Shown here in pieces: positions 1 to 42,783 of a stretch of DNA of 42,783 nucleotides. Position 1 is the first letter of the stretch; each line of letters opens with the position of its first letter. The DNA is from Spongiactinospora gelatinilytica (GTDB taxonomy: Bacteria; Actinomycetota; Actinomycetes; Streptosporangiales; Streptosporangiaceae). Below the pieces are notes generated by a model. That model did no database searches, had not been told where the DNA came from, and saw only the letters and a list, made by a program, of their open reading frames with translations. Position numbers and translations under genes: made by a program. Where the stretch lies: positions 1 through 42,783 of the forward strand of contig NZ_POUA01000017.1 of NCBI RefSeq assembly GCF_003236385.1, written 5' to 3'.

Positions 1-436
1 GTGGGGACGGGGGCGGGCAAAGCGGTCATGCGGGTTCCTCTGTTCTCACGGCACGGCTCTGAGACGGGCGGGCCGATGAGGGCCGCCGTTCAGAGGTGGT
101 GTTCGCGCATGAGCCGTTGATCGCTTCCCCGAGATCGGCACCGGCGCGCTCACAGTACGTGAGCATCGATCCCGCGGCCGACGGAAGCCAGCAAAAGTCA
201 TGAAAGTACCGGAACTGGTCAAAACCGGCGTGGCCGCTGTCGCGCGGCTCGGCGATCGTGGACGCGATGACATCGCACACGATGCTCATCCGTGCTGGAC
301 AGGAGGCTGCCGGCCGATCGGTGGGGCCTGTGCCGTACGGGTCGGTGCCGGGTCGGCGGCAGGCCGGTGAGGTACCGCATCAACATTCCGCGGGTGCTTC
401 GCGCCGGCGTCGTGGGCGCTTGGAGAGAGGTTCGAT
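1..436. other. Stretch with no supported gene upstream of the ferredoxin
   Basis: No frame on either strand gives a convincing protein. The minus strand at 26-289 is open for 87 codons and its translation contains a run rich in Trp, Phe, Tyr and His around the middle, which could be a degraded gene, but the N-terminus, ribosome site and family are not recognisable. I looked specifically for the haem-binding end of a cytochrome P450 on the plus strand, because ferredoxins like the next gene often follow one, and did not find it. A ribosome-binding stretch (gagagagg) just before 437 belongs to the ferredoxin gene. Confidence 0.5.
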
Positions 437-628
437 ATGGAAGTCACCGTCAACAAGCCGGCCTGCGTGGGCGCGGGCCAGTGCGCCCTGGTCGCCGACG
501 AGGTGTTCGACCAGGATGACGACGGCATCGTGATCATGCTGAAGAGCGTGATCGGCCCCGCTGACGAGGCGGCCGTGCGGCGGGCGGCCGCGTTGTGCCC
601 GTCGCACGCCATCAAGCTCGCGGAGTAG
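437..628 (+). CDS. [3Fe-4S]-type ferredoxin of P450 systems
   Basis: A 63-residue ferredoxin that would carry electrons from a reductase to a cytochrome P450 or similar oxygenase in the cytoplasm. Cys10, Cys16 and Cys54 (in ALCPSHAI) are the three ligands expected for a single 3Fe-4S cluster; the position that holds a fourth Cys in 4Fe-4S ferredoxins is Ala13. The acidic surface between residues 20 and 31 (DEVFDQDDDG) is typical of the family. The ATG is preceded by gagagagg at good spacing. The ferredoxin reductase gene follows after 6 bases, so the two are almost certainly co-transcribed. There is no intact P450 beside it; the only P450 in the window is a distant pseudogene at 17052. Confidence 0.9.
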   Translation: MEVTVNKPACVGAGQCALVADEVFDQDDDGIVIMLKSVIGPADEAAVRRAAALCPSHAIKLAE

Positions 629-634
629 CGCGGC

Positions 635-1828
635 ATGGAGTCCGGTACGCGATCGGACGTGCTCATCGCGGGCGCGTCGGTGGCGGGGCTGACCACGGCC
701 AGGACGCTGCGCGACGAGGGCTTCCCCGGGACGATCACGATGATCGGCGATGAGGACGCGCTGCCGTACGACCGGCCGCCGCTGTCAAAGCAGATCCTGA
801 CCGGCAAGTGGGACGTCGAGGAGTCCGCGTTGTGCAGTGAGGCGGACCTGGACCGGCTCGGGGTCCGGCTGCTGCTGGGTACGGCGGCGGTGTCGCTCGA
901 TCTTCCCGGGCGGGTGGTGACCACGGCGTCCGGCGGCGAGCTGCGTTACGGCACTCTCGTGGTGACCACGGGGACGTCTGCTCGGCGCCCGGCGTACGGC
1001 GCGGGCCTCGGCGGGGTCCACCTGCTGCGTACGCGCGCCGACGCCACGGCCCTGCGAGGCGACCTCGCCACGGCCCGGCACGCCGTCGTGGCCGGGGCGG
1101 GCGTCCTGGGCTCGGAGATCGCCGCCGCGCTGCGCGAGATCGGTGTCGCGGTGACCCTCGTCGGACGTTCCCGGCACCTGCGCCTCGGTCTGGCGGGCGA
1201 CCTGCTGTCGCCGCTCATCGGGCGGTTGCACCGTGCGAACGGCGTCGATCTGCGGCTCGGCGAAGAGGTCGCCGGGCTGCGCGGCGATGATCGGGTGTCG
1301 GCGGTGGTGCTGTCCGGTGGCGACGTGATCGAGACGGATTTCGTGGTCGCGGCCATCGGATGCGTGCCCAACACCGGGTGGCTCACGTCGAGCGGGCTCG
1401 ATGTCTCCGACGGGGTGGTCTGCGACCTCGCGGGCCGTGCCGCGCCCGGCGTCTTCGCCGCGGGCGACGTCGCGGCCTGGACCGATCCGCGTACGGGGGT
1501 CCCCGTCCGGGTCGAACACCAGCTCAACGCGGCCGAACAGGCGCGGCTCGTGGCCGGGACCATCGCCACCGGCACGACGCCCACCGCGCCGCCGGTGCCG
1601 TTCTTCTGGTCGGAACTGTTCGGGACCAGGATTCAGGTCTACGGGCACGGTGACGGTGACGGTACCTCGCTCGACACGATCGCGGGCGACGCGGGATCGG
1701 GGCGGTTCGTCGCCGCCGTCCAGCGGGACGGAATCGTCACCGGAATCGTCGGGTGGAACATGCCGCGCGATTTTCGTGCCGCCCGGGCTCATGTCGGGCG
1801 TCCGGCGGCGGAACTCAGCCGGCTTTGA
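635..1828 (+). CDS. FAD-dependent ferredoxin reductase
   Basis: A 397-residue NAD(P)H-ferredoxin reductase of the putidaredoxin-reductase/rhodocoxin-reductase type. The N-terminal FAD Rossmann motif is seen as AGASVAGL near residues 12-19, followed by the family signature YDRPPLSK near residue 50. A second dinucleotide motif (GAGVLGSE) near residues 154-161 binds NAD(P)H, and GVFAAGDVAAW near residue 270 is the C-terminal FAD contact. The C-terminal dimerisation-like domain carries FFWSELFGTRIQ, typical of the family. It follows the ferredoxin by 6 bases and would pass electrons to it. Length is normal. The oxygenase partner is not in this window, so the pair either serves a distant P450 or is left over from a lost one. 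Confidence 0.92.
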   Translation: MESGTRSDVLIAGASVAGLTTARTLRDEGFPGTITMIGDEDALPYDRPPLSKQILTGKWDVEESALCSEADLDRLGVRLLLGTAAVSLDLPGRVVTTASGGELRYGTLVVTTGTSARRPAYGAGLGGVHLLRTRADATALRGDLATARHAVVAGAGVLGSEIAAALREIGVAVTLVGRSRHLRLGLAGDLLSPLIGRLHRANGVDLRLGEEVAGLRGDDRVSAVVLSGGDVIETDFVVAAIGCVPNTGWLTSSGLDVSDGVVCDLAGRAAPGVFAAGDVAAWTDPRTGVPVRVEHQLNAAEQARLVAGTIATGTTPTAPPVPFFWSELFGTRIQVYGHGDGDGTSLDTIAGDAGSGRFVAAVQRDGIVTGIVGWNMPRDFRAARAHVGRPAAELSRL

Positions 1829-1863
1829 ATCGCCGATTCTTGGAAGAAAGGAAGGTGGCGATC

Positions 1864-2175
1864 GTGACGGACTCGCGCTGCACGATACGCGGCACCGCGA
1901 CCCGCCCATACTCCGCTGCCGTCACGATGCCCTTCGTCGGTACGCCGCGGCCGTTCGGGACCCGGCACGAGAGCGCGGGAATCGTGAGCCTGCTGCTGGG
2001 CGCGGGCCGTGACGCGGTGGCGCACATCAGCGCCGGTGGAACGGTCCTGTTGCCGTCCCACCGTGCCCAGATGGCGGAATCGAGGCCCGACCCGGCGCTG
2101 ATCTCGATGGCGGCGGAATTCGCGGGCATCCTGCCCATCTACCAGACGGGAGCTGTGTCCGTTGCCGGAGAATGA
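1864..2175 (+). CDS. Unrecognised 103-residue protein
   Basis: I do not recognise this protein. The GTG at 1864 is preceded by aggaagg at ribosome-site spacing; an in-frame GTG at 1855 and ATG at 1753 are possible but the latter would run through the end of the reductase gene. The product has a Thr/Arg-rich N-terminus, then a stretch with moderate hydrophobicity (AGIVSLLLGAGRDAVAHISAGG) and a hydrophobic C-terminal part. No signal peptide or clear motif is visible. It lies 35 bases after the reductase and its stop overlaps the start of the next gene, so it belongs to the same transcription unit. It may be a small accessory protein or a remnant of a larger gene. Confidence 0.45.
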   Translation: MTDSRCTIRGTATRPYSAAVTMPFVGTPRPFGTRHESAGIVSLLLGAGRDAVAHISAGGTVLLPSHRAQMAESRPDPALISMAAEFAGILPIYQTGAVSVAGE

Positions 2176-3115
2176 GCACTCTGACGCGATGATTCGCTGG
2201 GACACGCTTCCGCCCGGGGTTCCGGGGAGCGCGGAATGGTCGCATTCCGGCATCGCGCTGGACCGCGAGGGGAATCTGTACTGGGCCCACCCCGGCGGCG
2301 GGGCGCTGCTCGTCCGGCGGGCGCTCGACGGCAGAATCGCGCAGGTCGAGGTGCCGCTACTGGAGATCCACGGGATCACCTACGACCCGCGCGGGAGCGG
2401 CGCGCTCTGGCTCGCGGACCCCGGCTTCAAGGCCCGGCCGCCGGATTACGATTACGAGGCCCGGGAGGGGAGCGCGGGGCGCTTCGACCTTGCGACGCGC
2501 GAATTCACCGCGTTGCGCCCACCGGCGCATCCGGCGTACACGGGCGATTCCTGGCGGCCCACGTCCATCGCGGTCACCGGCCCCGCCGTTTTCGTCGCGG
2601 ACGGTTACGGCGCGAGTTTCGTCCACATTTTCGGCGAGCGCGGTCATGAAAGGACCATCGACGGCACGGAATCGGGAAAGCCGTTCGCCTGCCCGCACGG
2701 CCTGGTGATCGCCGAATCGGATCGCGGCCCGGAACTGATCGTGGCCGACCGGGGCAACCGCCGGCTGATGACCTTCGGCCTGGACGGCGAATATCGCGGC
2801 AGTTTCACCGACGTCCGGTTGCGGGCTCCGAGCTGCCTCGCCGTACGAGGGCGCGAACTCATCGTCACCGACCTCGACGGGGCGCTGACCGCGGTGGATC
2901 TGGAGAAGGACGCGCTGCGGCACATCGTCCCGTTTCCCGCCGCCGAAAAGCGCGAGGGCTGGCCGAATGATCGGCGCGATGGCACGCTGAGCCGGCCTCA
3001 CCTGGCGGAGGGAACGCTCAACAGCCCGCACGGGGTGGTGGTCGGGCCGGACGGCTCCATCTATCTCACCGAGTACGTCATCGGGGGCCGCGAGGTGCGC
3101 CTGACGCCACGGTAG
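2162..3115 (+). CDS. NHL/SMP-30-like beta-propeller protein
   Basis: A 317-residue protein built of repeats of the NHL/SMP-30 (gluconolactonase-like) beta-propeller kind: successive blocks with the pattern hydrophobic-VADxGNRRL (ELIVADRGNRRLMTFG near residue 195), GxxGALWLADPG near residue 78 and SPHGVVVGPDGSIYLTEY near residue 288. Such propellers include lactonases, peptidylglycine lyases and scaffold proteins, so the reaction cannot be named. I chose the TTG at 2162 because gggag lies at good spacing and it overlaps the stop of the upstream gene by 14 bases; ATG at 2189 is the alternative. There is no signal peptide, so it should be cytoplasmic. It sits between electron-transfer genes and an AraC regulator, which suggests a small catabolic or tailoring set. 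Confidence 0.75.
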   Translation: MPENEHSDAMIRWDTLPPGVPGSAEWSHSGIALDREGNLYWAHPGGGALLVRRALDGRIAQVEVPLLEIHGITYDPRGSGALWLADPGFKARPPDYDYEAREGSAGRFDLATREFTALRPPAHPAYTGDSWRPTSIAVTGPAVFVADGYGASFVHIFGERGHERTIDGTESGKPFACPHGLVIAESDRGPELIVADRGNRRLMTFGLDGEYRGSFTDVRLRAPSCLAVRGRELIVTDLDGALTAVDLEKDALRHIVPFPAAEKREGWPNDRRDGTLSRPHLAEGTLNSPHGVVVGPDGSIYLTEYVIGGREVRLTPR

Positions 3116-3187
3116 AGGAAATCGCCCCGGCGGCTACGCTGAGTGGTGAGCACGGGACCCGGCTGCGCGAGAGGAGGGCCACGGCCG

Positions 3188-4096
3188 ATGCGCGTCCTTT
3201 ACGAACATCTCGAACCGGAGTTCCCGGTGAACTGGCGTTACACGCGGTTCCGGGCACCTCGGCTGGAGGCGTACTGGCATTTCCATCCTGAGTACGAGCT
3301 GACCTACATCCTGCACGGGACCGGCACCCGGCTCGCCGGCAATTCCGTGGAGGAGTACCGGCCGGGAGACCTCGCGCTGTTCGGCCCCGATCTGCCGCAC
3401 ACGTATGTGACGACGCCGGAGAGCGAGCCGATCGAGGCGATCGTCATCCACTTCGCCCGGGATTTTCTCGGCGCGGAGTTCTTCGACTCGCCCGTGTTCG
3501 GGAACGTGCGGCGGATGCTCGACGACGCCCGGCGCGGCATCCGCTTTCCCGACGCGCTGCCCGCGCTCGAAGACCTGGGGCGGCTCACGCCCCCGGAACG
3601 CACGGTCGAGCTGCTTCGCACCCTCGTCATGCTGAGCCGGACGCCCTACATCCTGCTCGCGACGGGACGCAGCCCGTCGGTCCTCCATCAAAGTACGGCG
3701 GTGCGGATCCAGGCCATGATGAAGGCGATCCATTCCGGTTACACCACCCGGCTGTCGCTGGAGGACATCGCGGCTGCGGCGCACATGAACGCCAGCGCCG
3801 CCAGCCGGCTGTTCGCCCGAAGTACCGGTTTCACCGTCTCGCACTATGTGAACCTCGTGCGCGTCAACCGGGCATGCCAGTTGCTGCGGGACACCGACCG
3901 CTCGGTGTCCACGATCGCCGCGGATTCCGGTTTCGGCAACCTCTCCAATTTCAACCGGCGTTTCCGCGAACTCAAGAAGATGTCTCCCCGCGAATACCGG
4001 GCGAACTTCCGGGTCGAACTGGAAACCGTCCCGGTCACCGACCTCGACGCCCTCCGCCGCCATCGCACCCACGGCACCGCGGCCGTCCGGCGGTAG
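3188..4096 (+). CDS. AraC-family regulator with N-terminal cupin
   Basis: A 302-residue transcription regulator. Residues 1 to about 150 form a cupin-like sensing domain, with YWHFHPEYELTYILHGTGTR around residues 28-47 and YRPGDLALFGPDLPHTY around 57-73, the usual two cupin boxes. The AraC double helix-turn-helix lies at about residues 190-285: LSLEDIAAAAHMNASAASRLF is the first HTH and the second ends with SNFNRRFRELKKMSPREYR, the classical signature. The ATG at 3188 has gaggaggg upstream; GTG at 3143 in the same frame is less likely. It follows the propeller gene by 72 bases on the same strand and may control that group. The ligand of the cupin is unknown, most likely a sugar or small metabolite by family habit. 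Confidence 0.88.
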   Translation: MRVLYEHLEPEFPVNWRYTRFRAPRLEAYWHFHPEYELTYILHGTGTRLAGNSVEEYRPGDLALFGPDLPHTYVTTPESEPIEAIVIHFARDFLGAEFFDSPVFGNVRRMLDDARRGIRFPDALPALEDLGRLTPPERTVELLRTLVMLSRTPYILLATGRSPSVLHQSTAVRIQAMMKAIHSGYTTRLSLEDIAAAAHMNASAASRLFARSTGFTVSHYVNLVRVNRACQLLRDTDRSVSTIAADSGFGNLSNFNRRFRELKKMSPREYRANFRVELETVPVTDLDALRRHRTHGTAAVRR

Positions 4097-4103
4097 ACGG
4101 CGT

Positions 4104-4280
4104 GGTTTCCGGGCGGGCCTGGTCACAGCGCTGCTGCTCGGGATCGACCTCGGTACGTCGTTCAGTTCATTCTGGTCGGGGTTCGCCGCCATGTGCGCCG
4201 GGTTTCTGGTTTGCTCGGTGGTGTTCTCCGCCGTCACCTGGCCGCGGCCCACACCCCCGGACAACGAGGAGCCACGATGA
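4104..4280 (+). CDS. Short membrane ORF or fragment, start unclear
   Basis: This frame is open from inside the end of the AraC gene to a TGA at 4278-4280 that overlaps the ATG of the next gene (ATGA). Its translation from about 4116 reads like a real membrane segment (GLVTALLLGIDLG, then FWSGFAAMCAGFLVCSVVFSAV) followed by a Pro-rich charged tail. There is no ATG, GTG or TTG in a sensible position; CTG at 4119 is the only candidate. Either it starts at CTG, or an upstream single-base indel has cut it off from the GTG at 4102. The overlap with the next gene suggests translational coupling. Confidence 0.35.
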   Translation, partial: GFRAGLVTALLLGIDLGTSFSSFWSGFAAMCAGFLVCSVVFSAVTWPRPTPPDNEEPR

Positions 4281-4897
4281 GATCTCCGTCGCGGAACGCG
4301 GCCCCGCCCGCGACGTGGGTCTTGCTGGCGGGGGCCACGGCCGCAGGGCTGCTTCTCGGTCCCGTCAACCTGCTGGCCCAGGTGACGCTGCCCTATCCAT
4401 GGGCCAATCTGGCGAACTCCCCGGCCGTGTGGGCGGTCGCCGCCTTCGCCGTGGGCGTCTGGGGCGTCCGGGGCCTGGCGCGGGTGTCCGTGGCCGGGGC
4501 GCTCCTGCTCGTACTCGCCGTGGAGAGCTACTACGCGGCGGCCGTCGTCTTCCTCGGCGATGACAGCGCCACGCTCTACAACCCGGTGGCCTTCATCTGG
4601 ATGGGCTTCGGTGTCGTGGCGGGCGTCGTCTTCGGCACTGCCGGGGCCTGGTACCGGAGCAGCCGCAGGTGGCGGGCGAACATCGGGCTCGCCGCGCTGG
4701 GCGGGGTCTTCGTCGCCGAGGCGCTGAAGGACGTACTGTCGGGCGCGTTCGGCCTGCCCACGGCGCTGATCCTGACGGGGGTCGCGTTGCTGGTGCCCCT
4801 CGTGCTCGGCCGTTCGCGCCGCCATCGCCTGGAGAGCCTGGCGCTGGTCGTGCCGCTCGCGCTGGTCGGGCTGGTCGGCTACCTCATCGCCATGTGA
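4277..4897 (+). CDS. Integral membrane protein, DUF6518-like
   Basis: A 206-residue protein with about six hydrophobic segments and short loops: residues 13-35, 50-65, 70-90, 105-122, 135-155 and 165-205 by eye. The block LPYPWANLANSPAVWA near residues 38-53 is like a small uncharacterised actinobacterial membrane family that I associate with DUF6518; this assignment is from memory and tentative. No catalytic or transport motif is visible. ATG at 4277 is preceded by acgaggag. The upstream small membrane ORF overlaps it by 4 bases, so the two are probably translated together. Function unknown. Confidence 0.7.
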   Translation: MRSPSRNAAPPATWVLLAGATAAGLLLGPVNLLAQVTLPYPWANLANSPAVWAVAAFAVGVWGVRGLARVSVAGALLLVLAVESYYAAAVVFLGDDSATLYNPVAFIWMGFGVVAGVVFGTAGAWYRSSRRWRANIGLAALGGVFVAEALKDVLSGAFGLPTALILTGVALLVPLVLGRSRRHRLESLALVVPLALVGLVGYLIAM

Positions 4898-5066
4898 CCC
4901 CGTTCACGCAATTCTGCGCACCCAGGAAAGGACGGTGGACTCGGGCAGATGCCGTACCACCTTGCCCAGTGGGCTTCCTCCCACGCCCGATAAACGAGGT
5001 ACACCCGCACGCCCTCATTCGGTGATTCGACTTTTCCGCTGAATGGCGGCCACACCATAGCATCGA

Positions 5067-5676
5067 TCAGATCGAGAATCGCTCGAAGCGGAAGGCGGCC
5101 AGGGCGGCGTACTGACCCGGCCCAGGACCGGCAGGCCGTCGGCGGGGATGGGGCGTTCGCCCGCACGTACGCTCTCCAGGGTGGCACCGGTCAGCCCCGG
5201 GTACAGCGCGGACGCGTCGGCGAGCACGGTGTCGGCCGCGGACCGCCGCTCGTCGATCGCCGCGCCGTCGATCCGCGGGGTGTGCAACAGCAGCCGCCCG
5301 CCGCCGTCCGGGCGCAGGTGGACGTGCGGGGCGTGGACGACATGGGATATCCACACCGCGACCGGCGAGGTGCAGGCCACGACCCCGTGGGTGTTGCGCA
5401 TGGGCAGAGTCAGTCCCGCGAGTTCGGCGATATTCGCCGCTCGCGGCCCGGCGCAGTTAACCACGGCGTCCGCCGGCAACCGCCGCCCGCGGCCGCGAGC
5501 CGGTGGTAGGCCTGTGGCCTCCTGCCACAGGAGTTGATCCACGAGAACGTCGCGCCGGACGTACCCTGTCCCGGAGCGCCGCCGTCCACGACCGTTACCC
5601 GCGCTCCCCGCCTGGTCAGCCCCGCGGCCACCGCCGCGCCGTAGAGACCGGCACCGATGACCACCACATGCGCCAT
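5067..5676 (-). pseudogene. Collapsed DAO-family FAD-dependent oxidoreductase
   Basis: The minus strand starts well: ATG at 5676 with aaggaagg upstream and a classical FAD Rossmann motif (VVIGAGLYGAAVAAGL, residues 4-19), followed by the DAO-type SGATFSWINS. The frame is then lost near 5500 and the translation resumes in another frame with LPADAVVNCAGPRAANIAELAG, the middle of the same family, and runs to PADGLPVLG near 5115. The end (ALAAFRFERFSI, stop at 5067) lies in a third frame. Enzymes of this family have about 370-400 residues; only about 200 remain, so at least two internal deletions have occurred. It would once have oxidised an amine or amino acid. It is almost certainly inactive. 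Confidence 0.8.
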
Positions 5677-5846
5677 GACGAACCCTTCCTTTCTGGGGAT
5701 GGTTCCTCCTAGTGGCTCAGTCCGGTGACAGATCCGGCAATCCCGGTTTGTCCGGTACTTGTCCCGGCCGTTCGTCCGGTGTACGCCTGGGCTGCCGGAC
5801 CTGGCGCGGAGGAGGCAGGGTAGGCGGCGGCGAGCTTCTGGCCCGG

Positions 5847-6694
5847 GTGGCGACCGTTCGGACGGTCGGGGAATTCGCGGACTGCCTGTCGGAGCTCCGG
5901 CGATCCCAGCGGCCGGCGTTGTCGCTGCGTGAGCTGGAGCAGTGGGGGGTGGGTCATCGGCGGCCACTGCCGACCTCGACCGTGCACGACGTGCTGAAGG
6001 GGGTCCGGCCGCCTCGGCGTCCCCGCTCAGGAACCTGCCTGCGGCCTTCCAGGTCCACGACGAGCAGCAGGTGCGGGTGTGGCTTGAGGCCTTGGACCGG
6101 GTGGAGGGCGACCGGGGCGCCCCCCGGCGGCGCAGCAGGTCCGAGCAGGAGTTCGGGCCGGTCTCGGCCACGCGGTTCTGCGTCGGACGCCAGTACGTAC
6201 ACGAGATCGCCGGGCGGATCGGGCAGGCGCGGGAGGATGTGTGGCTCTGGGGGGCGATCCTGCCGATGTACCTGCCCTTCCTGCGGCCCTACATCCACCG
6301 GGCGCTCACCCGGGGAGTCCTGGTCAGGGTGCTGCTGATCACGCGGGCAGGGGCGGCGATGACCATGGCCGCGTTCCGCTCGGCCGATTCCGACATCGGC
6401 CACCTCCAGGAGGCCCTGCACAACAACCTGGACACCCTGCACCGGCTCGGAGCCGAACGTCCCGGTCTGCACCTGCGCCTGATCGACTACCTGCCGCCCT
6501 ACACCTTGTACGCCTACGACCCCGGACTCCCGAACGGGCGCATGAACCTGCGTCTGATGTCCTTTCACGGCGACTACGACGTACGGCCCACCTTCAGCGT
6601 CGAGCGGACCCGAGACGGCGACTGGTTCGACTATTTCTACGAACGATTCACCCTCGTCTGGCACAACGCGAGATCCGATCCTCAAGACCGGTGA
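5847..6694 (+). pseudogene. HTH protein with PLD-like C-terminal domain, frameshifted
   Basis: The first part, from GTG 5847, reads as an XRE-like actinomycete regulator N-terminus (TVGEFADCLSELRRSQRPAL, then STVHDVLKGVRPP). Near 6013 the coding switches frame and continues with VHDEQQVRVWLEALDRVEG and a well-conserved C-terminal domain (WLWGAILPMYLPFL, then VRVLLITRAG, and SFHGDYDVRPTFSVERTRDGDWFDYFYERF) to the stop at 6694. The C-terminal half resembles the phospholipase-D-fold domain, catalogued as DUF5919 as far as I recall, found in such regulators. A single lost base at CCGCC/TCGGCG would restore one protein of about 280 residues. It is a recent frameshift, a sequencing error, or two separate products; the downstream half could still be made from a GTG or ATG near 5942. 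Confidence 0.65.
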
Positions 6695-6739
6695 ACCATT
6701 GGACGACGGCACGAATCACGTCGAACGACTCGACCACCT

Positions 6740-7816
6740 CTAGGCACGGGTCTCTGTGAAGGCCACGACGAGTTCCAGGCCGCCTCCCGGGTTGGGGCTT
6801 GCGTGGACGGTGGCGCCGTGGGCCTTGGCGATCGAGGCGACTATCGACAGTCCGAGGCCGGCGCCTTGTTCGCGGGTGGTCTGGAGACGCCGGAAGGGCT
6901 CGAAGAGATCGCCGAAGCGTCCCTCTGGCACGTCGGGGCCGGTGTTGCGGACCGTCAGGGCTCCGTGGGAGAGCGTCACCTCGACGGTTCCGCCGGGATG
7001 GTTGTAGCGGATCGCGTTGTCGATGAGGTTGGTGACGAGGCGGTTGAGCAGGACGGGGTCTCCATCGACGACGAACGGCTCCGCCCGTGCCGTCATGGTG
7101 ATCCCGCCTGCGACCTTCTCCGCCAGCACGAGCCGTACCACCTCGTCCAAGGCCACCGGACTCCGCTTGTCCAGGCCGTGTTCCGCCTGGGCCAGGACCA
7201 GCAAGGCGTCGATGAGGTTCTCCGCGCGGCGGTTGTGGAGCAGGAGCGTACGGCGGATCTCGCCGATGTCGTCCGGCAGCCCGATCTCGATCGCCGCCCG
7301 CTGGACGGCCAGTGGGGTGCGCAGTTCGTGGGACGCGTTCGCGATGAACCGGCGCTGCCCCGCGACGGACCGTTCGAGCCGGTCGAGCATCGCGTCGAAG
7401 GTGTCGGCCAGTTCCTTCAGCTCGTCCTGCGGCCCGGACAGCGCGATCCGTTCGTGCAGGGTGGACAGGGACAGCCGCTGCGCGGTGGCGGTGATCCGGT
7501 GGACGGGCCGCAGCATACGCCCGGCGACCAGCCGGCCCACGACCAGCGAGACCAGCGTCAGGGCCCCGACCGTCAACCACGTCACCTCCCACTGGTAGCC
7601 GATCACGTCGTTCACCAGCTCGGGCAGCGGCGGACGGGACGGCCGCTCGCCCGGCAGCCCTGGCACGGGCGGCGCCACCGCGCCCGGGGGCAGCCGCGCG
7701 ATCCGCGTGTCCAGCGTCCGGCGCAGCAGCAGGTTGACCGTGACCAGCAGTACGACCGAGCTCAGCAGGAACAGCCCGGAGTAGATCAGCGTGAGCCGTA
7801 CCCGGATCGTCGTCAC
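6740..7816 (-). CDS. Sensor histidine kinase (HAMP-type)
   Basis: A 358-residue membrane sensor kinase. TM1 lies at residues 10-31, followed by a short Pro-rich outside loop and TM2 at about 80-97; a HAMP domain follows at about 98-150. The HisKA box is FIANASHELRTPLA with the phospho-accepting His163. The ATPase domain shows LVTNLIDNAIRYNHPGG (N box), VRNTGPDVPEG (G1) and QGAGLGLSIVASIAKAHG (G2). I chose GTG 7816, which overlaps the response regulator stop by 4 bases; the longer open frame to 7933 is inside the regulator gene. It would phosphorylate the response regulator encoded just upstream. The short periplasmic loop suggests a membrane or envelope signal. Confidence 0.92.
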   Translation of the reverse strand: MTTIRVRLTLIYSGLFLLSSVVLLVTVNLLLRRTLDTRIARLPPGAVAPPVPGLPGERPSRPPLPELVNDVIGYQWEVTWLTVGALTLVSLVVGRLVAGRMLRPVHRITATAQRLSLSTLHERIALSGPQDELKELADTFDAMLDRLERSVAGQRRFIANASHELRTPLAVQRAAIEIGLPDDIGEIRRTLLLHNRRAENLIDALLVLAQAEHGLDKRSPVALDEVVRLVLAEKVAGGITMTARAEPFVVDGDPVLLNRLVTNLIDNAIRYNHPGGTVEVTLSHGALTVRNTGPDVPEGRFGDLFEPFRRLQTTREQGAGLGLSIVASIAKAHGATVHASPNPGGGLELVVAFTETRA

Positions 7817-8478
7817 AGCAGGTAGCCCGCGCCGGGAATGGTGTGGATGCACGGCGGGTCGCCCAGTTTGGCGCGCAGGCGGCTGACCACGACCCGCACC
7901 ACCGTGGTGAAGGGGTCGGTGTGCTCGTCCCACGCCTCCTCGAGCAGCCGTTCGGCGCTCACCACCGCGCCGTCGGCCCGCATCAGCACCTCCAGCACCG
8001 CGAACTCCTTGAGCGACAGGTGCAGGTGCCGCCCGTCCCGCGCGGCCTGTAGCCGGTGGGTGTCGAGCACGATGCCGTGCCGGGCCAGCACCGGCGGTAC
8101 GTGCGGCCGGCTGCGCCGTCCCAAGGCCCGTACCCGGGCGACCAACTCGGCGTAGTCGAAAGGCTTGGGCAGGTAGTCGTCGGCGCCCATGCCGAGGCCC
8201 GCCACCCGCTCCGGAACCGACGCCGCCGCCGTCATCATCAGGATCCGGGTACGGCTGCCGCGCCCGACCAGCTCACGGCAGACGAGGTCGCCGTGCATCT
8301 CCGGCAGGTCGCGATCCAGTACGAGGACGTCGTAGTCGTGTACCGCCAGCCGTTCGACCGCGGCGAGTCCGTCGTACACCACGTCAACGGCCATGGCGTG
8401 GCGGCGCAGCCCCACCGCCACGAGATCGGCGAGGTCACGTTCGTCTTCGGCCACCAGAACCCGCATGCCGATGTGCAT
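7813..8478 (-). CDS. OmpR/PhoB-family response regulator
   Basis: A 221-residue two-component regulator. The receiver domain shows the acidic pair Glu11-Asp12, the phospho-acceptor Asp55 in VLVLDRDLPE and the conserved Lys in DDYLPKPFDYAEL near residue 105. The C-terminal winged helix (residues about 125-221) has LSLKEFAVLEVLMRADGAVVS and the recognition helix VVRVVVSRLRAKLG. ATG 8478 and ATG 8466 are both possible; neither has a clear ribosome site, so the message may be leaderless. It is co-transcribed with the kinase through a 4-base overlap and is divergent from the S41 protease gene, 64 bases away, a plausible target of the system. Confidence 0.93.
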   Translation of the reverse strand: MHIGMRVLVAEDERDLADLVAVGLRRHAMAVDVVYDGLAAVERLAVHDYDVLVLDRDLPEMHGDLVCRELVGRGSRTRILMMTAAASVPERVAGLGMGADDYLPKPFDYAELVARVRALGRRSRPHVPPVLARHGIVLDTHRLQAARDGRHLHLSLKEFAVLEVLMRADGAVVSAERLLEEAWDEHTDPFTTVVRVVVSRLRAKLGDPPCIHTIPGAGYLL

Positions 8479-8542
8479 ACACCAATGGCGGTTACAGCCG
8501 CGTTAACCATCGCGTTCACGGCCGGGAAACCCGTCCCCGGCC

Positions 8543-9877
8543 ATGCTGACGGCCATGATCAAAGCCATCTGCGCCGCCGTTGTGGTGACGGCCTGCGCCA
8601 TGACCGCACCCGCGGCCACACCCGCGCCGACTTCTGGTTGCGTCCCCGCGACGGCTCCGCCGCCGAATCCGGCGCCGCCGACGTCGGTGAGCACGCTCCG
8701 GCAGGCGTACTTCTGCGTACTGGACAACTACTACAGCGGCCCGGCCATGGACTCCACGGGGTTACTGAAGAGCGCCCTCGCCGCCTACACCCAGCACCTG
8801 ATGCGGAACGGCGCCGACCAGGCCGACCTGCGCCTGCCCGCCCTGACCGGGAACCGCGACACCGACTGGAAGGCGTTCGCGAAGGCCCTCGGCACCGGTG
8901 ACCCCGCCGCGCTGCGGGCCGCGATCAACGGTATGGTCGCCGGGCTCCACGACAACCACGCCCGCTGGGTCAGGCCGGCCCCGCCGTCGGAGGACGGGCC
9001 GGTCGGGACGGGCATCGTGGGCGCGTCGGCCCAGCAAGGCGGCCAGATCGACCCGGCGGCCCGGCCGCCGATGTTCATCACCCGGGTCCTGCCCGGCAGC
9101 CCCGCCGCCAAGGCCGACGTACGGCCGGGCGACATTCTGGTCAAGGTCAACGGCGTGCCGACGTTCATCGGGGACAAGGTGAACGAGGGCATCCTCGACG
9201 CCTTCACCGGCGAAACGGTACGGCTCACCCTCAAGCGCCCCACGACCGGGCGAACCCGGACCGTCAGCATCAAGGAGGGGCCGCTCACCCGGCAGCCCCC
9301 GGAGGTGACGTCGAAGCCGCTCCCCGGCGGCGCGACCTACGTCCGGCTGCCCGGGTTCTTCGACGGTGCCGCCGACAAGGTCATCGCCGCGTTGCGGAGC
9401 AAGCCGAAGGCGGTGGTCCTGGACCTGCGCGGCAACGGCGGCGGGTCGCCTCGCGAGGTGACCCGGCTGCTCGGCGCGTTCGCGCACGGCAAGATCACCA
9501 GCTACTTCTGCCCCCTGAAAGGCGACTGTACGCCCAACCGGACCGACGACAGCGTCCCGCTGCTCGGCTCGCGCCTGATCGTCCTCACCGACCGCGCGTG
9601 CGCCTCGGCCTGCGAGGACTTCAGCGCGGCGGTCATGGACAACGACCTCGGCACCCTCATCGGCACCCGCACCGCCGGCGCCATCTCCGGCCCCAGCAGC
9701 GGCTACCTCCTCGACGACGGCAGCGTCCTGCTCCTGCCCAAGGTCCGGCACCTCGGCCCCGCCCGCGAGATCATCGACACGATAGGCGTACCGGTCGACC
9801 ACCACGCCCCGATGACGGCCCTCGACCTCGCCACCGGCCGCGACCCCGGCGTGGCCAAGGCCCTCTCGCTCCTCTGA
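8543..9877 (+). CDS. Secreted S41-family (C-terminal processing type) peptidase
   Basis: A 444-residue serine peptidase of family S41. An N-terminal signal sequence (MIKAICAAVVVTACAM, with an Ala/Pro-rich region after it) indicates export. A PDZ domain is seen at about residues 150-235 (FITRVLPGSPAAKADVRPGDILVKVNG). The catalytic core contains AVVLDLRGNGGG near residues 291-302, LIVLTDRACASACEDFSAAV near 345-364 with the likely nucleophile Ser in ACASACE, and IGTRTAGAISG near 372. The Lys expected of the CtpA-type Ser-Lys dyad in this last motif is not evident, so the catalytic set may be of the tricorn/IRBP type. It is divergent from the two-component genes. Confidence 0.88.
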   Translation: MLTAMIKAICAAVVVTACAMTAPAATPAPTSGCVPATAPPPNPAPPTSVSTLRQAYFCVLDNYYSGPAMDSTGLLKSALAAYTQHLMRNGADQADLRLPALTGNRDTDWKAFAKALGTGDPAALRAAINGMVAGLHDNHARWVRPAPPSEDGPVGTGIVGASAQQGGQIDPAARPPMFITRVLPGSPAAKADVRPGDILVKVNGVPTFIGDKVNEGILDAFTGETVRLTLKRPTTGRTRTVSIKEGPLTRQPPEVTSKPLPGGATYVRLPGFFDGAADKVIAALRSKPKAVVLDLRGNGGGSPREVTRLLGAFAHGKITSYFCPLKGDCTPNRTDDSVPLLGSRLIVLTDRACASACEDFSAAVMDNDLGTLIGTRTAGAISGPSSGYLLDDGSVLLLPKVRHLGPAREIIDTIGVPVDHHAPMTALDLATGRDPGVAKALSLL

Positions 9878-9893
9878 CGCCTTTCGGCCGGAC

Positions 9894-9909
9894 GCCCCGG
9901 ACTTGGGGC
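9894..9909. terminator. Weak stem-loop between convergent genes
   Basis: GCCCC, a 6-base loop (ggactt) and GGGGC lie between the protease stop at 9877 and the convergent amidohydrolase stop at 9988. There is no T-run, so this is only a possible bidirectional terminator. Confidence 0.3.
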
Positions 9910-9987
9910 TCCTCCCCAGTACGGCCCAGCAGCGCCTCGATCTCCGCCACCCCCACGAGCACGCCAGTCACGCCCACCGCCGCCGGG

Positions 9988-11172
9988 CTACTCGCCCTGC
10001 GCAGGCGTGACTTTGCGTGACGCCATGGCCGGCGGGCGGCCGAAGGACGCGATGACCTTGGCGTACGTACGGGCGGCGGCCGTCAGGTCGGGCACGGACA
10101 CCCACTCGTCCACGGCGTGGGCCTGCCGCATCGAGCCGGGGCCGTAGACCACGGTGGGGATGCCGAGCCGGTTGCGCAGGAAGCGGGCGTCGGTTCCGAG
10201 CGAGAGGCCCACCGGGCCGGCGTCGTGACCGGCCGCGTCGAGCAGGAGGTCGGCGAAGGGGTGCGGGAGCGGAAGTTCCGACGCCTCGCAGAAGAACGTC
10301 GGCCGCACGGTGAAGTCCACGTCGGGGCAGGTCTCGCGCGCCTTCCGCAGCACGGACCGGAGTACGTCGTCGGCCGTCTCGCCGGGCAGTGAGCGGCGGT
10401 CGATGACGAACTCGCAGTGCGGCGCGACGACGTTCGTCGCCAGGCCGCCCTGGATCATCGACACGTTGCAACTGGGGCGGCCCAGCAGCGGATGGTCCTC
10501 GTCGTGGAAGGTGGCCAGGTGCAGCGCGCCGACCAGCCGGGCGGCGTCGGCGATGGCCGAGCGGGAGCGGCCGGGCTCGCCGCCGTGCCCGGCCTCGCCG
10601 GTGACCTCGATCCTGCCCTGGAACGAGCCGCGTTCGGCGACGGCGACGCGTAGTTCGGTGGGCTCGGGGACGATGCAGGCGTCGGCGTGGATCAGCCCGG
10701 CGGCCAGCAGGGCCTCGGTACCGTGCGCGCCGCCGGTCTCCTCGTCGGCGACCAGATGGAACTCCACGTCGGCGGCCAGTGGCAGTCCGGCGTCCTGGCA
10801 GGCCCGCAGGCCCTCGATGGCGGCGGCGATGCCGCCCTTCATGTCGGCCGCGCCGCGCCCGACGACCCGCCCGTCCCGGACGATGCCGCCGAAGGGCGGC
10901 ACCGACCAGTCGGCCGCCGCCACCGGCACGACGTCGAGGTGGCCGTTGAACAGCAGCGTCGGCGCGCCGGGACGGCCGCAGGCGTACCGGGCCAGCACCG
11001 ACGGCCGCCCGGACGGGGCTCGGAAGATCCGTGGCTCGCAGCCGGACGACTCCAGCGCCTCCACCAGCGACGGCACGATGGCGGCCTCCCTGCCGGGCGG
11101 GTTCTGGGTGTCCACCCGGACCAGTTCGGCGGTCAGCGCCGTCACGCGTTCGGCCGAGACGTGCCCGGTCAT
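9988..11172 (-). CDS. M20-family amidohydrolase (ArgE/DapE-like)
   Basis: A 394-residue metallo-amidohydrolase of the ArgE/DapE/ACY1 family, expected to cleave an N-acyl or N-carbamoyl amino acid in the cytoplasm. Metal ligands sit in FNGHLDVVP (His and Asp), GRGAADMKGG (bridging Asp) and VADEETGG (catalytic and ligand Glu); a further His is in the C-terminal SMRQAHAVDEW. The dimerisation domain lies between about residues 185 and 290 (EVTGEAGHGGEPGRSRSA). It is the last gene of the six-gene minus-strand operon and its start overlaps the DUF1028 stop by 4 bases (ATGA). Its place at the end of the operon suits a final hydrolysis that frees an amino acid. Confidence 0.92.
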   Translation of the reverse strand: MTGHVSAERVTALTAELVRVDTQNPPGREAAIVPSLVEALESSGCEPRIFRAPSGRPSVLARYACGRPGAPTLLFNGHLDVVPVAAADWSVPPFGGIVRDGRVVGRGAADMKGGIAAAIEGLRACQDAGLPLAADVEFHLVADEETGGAHGTEALLAAGLIHADACIVPEPTELRVAVAERGSFQGRIEVTGEAGHGGEPGRSRSAIADAARLVGALHLATFHDEDHPLLGRPSCNVSMIQGGLATNVVAPHCEFVIDRRSLPGETADDVLRSVLRKARETCPDVDFTVRPTFFCEASELPLPHPFADLLLDAAGHDAGPVGLSLGTDARFLRNRLGIPTVVYGPGSMRQAHAVDEWVSVPDLTAAARTYAKVIASFGRPPAMASRKVTPAQGE

Positions 11173-12131
11173 CCGGGACCGTCCGGGACGTCGGCGGCGG
11201 TCAGGATGCCGACGTCGGCCAGCGCCCGGACGAAGGGGCCGAGCGAGGGGCGGTCGGCGAGCAGTTCGGCCAGCTCCCGCCGCCCGCGTTCACGTTCGCG
11301 GTCGCGTTCACGTTCACGGTCGCGACCGTGGTCGGGGGCGCTGGAGCGGAGGAGGATGACCGCGCGCCACAGGGTCGCCTCGCGGTTGTCGCCGAGGTCC
11401 CGTACGGCGTCGGTCAGCCGGTCCACGAACTCGGCCGGATCGGTGGCGGGGTCCAGGTCGCCGGGGGCGCCGATGACGACGCCCGGGGTGAACAGCGCCG
11501 CGCCGACGCTGCGGAAGCCGTTCTGGATCGGCAGCAGCCGGGCCAGCTCGCCGATCGGGTCCGGGGCGTCGTCGACCCGGATGTCGGTGCGGACCTCCCG
11601 CCACGGCCGGTCGGTACGCGCGCCGCCGACCACCCGCAGGTACGCCGACTGGGACCCGCGGGCGTCGCCGCCCGCCCGCTCACCGGCCGCGAGCGCGCCG
11701 ACCAGCCGCCGCTCGGCCGGGCCGGGCGACGCGTCGTGCGCGGCCACCATGGCGGCGCACACCTCGGAGCCGGCCAGCATGTTCCCGACGGCGACGACGC
11801 CCGGCCCGGTGGCCGTACTCGTCCGCGGTACGCACCGGTCGCCGGTGAACGTGGCGTGCCGCCCGGTGGCGTCCATGACGGCGAGCTGCCGGTACGCCGA
11901 CCACGGATCGCCCTGGACCAGCTCATCGACGATGTCCCGCGGCGTCCGGCCCGCGCGCAGCGCGGCCAGGGCCGCGGGCGGCCAGTCGGTGTTCGCGAAC
12001 GCCTGGCTCACCACGGCGCCGACCCCGGCCTCGGCGGTCCCGACGACGCTGCCCACGCCGAAGAAGTGCGACTGGGAGGCCAGCCCGATGGAGCCGTCGC
12101 GCGGGTCGTGGCTCAGGATGGAGAAGGTCAT
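11169..12131 (-). CDS. DUF1028 family protein
   Basis: A 320-residue protein whose first 215 residues match the DUF1028 family (MTFSILSHDPRDGSIGLASQSHFFGVGS, then VVSQAFANTDWPPAALAALRAG and GNMLAG). The family resembles Ntn-hydrolases in fold by published suggestion; no reaction is firmly known. Residues after about 225 form a C-terminal extension with an Arg/Glu/Asp run near residues 270-285 that comes from an 18-base tandem DNA repeat. ATG 12131 overlaps the upstream stop by 4 bases and its own stop overlaps the next start in the same way. In this operon it lies between an LLM oxidoreductase and an amidohydrolase, which fits a hydrolytic step. Confidence 0.88.
   Translation of the reverse strand: MTFSILSHDPRDGSIGLASQSHFFGVGSVVGTAEAGVGAVVSQAFANTDWPPAALAALRAGRTPRDIVDELVQGDPWSAYRQLAVMDATGRHATFTGDRCVPRTSTATGPGVVAVGNMLAGSEVCAAMVAAHDASPGPAERRLVGALAAGERAGGDARGSQSAYLRVVGGARTDRPWREVRTDIRVDDAPDPIGELARLLPIQNGFRSVGAALFTPGVVIGAPGDLDPATDPAEFVDRLTDAVRDLGDNREATLWRAVILLRSSAPDHGRDRERERDRERERGRRELAELLADRPSLGPFVRALADVGILTAADVPDGPG
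11289..11324 (+). repeat. 18-bp tandem repeat inside the DUF1028 gene
   Basis: Two copies of an 18-base unit, ttcacgttcgcggtcgcg and ttcacgttcacggtcgcg, differ at one base. Read on the minus strand they encode alternating Arg with Asp or Glu in the C-terminal extension of the protein. The unit is a multiple of three, so copy-number slippage would keep the frame. Confidence 0.85.
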
Positions 12132-13129
12132 CTGGTCCTGCCCTCGGGCAGTAGCGGGAGCAGGTCCGTGGCCATGGTCCGGAGCTGGGACAGGCCGCCG
12201 TCGTCGTCCGGTACCAGGCACAGCGCGATCGAGTCCGCTCCCGCGGCGGCCAGCTCGGTCAACCGGCGGGCGCAGTCGGCGGGGGTGCCGACGACGGCCA
12301 GTTCCTCCAGCCAGGCGTCGGGGATCTTGGCCACCGCGTCGGCGAAGTCCAGCTCGGCCAGGGCGGCGGCCTCGTCGGCGATGCCGTGCGCCTCGGTCAT
12401 CGGGTTGCGCGGGCCGGTCAGCAGGTACAGGCCGAACAGCTCGCGCAGCCGGTCGCGGGCGGTGGCGGCGTCCGGGCCGACCGAGCACAGCGCGTAGGCG
12501 ACGACCCGGTGGTCCGGCCCGGCACCGCCCGCCTGGAGCTGGGCGACCGCCCACCGGATGTACTCGGTGCCGGCCAGTACCGACAACACCGTGCCGTCGG
12601 CGGTGCCACCGGCCATCCGCAGCGCCTTGGGACCGCCGACCCCGGCGTACAGCGGCGGGACCGGAGTCGGCGGGTGTTCCAGCCGGATGCCGTCGGCCGC
12701 GTAGCTCCTGCCCTCGGTGGTCAGGGACTCGCCCTGGAGCAGGGTGCGCAGGCCGGTGAGGGTTTCGCGGACCGCGGTGAGCGCCGCCGTCGGCCTGATC
12801 CGCATCGCGTCCAGCCAGTCCGGCACCCCGACCCCGACTCCGGCGGTCAGCCGGCCCGGGTAGATCCCGGCCAGGGTGGCGACCTCCATGGCCAGCAGCG
12901 CCGGATGCCGGGAGGCGGTCGGTACGATCCCGATGCCGACCGGCAGCTCGGTGGCGGCCAGCAGGGCTCCGGCGGTCGCGATGGCACCGGTGAAGAAGTA
13001 GTCCTCGCCGACCCAGAGTTCGTCGAAACCGGCCGACTCGGCCACCTGGGCGGCGGCCACGACCTGCGCGGGTGACTGCGAGCTGCCGAGTACGACGCCG
13101 AGCCGGGGTCGGCGGGCCGTGGCCGTCAT
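12128..13129 (-). CDS. LLM-class (F420-dependent type) oxidoreductase
   Basis: A 333-residue luciferase-like oxidoreductase that would use F420 or FMN. The family pattern is clear: VAESAGFDELWVGEDYFF near residues 28-45, LPVGIGIVPTASRHPALLAMEVATL near 62-86, GRLTAGVGVGVPDW near 92-105 and VVGTPADCARRLTELAAAGADSIAL near 285-309. In actinomycetes most such proteins use F420; LLM enzymes also include RutA, which opens the uracil ring. It is the fourth gene of the operon and overlaps both neighbours by 4 bases. With a permease, a hydrolase and an amidohydrolase in the same message, an oxidative opening or desaturation of an imported small molecule is likely; the substrate is not shown. Confidence 0.9.
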   Translation of the reverse strand: MTATARRPRLGVVLGSSQSPAQVVAAAQVAESAGFDELWVGEDYFFTGAIATAGALLAATELPVGIGIVPTASRHPALLAMEVATLAGIYPGRLTAGVGVGVPDWLDAMRIRPTAALTAVRETLTGLRTLLQGESLTTEGRSYAADGIRLEHPPTPVPPLYAGVGGPKALRMAGGTADGTVLSVLAGTEYIRWAVAQLQAGGAGPDHRVVAYALCSVGPDAATARDRLRELFGLYLLTGPRNPMTEAHGIADEAAALAELDFADAVAKIPDAWLEELAVVGTPADCARRLTELAAAGADSIALCLVPDDDGGLSQLRTMATDLLPLLPEGRTR

Positions 13130-13707
13130 GCCGTGCCTTCCACGGCCGGTGCGTCGGCGGCGGTGGGGAACGGCTCCCAGGGCACCCAGCCCAGGCCGCG
13201 GCTCGCCGTGGAGTCGTCGAAACCGGGGCGCGCCTCGGCGAGGGCGGGCAGGGCGGTGATCTGGGTGTGCCACATCCGCCATTCCGGGCGGCCCTGGCCG
13301 TTGTCGCGGTGGTAGATCTCGGTGGCCCGGCCGTGGGTGGCGTCCACCGAGTCGACGGTCCACTCGCCGCCGTCCAGTTGTTCGGCCTCGATGCTGAACT
13401 CACAGGCCAGCCACGCGGTGTCGCCACGCACTTCCAGCCGCATGATGCGGGTCACCAGGCCGCCGGTCTGCGCGATCCGCTCCTTGTACCAGCGCCAGAG
13501 CGCCACCTTCTCCTTCATGCCGAAGTAGGGGTGGCCGTTGAAGTTGAACATCAGGTACTCGTCGCCGGGCTCCGGGAAGACCTTCACCATGCGGTCGATG
13601 TCGAAGCCGACGTTGGCCTCCCACCACTCGCGGTGCAGGCGGGTGATCTCGGCGATGTCGGCGGCGGGGGCCGTCCGGTCGGTCGGCCGGGGGTCCTGGG
13701 TGGGCAT
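13126..13707 (-). CDS. SnoaL/NTF2-like protein
   Basis: A 193-residue protein with the SnoaL-like (NTF2 fold) pattern: EITRLHREWWEANVGFDIDRMVKVF near residues 20-44, a conserved FNFNGHPYFGMKEKVALW near 54-71 and alternating beta strands (TRIMRLEVRGDTAWLACEFSIEA near 86-108). The fold occurs in isomerases, hydratases, dehydratases and simple binding proteins, so no reaction can be named. It starts directly after the hydrolase stop and its own stop overlaps the LLM oxidoreductase start by 4 bases. The tight coupling suggests it acts on the same metabolite as its neighbours, possibly as an isomerase, dehydratase or intermediate carrier. Confidence 0.82.
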   Translation of the reverse strand: MPTQDPRPTDRTAPAADIAEITRLHREWWEANVGFDIDRMVKVFPEPGDEYLMFNFNGHPYFGMKEKVALWRWYKERIAQTGGLVTRIMRLEVRGDTAWLACEFSIEAEQLDGGEWTVDSVDATHGRATEIYHRDNGQGRPEWRMWHTQITALPALAEARPGFDDSTASRGLGWVPWEPFPTAADAPAVEGTA

Positions 13708-14487
13708 TTACTTCCCTTCTGAAAGGTGCTCTCGAATCAGGTGGGCGAGTTCGGCCGGGGCGGAGTACATCGGCAGGTGGCCGTGGCCGGGCAGGACCGC
13801 GAGCCGGCCGCCGGAGGCGGCGGCGAAGGCGGCCGACCCGGCGGGCGGGCACCCGGCGTCGAGTTCGCCGACGACGGCCAGCGTGCGGCAGGACAGCCGA
13901 TGGGCGTTGGACAGCCCTTCGGCGGCCCCGGCCGCCCGCCAGATGGCGATGGCCTGCGCCGCGTCGTTGACGCTGACGTCGTCCATCACCTGCCGCCGGG
14001 CCGCCTCGTCCAGGCCGGGCTCGGCCGCGATCACCGCGCCCAGCGCCGAACTGCCGCCACCGGCCCGGATCAGCTCGGCCAGCTGGCCGACCTCCTGCTC
14101 GGCCAGCGGCTCGAAGGCTCCGCCGACGGTGGTCAGGCTGACCACGAGTTCGGGGTGGGCGAGCGCGAGCGCCACGGCCACGGGCGCGCCGGCCGACGCG
14201 CCGACGACGTGTACCCGGCCGAGGCCGAGCGCGGCGGCGAGTTCGGCGCATTCGGCGGCCCAGCCGACGACGCCGTACGCCGAGGCGCGGGCCGATCCGC
14301 CGTGCCCGGACAGGTCGATGGCGACGCGGTTCCAGTCGGCGGGGAGATGATCGATCACCCCGGTCCAGCAGGCGGCCTGGAGGTTGGCCGGGTGGATGAA
14401 GAGCAGCGCGGGCGCGTCCGGCACGCCCCGGCGTACCAGGGCGGAACCGGCCCCGCCCCGGAACGCGACCCGGTGGTGGGTGGTCAT
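13708..14487 (-). CDS. Alpha/beta hydrolase
   Basis: A 259-residue alpha/beta-hydrolase-fold enzyme. The nucleophile elbow is GASAG with Ser98; the acid is the Asp in VGELDAGCP near residue 216 and the base His is in PGHGHLPM near residue 238. FIHPANLQAACW near residue 30 provides the oxyanion hole loop. Size and gene context resemble RutD-like or carbamate/ester hydrolases of pyrimidine-type pathways, but specificity cannot be read from sequence. ATG 14487 overlaps the permease stop by 4 bases. Confidence 0.9.
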   Translation of the reverse strand: MTTHHRVAFRGGAGSALVRRGVPDAPALLFIHPANLQAACWTGVIDHLPADWNRVAIDLSGHGGSARASAYGVVGWAAECAELAAALGLGRVHVVGASAGAPVAVALALAHPELVVSLTTVGGAFEPLAEQEVGQLAELIRAGGGSSALGAVIAAEPGLDEAARRQVMDDVSVNDAAQAIAIWRAAGAAEGLSNAHRLSCRTLAVVGELDAGCPPAGSAAFAAASGGRLAVLPGHGHLPMYSAPAELAHLIREHLSEGK

Positions 14488-15947
14488 GCCGGGTCGCCGT
14501 CGAGGAGGGCGCGGCTGGCGGTGACGGCGGGGAGTTCGGTGGCCGGGTCGAAGCCTCGGGTGAGCGCCCAGTACACGAGGGCCGGGACGGCCAGGCCGAC
14601 CAGGAAGGCGATGTCCGCGCCGCCGAGTACGTCCACCATCGGGCCGACGTAGAAGTTGGTGGTGACGAACGGCAGCAGCGCGACCACGCCGGCCGCGTAG
14701 GACACCAGCCCGCGCGACCCCCACCGGCCGTAGAGGCCGTCCGCGTCGAACAGTTCGGCGATGGCGTACCGGCCGCGGCGGACGAAGTAGTAGTCGACCA
14801 GGTTGACCGCCGTCCACGGGGCCAGTACCAGCAGCATCAGGGTGATGAAGTCGTTGTAGCTGCCGAGGTACTCGGCCGGCAGGCCCTGGGAGACGACGTA
14901 GATGAGGATCGCGGTGACGAGGATTCCGGCCGCGCGTGCCGTCCGGTTGAGCGGGATCGGGCGGAAGGAGTGGACGATGCCGATGCCGGACAGCATGGAG
15001 CCGTACAGGCTGACGCTCATCAGCGCGATCGCCGTCGGCGCCAGCAGTATCAGCACGGCGGCGGTGCCGAAGCCGGGGAAGAGCCCGTCGCCGATGTCGC
15101 GGAGGTTGCTCATCGCGTCCGCCGCAGGCACCGACCCGGCGATGAACGTCCCGAGCGGCATCAGCCAGAGCGCGGACAGCGCCGCCCCGGCGTAGGTGTA
15201 GCCGATGACCTTGCGGGCCGGGGTCGTCCGCGGCAGGTAGCGGGAGTAGTCGGAGACGTAGACCGCGTAACTGAGCTGGTATCCGATGGCGGCGGTGAAC
15301 TGGGCGAGGAACGCCGCGCCGGTGAACCCGGCCGGGGCCGCCGCGGTGGCGGCGGGCTCCAGGTCGATCAGCGCGAGCACGGTCAGTACCGCGAAGATCG
15401 GCACCACCACGTAGGGCAGCCGGCGCAGCACCAGGTGGACCAGGTCGTAGCCCACGGTGGCCAGTACCGTGGCCAGCCCGACGATCGCCAGTCCCCACAG
15501 CCACCCCGGGCCGGGGAGTACGGTCTGGATGGCCTGGGTGCCGAGCAGTACGCCGAACGTGCTGAAGCCGACGTAGACGAAGACCACCGCGAGCATCGGG
15601 ACGATCGCCCCGCGGACCCCGAACTGCGCCCGGGACTGGATCATCTGCGGCAGCCCCATGGCGGGGCCCTGGTTGGCGTGGAAGGCCATGAAACAGGTGC
15701 CGATCAGTACGCCGAGCACGCTCGCGAGCACCGACCAGCCGATGGACAGCCCCATCGAGGGACCGATGAAACCGACCACCATCGTGGTCGGCACGAACTG
15801 GCCGGTGAACCAGAACAGCCCCTGATGCCAGACCTTGCCATGGCGCTCGGTGAGGGGAATGTAGTCGATGGACCGGGCCTCGACCTGCAACGGCTGCCTG
15901 CCGGTCAGGCCAGGTCGGGTGTGGGTCTGCTGCGCGGACAGTTTCAT
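14484..15947 (-). CDS. NCS1-family nucleobase/hydantoin-type permease
   Basis: A 487-residue membrane transporter of the NCS1 family (cytosine, uracil, allantoin, hydantoin and thiamine transporters). About twelve hydrophobic segments are visible. Family marks are the N-terminal RHGKVWHQGLFWFTGQFVP region near residues 33-51, MAFHANQGPAMGLPQM near 86-101, and YAVYVSDYSRYLP near 240. It would import a small nitrogen compound by Na+ or H+ symport. The ATG at 15947 has aaggag at good spacing and is the first gene of the operon. A promoter-like sequence at 16007-16035 and repeats between it and the divergent regulator gene suggest direct control by that regulator. Confidence 0.93.
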   Translation of the reverse strand: MKLSAQQTHTRPGLTGRQPLQVEARSIDYIPLTERHGKVWHQGLFWFTGQFVPTTMVVGFIGPSMGLSIGWSVLASVLGVLIGTCFMAFHANQGPAMGLPQMIQSRAQFGVRGAIVPMLAVVFVYVGFSTFGVLLGTQAIQTVLPGPGWLWGLAIVGLATVLATVGYDLVHLVLRRLPYVVVPIFAVLTVLALIDLEPAATAAAPAGFTGAAFLAQFTAAIGYQLSYAVYVSDYSRYLPRTTPARKVIGYTYAGAALSALWLMPLGTFIAGSVPAADAMSNLRDIGDGLFPGFGTAAVLILLAPTAIALMSVSLYGSMLSGIGIVHSFRPIPLNRTARAAGILVTAILIYVVSQGLPAEYLGSYNDFITLMLLVLAPWTAVNLVDYYFVRRGRYAIAELFDADGLYGRWGSRGLVSYAAGVVALLPFVTTNFYVGPMVDVLGGADIAFLVGLAVPALVYWALTRGFDPATELPAVTASRALLDGDPA

Positions 15948-15974
15948 CCGCCGGCTCCTTCCGCCGGTGTCGCT

Positions 15975-15990
15975 GTGTGCTGTCGCACAC
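15975..15990. promoter_or_regulatory. Perfect 6-bp inverted repeat in the permease leader
   Basis: GTGTGC, loop TGTC, GCACAC. It lies about 10-25 bases downstream of the predicted permease transcription start, so it could be an operator or a small leader hairpin. Confidence 0.4.
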
Positions 15991-16006
15991 CGGCTCGTGA
16001 AGCAAA

Positions 16007-16035
16007 AAGCTACAATGCACTTATAGGTTTGTCGA
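16007..16035 (-). promoter_or_regulatory. Predicted promoter of the NCS1 operon
   Basis: On the minus strand TCGACA (16030-16035) and TAGCTT (16007-16012) are separated by 17 bases, a good match to a housekeeping sigma promoter. The -35 box overlaps the first of two direct repeats. Confidence 0.5.
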
Positions 16036-16053
16036 GAGTCGGAAGAGAGTCGG
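16034..16053 (+). promoter_or_regulatory. Paired 9-bp direct repeats, likely regulator site
   Basis: GAGAGTCGG occurs at 16034-16042 and again at 16045-16053, an 11-base period that places both copies on one face of the helix. They abut and overlap the -35 box of the permease promoter and lie just upstream of the regulator gene, the usual position for an autoregulated divergent operator. Confidence 0.5.
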
Positions 16054-16077
16054 CCCGGCTTCCGTAGGATCGGCACC

Positions 16078-16956
16078 ATGACCGGGCGCAGCATCGGAGA
16101 CGTGGCCGCCGAGGTGGGCGTCAGCCCCCAGACGCTGCGGGTGTGGGAGAAACAGCGGTTACTGGTGCCCGACAGGACCGCCGGCGGCCAGCGCCGCTAC
16201 CGGCCCGAACACGTCGAACTCGCGCGCAGGATCGCCGACCTGCGGCAGAGCCACGGCTGGAATCCGGCGGCGATCCGCACCACCCTGGAGGCCGCCACCG
16301 ACTCCGGCGACGGTCCCGCCGAGCCGCCGCCGAGCGGGCACCGGCTGCGCCGGGCCCGGCTGGCCCGCGGCCTGTCCCTGGAGGAGCTGGCCGAGCGGAC
16401 CAGCTTCTCCGCGTCGCACCTGTCGTCCATCGAGCGCGGCGTCGATCGGGCCTCCACCCGGCTGATCGCCGAGGTCGCCGACGCCCTCGGGATACCGATG
16501 AGCGGGCTGGCCGCGTTCCGGGCCGCCGACGCCACCGTGGTGCGCGGCCACGAACGAGCCACGATCGTGCTGGAGGGCAATGTCCAGTGGGAGGAGCTGG
16601 TCCTGCCCGGACGCGATCTCGAACCGGCGCTGCTGACCATCCCCCCGCACGCGACCAGCGGCGGCGCGTACGCCCGCCCCGGGGAGACCTTCGCGTTCGT
16701 CATGTCGGGAAGGATCGCTTTCCGGATCGGCGGCGGTAAGAACGACCACGACACCGGGGGCAGGCTGGTCGAGGTCGATGCGGGGGACGCCATCTCGCTG
16801 CCGTCGCGCACGCTCTACTCGTGGCACAACCCGGCCGCCGAGCCCGCCCGGGCGCTGTGGATCGAGCTGCTCTCGCCGCAGTCCTGGGCCAACCCGATGA
16901 CCAGGCGGATCGTGCAGGCCGCGTCCGGCCTGACGCCGCCGGGAGACGACGGCTGA
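16078..16956 (+). CDS. MerR-XRE-cupin hybrid transcription regulator
   Basis: A 292-residue regulator with three domains in a row. Residues 4-72 are a MerR helix-turn-helix (IGDVAAEVGVSPQTLRVWEKQ, then GGQRRYRPEHVELARRIADLR). Residues 88-145 are a XRE/Cro HTH (LRRARLARGLSLEELAERTS, then SSIERGVDRAS). Residues 165-280 are a cupin with TIPPHATSGGAY, MSGRIAFRIGG and DAISLPSRTLYSWHNP. Most cupin regulators carry only the XRE domain, so the added MerR head is unusual. A TAGGAT box at 16065-16070 would place the transcript start close to the ATG, so the message may be leaderless. It is divergent from the NCS1 operon and very probably controls it, with the cupin sensing the substrate or a product. 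Confidence 0.9.
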   Translation: MTGRSIGDVAAEVGVSPQTLRVWEKQRLLVPDRTAGGQRRYRPEHVELARRIADLRQSHGWNPAAIRTTLEAATDSGDGPAEPPPSGHRLRRARLARGLSLEELAERTSFSASHLSSIERGVDRASTRLIAEVADALGIPMSGLAAFRAADATVVRGHERATIVLEGNVQWEELVLPGRDLEPALLTIPPHATSGGAYARPGETFAFVMSGRIAFRIGGGKNDHDTGGRLVEVDAGDAISLPSRTLYSWHNPAAEPARALWIELLSPQSWANPMTRRIVQAASGLTPPGDDG

Positions 16957-17051
16957 CCGCCGCGCGCAATCACCCGTTTCGGGCGATGCGCGCATCCACT
17001 CCGGCCGTGCAGGCTCCCGCCAAGGGTGTCCCTGCGACGGAGGAGACGCGG

Positions 17052-18111
17052 ATGACCTGGATCGATGACATCACGCTGGACGAGCTGGAGGCGGACCCGT
17101 ACCCGATCTGTGCCCGGCTGCGGCGGGAGGCGCCGGTGGTGTTCGTCCCGGCCGTCGGCGGCTGGTTCGTCACCCGGCGCGATGACGTCATCGCCACCCG
17201 CCGGATGCGGCAGATCGGGGTGGCGACCGCGCTGCCGCGCATGGCGCGCACCCTGGGCATGCCGAACGTGCTGATGGTGGACGGCCCGGCGCACACCGAC
17301 CTGCGCGCGGCCATCGATCCGCTGCTGCTGCCCAAAGCGGTCCCGACGTACGCCGAGGACCTGATCCGGCCGATCGCCGCAGCCGCCGTCCGCGCACTGC
17401 CGAAGGCCGGCGAGGTCGAGCTGATGGAGACGTTCGAGCTGGTGAGCTGCCTTGCGGTGGGGCGGCTGGTCGGCCTGGACGTGGACGGGCCGACCCTGCG
17501 CCGCTGGTTCCAGACTTGGCCGGCGGCATCGCCAACGTCGCCATGCACCCCGGCCCGTTCGATGAGTCCGACCAGGCGGTACGGGAGATGCGGGCGGCGG
17601 TCGATCCGCTGCTGGACCGGCTGGAACACGAGCCGGACGGCGGGATGCTCGCGCACATGTTGCACGCCGGCCGACCGCCGGGCGACCCGCGCCCCCGGGC
17701 GCACATCTACTCCCCGGCGCGGCCGTCTACTGCTGCGGCCCGGAGCCGCTGCTGGCGGCCACGGAACGCGAGGCGCGGCGCCGGCCGGACGGTTCGTTCC
17801 ACGTGGAACGTTTCCAGGGGGCCGCCACCGACCGCGGCGAGGCGATGGGTTTCGACGTCGTGCTGCACCGGCAGGGCCGCAGTGTCCGCGTCGAGCCCGG
17901 TCAGGCCATCATCGAGGCGCTGGAGGAGGCCGGTGTGACCGTGCCGTCGAGCTGCCGGGAGGGCATCTGCGGCACCTGCGAGACCGACGTGCTCGCGGGC
18001 GTACCGGACCACCGGGACACCCTCCTCAGCGACGCCGAGCGGGCGGCGAACACCTGCATGTTCGTCTGCGTGTCCCGCAGCCTGACCGAACGGCTGGTCC
18101 TCGACCTTTAG
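17052..18111 (+). pseudogene. Decayed cytochrome P450 fused to PDR-type reductase (self-sufficient type)
   Basis: From ATG 17052 (ggaggag upstream) the reading is a bacterial P450 N-terminus: LDELEADPYPICARLRREAP at residues 10-29, WFVTRRDDV near 40 and a long helix-rich part to LRRWFQ. At about 17514 one base is missing and the P450 continues in a second frame (LAGGIANVAMHPGPFDESDQ, then LAHMLHAGRPPGDP). At about 17705 it jumps to a third frame that encodes the end of a phthalate-dioxygenase-reductase module: VYCCGPEPLLAATEREAR and a plant-type 2Fe-2S ferredoxin with CREGICGTC and a final Cys in NTCMFVC. The order P450-reductase-ferredoxin matches class VII P450s such as CYP116B. The haem-Cys region, FMN and NADH domains are deleted. 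It is inactive. Confidence 0.75.
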
Positions 18112-18843
18112 ATCGGCTCCAGGTCGCGGGAGTCCAGCCGCAGACGGCGGGGACTGAGGGTGCGGCGGCGTTCGGTGGCGAAGATCGTGGCCGCCAGGCC
18201 CGCCAGCAGCCACAACACCAGGTGCGCCAACCCGGCGGCGAGGCCGGTGTCCGCGCCCGTGACGACCGCTCGCAGCGCGGTCACCGCGCCGTGGGTGGGC
18301 AGCAGCGGTTCCAGGGCGGCCAGGGGAGCGGGGATCGACGACAGGGTGCCGGTGACCAGGGCGACCGTCGCGCCCGGAACGACGGCCTGCCCCACGAGCC
18401 GCCGTGCTCCGCGCCGCCGGCCAGTTTCCCGAGGGACTGCTTGATCTCGGCCGCGCCGCCTCCGGCGCGCGCCTTCATGCCGTCGATGTCGCCCGCGATG
18501 GCGGACAGGCGGCCGGCCGCCCGGGAGAGTCCGGCGCAGAAGTCTTCCCCGCCGGTCTCCTCACTCGGCGACGTCCTGCACTGTTCGGCGAGGCGGTTCA
18601 GTTCGGCGCTGACGGAGTCGGCGGAGGGGAGGTCGTCGATCGCGTCGATGATCCGGTCGGCGATGGGGGCGGCGGTGTCGTAGAGCCGGCGGTTGCCGTC
18701 GGCGACCTGGCGAGCGCCGTCGGCGAGCCTGCGGGTCGCGGCCAGGTCGCCGGTACCGTCCGCGAGCCGGTCCGCGTCGTCGGCGGCCTCGCCCATCTGC
18801 TGGTGCAGGGTGGCGAAGCCGACGTACACGTTGTCCAGGTAGG
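18108..18843 (-). pseudogene. YhgE/Pip-like membrane protein, truncated
   Basis: The minus strand from about 18843 encodes the middle of a YhgE/Pip-type membrane protein: heptad-like repeats of LADGTGDLA, LADGARQVADGNRRL, then ADRIIDAIDDLPSADSVSAELNRLAEQC and EIKQSLGKLAGGAEHG. The frame is lost near 18400, where the transmembrane part resumes in another frame (ATVALVTGTLSSIPAPLAALEPLLP, LAHLVLWLLAGLAATIFA) to a TAA at 18108. The N-terminal signal anchor and start are missing: the coding sequence ends abruptly at 18843 against a LysR stump on the other strand. Such proteins occur in envelope or export complexes; this copy must be non-functional. Its stop overlaps the P450 remnant stop (convergent). 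Confidence 0.65.
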
Positions 18844-18844
18844 T

Positions 18845-19542
18845 CTCGAGGTGTGCGAGCGGGGCAGCTTCACCGCGGTGGCACGGGCCATGTCGTGCAG
18901 CCAGTCGGCGGTGAGCCAGCACGGTGCGCCGGCTGGAGCGGGAGTTCGGGCTGAGCCTGCTCGAACGGCGTCCGCGCGGCGTGCTGCCCACGTCGGCCGG
19001 GCGGTTGCTGCGTGACGCGGCGCTCGCGGGAGTGGGGCGGATCGACGCGGCGGCGCAGCAGTTGCGCGCGCTGGCGGCGGGCGGCGCGGGAGAGGTGCGG
19101 GTCAGTTCGGGGGCCGCCACCGTCCGGCACTTCATGCCCGAGGCGATCGTGGAGCTGCGCCGCCGGTACCCGGGCGTGCAACTCGCCCTGCGCACCCAGC
19201 CGACCAGCCGGGCCTGCCTGACCGACCTGGCCGCGAACCGCGCCGACATCGCGCTGATCTCGATCAGCGGCCCGATCCCCGACGTCGAGCTGCGCCCGCT
19301 GATCGAGCTGCGCTGGGCGCTGGCGGTCAACCAGCACGATCCGCTGGCCTCGCGGGCGAGCCTGAGCGCGGCCGAACTCACCGACGTCCCGGACATCGTG
19401 CTGCCGACCTCGTCGAGTTCCCGTGGACGGCTCACCGCGGTGCTCGGCGAGGGCGCGCTGCCGTCCCAGGCGGTCCCGGACTGGGACACCGCGCTGCTGC
19501 CGGCCGAACTGGGGGTGAACCGGGCCGTCGTGGCGACGGTCC
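18845..19542 (+). pseudogene. LysR-family regulator, both ends lost and frameshifted
   Basis: The plus strand begins inside a LysR helix-turn-helix (LEVCERGSFTAVARAMSCSQ, then SAVSQH), lacking roughly the first ten residues and the start codon. An extra G at about 18924 shifts the frame, after which the protein continues cleanly (RRLEREFGLSLLERRPRGVLPTSAG) into a substrate-binding domain (GEVRVSSGAATVRHFMPEAI, RADIALISISG, LRWALAVNQHDPLA). It breaks off near 19542 after ELGVNRAVVATVP, about 50 residues short of the usual end, where the next remnant begins. Typical length is about 300 residues. Inactive. Confidence 0.8.
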
Positions 19543-19543
19543 C

Positions 19544-20380
19544 GCACTTCGCGCCCTCGACTTCGCCGTCCATGTGCGGCACGGCCCTGAGGTGCTGGCA
19601 GGCGCCGACACGGTGATCATCCCGCCGTTCGCGATCTCGGGACCGGCCACGCCGGTCACGCCGGACGGCCGGCTCGTCCCCGCGACGACGCAGGCGCTCG
19701 CACGGATCACCCCGGGGACCCGCATCGTGTCGATCTGCACCGGCGCCTTCGTCCTCGCCGCCGCCGGATGGCTGGACGGGCGGCCGGTGACCACGCACTG
19801 GCGTCAGACCGATCGGCTGCGGCGGCTCTTCCCCCGGGTCAAGGTCGATCCGGACGTGCTCTTCTTGGACGACGGCGACATCCTGACCTCGGCGGGGGCC
19901 GCGTCCGGGGTCGACCTGTGCCTGCACCTGGTGCGGAAGGGCCACGGCAGTGAGGTCGCCAACCAGGTGGCCCGCAAGTGCGTGGTCCCGCCGTGGCGCG
20001 ACGGCGGCCAGGCCCAGTACATCGACCGGCCGGTCCCGGCCCCTTCCTCCGGCGGCCCGGCCAGGGCCCGCGAATGGGCGCTCGCGCGACTGCACCTCCC
20101 CGTCACGCTCGCCGAACTCGCGGCGGAGGCGCGGATGAGCGGCCGTACCTTCGCCCGCCGCTTCCGCGCCGAAACCGGGCTGAGCCCGGGGCGGTGGCTC
20201 ATCCAGCAGCGGGTCGAACGCGCCCGGCGGCTGCTCGAATCCACCGACCTGCCGGTGGACCGGATCGCGTCCGAGGTGGGATTCGGGACCGCCGCCTCGC
20301 TGCGGCAGCACTTGAACGCGGCGATCGGCGTCTCGCCCGCGACCTACCGCCGCACCTTCCGGCCGCCCCTGGCGGGCTGA
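19544..20380 (+). pseudogene. GlxA-type regulator (DJ-1/PfpI plus AraC), 5' truncated
   Basis: A protein of the GlxA subfamily: residues of a DJ-1/PfpI domain (VLAGADTVIIPPF, then SICTGAFVLAAAGWLDGRPVTTHW with the nucleophile-elbow Cys, and ILTSAGAASGVDLCLHLV), followed by an AraC DNA-binding domain (LAELAAEARMSGRTFARRFR, VDRIASEVGFG). Normal members have about 310-330 residues; here the first 60 or so are missing and the frame is joined directly to the end of the LysR remnant near 19544. A GTG at 19574 could still start a 268-residue product, so the DNA-binding domain might be made. Its end overlaps the exporter gene on the other strand by 37 bases. Confidence 0.7.
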
Positions 20381-21648
20381 CCGTCACGGCGGTGGCCTGC
20401 GCGCAGTACGAGGATCTCGGCGGCGAGCGCGCCGAGCAGCGCGATCGACGCGCAGGCGACCCCGGGGAGCCGGGTCAGCGGCAGGAGCAGGCCGAGAGCC
20501 AGCATCCCGCCCACGTGCGCGACCGCCGCGCGGAGCAGCACCGAGGTACGGTCGGCGGCGATGATCAAGGCGCGGGCCTGTCCGCGTACCGCCCACAGGG
20601 CCGGGACCGCCACGAGGACCGCCACCCATGACTCCCCCAGGTACGCGGGACCGGGGGGCACGTTGCTGAAGCCGGTGAGGTACAGGTGCGCCAGCGGCGT
20701 GCAGGCGACCAGCAGACCGGCCGCGAGCAGTGTCCCGGCCAGCAGGACGGTGAAGCGGCGCAGCACGGCGACGTCACCGGTGCGCCGCAGCAGGGCCGCG
20801 CCGACCGTCTCGAAATCCGACAGCGGGATCGTGCCCAGGGACAGCAGCCCGTAGAGGGCCGGCCACACGATCAGGGAGGCTTCGGCCGCGCCGGATCGGG
20901 CGAGCACCACCGTCGTGATCAGAGCGGGGCTCATGTTGAGCAGGATGTTGGAGGTCAGCCGCGCGTGCTGGGCCAGCAGCCGCCCTGCGCCCTTCTGGAC
21001 GTCCTCGGTGACCGCCAGGCGCCGGACGGCGGTGCTCAGGTACGCCGCCTCCGCCCACGCGCCCGCCGACAACGCGACTCCGCCGACCGCCGCCGTGGTG
21101 AGCCCGGCCCGCCACAGTCCCAGGGCGGCGGCGATCGTCACGGCGATGCGCACCCCGGTGGCGACCGCGATCGGCTGGGTGCGGTCCCGCTCGATCAGGC
21201 GTCCGTGCAGGTAGCGGCGGAGCGCCACGGCCGGCGGCGCCGTGGCGAAGGACAGCAGGCACACCTGGAACATGCCGTGCAGCCCCGCCGGGAGGCCGAT
21301 CAACGCGGGAACGGCCGGCAGCGCCGCCAGCCCCAGCATCACCGCGCTGCCCGCGACCCCGGTCACCAGCGCGTGCCGCAGCAGCGCGGACGAACCGTGC
21401 ACGGCCCGGGCGACGACGACCAGTGGGGCCAAGGCCAGCGCCGGGGAGTTGACGACGAACAGCACCGACAACCCGGCCCCCAGGGCGGCCAGCGCGGAAG
21501 GCCCCTGCGGCATTCTCGTCACGACCGCCGCGACCACCGGGATCTCCCACGCCAGCAGCGAGGAGCCGAAGGCGGTCGGCACCCAGGAGCGGGCGAGGGC
21601 CCAGACTCGCGCTCCCCCGCTCAGATCGTCTGCTCGCGTCGCGCTCAC
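20344..21648 (-). CDS. MATE/MOP-type exporter, ANKH-like, of the RiPP locus
   Basis: A 434-residue integral membrane protein with about twelve hydrophobic segments. The N-terminal block WEIPVVAAVVTRMPQGPSAL near residues 34-53 and the following NSPALALAPLVVVARA resemble the ANKH-like branch of the MOP (MATE/flippase) superfamily, where a Glu and an Arg sit in the same places. This is a comparison from memory, not a search. Its GTG start at 21648 overlaps the stop of the ThiF-like gene by 4 bases (GTGA), so the two are translationally coupled. The natural role is export of the modified peptide or self-protection. A substrate other than the peptide, such as a lipid or small anion, cannot be excluded. 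Confidence 0.75.
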   Translation of the reverse strand: MSATRADDLSGGARVWALARSWVPTAFGSSLLAWEIPVVAAVVTRMPQGPSALAALGAGLSVLFVVNSPALALAPLVVVARAVHGSSALLRHALVTGVAGSAVMLGLAALPAVPALIGLPAGLHGMFQVCLLSFATAPPAVALRRYLHGRLIERDRTQPIAVATGVRIAVTIAAALGLWRAGLTTAAVGGVALSAGAWAEAAYLSTAVRRLAVTEDVQKGAGRLLAQHARLTSNILLNMSPALITTVVLARSGAAEASLIVWPALYGLLSLGTIPLSDFETVGAALLRRTGDVAVLRRFTVLLAGTLLAAGLLVACTPLAHLYLTGFSNVPPGPAYLGESWVAVLVAVPALWAVRGQARALIIAADRTSVLLRAAVAHVGGMLALGLLLPLTRLPGVACASIALLGALAAEILVLRAGHRRDGQPARGGRKVRR

Positions 21649-22667
21649 GTCCGGCAGGGGCAGTCCTTCCGGAATTCAGAGGGGGTGAATTCGAAGGTGA
21701 GGGTGTCGGCATTGACATAAAGGCTCTGCCCGGCCGTGCGAGATGTCTCTTTTGCACCGGAAACCAGGCCGATGACCTCGTTCACGGCGATTCCCGCGAC
21801 CATCGCGACCAAGGTCCCGGTGAGACTGCCGGACTTCTCCGGCCGTAACACGTCCAAGTCGCGAATTCCCACGCATTCCATGCATGGAGTCCGGCCGGGA
21901 ATCATCGTCGGCCCGACCCTGGCCCCTTTGTTGGTGATGCCGATCTGCCCGAACGGCACGCCCGTGCGCAGGCTCGCCTCGTTCGACCAGCGGATCGCGT
22001 GGTTGCGCGGCCGGTCATAGGCGTTGAAGAAGAAGTCGGCGCCCTGCACGAGTTCGACGATATCGTCGGCGGACTCGATCCGGGTGTGGTGGGCGATGAA
22101 CCGCGACCGCGAATTCTGTAGCTCCAGATGCCGTTTCAGCGCGTCCAGCTTCGGCATCCCGATGTCCTGCTCGTCGAAGGTCGGGTGGGTCGGCAGATTC
22201 TCCTCGGCGAAGGTGTCGAAGTCCACCGCCTCCAGCGTGCCGATCCCCGCCGCGTTCAGCAGCCGCAGCAGCGTGGTGCCGCCCGCTCCCGTCCCGATGA
22301 TCACGATCCGGGCGTCACGCAGGCGTTTCATGCCCTCGTAGCCGTCCCAGCCGTCGCGGTCGTACAGCCGCAGGTGGTTGATCTGCCGGCTCCACCGCCG
22401 CAGATCTTCGGCATCCAGCGGGGGGACGTCGGCGGCGTCGTCCAGGACACCCTGCGATGCGAGGACCTCCAGCCAGGAATCCGTCTCGGGGAACCGCTCG
22501 CGCAACTCCGGTAGGGTGGCCGACCCGTCCAGGGCCATCACGAAGGACACCATTTCCTTGGTGGGATTCATGATCCTGAACTTTTCCGGACCGATCCCGA
22601 TATAGAGATGCGGCTCGCCCGCAATATGGTAGATCCGGAGAAATTCCTTGACTCTGGGTCGCTGCAC
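21645..22667 (-). CDS. ThiF/E1-like adenylating enzyme with N-terminal peptide-recognition-like domain
   Basis: A 340-residue enzyme of the MccB/PaaA kind. Residues 1-85 resemble a PqqD-like RiPP recognition element (LYIGIGPEKFRIMNP at 21-35, ALDGSATLPELRERFP at 45-60). WSRQINHL at 92-99 matches the YSRNFLHY element of MccB. The ATP-binding E1 core has IVIIGTGAGG at 121-130 and the acidic VDFDTFAEENL at 148-158. Two Cys pairs, CMEC (262-265) and CPC (336-338), probably bind zinc. The Arg-Gln normally found after the NL in E1 enzymes is replaced by Pro-Thr-His. The enzyme would adenylate the C-terminus or side chains of a short peptide. GTG 22667 has ggagg 5 bases upstream. A peptide gene lies 114 bases upstream and the exporter is coupled downstream. 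Confidence 0.88.
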   Translation of the reverse strand: MQRPRVKEFLRIYHIAGEPHLYIGIGPEKFRIMNPTKEMVSFVMALDGSATLPELRERFPETDSWLEVLASQGVLDDAADVPPLDAEDLRRWSRQINHLRLYDRDGWDGYEGMKRLRDARIVIIGTGAGGTTLLRLLNAAGIGTLEAVDFDTFAEENLPTHPTFDEQDIGMPKLDALKRHLELQNSRSRFIAHHTRIESADDIVELVQGADFFFNAYDRPRNHAIRWSNEASLRTGVPFGQIGITNKGARVGPTMIPGRTPCMECVGIRDLDVLRPEKSGSLTGTLVAMVAGIAVNEVIGLVSGAKETSRTAGQSLYVNADTLTFEFTPSEFRKDCPCRT

Positions 22668-22712
22668 TTATTCCTCCTTCCGTGACGCCCGTATCACCCC
22701 TATAGCGCCCAT
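22668..22712 (-). CDS. Possible 14-codon leader ORF before the ThiF gene
   Basis: ATG GGC GCT ATA through GAG GAA TAA encodes MGAIGVIRASRKEE. Its stop is immediately followed by the GTG start of the ThiF-like gene and its last codons lie on that gene's ribosome site. No good ribosome site precedes the ATG. It could be a coupling leader or chance. Confidence 0.25.
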   Translation of the reverse strand: MGAIGVIRASRKEE

Positions 22713-22724
22713 AGCACGTTTCGC

Positions 22725-22760
22725 TCCGTGGCGGGAGGACGCACTTCCTCCCGCCACGGA
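22725..22760 (-). terminator. Perfect 15-bp hairpin between peptide gene and ThiF gene
   Basis: TCCGTGGCGGGAGGA at 22725-22739, a six-base loop and TCCTCCCGCCACGGA at 22746-22760 pair without a mismatch. There is no T-run, as is common in high-GC bacteria. It follows the peptide stop by 20 bases and precedes the ThiF start by 57, so it would act as a partial terminator or 3' stabiliser that gives a short, abundant peptide message. Confidence 0.75.
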
Positions 22761-22780
22761 CCAAACGCTTGGCCAAACCA

Positions 22781-22843
22781 TCAGATGACGTTACCGTGCC
22801 ACTCCTGAACGAGGCCCTCCTCGTGCACACACTCCATGGTCAT
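22781..22843 (-). CDS. Candidate RiPP precursor peptide, 20 residues
   Basis: ATG ACC ATG GAG TGT at 22843 to TGA at 22781 encodes MTMECVHEEGLVQEWHGNVI. A very strong ribosome site (ggggggagg) lies 8 bases before the ATG, the best in this part of the window; an in-frame GTG nine bases upstream is badly spaced. It is followed by a 15-bp hairpin and then by a MccB/PaaA-like ThiF gene on the same strand. The layout is that of microcin C (peptide gene, stem-loop, adenylating enzyme, exporter) and of pantocin A, whose precursor is modified at a Glu-Glu-Asn. This peptide has Glu-Glu-Gly at 8-10 and Gly-Asn near the end, but does not end in Asn. It is too short for homology to settle it; the ribosome site and position carry the call. 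Confidence 0.6.
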   Translation of the reverse strand: MTMECVHEEGLVQEWHGNVI

Positions 22844-22962
22844 TTCGGTCACCTCCCCCCTGACTACTTACTTAAGAGGGGAACACCGCGACCATCACCC
22901 CGTCAAGGCACGCTGAATTCGGGCGAACACCCATGCCCTTTTCCTGCGCCGCCCGGCACCGC

Positions 22963-23876
22963 TCATGGCTTCAGCTTGAGCCGCTTCTTCGACGCACCCG
23001 GGAACACGACGACCAGGTGCTCCTCCTCCGCGTCGCCACCCCGACGCTGATCACCCGCCGCCGCGCGGGCGTAAGATCCGCCAGGCGGTCCTCACCGGAC
23101 ATCTCACGGGCGGTCGCCGCCATCCACACGATGCTGACGAGCCCCACCGCGTCCATCGTGATCGTTATCACCAGGCTGCCGCTGGGGATCGTGCCGAAGA
23201 AGATGTTGAGCGGGAGTACCAGCATGTGGACGCCCACCGACGACCACCCGGCGATCAGCGTGCCCCGGCTCCACCGGCCGTCGCGCCACTGCCCGACGAC
23301 CGTGATGATCGTCGCCGCGGCTCCGCTCAGCCCCAAGCCCAGTTCGACCAGGCCGTCCCACTCAAGCTCCAGGAGGTCGAGCTGGTCGAGCAGTTCGTTG
23401 GCCATCACGGCCAGGTCGACAGTGAAGATCGCTGCGGCCGTCGTGCGCAGCACGCGGGACCGCCAGCGGATGACGAGCAGGTAGAGGACGTAGATCGCGG
23501 TCCACAACACGAACGAGAACGCCGCGCGGACCGCGCCCGGCAGCAGCGCGATCGGGAACCACAGCACGAGCAAGTACGCCACCGCCAGGTACAGCAGCCG
23601 GCGCAGCGCCTTCGCCCGGCGGTCCAGCGGTCCGGGCGCGGGGGCACGAAGGATCAGCCACAGGAACGCGACCTTCACCAGAGCGGCCACGAGCAGCGCC
23701 ACAGTCGTCAGGGAGTCGAGCCCGTCGGGCGCGTAGAAGTTCGCATATGCCGGCGGCGACCATTCGACGGCCACCCAGAGCCAGTCGTCTCCGAGCACCA
23801 GGCCCATGACCGCCGCGGCAAGAATTAGGCCGACTACTCCAGCCCTAATAAACCGCCATAAATTACCCGAAAGCAC
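22963..23876 (-). CDS. Unrecognised multi-pass membrane protein, 3' end probably frameshifted
   Basis: About seven hydrophobic segments are visible (residues 11-29, 58-75, 92-110, 120-137, 145-160, 188-203, 235-262). No family recognised. The frame as read ends at 22971 with an implausible Arg/Ser-rich tail, while the +1 frame from about 23035 gives DAEEEHLVVVFPGASKKRLK and stops at 22963, which reads as a natural cytosolic tail; one base is probably missing near 23040. GTG 23876 has no ribosome site but a TAAGAT box lies about 8 bases upstream, suggesting a leaderless message. It lies 120 bases upstream of the peptide gene on the same strand, so a link to the RiPP locus is possible but not shown. 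Confidence 0.6.
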
Positions 23877-23913
23877 GGGACGCGATCTTAGCGGGCACCG
23901 CCGACACTCTTGT

Positions 23914-23943
23914 GGCGGCTATTGGCGGCTATTCGCGGCTATT
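23914..23943 (+). repeat. Three 10-bp direct repeats
   Basis: ggcggctatt, ggcggctatt and cgcggctatt follow each other without gaps, just upstream of the minus-strand membrane protein gene. The period is close to one helix turn, so they could be regulator sites, or slippage in a non-coding gap. Confidence 0.7.
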
Positions 23944-24310
23944 TCTCGCGGGACATGGTCGAAAGAGGCCGTGCTTCTCCGGCAGATCGACGACCCCGGC
24001 CAAGGCCAGCCCCGCGAGCACGATCAGGGTGATGGCGAGGACGCCGAGCAGGAGCCAGGCGAGCGGGTGGCCGAGGTTGAGGGTCCACGAGGAGGAGCCG
24101 AGGCGGGCGTGGACGAGGAGGGCCGAATCACGGCGGTTGATGTAGACGGCGCCGGCCAGGAACCAGTGGCGGTCGTCGTCGCGCTGGGCGACGCCGGAGT
24201 CATCCTGTTCCTCGCCGGGCAGAGCGGGCAGCCGGTGACCGGCCTGGCCCACCTTGATCGTCCACGTCAGCCAGCCGCCCAGCAGTACGACGAGCGGGGC
24301 CCGGCGGGAC
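23929..24310 (-). pseudogene. C-terminal remnant of a DUF5808-type membrane protein
   Basis: The minus strand from about 24310 to the stop at 23929 encodes a hydrophobic helix (PLVVLLGGWLTWTIKVGQAG), then the DUF5808 motif DDDRHWFLAGAVYINRRDSA followed by LGSSSWTLNLGHPLAW, a second hydrophobic helix and a short tail. The family usually has about 200-350 residues with an N-terminal DUF1648-like half; that part is missing, replaced by an ABC ATPase stump in another frame. I therefore call it a remnant. The final helix and tail look intact. Confidence 0.6.
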
Positions 24311-24500
24311 GTCGGCGGCGTGCAGATGCGTACAGGCCGGTGATGGGCCCGGTGGTGACCAGCCGCCCGTCGCGGATCACCACCACGTGGTCGGCCATGT
24401 GCTCGATCTCGCCGAGCACATGGCTGGAGACGGCCCGGCCACCGTGCTGGTCCGCTCCCCGCAGACCGGCCTGTTCGCGGCCGGGCTGACGGCGGGCGGG
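24300..24500 (-). pseudogene. Stump of an ABC transporter ATP-binding subunit
   Basis: The minus strand encodes the last third of an ABC ATPase: SSHVLGEIEHMADHVVVIRD, then GRLVTTGPITGLYA. This is the H-loop and the regulatory C-terminal strand pattern of multidrug-type exporters (CcmA/DrrA-like). Walker A, signature and Walker B are absent. The upstream side to about 24600 is scrambled. It is joined at about 24310 to the DUF5808 remnant. Confidence 0.6.
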
Positions 24501-24728
24501 TCCGGGTAGAGCATCCCCTGCCCGGCCTCCTGCGCATCCACGGTCTGAGCACCGCCGAGGTCGCCACCGCAGCCGCCTCCCACGGCATCGCACGCCTCCA
24601 ACACGGCGTCGGCACCTCGGTCTGACACATTCGCGTCACTGCTGAACAGTCTGCGCTGGGACGACCAGGTCGGCAAAGGCGTTCGAGATCTGCCGGCAGG
24701 GCATCCTCCAGGCTTGCGAGGCGGCGAT
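24501..24728. other. Gap with no recognisable gene
   Basis: The plus strand is open to a TGA near 24625 with a translation ending LLRIHGLSTAEVATAAASHG and a short tail, which may be a further fragment, but no family is recognised. Nothing else is supported before the operator repeats at 24729. Confidence 0.4.
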
Positions 24729-24769
24729 GGCAACCTGTAGGTTCCTATTGAAGGCAACCTAAAGGGTGC
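24729..24769. promoter_or_regulatory. Twin operator-like repeats upstream of SRPBCC-ArsR operon
   Basis: GGCAACCT occurs at 24729-24736 and 24753-24760, 24 bases apart. Each copy starts an inverted repeat: AACCT-gt-AGGTT (24732-24743, perfect) and GCAACCT-aa-AGGGTGC (24754-24769, one mismatch). Position just before the operon start and symmetry fit a dimeric ArsR site for autoregulation. Confidence 0.55.
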
Positions 24770-24785
24770 GAAGGAGAGTGCGAGC

Positions 24786-25220
24786 ATGGTTTCGGACGCG
24801 ATCGAACGCGTCGTGGTGCTGCGGCACCCCATCGAGCGGGTGTGGGCGGCGCTGACCACGGCCGAAGGGCTCTCGCGGTGGTTCGGCTCGGTGGCGGAGA
24901 TCGATCTGCGGCCCGGTGGGCGCGCGTTCTTCCGTTGGAACGACCTCGACCAGGAATCCGCCGCCACCATCGTGGTGGTCGACCCACCGCACCGGTTCGC
25001 GTTCAGGTGGGCGATCGAGGGCCTGCCGGAGGATGACGCACCCCGGACGCTTGTGGACTTCACCCTGGAACCGGTGCCGGACGGCACTCGGCTGCGCCTG
25101 GTGGAGAGCGGGTTCGGCCAGGCCGCCGGCGACGTGGCCCGGTCTGCCCACAAGGCCAACAGTCAGGGGTGGGACATGGAACTCGGTGACCTGGAGAACT
25201 ACCTCGATGCGACCGCCTGA
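24786..25220 (+). CDS. SRPBCC/AHSA1-type protein
   Basis: A 144-residue START-like (SRPBCC, AHSA1) protein. The pattern IERVVVLRHPIERVWAALTT at residues 6-25, GLSRWFGSVAEIDLRPGGRAFFRW near 28-51 and TLVDFTLEPVPDGTRLRLVESGF near 87-109 is that of the family, which forms a hydrophobic cavity for a small ligand. ATG 24786 is preceded by gaaggagag. The stop overlaps the ArsR start by 14 bases. In actinomycetes SRPBCC and ArsR genes are commonly paired, usually with ArsR first; the order is reversed here. Confidence 0.9.
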   Translation: MVSDAIERVVVLRHPIERVWAALTTAEGLSRWFGSVAEIDLRPGGRAFFRWNDLDQESAATIVVVDPPHRFAFRWAIEGLPEDDAPRTLVDFTLEPVPDGTRLRLVESGFGQAAGDVARSAHKANSQGWDMELGDLENYLDATA

Positions 25221-25578
25221 CGTGGACGAGCAGGCCGTGGCGGTGTTCGCGGCGCTCACCGATCCAACGCGGCGGGCGCTGCTGGAGGAACTCGCCCGCG
25301 CCGGACCCGCGACCGTCACCGATCTCGCGCGACGGCTGCCGATCAGCCGCCAGGCGGTCGCCAAGCACCTGGGCCAGCTCGCCGAAGCGGGCCTCATCAG
25401 CTCCGGCGAACCGGCCGGCCGCCGCCATCCCTACCGGTTGGAACCAGCCGCCATTCGCACCGCCCAGGTGTGGCTGGGCAGACTCGCCAACAGGTGGGAC
25501 GACCGGCTGGCCGCGCTGGAAGACGTACTGGACGCCACCGACACGAACCGAGGAGTCACCCACCATGAGCAAGCCTGA
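25207..25578 (+). CDS. ArsR-family winged-helix regulator
   Basis: A 123-residue metal-independent ArsR-type regulator: AVFAALTDPTRRALLEELAR near residues 13-32, then the HTH VTDLARRLPISRQAVAKHLGQLAEAGLI near 37-64 and a wing GRRHPYRLEP near 71-80. No metal-binding Cys cluster is seen. ATG 25207 lies within the end of the SRPBCC gene, and the stop overlaps the VOC gene start by 14 bases, so the three genes form one unit. The upstream inverted repeats at 24729-24769 are its probable target. Confidence 0.92.
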   Translation: MRPPDVDEQAVAVFAALTDPTRRALLEELARAGPATVTDLARRLPISRQAVAKHLGQLAEAGLISSGEPAGRRHPYRLEPAAIRTAQVWLGRLANRWDDRLAALEDVLDATDTNRGVTHHEQA

Positions 25579-25954
25579 ATTCACGGCCGGCCTGAACATC
25601 GCCATGAAGATCCCCAAGGCACAGTACGAGGCCACCGTGGCCTTCTACCGCGACACCCTGGGCTTCGACGTCAAAGAAGACGACGTCTCCTACGCTCCGA
25701 CCGTCTCCAGAACCCATTCGGTCCGGTTCGGACCCAACACGCTGTGGCTGGACTGTGTCGACAACTACAGCCGGCCCGACCTGTGGCTACAGCTCCACAC
25801 CGACGACCTGGACGCGGCAGCGAGCGAACTGGCCGACATCGGTATCCACCCGTGCGACGAGGTCGAACCCCTGGAGAACCTCGATTCCAGAACCCACTGG
25901 ATCAAGAACCCGGCCGGTGTCGTACACCTGCTCGCGGAGTCCGGCCGATCCTGA
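25565..25954 (+). CDS. VOC-superfamily (glyoxalase-like) protein
   Basis: A 129-residue vicinal-oxygen-chelate protein with one glyoxalase module repeated as two half-folds: AMKIPKAQYEATVAFYRDTL at residues 13-32 and WLQLHTDDLDAAASELADIG near 74-93, ending with WIKNPAGVVHLLAES. It could be a dioxygenase, glyoxalase, fosfomycin-type or bleomycin-type resistance protein; metal ligands cannot be assigned safely. It is the third gene of the SRPBCC-ArsR operon. Confidence 0.85.
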   Translation: MSKPEFTAGLNIAMKIPKAQYEATVAFYRDTLGFDVKEDDVSYAPTVSRTHSVRFGPNTLWLDCVDNYSRPDLWLQLHTDDLDAAASELADIGIHPCDEVEPLENLDSRTHWIKNPAGVVHLLAESGRS

Positions 25955-25969
25955 TGCGATCGACCAGGC

Positions 25970-25982
25970 GCCCCGCCGGGGC
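25970..25982 (+). terminator. Small GC hairpin after the VOC gene
   Basis: GCCCC-gcc-GGGGC, 16 bases after the VOC stop. Short and without a T-run; a weak terminator at best. The gap 25955-26073 holds nothing else. Confidence 0.3.
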
Positions 25983-26073
25983 ACCACTGAATCCGGTCCG
26001 AGGCCGCCGGAGCGCCCTCTGACCTGGGCCGAACGACCGGTCGAAAAAGGTTCAGGGACAGGATGTGATCTTC

Positions 26074-26874
26074 CTATCTGGTCTTCTCAAGCGACGCCGG
26101 GGGTGACTCCGGTGATCTCCCCTCGTCCTCGCCGAGGTACGCGTCGATGACATCAGGCCGCTGGAAGACTTCCCGCGGCGGCCCTTCCGCGAGGATTCCA
26201 CCGCCGCTGAGCACGGTTATGCGGTCACAGATGTCCGTTACGACCCGCACGTTGTGCTCGACGATCAGCACCGTCAGCCCGGATTCGCGCAGCCACTCCA
26301 GCCGGGTGCGCAGGACCTCGATCTCGTGGTCGTTCATACCAGATGTCGGCTCATCCAGGACGAGCAGGCGAGGGCGCACCATCAGCGCCCGGGCGATGTC
26401 GATCATCTTCAGGTCGCCGCTCGCGATCGTACCGAGTTCTCGCTCCAGCAGATCGGGGCTGAGGCCGAGCGAAGTCAGTGCCTGTTCACAACGCTGGGCG
26501 AACATGTGCCGCTGATGCGCGGCCTTCCACGGCCGGAACGCCACCGTGTGCCACTGTAGGGTCCTGATCTGGTGCTCGCCCAGCCTGAGCAGATCGGCGA
26601 CGGTCATGTCGTCGGGGGCCTTTGGATTTTGGAAGGTGCGTCCGAGTCCTTTGCCCACCCTCCGGTGGGCCGCCAGCCCGTTCAACCGCCTGCCGTCCAG
26701 TGTGATCGTTCCCGTGCAGTCGACGAATCCACTGATCGCGTTCAGCAGTGTGGTCTTGCCGGACCCGTTCGGTCCGATCAGCCCGTGGATCTGGCCGCGG
26801 GTGACCGCGACGGAGACGTCTCGGAGCACGTGGGCACCGCCGAAACGAACATTGAGTCGCGTGATTTCCAGCAC
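26074..26874 (-). CDS. livG: LivG-type ABC transporter ATPase
   Basis: A 266-residue ATP-binding subunit of a branched-chain-amino-acid-type (HAAT) importer. Walker A is GPNGSGKT at residues 34-41, the LivG-type GLGRTFQNPKAPDDMTVADLL follows near 78-98, the signature position reads ASGDLKMIDIARALM near 160-175 (in place of canonical SGGQ), Walker B is LLVLDEPTSGM near 180-190 and the H-loop is in VLIVEHNVRVV. The shortened signature (ASGD) is a little unusual but common enough in LivG relatives. GTG 26874 overlaps the LivM stop by one base. It energises uptake with LivF. Confidence 0.9.
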   Translation of the reverse strand: MLEITRLNVRFGGAHVLRDVSVAVTRGQIHGLIGPNGSGKTTLLNAISGFVDCTGTITLDGRRLNGLAAHRRVGKGLGRTFQNPKAPDDMTVADLLRLGEHQIRTLQWHTVAFRPWKAAHQRHMFAQRCEQALTSLGLSPDLLERELGTIASGDLKMIDIARALMVRPRLLVLDEPTSGMNDHEIEVLRTRLEWLRESGLTVLIVEHNVRVVTDICDRITVLSGGGILAEGPPREVFQRPDVIDAYLGEDEGRSPESPPASLEKTR

Positions 26875-27899
26875 TATGCCTCCTCCTGCCTGGTACGAGC
26901 GCGGCGAATTCGGCCGCCCAGCCTGCCGGCCACGGCTTTCCCGACACCCGCCACGCCACCGGGCAGCAGCAACAGCAACAGCAACGTGGCCAGTCCGTAC
27001 ACCAGGCCGCTCGCCTCGGCGAGATCGAGCATGCCGCGCGAGGCATAGGTGAGCACCACCGCCGCGACCACTGTTCCCATGCTCGACGACGCCCCGCCGA
27101 ACACCACGATCAACAGCAGCAGGACCGCCGCGCCGAGACCGAAATCCTGCGGGCCCACATACCCGTTCAGAATGGCCAGCAGCGCACCGGCGAGACCGGC
27201 GAGGCCCCCGGAGACGATCGTGGCCAGAGTCCGGCTCCTGTCGATGGCGACGCCCGCGGCCTTGGCCATGTACTCGTCTGCCGCCGCCGCCTTGAGTGAC
27301 AGGCCGAATCTGGATTTCCGCAGGCAGTGCACCAGGTACGCGCACCCGGCGACCAGCGGAACCGCCAGCAGGATGAAGTATCGCGGGTCGGCCAGCTGTA
27401 GGCCCAACAGCGAGACCAGGGCGACGGGGTGGCCGTTGGAACCACCGGTGACCGAACTCTCGTTGACGAGTACCAGCCGCACGCCCTCGGCCAGGGCGAG
27501 TGTCGCCAGCGCGAAGTAGTGTGACTTGGTCCGCGCACCTACGACACCGCTGAGCCCTGAAACGGCCGCGCCTGCCACAACGGCCAGCAGCAGCGCGGGC
27601 AGGAGGCCGATCGTGTCCAGGGCGATCAGCGCGACGGTGTAACCGCCCACGGCCATGATCGCGGCCTGTGCCAGCGACAGCATGCCGGCGAGTCCGAACA
27701 CCACGGTGAGGCCGAGTGCCGCGATCGCGTACACACAGGCGAGCGAGATGGTCATCAGGGTGGTGTCAGGCGCGCCGCTCAACGCGACCATGAAGACGGC
27801 CGCTGTCACCGCGAAGCCCAACGGGCCGCGCACCGGCTGAAGCCCCTGGGCCCGCCGCCGCCAGCCGCGGTAGGCGGCCGATCGAGTAATCGAGCTCAT
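26874..27899 (-). CDS. livM: LivM-type ABC permease
   Basis: A 341-residue permease with eight or nine transmembrane segments. Family marks include SLACVYAIAALGLTVVFGLAGMLSLAQAAIMAVGGY near residues 52-87 and the coupling segment FGLSLKAAAADEYMAKAAGV near 197-216. A long basic N-terminus precedes the first helix. ATG 27899 overlaps the LivH stop by 4 bases and its stop overlaps the LivG start. It forms the membrane channel with LivH. Confidence 0.92.
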   Translation of the reverse strand: MSSITRSAAYRGWRRRAQGLQPVRGPLGFAVTAAVFMVALSGAPDTTLMTISLACVYAIAALGLTVVFGLAGMLSLAQAAIMAVGGYTVALIALDTIGLLPALLLAVVAGAAVSGLSGVVGARTKSHYFALATLALAEGVRLVLVNESSVTGGSNGHPVALVSLLGLQLADPRYFILLAVPLVAGCAYLVHCLRKSRFGLSLKAAAADEYMAKAAGVAIDRSRTLATIVSGGLAGLAGALLAILNGYVGPQDFGLGAAVLLLLIVVFGGASSSMGTVVAAVVLTYASRGMLDLAEASGLVYGLATLLLLLLLPGGVAGVGKAVAGRLGGRIRRARTRQEEA

Positions 27900-28777
27900 A
27901 CCTGCCGCACCGCCTCGATGTCATCGCCGAACAGTCCTCGTACTCGAACCAGCAGCACGAGGGCCATGACGAGGTAGGCGACGCCGAGACCGTACCCGGC
28001 GCTGAGATAGACCTGGGTCATGTTGATGAGCAGCGCGATCAGGAAGCCGCCGACGAGCGCGCCGGGCAGACTGCCGAGGCCGCCGAGAACGGCGGCGCTG
28101 AACCCGATGGTGCTGAGTTCCAGACCGCCTGTGGGCTTGAGCCCGGTGACCGGTGCGATCAGCACGCCGGCGAGACCGGCCAGGACTCCGCCGAGCACGA
28201 ACGACAACAGGTACATCCGAGCCGGGCTGACCCCGAACAGGGTGACCACCTCGGGGTCCTGTGCGCAGCCGCGCATCGCCCTTCCCACCTTGGTCGTGGC
28301 GATGATCCACAGCAACGGCAGCACGACCGCCCCGGTGATCCCGACGATGACGACCTGGTTCGGTGTGATCGACAGACCGGAGATCCGCCAGGGCTCGTCG
28401 GAGGCGAGGCTTTCGAGGTAGAGCGGCTGACTTCCCCAGACGAGGCTGGTCACGGCCTCGATCACGATCGCGACGGCGACCGTGGCCAAGATCGGCACAC
28501 TGATGTGGCGGGTACGGAGCGGCGCGAGGACCACCCGGTCCATCACAAAGGCGAACGCCGCCGCGGCGAGCACGCCGCCGAGCACCGCGACGGGCATGGC
28601 CAGGCCGAGCTTCAGGAGGCTGTAGGACACGTACGGGGCCAGGATCGCGATGCTGCCGTGCGCGAAGTTGACCAGTTTCGTCGTCTGGTAGATCAGTGAG
28701 AAGCCCACCGCGATGAGGGCGTAGATCGCACCCGCCGCGACCGCACTGATGATCGTCTGTCCGAAGATCGCCATCAT
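27896..28777 (-). CDS. livH: LivH-type ABC permease
   Basis: A 293-residue permease with about eight membrane segments. The N-terminal AAGAIYALIAVGFSLIYQTTKLVNFAHGS near residues 14-42 is diagnostic of LivH, and the coupling helix region KVGRAMRGCAQDPEVVTLFGV near 163-183 contacts the ATPases. It is translationally coupled with LivM by ATGA. The periplasmic binding protein gene lies 40 bases upstream on the same strand. Confidence 0.93.
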   Translation of the reverse strand: MMAIFGQTIISAVAAGAIYALIAVGFSLIYQTTKLVNFAHGSIAILAPYVSYSLLKLGLAMPVAVLGGVLAAAAFAFVMDRVVLAPLRTRHISVPILATVAVAIVIEAVTSLVWGSQPLYLESLASDEPWRISGLSITPNQVVIVGITGAVVLPLLWIIATTKVGRAMRGCAQDPEVVTLFGVSPARMYLLSFVLGGVLAGLAGVLIAPVTGLKPTGGLELSTIGFSAAVLGGLGSLPGALVGGFLIALLINMTQVYLSAGYGLGVAYLVMALVLLVRVRGLFGDDIEAVRQV

Positions 28778-28817
28778 CGACCTGCCCGGATGTCATGCCG
28801 CCGCAACGAGACCACGG

Positions 28818-29999
28818 TCATTCGGCGTCTTCGGGAAGCAGGACGTCGACGAGCTTGCGCTTTCCGTTCTCCCAGGTCCCGGTGAGGACGAGCGGGTTGA
28901 CCGGGTCGCCCTTCTCGTCGAAGGCGAAGTCACCCATCGGCAGGTCGGGGATCTTAACCTTCCGGTAGGCGGCGTTGAACGCCTCCGCGGATCGTCCTGC
29001 CCCCGGGTTGCTACGCAAGGTGCTCAACATGGTGACGGCCATGGTGTAGAAGGATGCGCAGTCCGCGTTCGGCGGGTAGCCGAAGCGGTCCTCCCATTTC
29101 TTGCTGAAGCCTCGTGCCGCGTCCGACCATTCGGGGAGGAACGGAGTCGAGTAGGTGATCTTGTTCGCGAGCTCGGGGCCGACGGTCTTCAAAAAGGTGT
29201 CGCTGGAGGCGGTCGTCGGGAAGTAGAGCTTGGCGTCCAGGCCGAGCTGATAGGCCTGTTTGGCCAGGCGTGCGGCCTGTAGGTCGTAGCCCTCCATGTA
29301 GGCCACACCGATACCGGCGCGTTTCAGCGCGAGCAACTGCCCGGCGTAGTCGGTGGCGGCGTACTCATAGGTCGAATTCACCGCCGGGGTGACGCCGAGG
29401 TCGGCGAAGCCGGCTGTGATCGTCTTGTTGTTGGCCAGCCCGTAAGGGGTCGTGTCGGTGATGACACCGACCTTGCCCTTCTTGTCCGACTTATCGTGAA
29501 TCCACTTTGCGTAGATCTTGTTGGTCAGCCCGTCGTGAGTTTGCACGCGGAAGATGTACTTGTTGCCCTCCGCGGTCAGCGACGGATCGAAGCTGCCGGA
29601 CACGATGGACACTTTCTTGGCTTGGGTGAGCGGTATCGCCGCTCGGGTGTCACCGGAACAGACGGTGATCACAGCGATGGGGTTCTTGGCGAGGACCGTG
29701 CGGGTGGCGGCGACCGCGGCGGACGGCTCGCATTTGGCATCGGACTTGGCGAGCGCGATCGGTCTGCCGCCGGCTTCGCGGCCGAGCTCACCGAAGGCGA
29801 GCTCCCATGCGTCGTCAAGCCATTCGCCATAATAGGCCGCGTCACCGGAGTAAGGCGCCGCTATTCCCACCGTGATCGGAGCGTCTTCCGCCGCCTCGGT
29901 GCCGCTGCCGCATCCGGTCAGGGCGAGGGCGGTGACAGCACCTCCGGCTATCAGCGTCGTGACCCTGCGGGCTGGGTCATGGCCGTGCGTGGTTCTCAT
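28818..29999 (-). CDS. livK: LivK-type substrate-binding lipoprotein
   Basis: A 393-residue binding protein of the branched-chain-amino-acid type (ANF-receptor fold). The N-terminus has a basic start, a hydrophobic stretch and the lipobox ALTGC at about residues 26-30, so it is a membrane-anchored lipoprotein. The mature part begins PITVGIAAPYSGDAAYYGEW, with AVITVCSGDTRAAIPLTQ near 135 and GKVGVITDTTPYGLA near 195. Family members bind Leu-type amino acids, amides, urea or aromatic acids; the ligand here is unknown, but a gene set for cyclic amine or amide breakdown sits across the GntR gene. Confidence 0.92.
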   Translation of the reverse strand: MRTTHGHDPARRVTTLIAGGAVTALALTGCGSGTEAAEDAPITVGIAAPYSGDAAYYGEWLDDAWELAFGELGREAGGRPIALAKSDAKCEPSAAVAATRTVLAKNPIAVITVCSGDTRAAIPLTQAKKVSIVSGSFDPSLTAEGNKYIFRVQTHDGLTNKIYAKWIHDKSDKKGKVGVITDTTPYGLANNKTITAGFADLGVTPAVNSTYEYAATDYAGQLLALKRAGIGVAYMEGYDLQAARLAKQAYQLGLDAKLYFPTTASSDTFLKTVGPELANKITYSTPFLPEWSDAARGFSKKWEDRFGYPPNADCASFYTMAVTMLSTLRSNPGAGRSAEAFNAAYRKVKIPDLPMGDFAFDEKGDPVNPLVLTGTWENGKRKLVDVLLPEDAE

Positions 30000-30103
30000 C
30001 TTTCACTTCCGATTTTCTGAGCCTCGGGCCGGCGGCCATCACCGAACCCCACATCGTTGGTCGTCGCCGCGCCGGCGGGTCGTCATGACCATCCCCGCCG
30101 GCG

Positions 30104-30886
30104 TCACGCCTGCCGGGCGTCGCCCACACCGAGATAGCCGTCTCGAAGTCGATCCGCGGCCAGCAGTTCGGCGGCGGCTCCGGTCAGCACTCCTCGCCCC
30201 TCGTCGAGAACCATTCCTCGATCCGCCGTGCGCAGGCTCTTGCGGACGTTCTGCTCGACGAGAAGAATCGCGGTGCCGCCTTTCGCGATCTTGGACATTT
30301 CCTCGAGTACGTCCTGCTGGTAGGCGGGTGACAACCCCGTCAACGGCTCGTCCAGCAGCAGCGCCACCGGCCGTGACATGAGCGCCCGGCCTATCGCGAG
30401 CAGTTGCTGTTCACCGCCGCTGAGGGTTCCCGCCCGACGCGCGCCCCAGGTCGCGAGGGCGGGCAGCATGGCAAGAACGTCGTCCAACGCCGACGCCAGG
30501 GCGGTACGGGAATGCTGATATCCGCCGAGTTTCAAGTTGTCCAGTGCCGTCATTCCGGGGATCACCCGTCGTCCAGCCGGAACATGGGCGATTCCACTGC
30601 GGGCGACTCGTTCGGCGGACAGGCCGGTGAAATCCCGCCCCTGCAAACGCACACTCCCTCGCCTGCAGGGCAACAGGCCCGACAGCGCGCGCAGCAACGT
30701 GGTCTTGCCCGCCCCGTTGCGACCGACCACCGCGAAGATCTCGCCTGCTCCCACCGTGAGCGACAGGTCGCGCAGAATGGCTGGGCCCCGGTGGTAGCCG
30801 ACCTCGATCCCGCTGACGACCAAGCCCTGCTCGGCACGCACAGCAGGATCTTCCTTGGGTCGCTCCTTGCCCGCTTTCCACAGCAT
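30104..30886 (-). CDS. livF: LivF-type ABC transporter ATPase
   Basis: A 260-residue ATPase of the LivF type. Walker A is GRNGAGKT at 55-62; the signature LSGGEQQLLAIGRALMSRP lies near 155-173, Walker B is ALLLDEPLTGLSP and the H-loop is in AILLVEQNV. The N-terminal 20 residues are a charged extension. I chose ATG 30886 because ggagg lies 8 bases upstream; GTG 30895 overlaps that site. Placed first in the importer operon (F-K-H-M-G order), with the promoter at 30921-30950. An in-between gap of about 100 bases separates it from the binding protein gene. Confidence 0.92.
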   Translation of the reverse strand: MLWKAGKERPKEDPAVRAEQGLVVSGIEVGYHRGPAILRDLSLTVGAGEIFAVVGRNGAGKTTLLRALSGLLPCRRGSVRLQGRDFTGLSAERVARSGIAHVPAGRRVIPGMTALDNLKLGGYQHSRTALASALDDVLAMLPALATWGARRAGTLSGGEQQLLAIGRALMSRPVALLLDEPLTGLSPAYQQDVLEEMSKIAKGGTAILLVEQNVRKSLRTADRGMVLDEGRGVLTGAAAELLAADRLRDGYLGVGDARQA

Positions 30887-30920
30887 CTTCCCCACCTCCG
30901 GGGATGGTTCTGTCGATCGA

Positions 30921-30950
30921 TGTATAATACTTTTTATATTCCATAGTCAA
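30921..30950 (-). promoter_or_regulatory. Strong predicted promoter of the Liv importer operon
   Basis: On the minus strand TTGACT (30945-30950) and TTATAC (30922-30927) are 17 bases apart; TATACA with an 18-base spacer is an equal choice. The segment is strikingly AT-rich for this genome. CATAGTC at 30942-30948 overlaps the -35 box and recurs before the GntR gene. Confidence 0.65.
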
Positions 30951-30954
30951 TGGC

Positions 30955-31600
30955 GAGAGGTCTCGCCGACTGCCCGCGCACAGGCGAGATCACCTATCGG
31001 GAAGGCGGTTCGGCGAAACGCGTCGATGTCCGCGGGTTTCGCGTCGACGACGGGCGCGTGGATGTCGGCCGTGGCCTCGTGGCCCCAAGGGCCGGCCTCG
31101 CGTCGACGCCGCCCGCGTCGGCGGGTTCGCCCAGGCCGATGTTGCCGGGGCGTGGCCGGCAGGAGTCCTTCATCCGTCCGAGGTGGTGAGCGAGAAGGGT
31201 GGCGCGGCTGACTTCGAGTGCCATGGCGGCGAGTTTCTGTTGAGCGGGCGGAAAAGACGCGATCGGCCCGCCGTACCGAGCACGGTCGGCGCCGTGGTCG
31301 AATGCGGCCGAGACGCAGGCTCGCGGGTCCGGCGTGGCCGGGTGTTCTTCTGTTCCTCCGAGCTCCGTCGGCGGATCGCGCAGATCGACGGTGAGCCCGG
31401 TGCGGAAACGTGGCCGCGAGGTCCGCGGGGAACGGTCGCTCCAGCGAACCGGCCGCCGACGCGAGGGATCACCCGCTCGGCGAAGTAGGCGCGCACAGTG
31501 CCGTGGTCCAGGCGCTCCTCATCGCCCAGCGATACGTCAACGGCAGGGAAATGGCTAAGGTCGGTCCGGGCGGGCGCGGGGTGGTGATCATCACCCTCCT
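30955..31600 (-). pseudogene. Decayed acyl-CoA dehydrogenase, glutaryl-CoA dehydrogenase-like
   Basis: The 780-base gap between the importer and the GntR gene holds a broken acyl-CoA dehydrogenase on the minus strand. Fragments in order: VSLGDEERLDHGTVRAYFAERVIPRV from about 31545 (N-terminal helix), SICAIRRRSSEEQK near 31370 (the SEEQK signature), then after a frame change PPAQQKLAAMALEVSRATLL and AHHLGRMKDS near 31240-31155, and in a third frame ATADIHAPVVDAKPADIDAF near 31075-31015 (the YEGT..IH end of glutaryl-CoA dehydrogenases), stopping near 30955. About 650 of the expected 1170 bases remain, so the flavin and catalytic regions are lost. The enzyme would once have oxidised a dicarboxylic acyl-CoA, plausibly the end of the neighbouring pathway. 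Confidence 0.65.
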
Positions 31601-31617
31601 GCCATAGTCTGTAAAAT
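31583..31617. promoter_or_regulatory. Putative promoter/operator of the GntR gene
   Basis: GGTGAT-c-ATCACC (31583-31595) is a perfect inverted repeat around one base. CATAGTC follows at 31603-31609 and a TAAAAT -10-like box at 31612-31617. No good -35 box is seen. Position 57-90 bases before the GntR start suits autoregulation. Confidence 0.4.
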
Positions 31618-31673
31618 ATAGAGCTAAGCATGCAAGGTTCACATCCGGCAAGCAAGCCCACCTTGGGGAGAGC

Positions 31674-32369
31674 ATGAGTTTGCCCGAGTTCACGCCGCGG
31701 GAGTCAGTGCGGCGCCGTCGGCTCACCGCTCGCGACGTGGTCGCGGAAGAACTGCGGCGCGGGATCGTGAGCGGGCGGCTGCCGCCCGGCACCAAGTTGA
31801 CTCCACAGGAGGTGGCTGAGCGGCTCGGAGTGAGCCAGACGCCCGCCAGAGAGGCGATCCAGCTTCTGACGAGCGAGGGCCTCATTCAGAACGACGCGTT
31901 CCGCGGCGCGCAGGTCTCCCCGTTGACCGTCGAGGAGTACGAAGAGCTCTATCTCATGCGGATCGGCATCGAGGGCTTCGCGGCACGACTCGGGGCCGAG
32001 CGCATCGCCCGCGAAGGCGTCGAGCAGATGGCGGAGCTGCTGACCGAGATGGAGCACGCGGCCAGGGCGGCCGACTTCGACCGCTTCTATGAGGCCGATC
32101 ATCAATTCCACCGGCTGCACTACCGCGCGACCAACCGCGAGTCGCTCGTTCGCCGCATCATGAACCTGCGGGTCGCGACGGAGCGCTATGCCCGGGTCGC
32201 GTACCGAATGCCCAAGGTCAGCATGGAAGACACCCTGGCGAACCACCGATCGCTGCTCGATGCCGTTCGCGCAGGTGACGGTTCCACCTGCGAGGCCGTG
32301 CTCAAAGAAGATCTCAGTCGCACGCTCGACGCCTTCACGAAGGGCTTCCCGCTCGACGACGCGCAGTAG
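31674..32369 (+). CDS. GntR-family regulator, FCD type (FadR/VanR-like)
   Basis: A 231-residue regulator. The N-terminal winged helix covers about residues 18-85: DVVAEELRRGIVSGRLPPGTKLTPQEVAERLGVSQTPAREAIQLLTSEGLI is the classical GntR pattern. The all-helical FCD ligand domain (residues 95-220) has EELYLMRIGIEGFAARLGAERIA and the metal-binding set that includes Asp/His in DRFYEADHQFHRLHYRATN and the His of ANHRSLLDAVRAGD. FCD proteins usually bind carboxylic acids. It sits between the divergent importer operon and the catabolic operon, both with AT-rich promoters carrying ATAGTC, so it very likely represses both. Confidence 0.93.
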   Translation: MSLPEFTPRESVRRRRLTARDVVAEELRRGIVSGRLPPGTKLTPQEVAERLGVSQTPAREAIQLLTSEGLIQNDAFRGAQVSPLTVEEYEELYLMRIGIEGFAARLGAERIAREGVEQMAELLTEMEHAARAADFDRFYEADHQFHRLHYRATNRESLVRRIMNLRVATERYARVAYRMPKVSMEDTLANHRSLLDAVRAGDGSTCEAVLKEDLSRTLDAFTKGFPLDDAQ

Positions 32370-32396
32370 CCGGCGGCTCCGGGTCGCTCCCACCCA

Positions 32397-32426
32397 TTGA
32401 CTTTGGTTTGGAGCGACGCCTAATGT
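32397..32426 (+). promoter_or_regulatory. Predicted promoter of the catabolic operon
   Basis: TTGACT at 32397-32402 and TAATGT at 32421-32426, spacer 18 bases. The -35 hexamer is identical to that of the importer promoter. The start of transcription would fall near 32433. Confidence 0.55.
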
Positions 32427-32436
32427 CCAAGATTAT

Positions 32437-32448
32437 AGTCTATAGACT
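32437..32448. promoter_or_regulatory. Perfect 12-bp palindrome, likely GntR operator
   Basis: AGTCTATAGACT reads the same on both strands and lies just after the predicted transcription start, a position where a bound dimer would block RNA polymerase. The half site ATAGTC is shared with the importer and GntR promoters. Confidence 0.6.
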
Positions 32449-32524
32449 GTTCGATCTGCTGCGGCGGATGCTGTCACGGAAGGGACGGGGGGGCGTGTTG
32501 CCTGGCGTCGGAGAGTTCGATGGC

Positions 32525-33001
32525 ATGACCCGGTTCCGCTGCAACGGAGAGGACCGCCAGGTCGGCCGGTTCGACGAGCGTTTGCTGATCGATGTGCTGC
32601 GCGAGGACCTCCGCTTGACCGGAACCAAGCTCGGATGCGGCACCGGTGACTGCGGCGCGTGCACCGTGTTGCTGGACGGACGGCCGGTCAACTCCTGTCT
32701 CGTCTACGCGGTCGAGTGCGTCGCGCGCGAGGTCGAGACCGTGGAGCGAGTGTCGCAGGACGACGCTGGGCGGATACTCGCCGAAGAGCTCGTCGCGGCG
32801 GGCGCGGTACAGTGCGGAATCTGCACGCCGGGTGTGCTCGTCATGGCGACCAGCCTGGTCAGATCGAATCCCACGCCTGACCGCGCCGACATCGAGACCG
32901 CATTGAGCGGCAACCTGTGCCGTTGCACGGGCTACCTGCCGATCGTGAGGGCCGTGGAAGCCGCGGCGCGACGGGTCGCGGACCAGCGGGAGCCGGCATG
33001 A
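32525..33001 (+). CDS. 2Fe-2S subunit of a molybdenum hydroxylase (CoxS/XdhC-small type)
   Basis: A 158-residue iron-sulfur subunit. The N-terminal plant-type cluster uses Cys38, Cys43, Cys46 and Cys58 (GCGTGDCGACTVLLDG); the C-terminal helical domain holds the second cluster with Cys97, Cys100, Cys132 and Cys134 (QCGICTPG and NLCRCTGY). It passes electrons from the Mo site toward an acceptor. The open frame extends upstream to 32408, but that part contains the palindrome and promoter and is not protein-like, so I chose ATG 32525 (ggagag upstream); GTG 32494 is the alternative. The stop overlaps the large subunit start by 4 bases. Confidence 0.93.
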   Translation: MTRFRCNGEDRQVGRFDERLLIDVLREDLRLTGTKLGCGTGDCGACTVLLDGRPVNSCLVYAVECVAREVETVERVSQDDAGRILAEELVAAGAVQCGICTPGVLVMATSLVRSNPTPDRADIETALSGNLCRCTGYLPIVRAVEAAARRVADQREPA

Positions 33002-35271
33002 CACTGCTGGGTTCGGCGCTGCACCGCTCCGATTCAGCCGCCAAAGTCGATGGAAGCGCCCGCTATACCGAGGACTTCCAGCCCGATGGTCTGCTGCACT
33101 GCGCGGTGGTGCGATCGCCGCTCGCGTCGGCGCGCATTCTGGGCGTCGATACCGCTCGGGCGGCGGACGTCCCCGGAGTGGTGCGGATCCTGACCGCCGC
33201 TGACCTCCCGGACCGGCGGTGGGGAACGGTGATACGTGATCAGCCCGTGCTGGCCCGTGACGTCGTACGGTTCGCGGGCGAGCCGATCGCGCTGATCGCG
33301 GCCGAGAGCAAGGCGGCGGCGAACCAGGCGGCGGAGCTGGTCGAGTTGCGCCTCGACCCGCTGCCGGCCTCGGTGACGATGGCCGACGCGCTGCGCGAGG
33401 ACGCTTGGCCGGTACACGAGGGGCAGCCGAACCGCCGAGAGGCGGCGCGGGTCCGCCGGGGCGACGTGGACGCGTGCATGCTGGACGCGCCTTTCGTGGT
33501 GACCACCCGCATCGAGTCGCATCGCGTGCACCAGGGCTACATCGAGCCGCGGGCCACCCTCGCCGAACCGGACGGCGCGGGCGGGATCGCGGTGACCACC
33601 GCCTCGCAGGCGCCCTTCGTGGTCCGTCAGGGACTCGCGGCGCTGCTGGATCTGCCGATGTCGAAGATCTCCGTACGGGTGCCGGCGCTCGGCGGCGGAT
33701 TCGGTGGAAAACTCCATCTCGGACTCGCCCCCCTGGCGGCGGTGACATGCCTGGCCACGGGCCGGCCGGTGCGGGTGGTCTGCTCCCGCGCGGAGGACAT
33801 GCGGGCCGGTAATCCGCGAGAGAACTCGATCGTGGAGCTGACCAGCGCCGTCGACCGTTCGGGCCGGATCCTCGCGCGTCGCGCGGTGGTTTATCTCGAC
33901 TCCGGCGCCTATGCCTTCGACACCCCGATGATCGCCTCGATCGCCGCGCTCATGGGCACGGGGCCCTACCGGGTGGACGCGATCGACCTCACGGCCGTTC
34001 CGGTGGCCACGAACACCTGCCCCACCGGGTCCTTTCGCGGCCCGTCCGGACCGCAGATGGTATACGCCGTCGAGACGCACATGAACGAGATCGCCGCCGC
34101 CGCCGGGCTCAGCCCGACGGAGATCCGACGGCGCAACCTGCTGCGTTCCGGCGATCGCGGGCCGTCCGGAGAGCTGCTGCCCGACGTCACCATGGGCGAG
34201 TGCCTGGAGCTCGCCGCGCGGCGGCTGGAGGAGTGGCGCCGCGACGAGCCGGCCGCCGGCCGCGGACGCCGCCGTGGCTACGGCCTCGCGTGCGCGTGGT
34301 GGCTGACCTCGGGCGCCCCCGCCGGCGCGACGGTCACCATGAACGAGGACGGCACCGCGACCGTGACCACCGGAGGAACGGAGATCGGCACCGGTGCCGT
34401 CGTCGTCGGAGTCGCCGCCCTCGTCGCGGACACACTCGGCCTGCCCCTCGAACGGGTCACCGTACGCTCGGGCAGCACCGATGTGGGCCCCTACGACTCC
34501 GGCTCGAAGGGCAGCCGCACCCTCTTCGGCGTCGGCAACGCGGCGCTCATGGCGGCGGAGGCGGTCGCCGGGCAGTTGCGCGATGAGGCGGCCGAGCAAC
34601 TCGAAGCCGCACCAGAGGATCTTGTGCTCGCCGATGGGCGGGTCAGCGTCCGCGGCCTGCCACAGGCGTCGGTGGCAATCGCCGACCTGGTGGTGGGCGC
34701 GATCAACCGGACCGGCCCGGTCGTCGGCACCGGGCGGTTCCGCGGTGCGCCCATTCCGCTGGAGGGCTCGATTCTCGACGGCATGCGCTTCGACGCGTTC
34801 AACGAAGCCACCTTTCACTGCCATGCCGCCGAGATCGAGCTCGATCCGGAGACCGGCCGCATCGAGGTGCTGCGTTACCTGGCAGTACACGAGATCGGGA
34901 CGGTGCTCAATCCCGACGGTGCCCGTGGGCAGGTGGAGGGAGGGGTCGTGCAGGGTCTGGGTTACGCGCTGAGCGAGGTGCTCGACGTCGGTGCGGACGG
35001 TACCGTCCGCAATGCCGACCTCGTCGACTACCGGCTGCCCACCATCGCCGACATTCCCCGGCAGATCGAAACCGTTTTCGTCGCGGGGCATCCGGGACCA
35101 AGCGGTCCGCGCGGCGCGAAGGGCATCGGCGAGGCGCCGGTCATCATTCCGGCCGCCGCGATCGGTGCCGCGCTTCGCGACATCCTGGGGGATCAGCCGC
35201 GCGCGTTGCCTTTCGACCCGATCCGCGTCGCCGCGTTCCTCGACGGCGTCGACGAGACGCGGCAGCCATGA
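32998..35271 (+). CDS. Molybdopterin-binding large subunit of xanthine dehydrogenase-family hydroxylase
   Basis: A 757-residue catalytic subunit that binds molybdopterin and would hydroxylate an N-heterocycle or aldehyde-like carbon with water. Seen in order: SAAKVDGSARYTEDF near the N-terminus, ASQAPFVVRQGLA near 205, the cofactor-contact GGGFGGK near 233, a SFRGPSGPQ block near 346, GTEIGTGAVVVG near 462 and the catalytic-Glu region GAKGIGEAPVIIP near 710. The CO-dehydrogenase loop VAYRCSFR is absent, so this is not CO dehydrogenase. Length is normal for the XdhB/CoxL family. Unusually no FAD (CoxM) subunit gene is adjacent. Overlaps the small subunit and the GTPase gene by 4 bases each. 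Confidence 0.92.
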   Translation: MTLLGSALHRSDSAAKVDGSARYTEDFQPDGLLHCAVVRSPLASARILGVDTARAADVPGVVRILTAADLPDRRWGTVIRDQPVLARDVVRFAGEPIALIAAESKAAANQAAELVELRLDPLPASVTMADALREDAWPVHEGQPNRREAARVRRGDVDACMLDAPFVVTTRIESHRVHQGYIEPRATLAEPDGAGGIAVTTASQAPFVVRQGLAALLDLPMSKISVRVPALGGGFGGKLHLGLAPLAAVTCLATGRPVRVVCSRAEDMRAGNPRENSIVELTSAVDRSGRILARRAVVYLDSGAYAFDTPMIASIAALMGTGPYRVDAIDLTAVPVATNTCPTGSFRGPSGPQMVYAVETHMNEIAAAAGLSPTEIRRRNLLRSGDRGPSGELLPDVTMGECLELAARRLEEWRRDEPAAGRGRRRGYGLACAWWLTSGAPAGATVTMNEDGTATVTTGGTEIGTGAVVVGVAALVADTLGLPLERVTVRSGSTDVGPYDSGSKGSRTLFGVGNAALMAAEAVAGQLRDEAAEQLEAAPEDLVLADGRVSVRGLPQASVAIADLVVGAINRTGPVVGTGRFRGAPIPLEGSILDGMRFDAFNEATFHCHAAEIELDPETGRIEVLRYLAVHEIGTVLNPDGARGQVEGGVVQGLGYALSEVLDVGADGTVRNADLVDYRLPTIADIPRQIETVFVAGHPGPSGPRGAKGIGEAPVIIPAAAIGAALRDILGDQPRALPFDPIRVAAFLDGVDETRQP

Positions 35272-36203
35272 CGCTGCTGCGCACATTACTCGCCGGTGAA
35301 CCCCGCGCGTTGGCGCGCGCGATCTCCCTCGTCGAGCGCGGCGACCCGGCCGGAGAGAAGCTGGTCGTCCAGGCGAGTGCGCACGCCGGTACGGCCGCGA
35401 TCACCGGCATCACCGGCCCGCCGGGAGTCGGCAAGTCGACGCTGGTCGGCGCGCTCGTGCGTGAACTTCGGACACGGGACGACCGGGTCGCCGTGCTGTC
35501 GGTCGATCCCACGTCCCCTTTCACCGGCGGCGCTCTGCTGGGTGACCGGATTCGCCTGGCCGACCACTTCCTCGACGAGGCGGTGTTCATCCGTTCACTG
35601 GCCAGCCGCGGCTCCCTCGGCGGCCTGGCGGCGGCGGTCCGCCCGGCGGCGCTGCTGGCCGATGCCGCCGGCTACTCGCACGTGCTGATCGAGACCGTCG
35701 GGATCGGCCAGGCCGAGGTGGACATCGCCGGTCAGGCCGATACCACCGTGGTCGTCCTCATGCCCGGCGCCGGCGACACGCTCCAGGCGATCAAAGCCGG
35801 GCTGATGGAGATCCCGGACGTCCTCGTGGTCAACAAGGCCGACCACCCGCGGGCGGACGACCTGGTCAGAGAGCTGAGGCGCACGGCGAGGTTCCGCGCG
35901 CGGACTGCGCCGATCGTGAAGACCAACGCCCTGACCGGCGACGGGATCGCCGAGCTGGCCGATGTCATCGCCGGGCATCGGAGCCGAGAGCACGGCCGGC
36001 GAAGCGCGGGCCGGCAGACCGCGGCCCAACGCGAGATCGTCCGCCTCGCGACGGACGGGCTGCGCGTACGCATTGAGCGGCTGCTGCACGGCGGCGACGA
36101 AGGCCGTGCGGCGCTCGAAGCGGTCGCCGCCGGGCACCGTACGCCCGAGAGCGCCGCACGATGGTTGATCGCGGAATTGACTGGGGAAGGTGGCAATCGT
36201 TGA
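35268..36203 (+). CDS. MeaB/ArgK-like G3E-family GTPase
   Basis: A 311-residue P-loop GTPase of the MeaB/ArgK type, known as chaperones that load or protect B12-dependent acyl-CoA mutases. Walker A is GPPGVGKST at 50-58, followed by the family-specific DPTSPFTGGALLGDRIRLADH near 84-104, ETVGIGQAEVDIAGQADTTVVVLMPGAGD near 144-172 and the G4 motif NKAD near 190. The C-terminal helix hook that pairs dimers (residues 245-300) is present. No mutase gene is in the window, and the gene is locked by 4-base overlap to the Mo hydroxylase and by TTGA overlap to HyuA. It may serve a mutase encoded downstream, or a new partner. Confidence 0.9.
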   Translation: MTLLRTLLAGEPRALARAISLVERGDPAGEKLVVQASAHAGTAAITGITGPPGVGKSTLVGALVRELRTRDDRVAVLSVDPTSPFTGGALLGDRIRLADHFLDEAVFIRSLASRGSLGGLAAAVRPAALLADAAGYSHVLIETVGIGQAEVDIAGQADTTVVVLMPGAGDTLQAIKAGLMEIPDVLVVNKADHPRADDLVRELRRTARFRARTAPIVKTNALTGDGIAELADVIAGHRSREHGRRSAGRQTAAQREIVRLATDGLRVRIERLLHGGDEGRAALEAVAAGHRTPESAARWLIAELTGEGGNR

Positions 36204-38356
36204 CTCCGGAGAGCCATGAGGCATCGGCGGGCGCGCGTAAGCGGTACCGCATCGGCTTCGACATCGGCGGCACGTTCACCGACTTCGCGCTGCACGACAG
36301 CCAGACCGGCGAACTGCATGTCTGGAAGCGGCTGTCCACGAACACGGACCCGTCGGTCGGCGCCCTGGCGGGGATCGATGACCTGCTCGGGCTGGTCGGC
36401 GGCTCGATGGACGAGGTCGGCCAGGTCGTGCACGGGACGACGATCGGGGCGAACATCGTGATCGAGCGCAAGGGCGCCGTGACGGCGCTGCTGGTCACGG
36501 ACGGGTTCCGCGATCTGCTGATCATGCAGCGGCCGGCCCGGTACAGCACCTACGACCTGTGGTTCGACAAGCATGAACCGCTCATTCCACGACATCTTGT
36601 GGTGCCGGTCCGCGAGCGCATGGCCTATGACGGGACCGTCGTCCGAGAGCTGGACGAGACCGATCTGCGAAGCTCGCTGGAGGAGCTGCGCGCCGCCGGC
36701 ATCGAAGCGGTCGCGGTTTCCCTGCTGCATTCCTACGCGGCCAACGATCACGAGACGCGGGTCGGCAAGCTCGTCTCTGAACTCCTCCCCGAGGCGTCGA
36801 CGTCGCTCTCGCACGAGGTGGCGCCGATCACCGGCGAGTACGAGCGCACCAGCACGACAGTGGTCAACGCCTATATCCAGCCCGCGTTCCGGCGCTATCT
36901 CGATTCCTTGGAGCGGGCGCTGGCCGAGCGCGGCTTCACCGGCCAGATCTTCATCAACCAGGGCAACGGCGGCCTGACGACGCCGGCCGAGGTCGTCCAC
37001 CTGCCGATCCGGGCCCTTGAGTCGGGCCCGGCGGCGGGGGTGTCGATGGCCGCGTGGATCGGGCGGGCGCACGGGCGCGGTGACCTCGTCGCCTTCGACA
37101 TGGGCGGGACCACCGCCAAGGCATGTCTCATCGAGGATGGCGAGCCGAAGATGGAGCGCGTCTTCGACGTGGATCAGACCTTGATGCGCGTGGGCACCGG
37201 ACTCCCCGTGGTGACCCCGTCGGTCGACCTCATCGAGATCGGCGCCGGCGGCGGCAGCATCGCCCGGGTCGGGCTGGGGATCATCGAGGTAGGGCCGGAA
37301 AGCGCGGGGGCCGAGCCCGGCCCGATCTGCTACGGACGTGGCGGAACACGGCCGACCGTGACCGACGCCAACGTCGTGCTCGGATACCTGAACCCGGACT
37401 TCTTTCTCGGCGGCCGGATGAGTTTGGACGTCGATGGTGCTCGCGAGGCGATCGCCGCCCAGGTCGGAGCACCGCTCGGTCTCGACGCGGGGGAAGCCGC
37501 GTGGGGCGTTCACGAGGCGGTCACCGCGAACATGGAGCACGCCATCCGCGCCGTGTCGATCGAGCGGGGCCGTGACCCTCGGGATCTGACCCTCGTGGCC
37601 TTGGGCGGTGCGGGCCCGACCCACGCCGCGCGGCTGGCTCGCAACCTCGGCATCGGTGAGGTGATCTTCCCCGCGGCGGCCGGCATCGCCTCCGCCGTCG
37701 GTCTCCTGCAGGCCGCGCCCAGGGTGGACCTGATCCGCACCTTCGTGTCGCCTCTGGACGAGCCGGGGACGGCCCGGCTGGGATCCGAACTGGCCGAGCT
37801 GGACGCCGCTGTGAACCAGCTTCTGGACAACGTGACCCCCGGGGCGGAACGGTCCATCACGTACCGGGCGGACATGCAGTACGCGGGCCAAGGTCACGTC
37901 GTCGAGGTCGAGATTCCGCGTTGCCCCACCGGCGAACTGGCCGGCGCCCTGCGGGAGCGCTTCGACACGGACTACGCCGCGATGTACGGCTATCGCTATC
38001 CGGACGCGCAGGCACAGATCACGTCCATCACGGTCGCCGGCAGCGCCGCACCCGCCGCTTTCGAGCTTCCGCCCAACGCCGCGACCGAGACCAGGGGCAG
38101 GGACGAGAGCCGCCACGTGTACTTTCCCGAGCTGTCCGGCTATGTGCGGTGCGCGGTGCACCGGCGAGATGAGCTGCCCACCGGCACACAGGTCGAAGGC
38201 CCCGCGGTCATCGAGGACGGCCAGTGCGCGATTCTGCTGCTGCCCGGTGACACGGCTACCGTCGACGGCCACCGCAACGTACTCGCCCGCATCGGTAGAA
38301 ACTCCGCCCCCGCGGCGGGCGACCCGACCACGGGCACCACGACAGGAAGGGACTGA
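36200..38356 (+). CDS. hyuA: Hydantoinase/oxoprolinase subunit A (ATP-dependent lactamase)
   Basis: A 718-residue subunit of the 5-oxoprolinase / N-methylhydantoinase family, which hydrolyses a cyclic amide with ATP. Actin-like ATPase motifs are clear: IGFDIGGTFTDF near residues 18-29, HGTTIGANIVIERKGA near 76-91, ALESGPAAGVSMAAW near 272 and FDMGGTTAKACLI near 298. I prefer TTG 36200, which overlaps the GTPase stop (TTGA) with gggaagg upstream; ATG 36161 would add 13 residues from inside the GTPase gene. Subunit B follows after one base. Substrate class is a lactam or hydantoin; the exact one is not shown. Confidence 0.93.
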   Translation: MTPESHEASAGARKRYRIGFDIGGTFTDFALHDSQTGELHVWKRLSTNTDPSVGALAGIDDLLGLVGGSMDEVGQVVHGTTIGANIVIERKGAVTALLVTDGFRDLLIMQRPARYSTYDLWFDKHEPLIPRHLVVPVRERMAYDGTVVRELDETDLRSSLEELRAAGIEAVAVSLLHSYAANDHETRVGKLVSELLPEASTSLSHEVAPITGEYERTSTTVVNAYIQPAFRRYLDSLERALAERGFTGQIFINQGNGGLTTPAEVVHLPIRALESGPAAGVSMAAWIGRAHGRGDLVAFDMGGTTAKACLIEDGEPKMERVFDVDQTLMRVGTGLPVVTPSVDLIEIGAGGGSIARVGLGIIEVGPESAGAEPGPICYGRGGTRPTVTDANVVLGYLNPDFFLGGRMSLDVDGAREAIAAQVGAPLGLDAGEAAWGVHEAVTANMEHAIRAVSIERGRDPRDLTLVALGGAGPTHAARLARNLGIGEVIFPAAAGIASAVGLLQAAPRVDLIRTFVSPLDEPGTARLGSELAELDAAVNQLLDNVTPGAERSITYRADMQYAGQGHVVEVEIPRCPTGELAGALRERFDTDYAAMYGYRYPDAQAQITSITVAGSAAPAAFELPPNAATETRGRDESRHVYFPELSGYVRCAVHRRDELPTGTQVEGPAVIEDGQCAILLLPGDTATVDGHRNVLARIGRNSAPAAGDPTTGTTTGRD

Positions 38357-38357
38357 C

Positions 38358-40085
38358 ATGGACCCGCTCACGCTCGGTGTGATGTGGCGCGGCATGGTCG
38401 CCCTGACCAATGACGCCGGTACCGTGCTGCGCCGGACAGCGTACTCGGAGGCGGTCCGCGAAGGCCGCGACTTCTCGGTCGGCCTGTTCGACCGGCACGA
38501 ACGGATGATCGTCCAGGGAGACTTCAGCCCCGGGCACCTCGGGTCCATGCCATCCGCCGTCACGAACTTCCTGCGGTACTACGACGCCGAGGATCTGCGC
38601 CCCGGCGACTGTCTCATCCTGAACGATCCCTGGATGGGCTCCGGGCATCTACCTGACTTCTTCATGCTCAGCCCCTGTTTCGTCGACGGCACGATCGTCG
38701 GCTACGCCGTCAACTGCACGCACATGATCGACGTCGGCGGCGCCGCGCCCGGATCGCAGCAGGTCGAGGGGATCAACGATCAGTTTCAGGAGGGGTTGCG
38801 CCTGTGGCCGACCCGGGTGTGGAGCGAGGGACAGCCGAACAAGGAGATCCTGCGCATCATCGAAGCGAACGTCCGGGTTCCGGACAAGCTGCTCGGTGAC
38901 CTCATGGCGATGCGCAACTGCAACCGGATCGTGGAGCAGCGGCTCGCGGGCTTGATCGGCAAGTACGGGATGGATCGTTACGACGCGGCCTGCACGGAGA
39001 TCCTCGACCGGTCGGAGACGGCGATGCGGGCCGCGATCAGCGAGATGCCCGACGGCACCTACCACGCGGTCGACTACTTCGACGACTACGGTCCGGGGAC
39101 CGAGCCGCTGCGGATCGAGGTCACCGTCACCGTGGACGGGAGCTCGGTGACCATCGACTTCACCGGGTCGAGCCCGCAGACCCGGTCAGGGATCAACGCG
39201 GTGCTCACCTATGTCCGCGCGTTCTGCTACTACACCGTCAAATGCATCACCAGCGGTGGGACCATACCGCAGAACGGCGGTTGCCTGCGGCCGATCAACT
39301 ACGTGGCCGAACCCGGATCGGTGGTGAACGCTCAGCCGCCGGCCGGCTCCGGGGCACGAGCGATCATGCAGCAACGCTTCGTCGACGTGCTCATGCAGGC
39401 GTTCTCCGAGGTGTTGCCCGACCGGGTCATCGCGCCCAGTTCGCACTGGGCCAACCCCAATCTCGGCGGCTTCGACCCGAGAACCGGGCGCCGCTTCGTG
39501 CACTACGACATCATCATCGGCGGTTTCGGCGGCCGGCCGGCCTCCGATGGCATGGAGGCCGCCCCCAGCGCGTTCAACATCGACGCCATTCCGGTGGAGG
39601 TCAACGAGAACTCCTACCCGGTGCGCGTCGAGCGGCTGGAGCTGATCCCCGACTCGGCGGGAGCCGGCCGCAACCGCGGCGGCCACGGCGTTCGCAAGGA
39701 CGTCACCGTGCTCGGCGAGAGCATGACGTTCTCGAACCTCACCGACCGGCAGCGGTTCGCGCCGCCCGGAATCCTGGGCGGCGAGGCCGGCGCCGTCGGC
39801 CGGACGGTCCTCAACGCCGGCGGCGCGGATCCCGTGGTGCTGGGTTCAAAGGGCACTTACCAGCTCGACCACGGCGATGTCGTCACCACCTGGCTGTCCG
39901 GCGGCGGCGGATACGGTCACCCGTTCGACCGGGAGGTCGAGCGGGTCTCCGCCGATGTGGTCGCCGGTCTGCTGAGCGTGCGGAAGGCGGCGACGTCGTA
40001 CGGTGTGGTCCTTGACAGCGCCGGTGTCGTCGATCAGGCCGCCACGCGGGATCTGCGCGCCGCGCGGCGGAGGGCGCAGCGATGA
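38358..40085 (+). CDS. hyuB: Hydantoinase/oxoprolinase subunit B
   Basis: A 575-residue partner of HyuA. Typical blocks: TLGVMWRGMVALTNDAGTVL near residues 4-23, GDFSPGHLGSMPSAV near 55, the metal-site region LNDPWMGSGHLPDF near 87-100, FTGSSPQTRSGINA near 265 and GGFGGRPASDGMEAAPS near 392. ATG 38358 has aggaaggg upstream. Its stop overlaps the next start by 4 bases. With HyuA it forms the ATP-dependent ring-opening enzyme that turns a lactam or N-alkyl hydantoin into a linear amino acid. Confidence 0.94.
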   Translation: MDPLTLGVMWRGMVALTNDAGTVLRRTAYSEAVREGRDFSVGLFDRHERMIVQGDFSPGHLGSMPSAVTNFLRYYDAEDLRPGDCLILNDPWMGSGHLPDFFMLSPCFVDGTIVGYAVNCTHMIDVGGAAPGSQQVEGINDQFQEGLRLWPTRVWSEGQPNKEILRIIEANVRVPDKLLGDLMAMRNCNRIVEQRLAGLIGKYGMDRYDAACTEILDRSETAMRAAISEMPDGTYHAVDYFDDYGPGTEPLRIEVTVTVDGSSVTIDFTGSSPQTRSGINAVLTYVRAFCYYTVKCITSGGTIPQNGGCLRPINYVAEPGSVVNAQPPAGSGARAIMQQRFVDVLMQAFSEVLPDRVIAPSSHWANPNLGGFDPRTGRRFVHYDIIIGGFGGRPASDGMEAAPSAFNIDAIPVEVNENSYPVRVERLELIPDSAGAGRNRGGHGVRKDVTVLGESMTFSNLTDRQRFAPPGILGGEAGAVGRTVLNAGGADPVVLGSKGTYQLDHGDVVTTWLSGGGGYGHPFDREVERVSADVVAGLLSVRKAATSYGVVLDSAGVVDQAATRDLRAARRRAQR

Positions 40086-41488
40086 GCAGGCGCGATCAGA
40101 TCGAGTTCTCCTTCAACGGCAAGAAGATCAAGGCCGCGCCGGGGCAGTCGGTGGCCGCGGCGTTGCTGGCCGGCGGCCAGGCGGAACTGAGCCGCAGCGC
40201 CAAGTACCGCCGCGCCCGCGGTGTCTACTGCGCGCACGGTCACTGCCCCAACTGTCTGGTGCGGGTGGACGGTGTGCCGCATGTCCGCTCCTGCCTCGTC
40301 CCCGCGCGGCCGGGCATGCTGGTGGCGACCGAGGGGGCCACGGGCAGGCGTTTCGACGTCTATCGCTCGATCGGCGCCTTCGGGCGGTTCTTCCCGGTGG
40401 GCTTCCAGTACCGCTGGTTCAAGCGGCAGAACCTGGCCTGGCGGTTGTGGGAGGGCCGGCTGCGCGAGCTGGCCGCCGAGACCGAGATTCCGGCTTCCTT
40501 CGAGATCCCCGCGGCTGAGCGTCTTCGCGCCGATCTGCTCGTGGTCGGCGCCGGCCCCGCGGGCCTCGGTGCCGCCGCCACGGCGGCCAAGGCCGGGCTC
40601 CACGTGGTGCTGGCCGGACGGCGGGCCCGCCTCGGCGGCTCCGCCGCGCCCGCGGTGTCCGACGGTGCCGCGAGCGCGGAGTTGCGCCAGGCCATCGACC
40701 TGGTACGCACCGCCGCGAACGTGACGGTGATCGCGCCGGCGACGGTGGTCGCCGGGTTCGGTGAACAGTACCTGGTCGATCGGGGCGACCGGGTCGTCGA
40801 AGTGACCGCCGCCGCGAGCGTGCTGGCGACCGGCGCGTACGAGCGAGCCGTGGCCTTCGCCGGCAACGATCGGCCGGGCGTCCTGCTGACCAGTGGCCTG
40901 CACCGGCTCGTGCTGGAGGATCGGGTGCTCACCGGCGCCCAGGCCGTGCTGGTGACGGAGAACGACACCGCGTACCGCCTGGCCGGCGACCTCCATCGGG
41001 CCGGGCTCGGCGTGCGGGCCATCGTGGACAGCCGCCCGGACGGGCCTGGACCGATCGCGGATCCGCCGCCGGACATCGAAGTGCTGACCGGGGCGCGAGT
41101 CACCCGCGTGCGCGGCAGGCGCCGGATCACCGGCGTGGTGGTGGAAACCGCCGGTGGCCGGCGAACGATCAGGTGTGACGTGGTCGGGATGAGCGGTGGC
41201 TGGCAGCGAGCCGACGAACTGCGTTACAGCGCGACCAGCAGCGGCGACGCGGTGGTGGACGGACAGCGCGCGACCCGTATCGACCCCGCCGGATGGGAGC
41301 ACGCCCCGCTGCCGGTGCTGCAGGGGGTCGGCGCGGTGACCGGGACGACGGATCCCGGCACGGCCTTCGCCGAGGGCGCGGTGGCGGGAGCGTGGGCCGC
41401 GGCGCGCGTCGCGGGAGGAACAGAGCTGATCGCCGGCGCGCTGGCCGCCCTGCGCGGCGGCGACGTCCAGGGAGGAAGTCATGGCTGA
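40082..41488 (+). CDS. FAD oxidoreductase with N-terminal 2Fe-2S domain (SoxA/HcnB-like)
   Basis: A 468-residue protein with an N-terminal 2Fe-2S domain like that of sarcosine oxidase alpha (Cys50, Cys55, Cys58 and Cys71 in VYCAHGHCPNC and RSC) and then an NAD/FAD-type disulfide-oxidoreductase fold with GAGPAG at 156-161 and ASVLATGAYERAVAFAGNDRPGV near 256. The aminomethyltransferase (GcvT) half that makes real SoxA about 960 residues long is missing, so it matches the alpha subunits of octopine, D-hydroxyproline and cyanide-forming glycine dehydrogenases. It would relay electrons from the DAO-type subunit to a carrier. A BFD-like protein and the DAO-type subunit follow. Confidence 0.88.
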   Translation: MSRRDQIEFSFNGKKIKAAPGQSVAAALLAGGQAELSRSAKYRRARGVYCAHGHCPNCLVRVDGVPHVRSCLVPARPGMLVATEGATGRRFDVYRSIGAFGRFFPVGFQYRWFKRQNLAWRLWEGRLRELAAETEIPASFEIPAAERLRADLLVVGAGPAGLGAAATAAKAGLHVVLAGRRARLGGSAAPAVSDGAASAELRQAIDLVRTAANVTVIAPATVVAGFGEQYLVDRGDRVVEVTAAASVLATGAYERAVAFAGNDRPGVLLTSGLHRLVLEDRVLTGAQAVLVTENDTAYRLAGDLHRAGLGVRAIVDSRPDGPGPIADPPPDIEVLTGARVTRVRGRRRITGVVVETAGGRRTIRCDVVGMSGGWQRADELRYSATSSGDAVVDGQRATRIDPAGWEHAPLPVLQGVGAVTGTTDPGTAFAEGAVAGAWAAARVAGGTELIAGALAALRGGDVQGGSHG

Positions 41489-41762
41489 CAAGATCATCCT
41501 CTGCCTGTGCCTGGACATCACCGAGCACGACCTCGACCGCGCGATCGAGGAAGGCTTCACCGACGCCGAGACGCTCAAGCGCTACACGGCCGGCTTCATG
41601 GGGCCCTGCCAGGGAAAGTCGTGCATGGACACGATTCTCGAACGGCTTGCGCACAAGACGGGCGTCGATCCGGAGTCGCTGCGTCGCCCGACGCTGCGCC
41701 CGCCGGCGCACCCGGTCCGGCTGGGGCTGCTGGCGGGTCTGGGAGGCTTCGATGCCTCGTAG
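41481..41762 (+). CDS. BFD-like [2Fe-2S] small subunit
   Basis: A 93-residue bacterioferritin-associated-ferredoxin-like protein. Cys8, Cys10 (CLC), Cys43 and Cys48 (CQGKSC) supply the 2Fe-2S cluster; a helical segment TEHDLDRAIEEGFTDAETLKRYT lies between them. Such subunits are the gamma part of three-component amino-acid dehydrogenases. ATG 41481 has agggagg upstream and overlaps the stop of the alpha gene by 8 bases; its own stop overlaps the next start by 11 bases. The C-terminal 25 residues (PTLRPPAHPVRLG) form a basic linker. Confidence 0.9.
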   Translation: MADKIILCLCLDITEHDLDRAIEEGFTDAETLKRYTAGFMGPCQGKSCMDTILERLAHKTGVDPESLRRPTLRPPAHPVRLGLLAGLGGFDAS

Positions 41763-42783
41763 GATCCTCCCGGCCGCGCGACCGCTGCGCGACTGCGAGA
41801 TCGCGATCGTCGGTGGCGGCGTACACGGGCTCTCGCTCGCCTACAACCTGGCGAAATCCGGGCGGAAGAACATCGCGGTGTTCGAGCGCTCCTATCTCGG
41901 CGCGGGCGCGAGCGGGCGTAACCTCGCCCTCATCCGTAGCTCGTGGCAGCAACGGGCGTGGGCGGAGCTGATCTGGTACTGCCGGCAGATCTGGAGCCAG
42001 ATCTCGGTGGAGCTGGACTACAACGTCATGCTGAGCGAGCGCGGCTCCTATCTGTGCATCCGCGACGAGCGTTCGATCGCCGTCGCCAAAGACGCGGTGA
42101 CGATGCAGAACTCGCTCGGCATTCCCACCCGGTTCGTCTCGCCCAGGGAACTCGCCGAGGCGGTCCCCCAGCTGAACACCCAGGGGATGCTCGGCGGCAT
42201 CCATGATCCGACCGCCGGTGTCTCGCGGCACGACGCCCTCGTCTGGGCCTACGCGCACGCGGCCGACCGGCTCGGCGTCGCCGTACACCTGGAAACGGCG
42301 GTGACCGGCATGCAGGTGATCGGGGGGCGTGTGAACCGGATCGTCACCAATCGCGGGACGATCGCCACGGACCTCGTCGTCAACTGCGCGGGGTCGGGCT
42401 CGGCCGAGGTGGCCGAGATGGCCGGCGTCGCGCTCCCGACCCGCAAGCTGGCGCTGGAGATGTTCGTCACCGAGCCGTACCGCGCCTTTCTCGACCCGAT
42501 CATCTCGGTGATCGAGGATCAGGCGTACATCATGCAGACCTCCCGGGGGGAGTTCGTCGGTGGCGCCGAGCCCACCGGCCATACGGGCACCCCCAGACTG
42601 ACGACGAGCTATGCGGCCCTTCGCCAGTCGGCCGCCGTCATCGCCCGGCTGTTTCCCGATCTACGCGGTGTGAACATCCTGCGCATGTGGGCCGGCCTGA
42701 TCGACATGACCCCCGACGGGGCCGGTCTGGTGGGTGAGGCGGAGGAACGCCCGGGGTTCTTCCTCGACTGCGGGTGGGGCGGG
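41752..42783 (+). CDS. DAO-type FAD subunit (SoxB/HcnC-like), runs off the window
   Basis: Translation from ATG 41752 is open to the end of the window (344 codons seen). The FAD Rossmann motif is IVGGGVHGLSLAYNLAKSG at about 19-37, with the ADP-binding acid in VFERSYLGAGASGRN near 44-58. Later blocks are VNCAGSGSAEVAEMAGV near 206 and a C-terminal DMTPDGAGLVGE followed by GFFLDCGWGG, the start of the SoxB CGWGTGG flavin site. It would dehydrogenate an amine or imino acid (sarcosine, proline-type, N-alkyl amino acid). It overlaps the BFD-like gene by 11 bases. The 3' end is not in view. Confidence 0.9.
   Translation, partial: MPRRILPAARPLRDCEIAIVGGGVHGLSLAYNLAKSGRKNIAVFERSYLGAGASGRNLALIRSSWQQRAWAELIWYCRQIWSQISVELDYNVMLSERGSYLCIRDERSIAVAKDAVTMQNSLGIPTRFVSPRELAEAVPQLNTQGMLGGIHDPTAGVSRHDALVWAYAHAADRLGVAVHLETAVTGMQVIGGRVNRIVTNRGTIATDLVVNCAGSGSAEVAEMAGVALPTRKLALEMFVTEPYRAFLDPIISVIEDQAYIMQTSRGEFVGGAEPTGHTGTPRLTTSYAALRQSAAVIARLFPDLRGVNILRMWAGLIDMTPDGAGLVGEAEERPGFFLDCGWGG

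Follow-up and report, generated by a model that had tools for sequence, protein, structure and literature searches.

A conserved 20-residue peptide, an RRE-ThiF enzyme and a MATE-fold exporter form a predicted RiPP cassette in actinomycetes

What does a 20-codon reading frame do in front of a gene for a ThiF-type adenylating enzyme, and what might the two make together? The window, a stretch of 42,783 nucleotides from Spongiactinospora gelatinilytica (contig NZ_POUA01000017.1), carries both on the minus strand, next to a third gene for a putative exporter (Table 1). These three adjacent genes very probably constitute an RRE-ThiF RiPP cassette. A sequence-only reading of this DNA had already proposed three genes in one direction, a ribosome-binding site near the tiny ORF, and an exporter gene coupled to the ThiF gene. 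The genes are found at the places it gave, the site reads GGAGGT, and the exporter start overlaps the ThiF end by four bases (GTGA). A GGAGG or AGGAGG-type site stands shortly upstream of the start codon of the peptide ORF in all six members of the family described below.

Table 1. Positions of the cassette features in the window
Feature	Position	Strand	Basis or remark
Shine-Dalgarno GGAGGT of the peptide ORF	22851..22856	-	7 bases between GGAGGT and the start codon
Precursor peptide ORF, MTMECVHEEGLVQEWHGNVI (20 aa)	22781..22843	-	ATG to TGA
Hairpin between the peptide and ThiF genes	22725..22760	-	15-bp stem, 6-base loop, without a U run
RRE-ThiF (MccB-like) adenylating enzyme (predicted), 340 aa	21645..22667	-	Pfam ThiF and MccB fold
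RRE-like N-terminal domain of the enzyme, ~residues 1-83	22419..22667	-	Model: predicted strands and three helices
Codons Thr160-His161, replacing Arg-Gln of NLxRQ	22185..22190	-	Alignment of members and wider relatives
MATE-fold exporter (MOP superfamily, predicted), 434 aa	20344..21648	-	Predicted fold

The order peptide, hairpin, ThiF enzyme, exporter is kept in the six distinct members found, which belong to the Streptosporangiaceae, Streptomycetaceae, Pseudonocardiaceae and one further genome. Their peptides align without gaps. The C-terminal half holds the invariant residues G10, L11, V12, E14, W15, H16, N18, and I20, with a core reading E-W-H-(G/A)-N-(V/Q)-I. Scored against the 600 bases that precede ThiF in each of the five other members, the window peptide reaches 76-92 (ungapped BLOSUM62), while the best scores of shuffled peptides (500 per locus) are 27-34. 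A chance ORF was rejected on this basis, as none of the 500 shuffled peptides reaches the observed score at any of the five loci. For all 15 pairs among the six loci, likeness in the ORF DNA (0.70-0.95) exceeds both that of the 100 bases upstream (0.47-0.74) and that of the stretch between ORF and ThiF gene (0.35-0.65). Furthermore, dN is lower than dS for 13 of these pairs, but not for the window with locus L004 (three codons differ, none synonymously) or for L068 with L005 (dN 0.218, dS 0.130). As judged from these sequence comparisons, the peptide is selected at the protein level and is the conserved partner of the ThiF enzyme. A conserved short precursor gene adjoining the enzyme gene, as sought for an RRE-ThiF RiPP, is present in all six. 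The sequence-only reading had staked itself on conservation of the short ORF upstream of ThiF relatives; since five of five keep it, that reading passes its own test. Its remark that the peptide lacks a C-terminal Asn extends to the family, where all six peptides end in Ile and none in Asn. The two sites it had put forward for modification, Glu-Glu and Gly-Asn, have been lowered because Pseudonocardia (L007) has Asp-Asp for Glu8-Glu9 and Streptomyces sp. HNM0574 (L005) has Ala for Gly17.

The hairpin region of the window folds with a z-score of -6.1 (81-base stretch), and those of the five other members with -4.5, -3.4, -2.7, -3.5, and -1.9. The L068 hairpin is weak, 9 of 200 shuffles folding at least as well. 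In the microcin C operon, a terminator stands at the same place, between the peptide and enzyme genes (PMC6495379). The hairpin may perhaps be a partial terminator or an mRNA-stabilising element.

The cassette is rare and has probably spread horizontally. Genome contigs were scanned with exact 8-residue patterns; the scan missed member L068 (62%), so that the census is a lower bound. The fifth locus that it gave, L008 (30%), is left out. True members over matching genomes, centre genome included, number 2/3 in a set of 345 genomes, 1/3 and 2/36 in two sets of 394, 2/21 in 397, and 1/1 in each of three sets of 200, 62, and 81. These sets overlap, and the remaining matching genomes carry wider relatives. 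G292/L009 and G698/L016 seemingly duplicate the L004 genome, and the three enter the count as one. Six pattern matches in viral contigs yielded no confirmed relative, and a tblastn search of plasmids returned 61 records, all below 60% identity, the best at 30% among the matches listed (20 of 61).

Flanking DNA is much less alike than the cassette ORF. Within flanks of 4.6-8.6 kb at the six loci (BLASTP E up to 1e-5), no ORF-encoded gene is common to more than two members, and a larger conserved gene cluster was rejected on this ground. The window and S. rosea have many neighbours in common, as expected within one genus. L005 and L006 both have, though at different places, a LeuA-like protein (64% over 90 residues) and an AsnC-type regulator (41%). 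A BTAD-type regulator (32%) is common to L006 and L068, and a single weak match (31% over 112 residues) links L006 with L007. The remaining pairs have no common gene within the same flanks and threshold. Such pairwise sharing is taken as coincidence or relatedness. Further neighbours named by Pfam, each at one locus, include an aconitase C domain, EamA, MFS, aldehyde dehydrogenase, PhyH, aminotransferase, and Asn synthase proteins. The cassette itself is devoid of a peptidase gene.

The enzyme matches Pfam ThiF (E 2.7e-34, over the gathering score), and 25 NCBIfam models match it weakly, none at its curated cut-off. Sequence matches in the PDB are led by MccB (1.8e-20), with PaaA at 9.7e-12. 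The AlphaFold model (pLDDT 91.4) superimposes on MccB (6om4) over its full length, with a Z-score of 32.4, an rmsd of 2.7 over 325 residues, and 19% identity in the structural alignment; for PaaA, the Z-score is 29.9 over 310 residues. The alignment with MccB begins at model residue 2 and that with PaaA at residue 7, but that with MoeB/ThiF only at residue 82-84. According to the predicted fold, an N-terminal RRE domain is thus fused to the ThiF domain, and both the RRE-like domain and the MccB/PaaA-like logic recognised in the sequence-only reading stand. Also upheld is its observation that the Arg-Gln following NL is absent. MccB reads NLTRQ and the members NLPTH, with Thr160 and His161 in all six, whereas 36 wider relatives have Arg at the first of these positions (36/36) and Gln (34/36) or Ser (2/36) at the second. 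This Arg binds ATP in PaaA (R174) and EnfB (R167) (PMC12250964), and because it is missing, adenylation by the cassette enzyme is uncertain. Kept in the six members are the other ATP-site residues compared (glycines 125, 127, and 130, D149, D151, N157, K173, and D218), as well as R91 and four Cys. IndF and PaaA require a Lys, and EnfB an Asp (PMC12150305, PMC12250964), of which K173 and D218 are the presumed counterparts by motif and spacing.

The wider relatives were drawn from 52 actinomycete ThiF loci, of which 13 were excluded for ORF length outside 340-420 and three as near-copies. They are 22-30% identical to the window enzyme, most align also over part of its N-terminal domain, and many have a short upstream ORF, none of those listed resembling the cassette peptide. 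In a tree, the six members are set apart from the wider proteins by 2.52 changes per column, on a branch with a support of 100/100; plasmid rows have long branches, and no grouping other than that of the six is drawn upon.

The exporter, whose gene is present in all six members, has no Pfam or NCBIfam match at E up to 1, and sequence thus assigns it to no transporter family there. Its AlphaFold model (pLDDT 85.8) has the MATE protein 6fhz as best Foldseek match (E 1.4e-7), with a Z-score of 32.3 over 407 residues (VIA). Among the 50 structure matches listed, 49 carry MATE, MOP-superfamily, MurJ, or WzxE in their titles, and the remaining one is called just "protein A". The predicted structure has the MOP fold, of the MATE type, and agrees with MATE in the earlier label ANKH/MATE-like and with the statement that the exporter is not of the MFS.

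The cited papers tie few ThiF-like enzymes to peptide products: MccB and its Bacillus analogue, PaaA, GrcB, EnfB, and IndF (PMC12250964, PMC12150305). The cassette belongs to this known class as a variant. IndF of Streptococcus pneumoniae, an RRE-ThiF enzyme in a minimal cluster, bonds Trp N1 to the C-terminal Ile of IndA, which ends in NWYFI, to give a Trp-Ile indolylamide (PMC12150305). All six cassette peptides likewise have a core Trp and a C-terminal Ile. However, as compared with the published description, the Trp stands five residues before Ile, which would make a ring of six residues and not four, and the cassette has no peptidase gene. EnfA, the enterofaecin precursor of Enterococcus faecalis, is 21 residues long with a core Trp (WWIVI), and its C-terminal carboxyl is activated by the RRE-ThiF enzyme EnfB; again by its published description, this system differs in the Arg167 kept by EnfB, a leader motif (V/I)RKA, and four transporter proteins in the cluster (PMC12250964). 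The enterofaecin structure is still unsettled according to PMC12150305.

The cassette most likely makes and exports a small modified peptide of nearly fixed sequence, probably cyclic. For the reaction, the succession of steps and the role of the cassette, we infer the following scheme, in which a self-contained three-gene cassette would probably act by C-terminal activation, then ring closure and export. The precursor would be made in excess, the hairpin passing less transcript to the enzyme gene, as in microcin C. Its leader (~residues 2-12) would bind the RRE of the enzyme, presumably an MccB-like dimer, which would adenylate the C-terminal carboxyl of Ile20 with ATP. A core nucleophile would then attack the adenylate, with departure of AMP and a net loss of water. 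The product would exit via the exporter of MATE fold, and the leader would be trimmed by a peptidase whose gene lies outside the cassette. Activation of Ile20 and a small ring, perhaps on Trp15, are favoured because the peptides end in W-H-(G/A)-N-(V/Q)-I, comparable to the EnfB and IndF substrates. Activation at the C-terminal carboxyl is fairly likely. The indole nitrogen of the invariant Trp15, giving the ring W-H-G-N-V-I, is the leading but tentative candidate for the nucleophile, with His16, Asn18, or, as in EnfB, a backbone amide as alternatives. Conservation expresses no preference for the pair W15 and I20, since E14, H16, and N18 are equally invariant. A fuller picture, rather doubtful as a whole, would have the Thr-His enzyme activate Ile20 and close the six-residue ring via the Trp indole or a bond unseen in ThiF RiPPs, with His161 aiding deprotonation of the nucleophile, and the exporter releasing a near-invariant product that acts as a common signal or as a metabolite of fixed function and has spread horizontally among actinomycetes.

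Other outcomes may follow from activation or from the peptide itself. After C-terminal activation, an outside amine or thiol (giving an amide, thioester, or thioacid) or a backbone amide might attack without Trp15, since EnfB yields a backbone imide or, when amines are present, a C-terminal amide (PMC12250964). The present data do not distinguish between nucleophiles. That W15, H16, and N18 never vary suggests a role for core side chains, although this could be a role in binding only, as is reported in part for Trp17 and Trp18 of EnfA (PMC12250964). This course is somewhat unlikely. PaaA, the other RRE-bearing structural match after MccB, modifies adjacent Glu residues inside its peptide (PMC12250964). 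A comparable activation of the side-chain carboxyl of Glu14 or Glu8-Glu9, forming an internal ring with the later residues as follower, would agree with the invariance of Glu14. It is improbable, as MccB surpasses PaaA in both sequence and fold match and Glu8-Glu9 is replaced in Pseudonocardia. PaaA targets an internal Glu16-Glu17-Asn18 core and keeps its Arg, and its substrate PaaP has a follower tolerating single mutations (PMC12250964), whereas the C-terminal residues of the cassette peptide are nearly fixed. Moreover, EEN occurs in none of the six peptides, the EE pair being followed by Gly, or replaced by DD in one member.

In amino-acid attenuators, a short ORF is followed by a hairpin and then by the first enzyme gene. 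The cassette shares this layout, and the ORF might accordingly be a regulatory leader of the ThiF operon, with the hairpin as a regulated terminator and the peptide not a substrate. With a single Trp codon and no stretch of a repeated amino acid, a peptide conserved as far as its C-terminal NxI, and an enzyme having the fold of RRE-bearing peptide-modifying enzymes, this is very improbable. The same gene order, a short peptide gene, a hairpin, and an RRE-ThiF enzyme, opens the mcc operon of E. coli (PMC6495379), and MccB is the top match in sequence and fold. A nucleotide might thus be put on the C-terminus or on the invariant Asn18 and the resulting Trojan-horse adenylate exported. However, the modified Asn is C-terminal in microcin C, while no cassette peptide ends in Asn. 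As, moreover, no further gene, for resistance or nucleotide tailoring for instance, is common to more than two members in the flanks compared, this course is quite unlikely. The two systems differ also in the precursor (20 residues ending in N(V/Q)I, against 7 ending in Asn), in the NLPTH of the cassette enzyme and in the MATE fold of the exporter. Equally unlikely is a ThiF protein that became inactive when its Arg was replaced and only presents the peptide to another enzyme encoded elsewhere. Next to YcaO enzymes, ThiF-like proteins are docking domains only (PMC12150305), and the Arg is missing in every member; the other ATP-site residues compared are nevertheless kept, and no other gene recurs in more than two of the six loci.

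The sequence-only reading had envisaged a product of a new kind. This holds only in part: ThiF-like enzymes acting on peptides that have a Trp close to a C-terminal Ile are already published, but the systems described in the cited parts of those papers are streptococcal or enterococcal, with no actinomycete one (PMC12150305, PMC12250964). The words actinomyc, actinobacteri, and Streptomyces are all absent from the main text of the review PMC12250964. Literature searches with the peptide motif EWHGN gave no related work, and those for ThiF with Streptomyces macrocycles, RRE with actinobacteria, and MATE with ThiF gave nothing relevant. A 20-residue peptide and a 340-residue enzyme are all that the cassette requires, which puts the reaction within reach of an assay with a single synthetic peptide and a single purified protein. 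The missing Arg, conserved in relatives, raises the question of how such an enzyme works without it. Finally, a core that hardly changes across three or more actinomycete families speaks for a single conserved product rather than a diversifying toxin.

Short ORFs ahead of ThiF-family genes recur in actinomycetes, and the one found here belongs to a compact cassette that is present as a single copy in its genome, which otherwise holds a pair of remote matches (31% and 33%). Assignment of the enzyme to ThiF is clear by Pfam, with 25 weak NCBIfam matches, none of which reaches its cut-off. Neither Pfam nor NCBIfam yields a match for the membrane protein or the peptide. An AraC-type regulator with a DJ-1/PfpI domain (19574..20380) lies convergent with the cassette and, among the five other loci, is found in Spongiactinospora rosea only.

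Elements of the cassette in the window
Feature	Position	Strand	Remarks
Peptide ORF	22843..22781	-	encodes MTMECVHEEGLVQEWHGNVI; GGAGGT upstream
Hairpin	22760..22725	-	after the peptide ORF, before the ThiF gene
ThiF-family protein, 340 residues	22667..21645	-	Pfam ThiF, E 2.7e-34
Membrane protein, 434 residues	21648..20344	-	GTG start; 4-base overlap with the ThiF gene end

Exact 8-residue patterns, run against a collection of 84,980 species, picked out four true relatives, from S. rosea (95%), Streptomyces sp. HNM0574 (85%), Streptantibioticus ferralitis (82%), and Pseudonocardia sp. ICBG1293 (78%). A fifth locus, L008, matched only weakly (30%) and was left out. One more member, L068 (also L047; 62%), of the same order as the Pseudonocardia strain, came from whole-genome searches of sampled sets and brings the distinct members to six, window included. 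The family is rare among the sampled genome sets: 2/345, 1/394, 2/394, 2/397, 1/200, 1/62, and 1/81, counts that include the centre genomes of overlapping sets; in the last two, which are genus sets, the centre genome alone carries the cassette. When the flanks were compared across members, no gene outside the cassette was common to more than two of them. This patchy spread, together with the changing neighbours, suggests horizontal transfer of the cassette among actinomycetes. Upstream of the cassette in L068 (11987-18563), on the same strand, lie genes for an Asn synthase, a probable adenylation-domain protein, and an alpha/beta hydrolase-like protein, the latter two judged by eye; they perhaps form a separate biosynthetic cluster.

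The 20-codon ORF, proposed as the precursor gene in the sequence-only reading, is indeed kept upstream of the ThiF gene in all five other members, and the six peptides (MTMECVHEEGLVQEWHGNVI, MTIERVYEEGLVQEWHGNVI, MKIERIHEEGLVKEWHANVI, MKVTRVYEEGLVKEWHGNVI, VTIEQIKDDGLVQEWHGNVI, and MLIERVYEEGLVKEWHGNQI, of which VTIEQIKDDGLVQEWHGNVI begins at a GTG start) align without gaps. At each of the five other loci, 0/500 shuffled peptides reached the observed score. After the start residue, G10, L11, V12, E14, W15, H16, N18, and I20 are identical in all six, and the C-terminus always reads W-H-(G/A)-N-(V/Q)-I. In 15/15 locus pairs, similarity is greater in the ORF DNA than in either flank. This is stronger evidence than dN/dS, since changes are few; 13 of the 15 peptide pairs have a dN below dS, the exceptions being window/S. 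rosea (no synonymous change) and L068/Streptomyces sp. HNM0574.

A stem-loop separates the peptide and ThiF genes in every member. Its z-scores are -6.1 (window), -4.5 (S. rosea), -3.4 (HNM0574), -2.7 (S. ferralitis), -3.5 (Pseudonocardia), and -1.9 (L068), with 0, 0, 1, 2, 1, and 9 of 200 shuffles, respectively, folding at least as well; the L068 hairpin is thus weak. In the E. coli mcc operon, a terminator hairpin occupies the corresponding place after mccA, where ribosome binding induces termination and the peptide mRNA accumulates (PMC6495379). By analogy, the cassette hairpin, which in the window has no U run, may act likewise, its peptide mRNA accumulating.

The solved structures nearest to the enzyme by sequence are MccB (E 1.8e-20), PaaA (9.7e-12), and then MoeB (7.1e-10). 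Its AlphaFold model (pLDDT 91.4, 42-row alignment) superimposes on MccB with a Z of 32.4 (rmsd 2.7, 325 residues) and on PaaA with a Z of 29.9 (310 residues). MoeB (Z 30.4) and ThiF (Z 30.2) tie with PaaA, and both match the adenylation domain only, from residue 82-84, which leaves the first 80 residues of the model as the counterpart of the peptide-binding RRE, as had been read from the sequence. All six enzymes keep the ATP-site glycines, D149, D151, N157, K173, D218, R91, and two Cys pairs. The earlier remark that Arg-Gln is missing after NL also holds: the Arg of NLxRQ is replaced by Thr and the next residue is His in 6/6, whereas wider actinomycete relatives (52 loci fetched, 13 excluded by ORF length and 3 as near-copies, leaving 36) have Arg in 36/36, followed by Gln in 34 and Ser in two. 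In a tree of 47 proteins, five of them plasmid-borne, the six members sit on one branch (2.52 changes/column, support 100/100). By residue count from the Lys rather than by alignment, Thr160 takes the position of PaaA R174 and EnfB R167 (13 before) and His161 that of IndF Q167 (12 before). In PaaA, K187A abolished conversion and R174A cut activity sharply, and Arg167, Lys180, and Asp225 of EnfB are given as ATP- or Mg-binding (PMC12250964); in IndF, K179A almost abolished activity, with a minor effect of Q167A (PMC12150305).

The exporter model (pLDDT 85.8) adopts a MATE fold, its best Foldseek match being 6fhz (E 1.4e-7), and the structural alignment reaches a Z of 32.3 over 407 residues. Among the best 50 rows of the fold comparison, the title names MATE, MOP-superfamily, MurJ, or WzxE in 49 and just "protein A" in one. 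Identity to these matches is 10-14%, so the cargo is not readable from them. Compared with the window exporter, those of the five other members show 41-92% identity.

Published ThiF-like enzymes adenylate a carboxyl group, which a nucleophile then attacks, and IndF links Trp N1 to the Ile carbonyl, as shown by NMR (PMC12150305). Two known precursors, EnfA (WWIVI) and IndA (NWYFI), carry a Trp near a C-terminal Ile, as do all six cassette peptides. From this precedent and the shared C-terminus, we infer that the enzyme would activate Ile20 and that a ring would then close, with Trp15 as the first-choice nucleophile, although on the aligned peptides Trp15 is not singled out by conservation, E14, H16, and N18 being equally invariant. 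PMC12150305 cites a thioesterase with a His that presumably activates the indole; speculatively, His161 may do the same. Glu8-Glu9, previously put forward as a site of change, is an unlikely place for pantocin chemistry, since Pseudonocardia has Asp-Asp there. Nor is a microcin C adenylate likely, as no member (0/6) ends in Asn.

Other ThiF-linked loci show recurrent short upstream ORFs of their own. Those of the type (V/I)RKLE(K/R)(I/L)ETT... or IRRLEKIETT (L012, L051-L055, L057, L058, L060, L063, L065, L067), some ending in PGCRND(V/L)CG, precede wider actinomycete ThiF genes and have the look of precursors for further ThiF RiPP families. Further ones read (T/I)RK.S.A...EG (L019, L049, L050), MIKKSTKRYS(S/G)AA..KG (L021-L024, L026), and MKIRK(V/L).. 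(L020, L037, L070; two Streptomycetaceae-set genomes and a Sporosarcina plasmid). On a Streptomyces hirsutus plasmid (L073:1152-5762), the deposited annotation lists, one after another, a HEXXH putative peptide-modification protein, ThiF, MFS, and a TldD-related peptidase, which probably represent a different kind of RiPP locus.

In the main text of the review PMC12250964, the strings actinomyc, Streptomyces, actinobacteri, and indol do not occur. Among the titles and abstract beginnings listed from the open literature on the core, ThiF, RRE, indolylamide, MATE, and enterofaecin, none describes the cassette. In their paper (PMC12150305), the IndF authors refer to a supplementary figure with additional candidate network clusters, among which the cassette may already figure, unnamed. 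We file it within the known ThiF-like RiPP class, as a variant new to the literature covered. In the flanks compared, the members have no receptor, immunity, or peptidase gene in common. The peptide core, near-fixed in sequence across three or more families, points to a single product with a single job; this product may be a signal, a fixed antibiotic, or a metal or small-molecule ligand.
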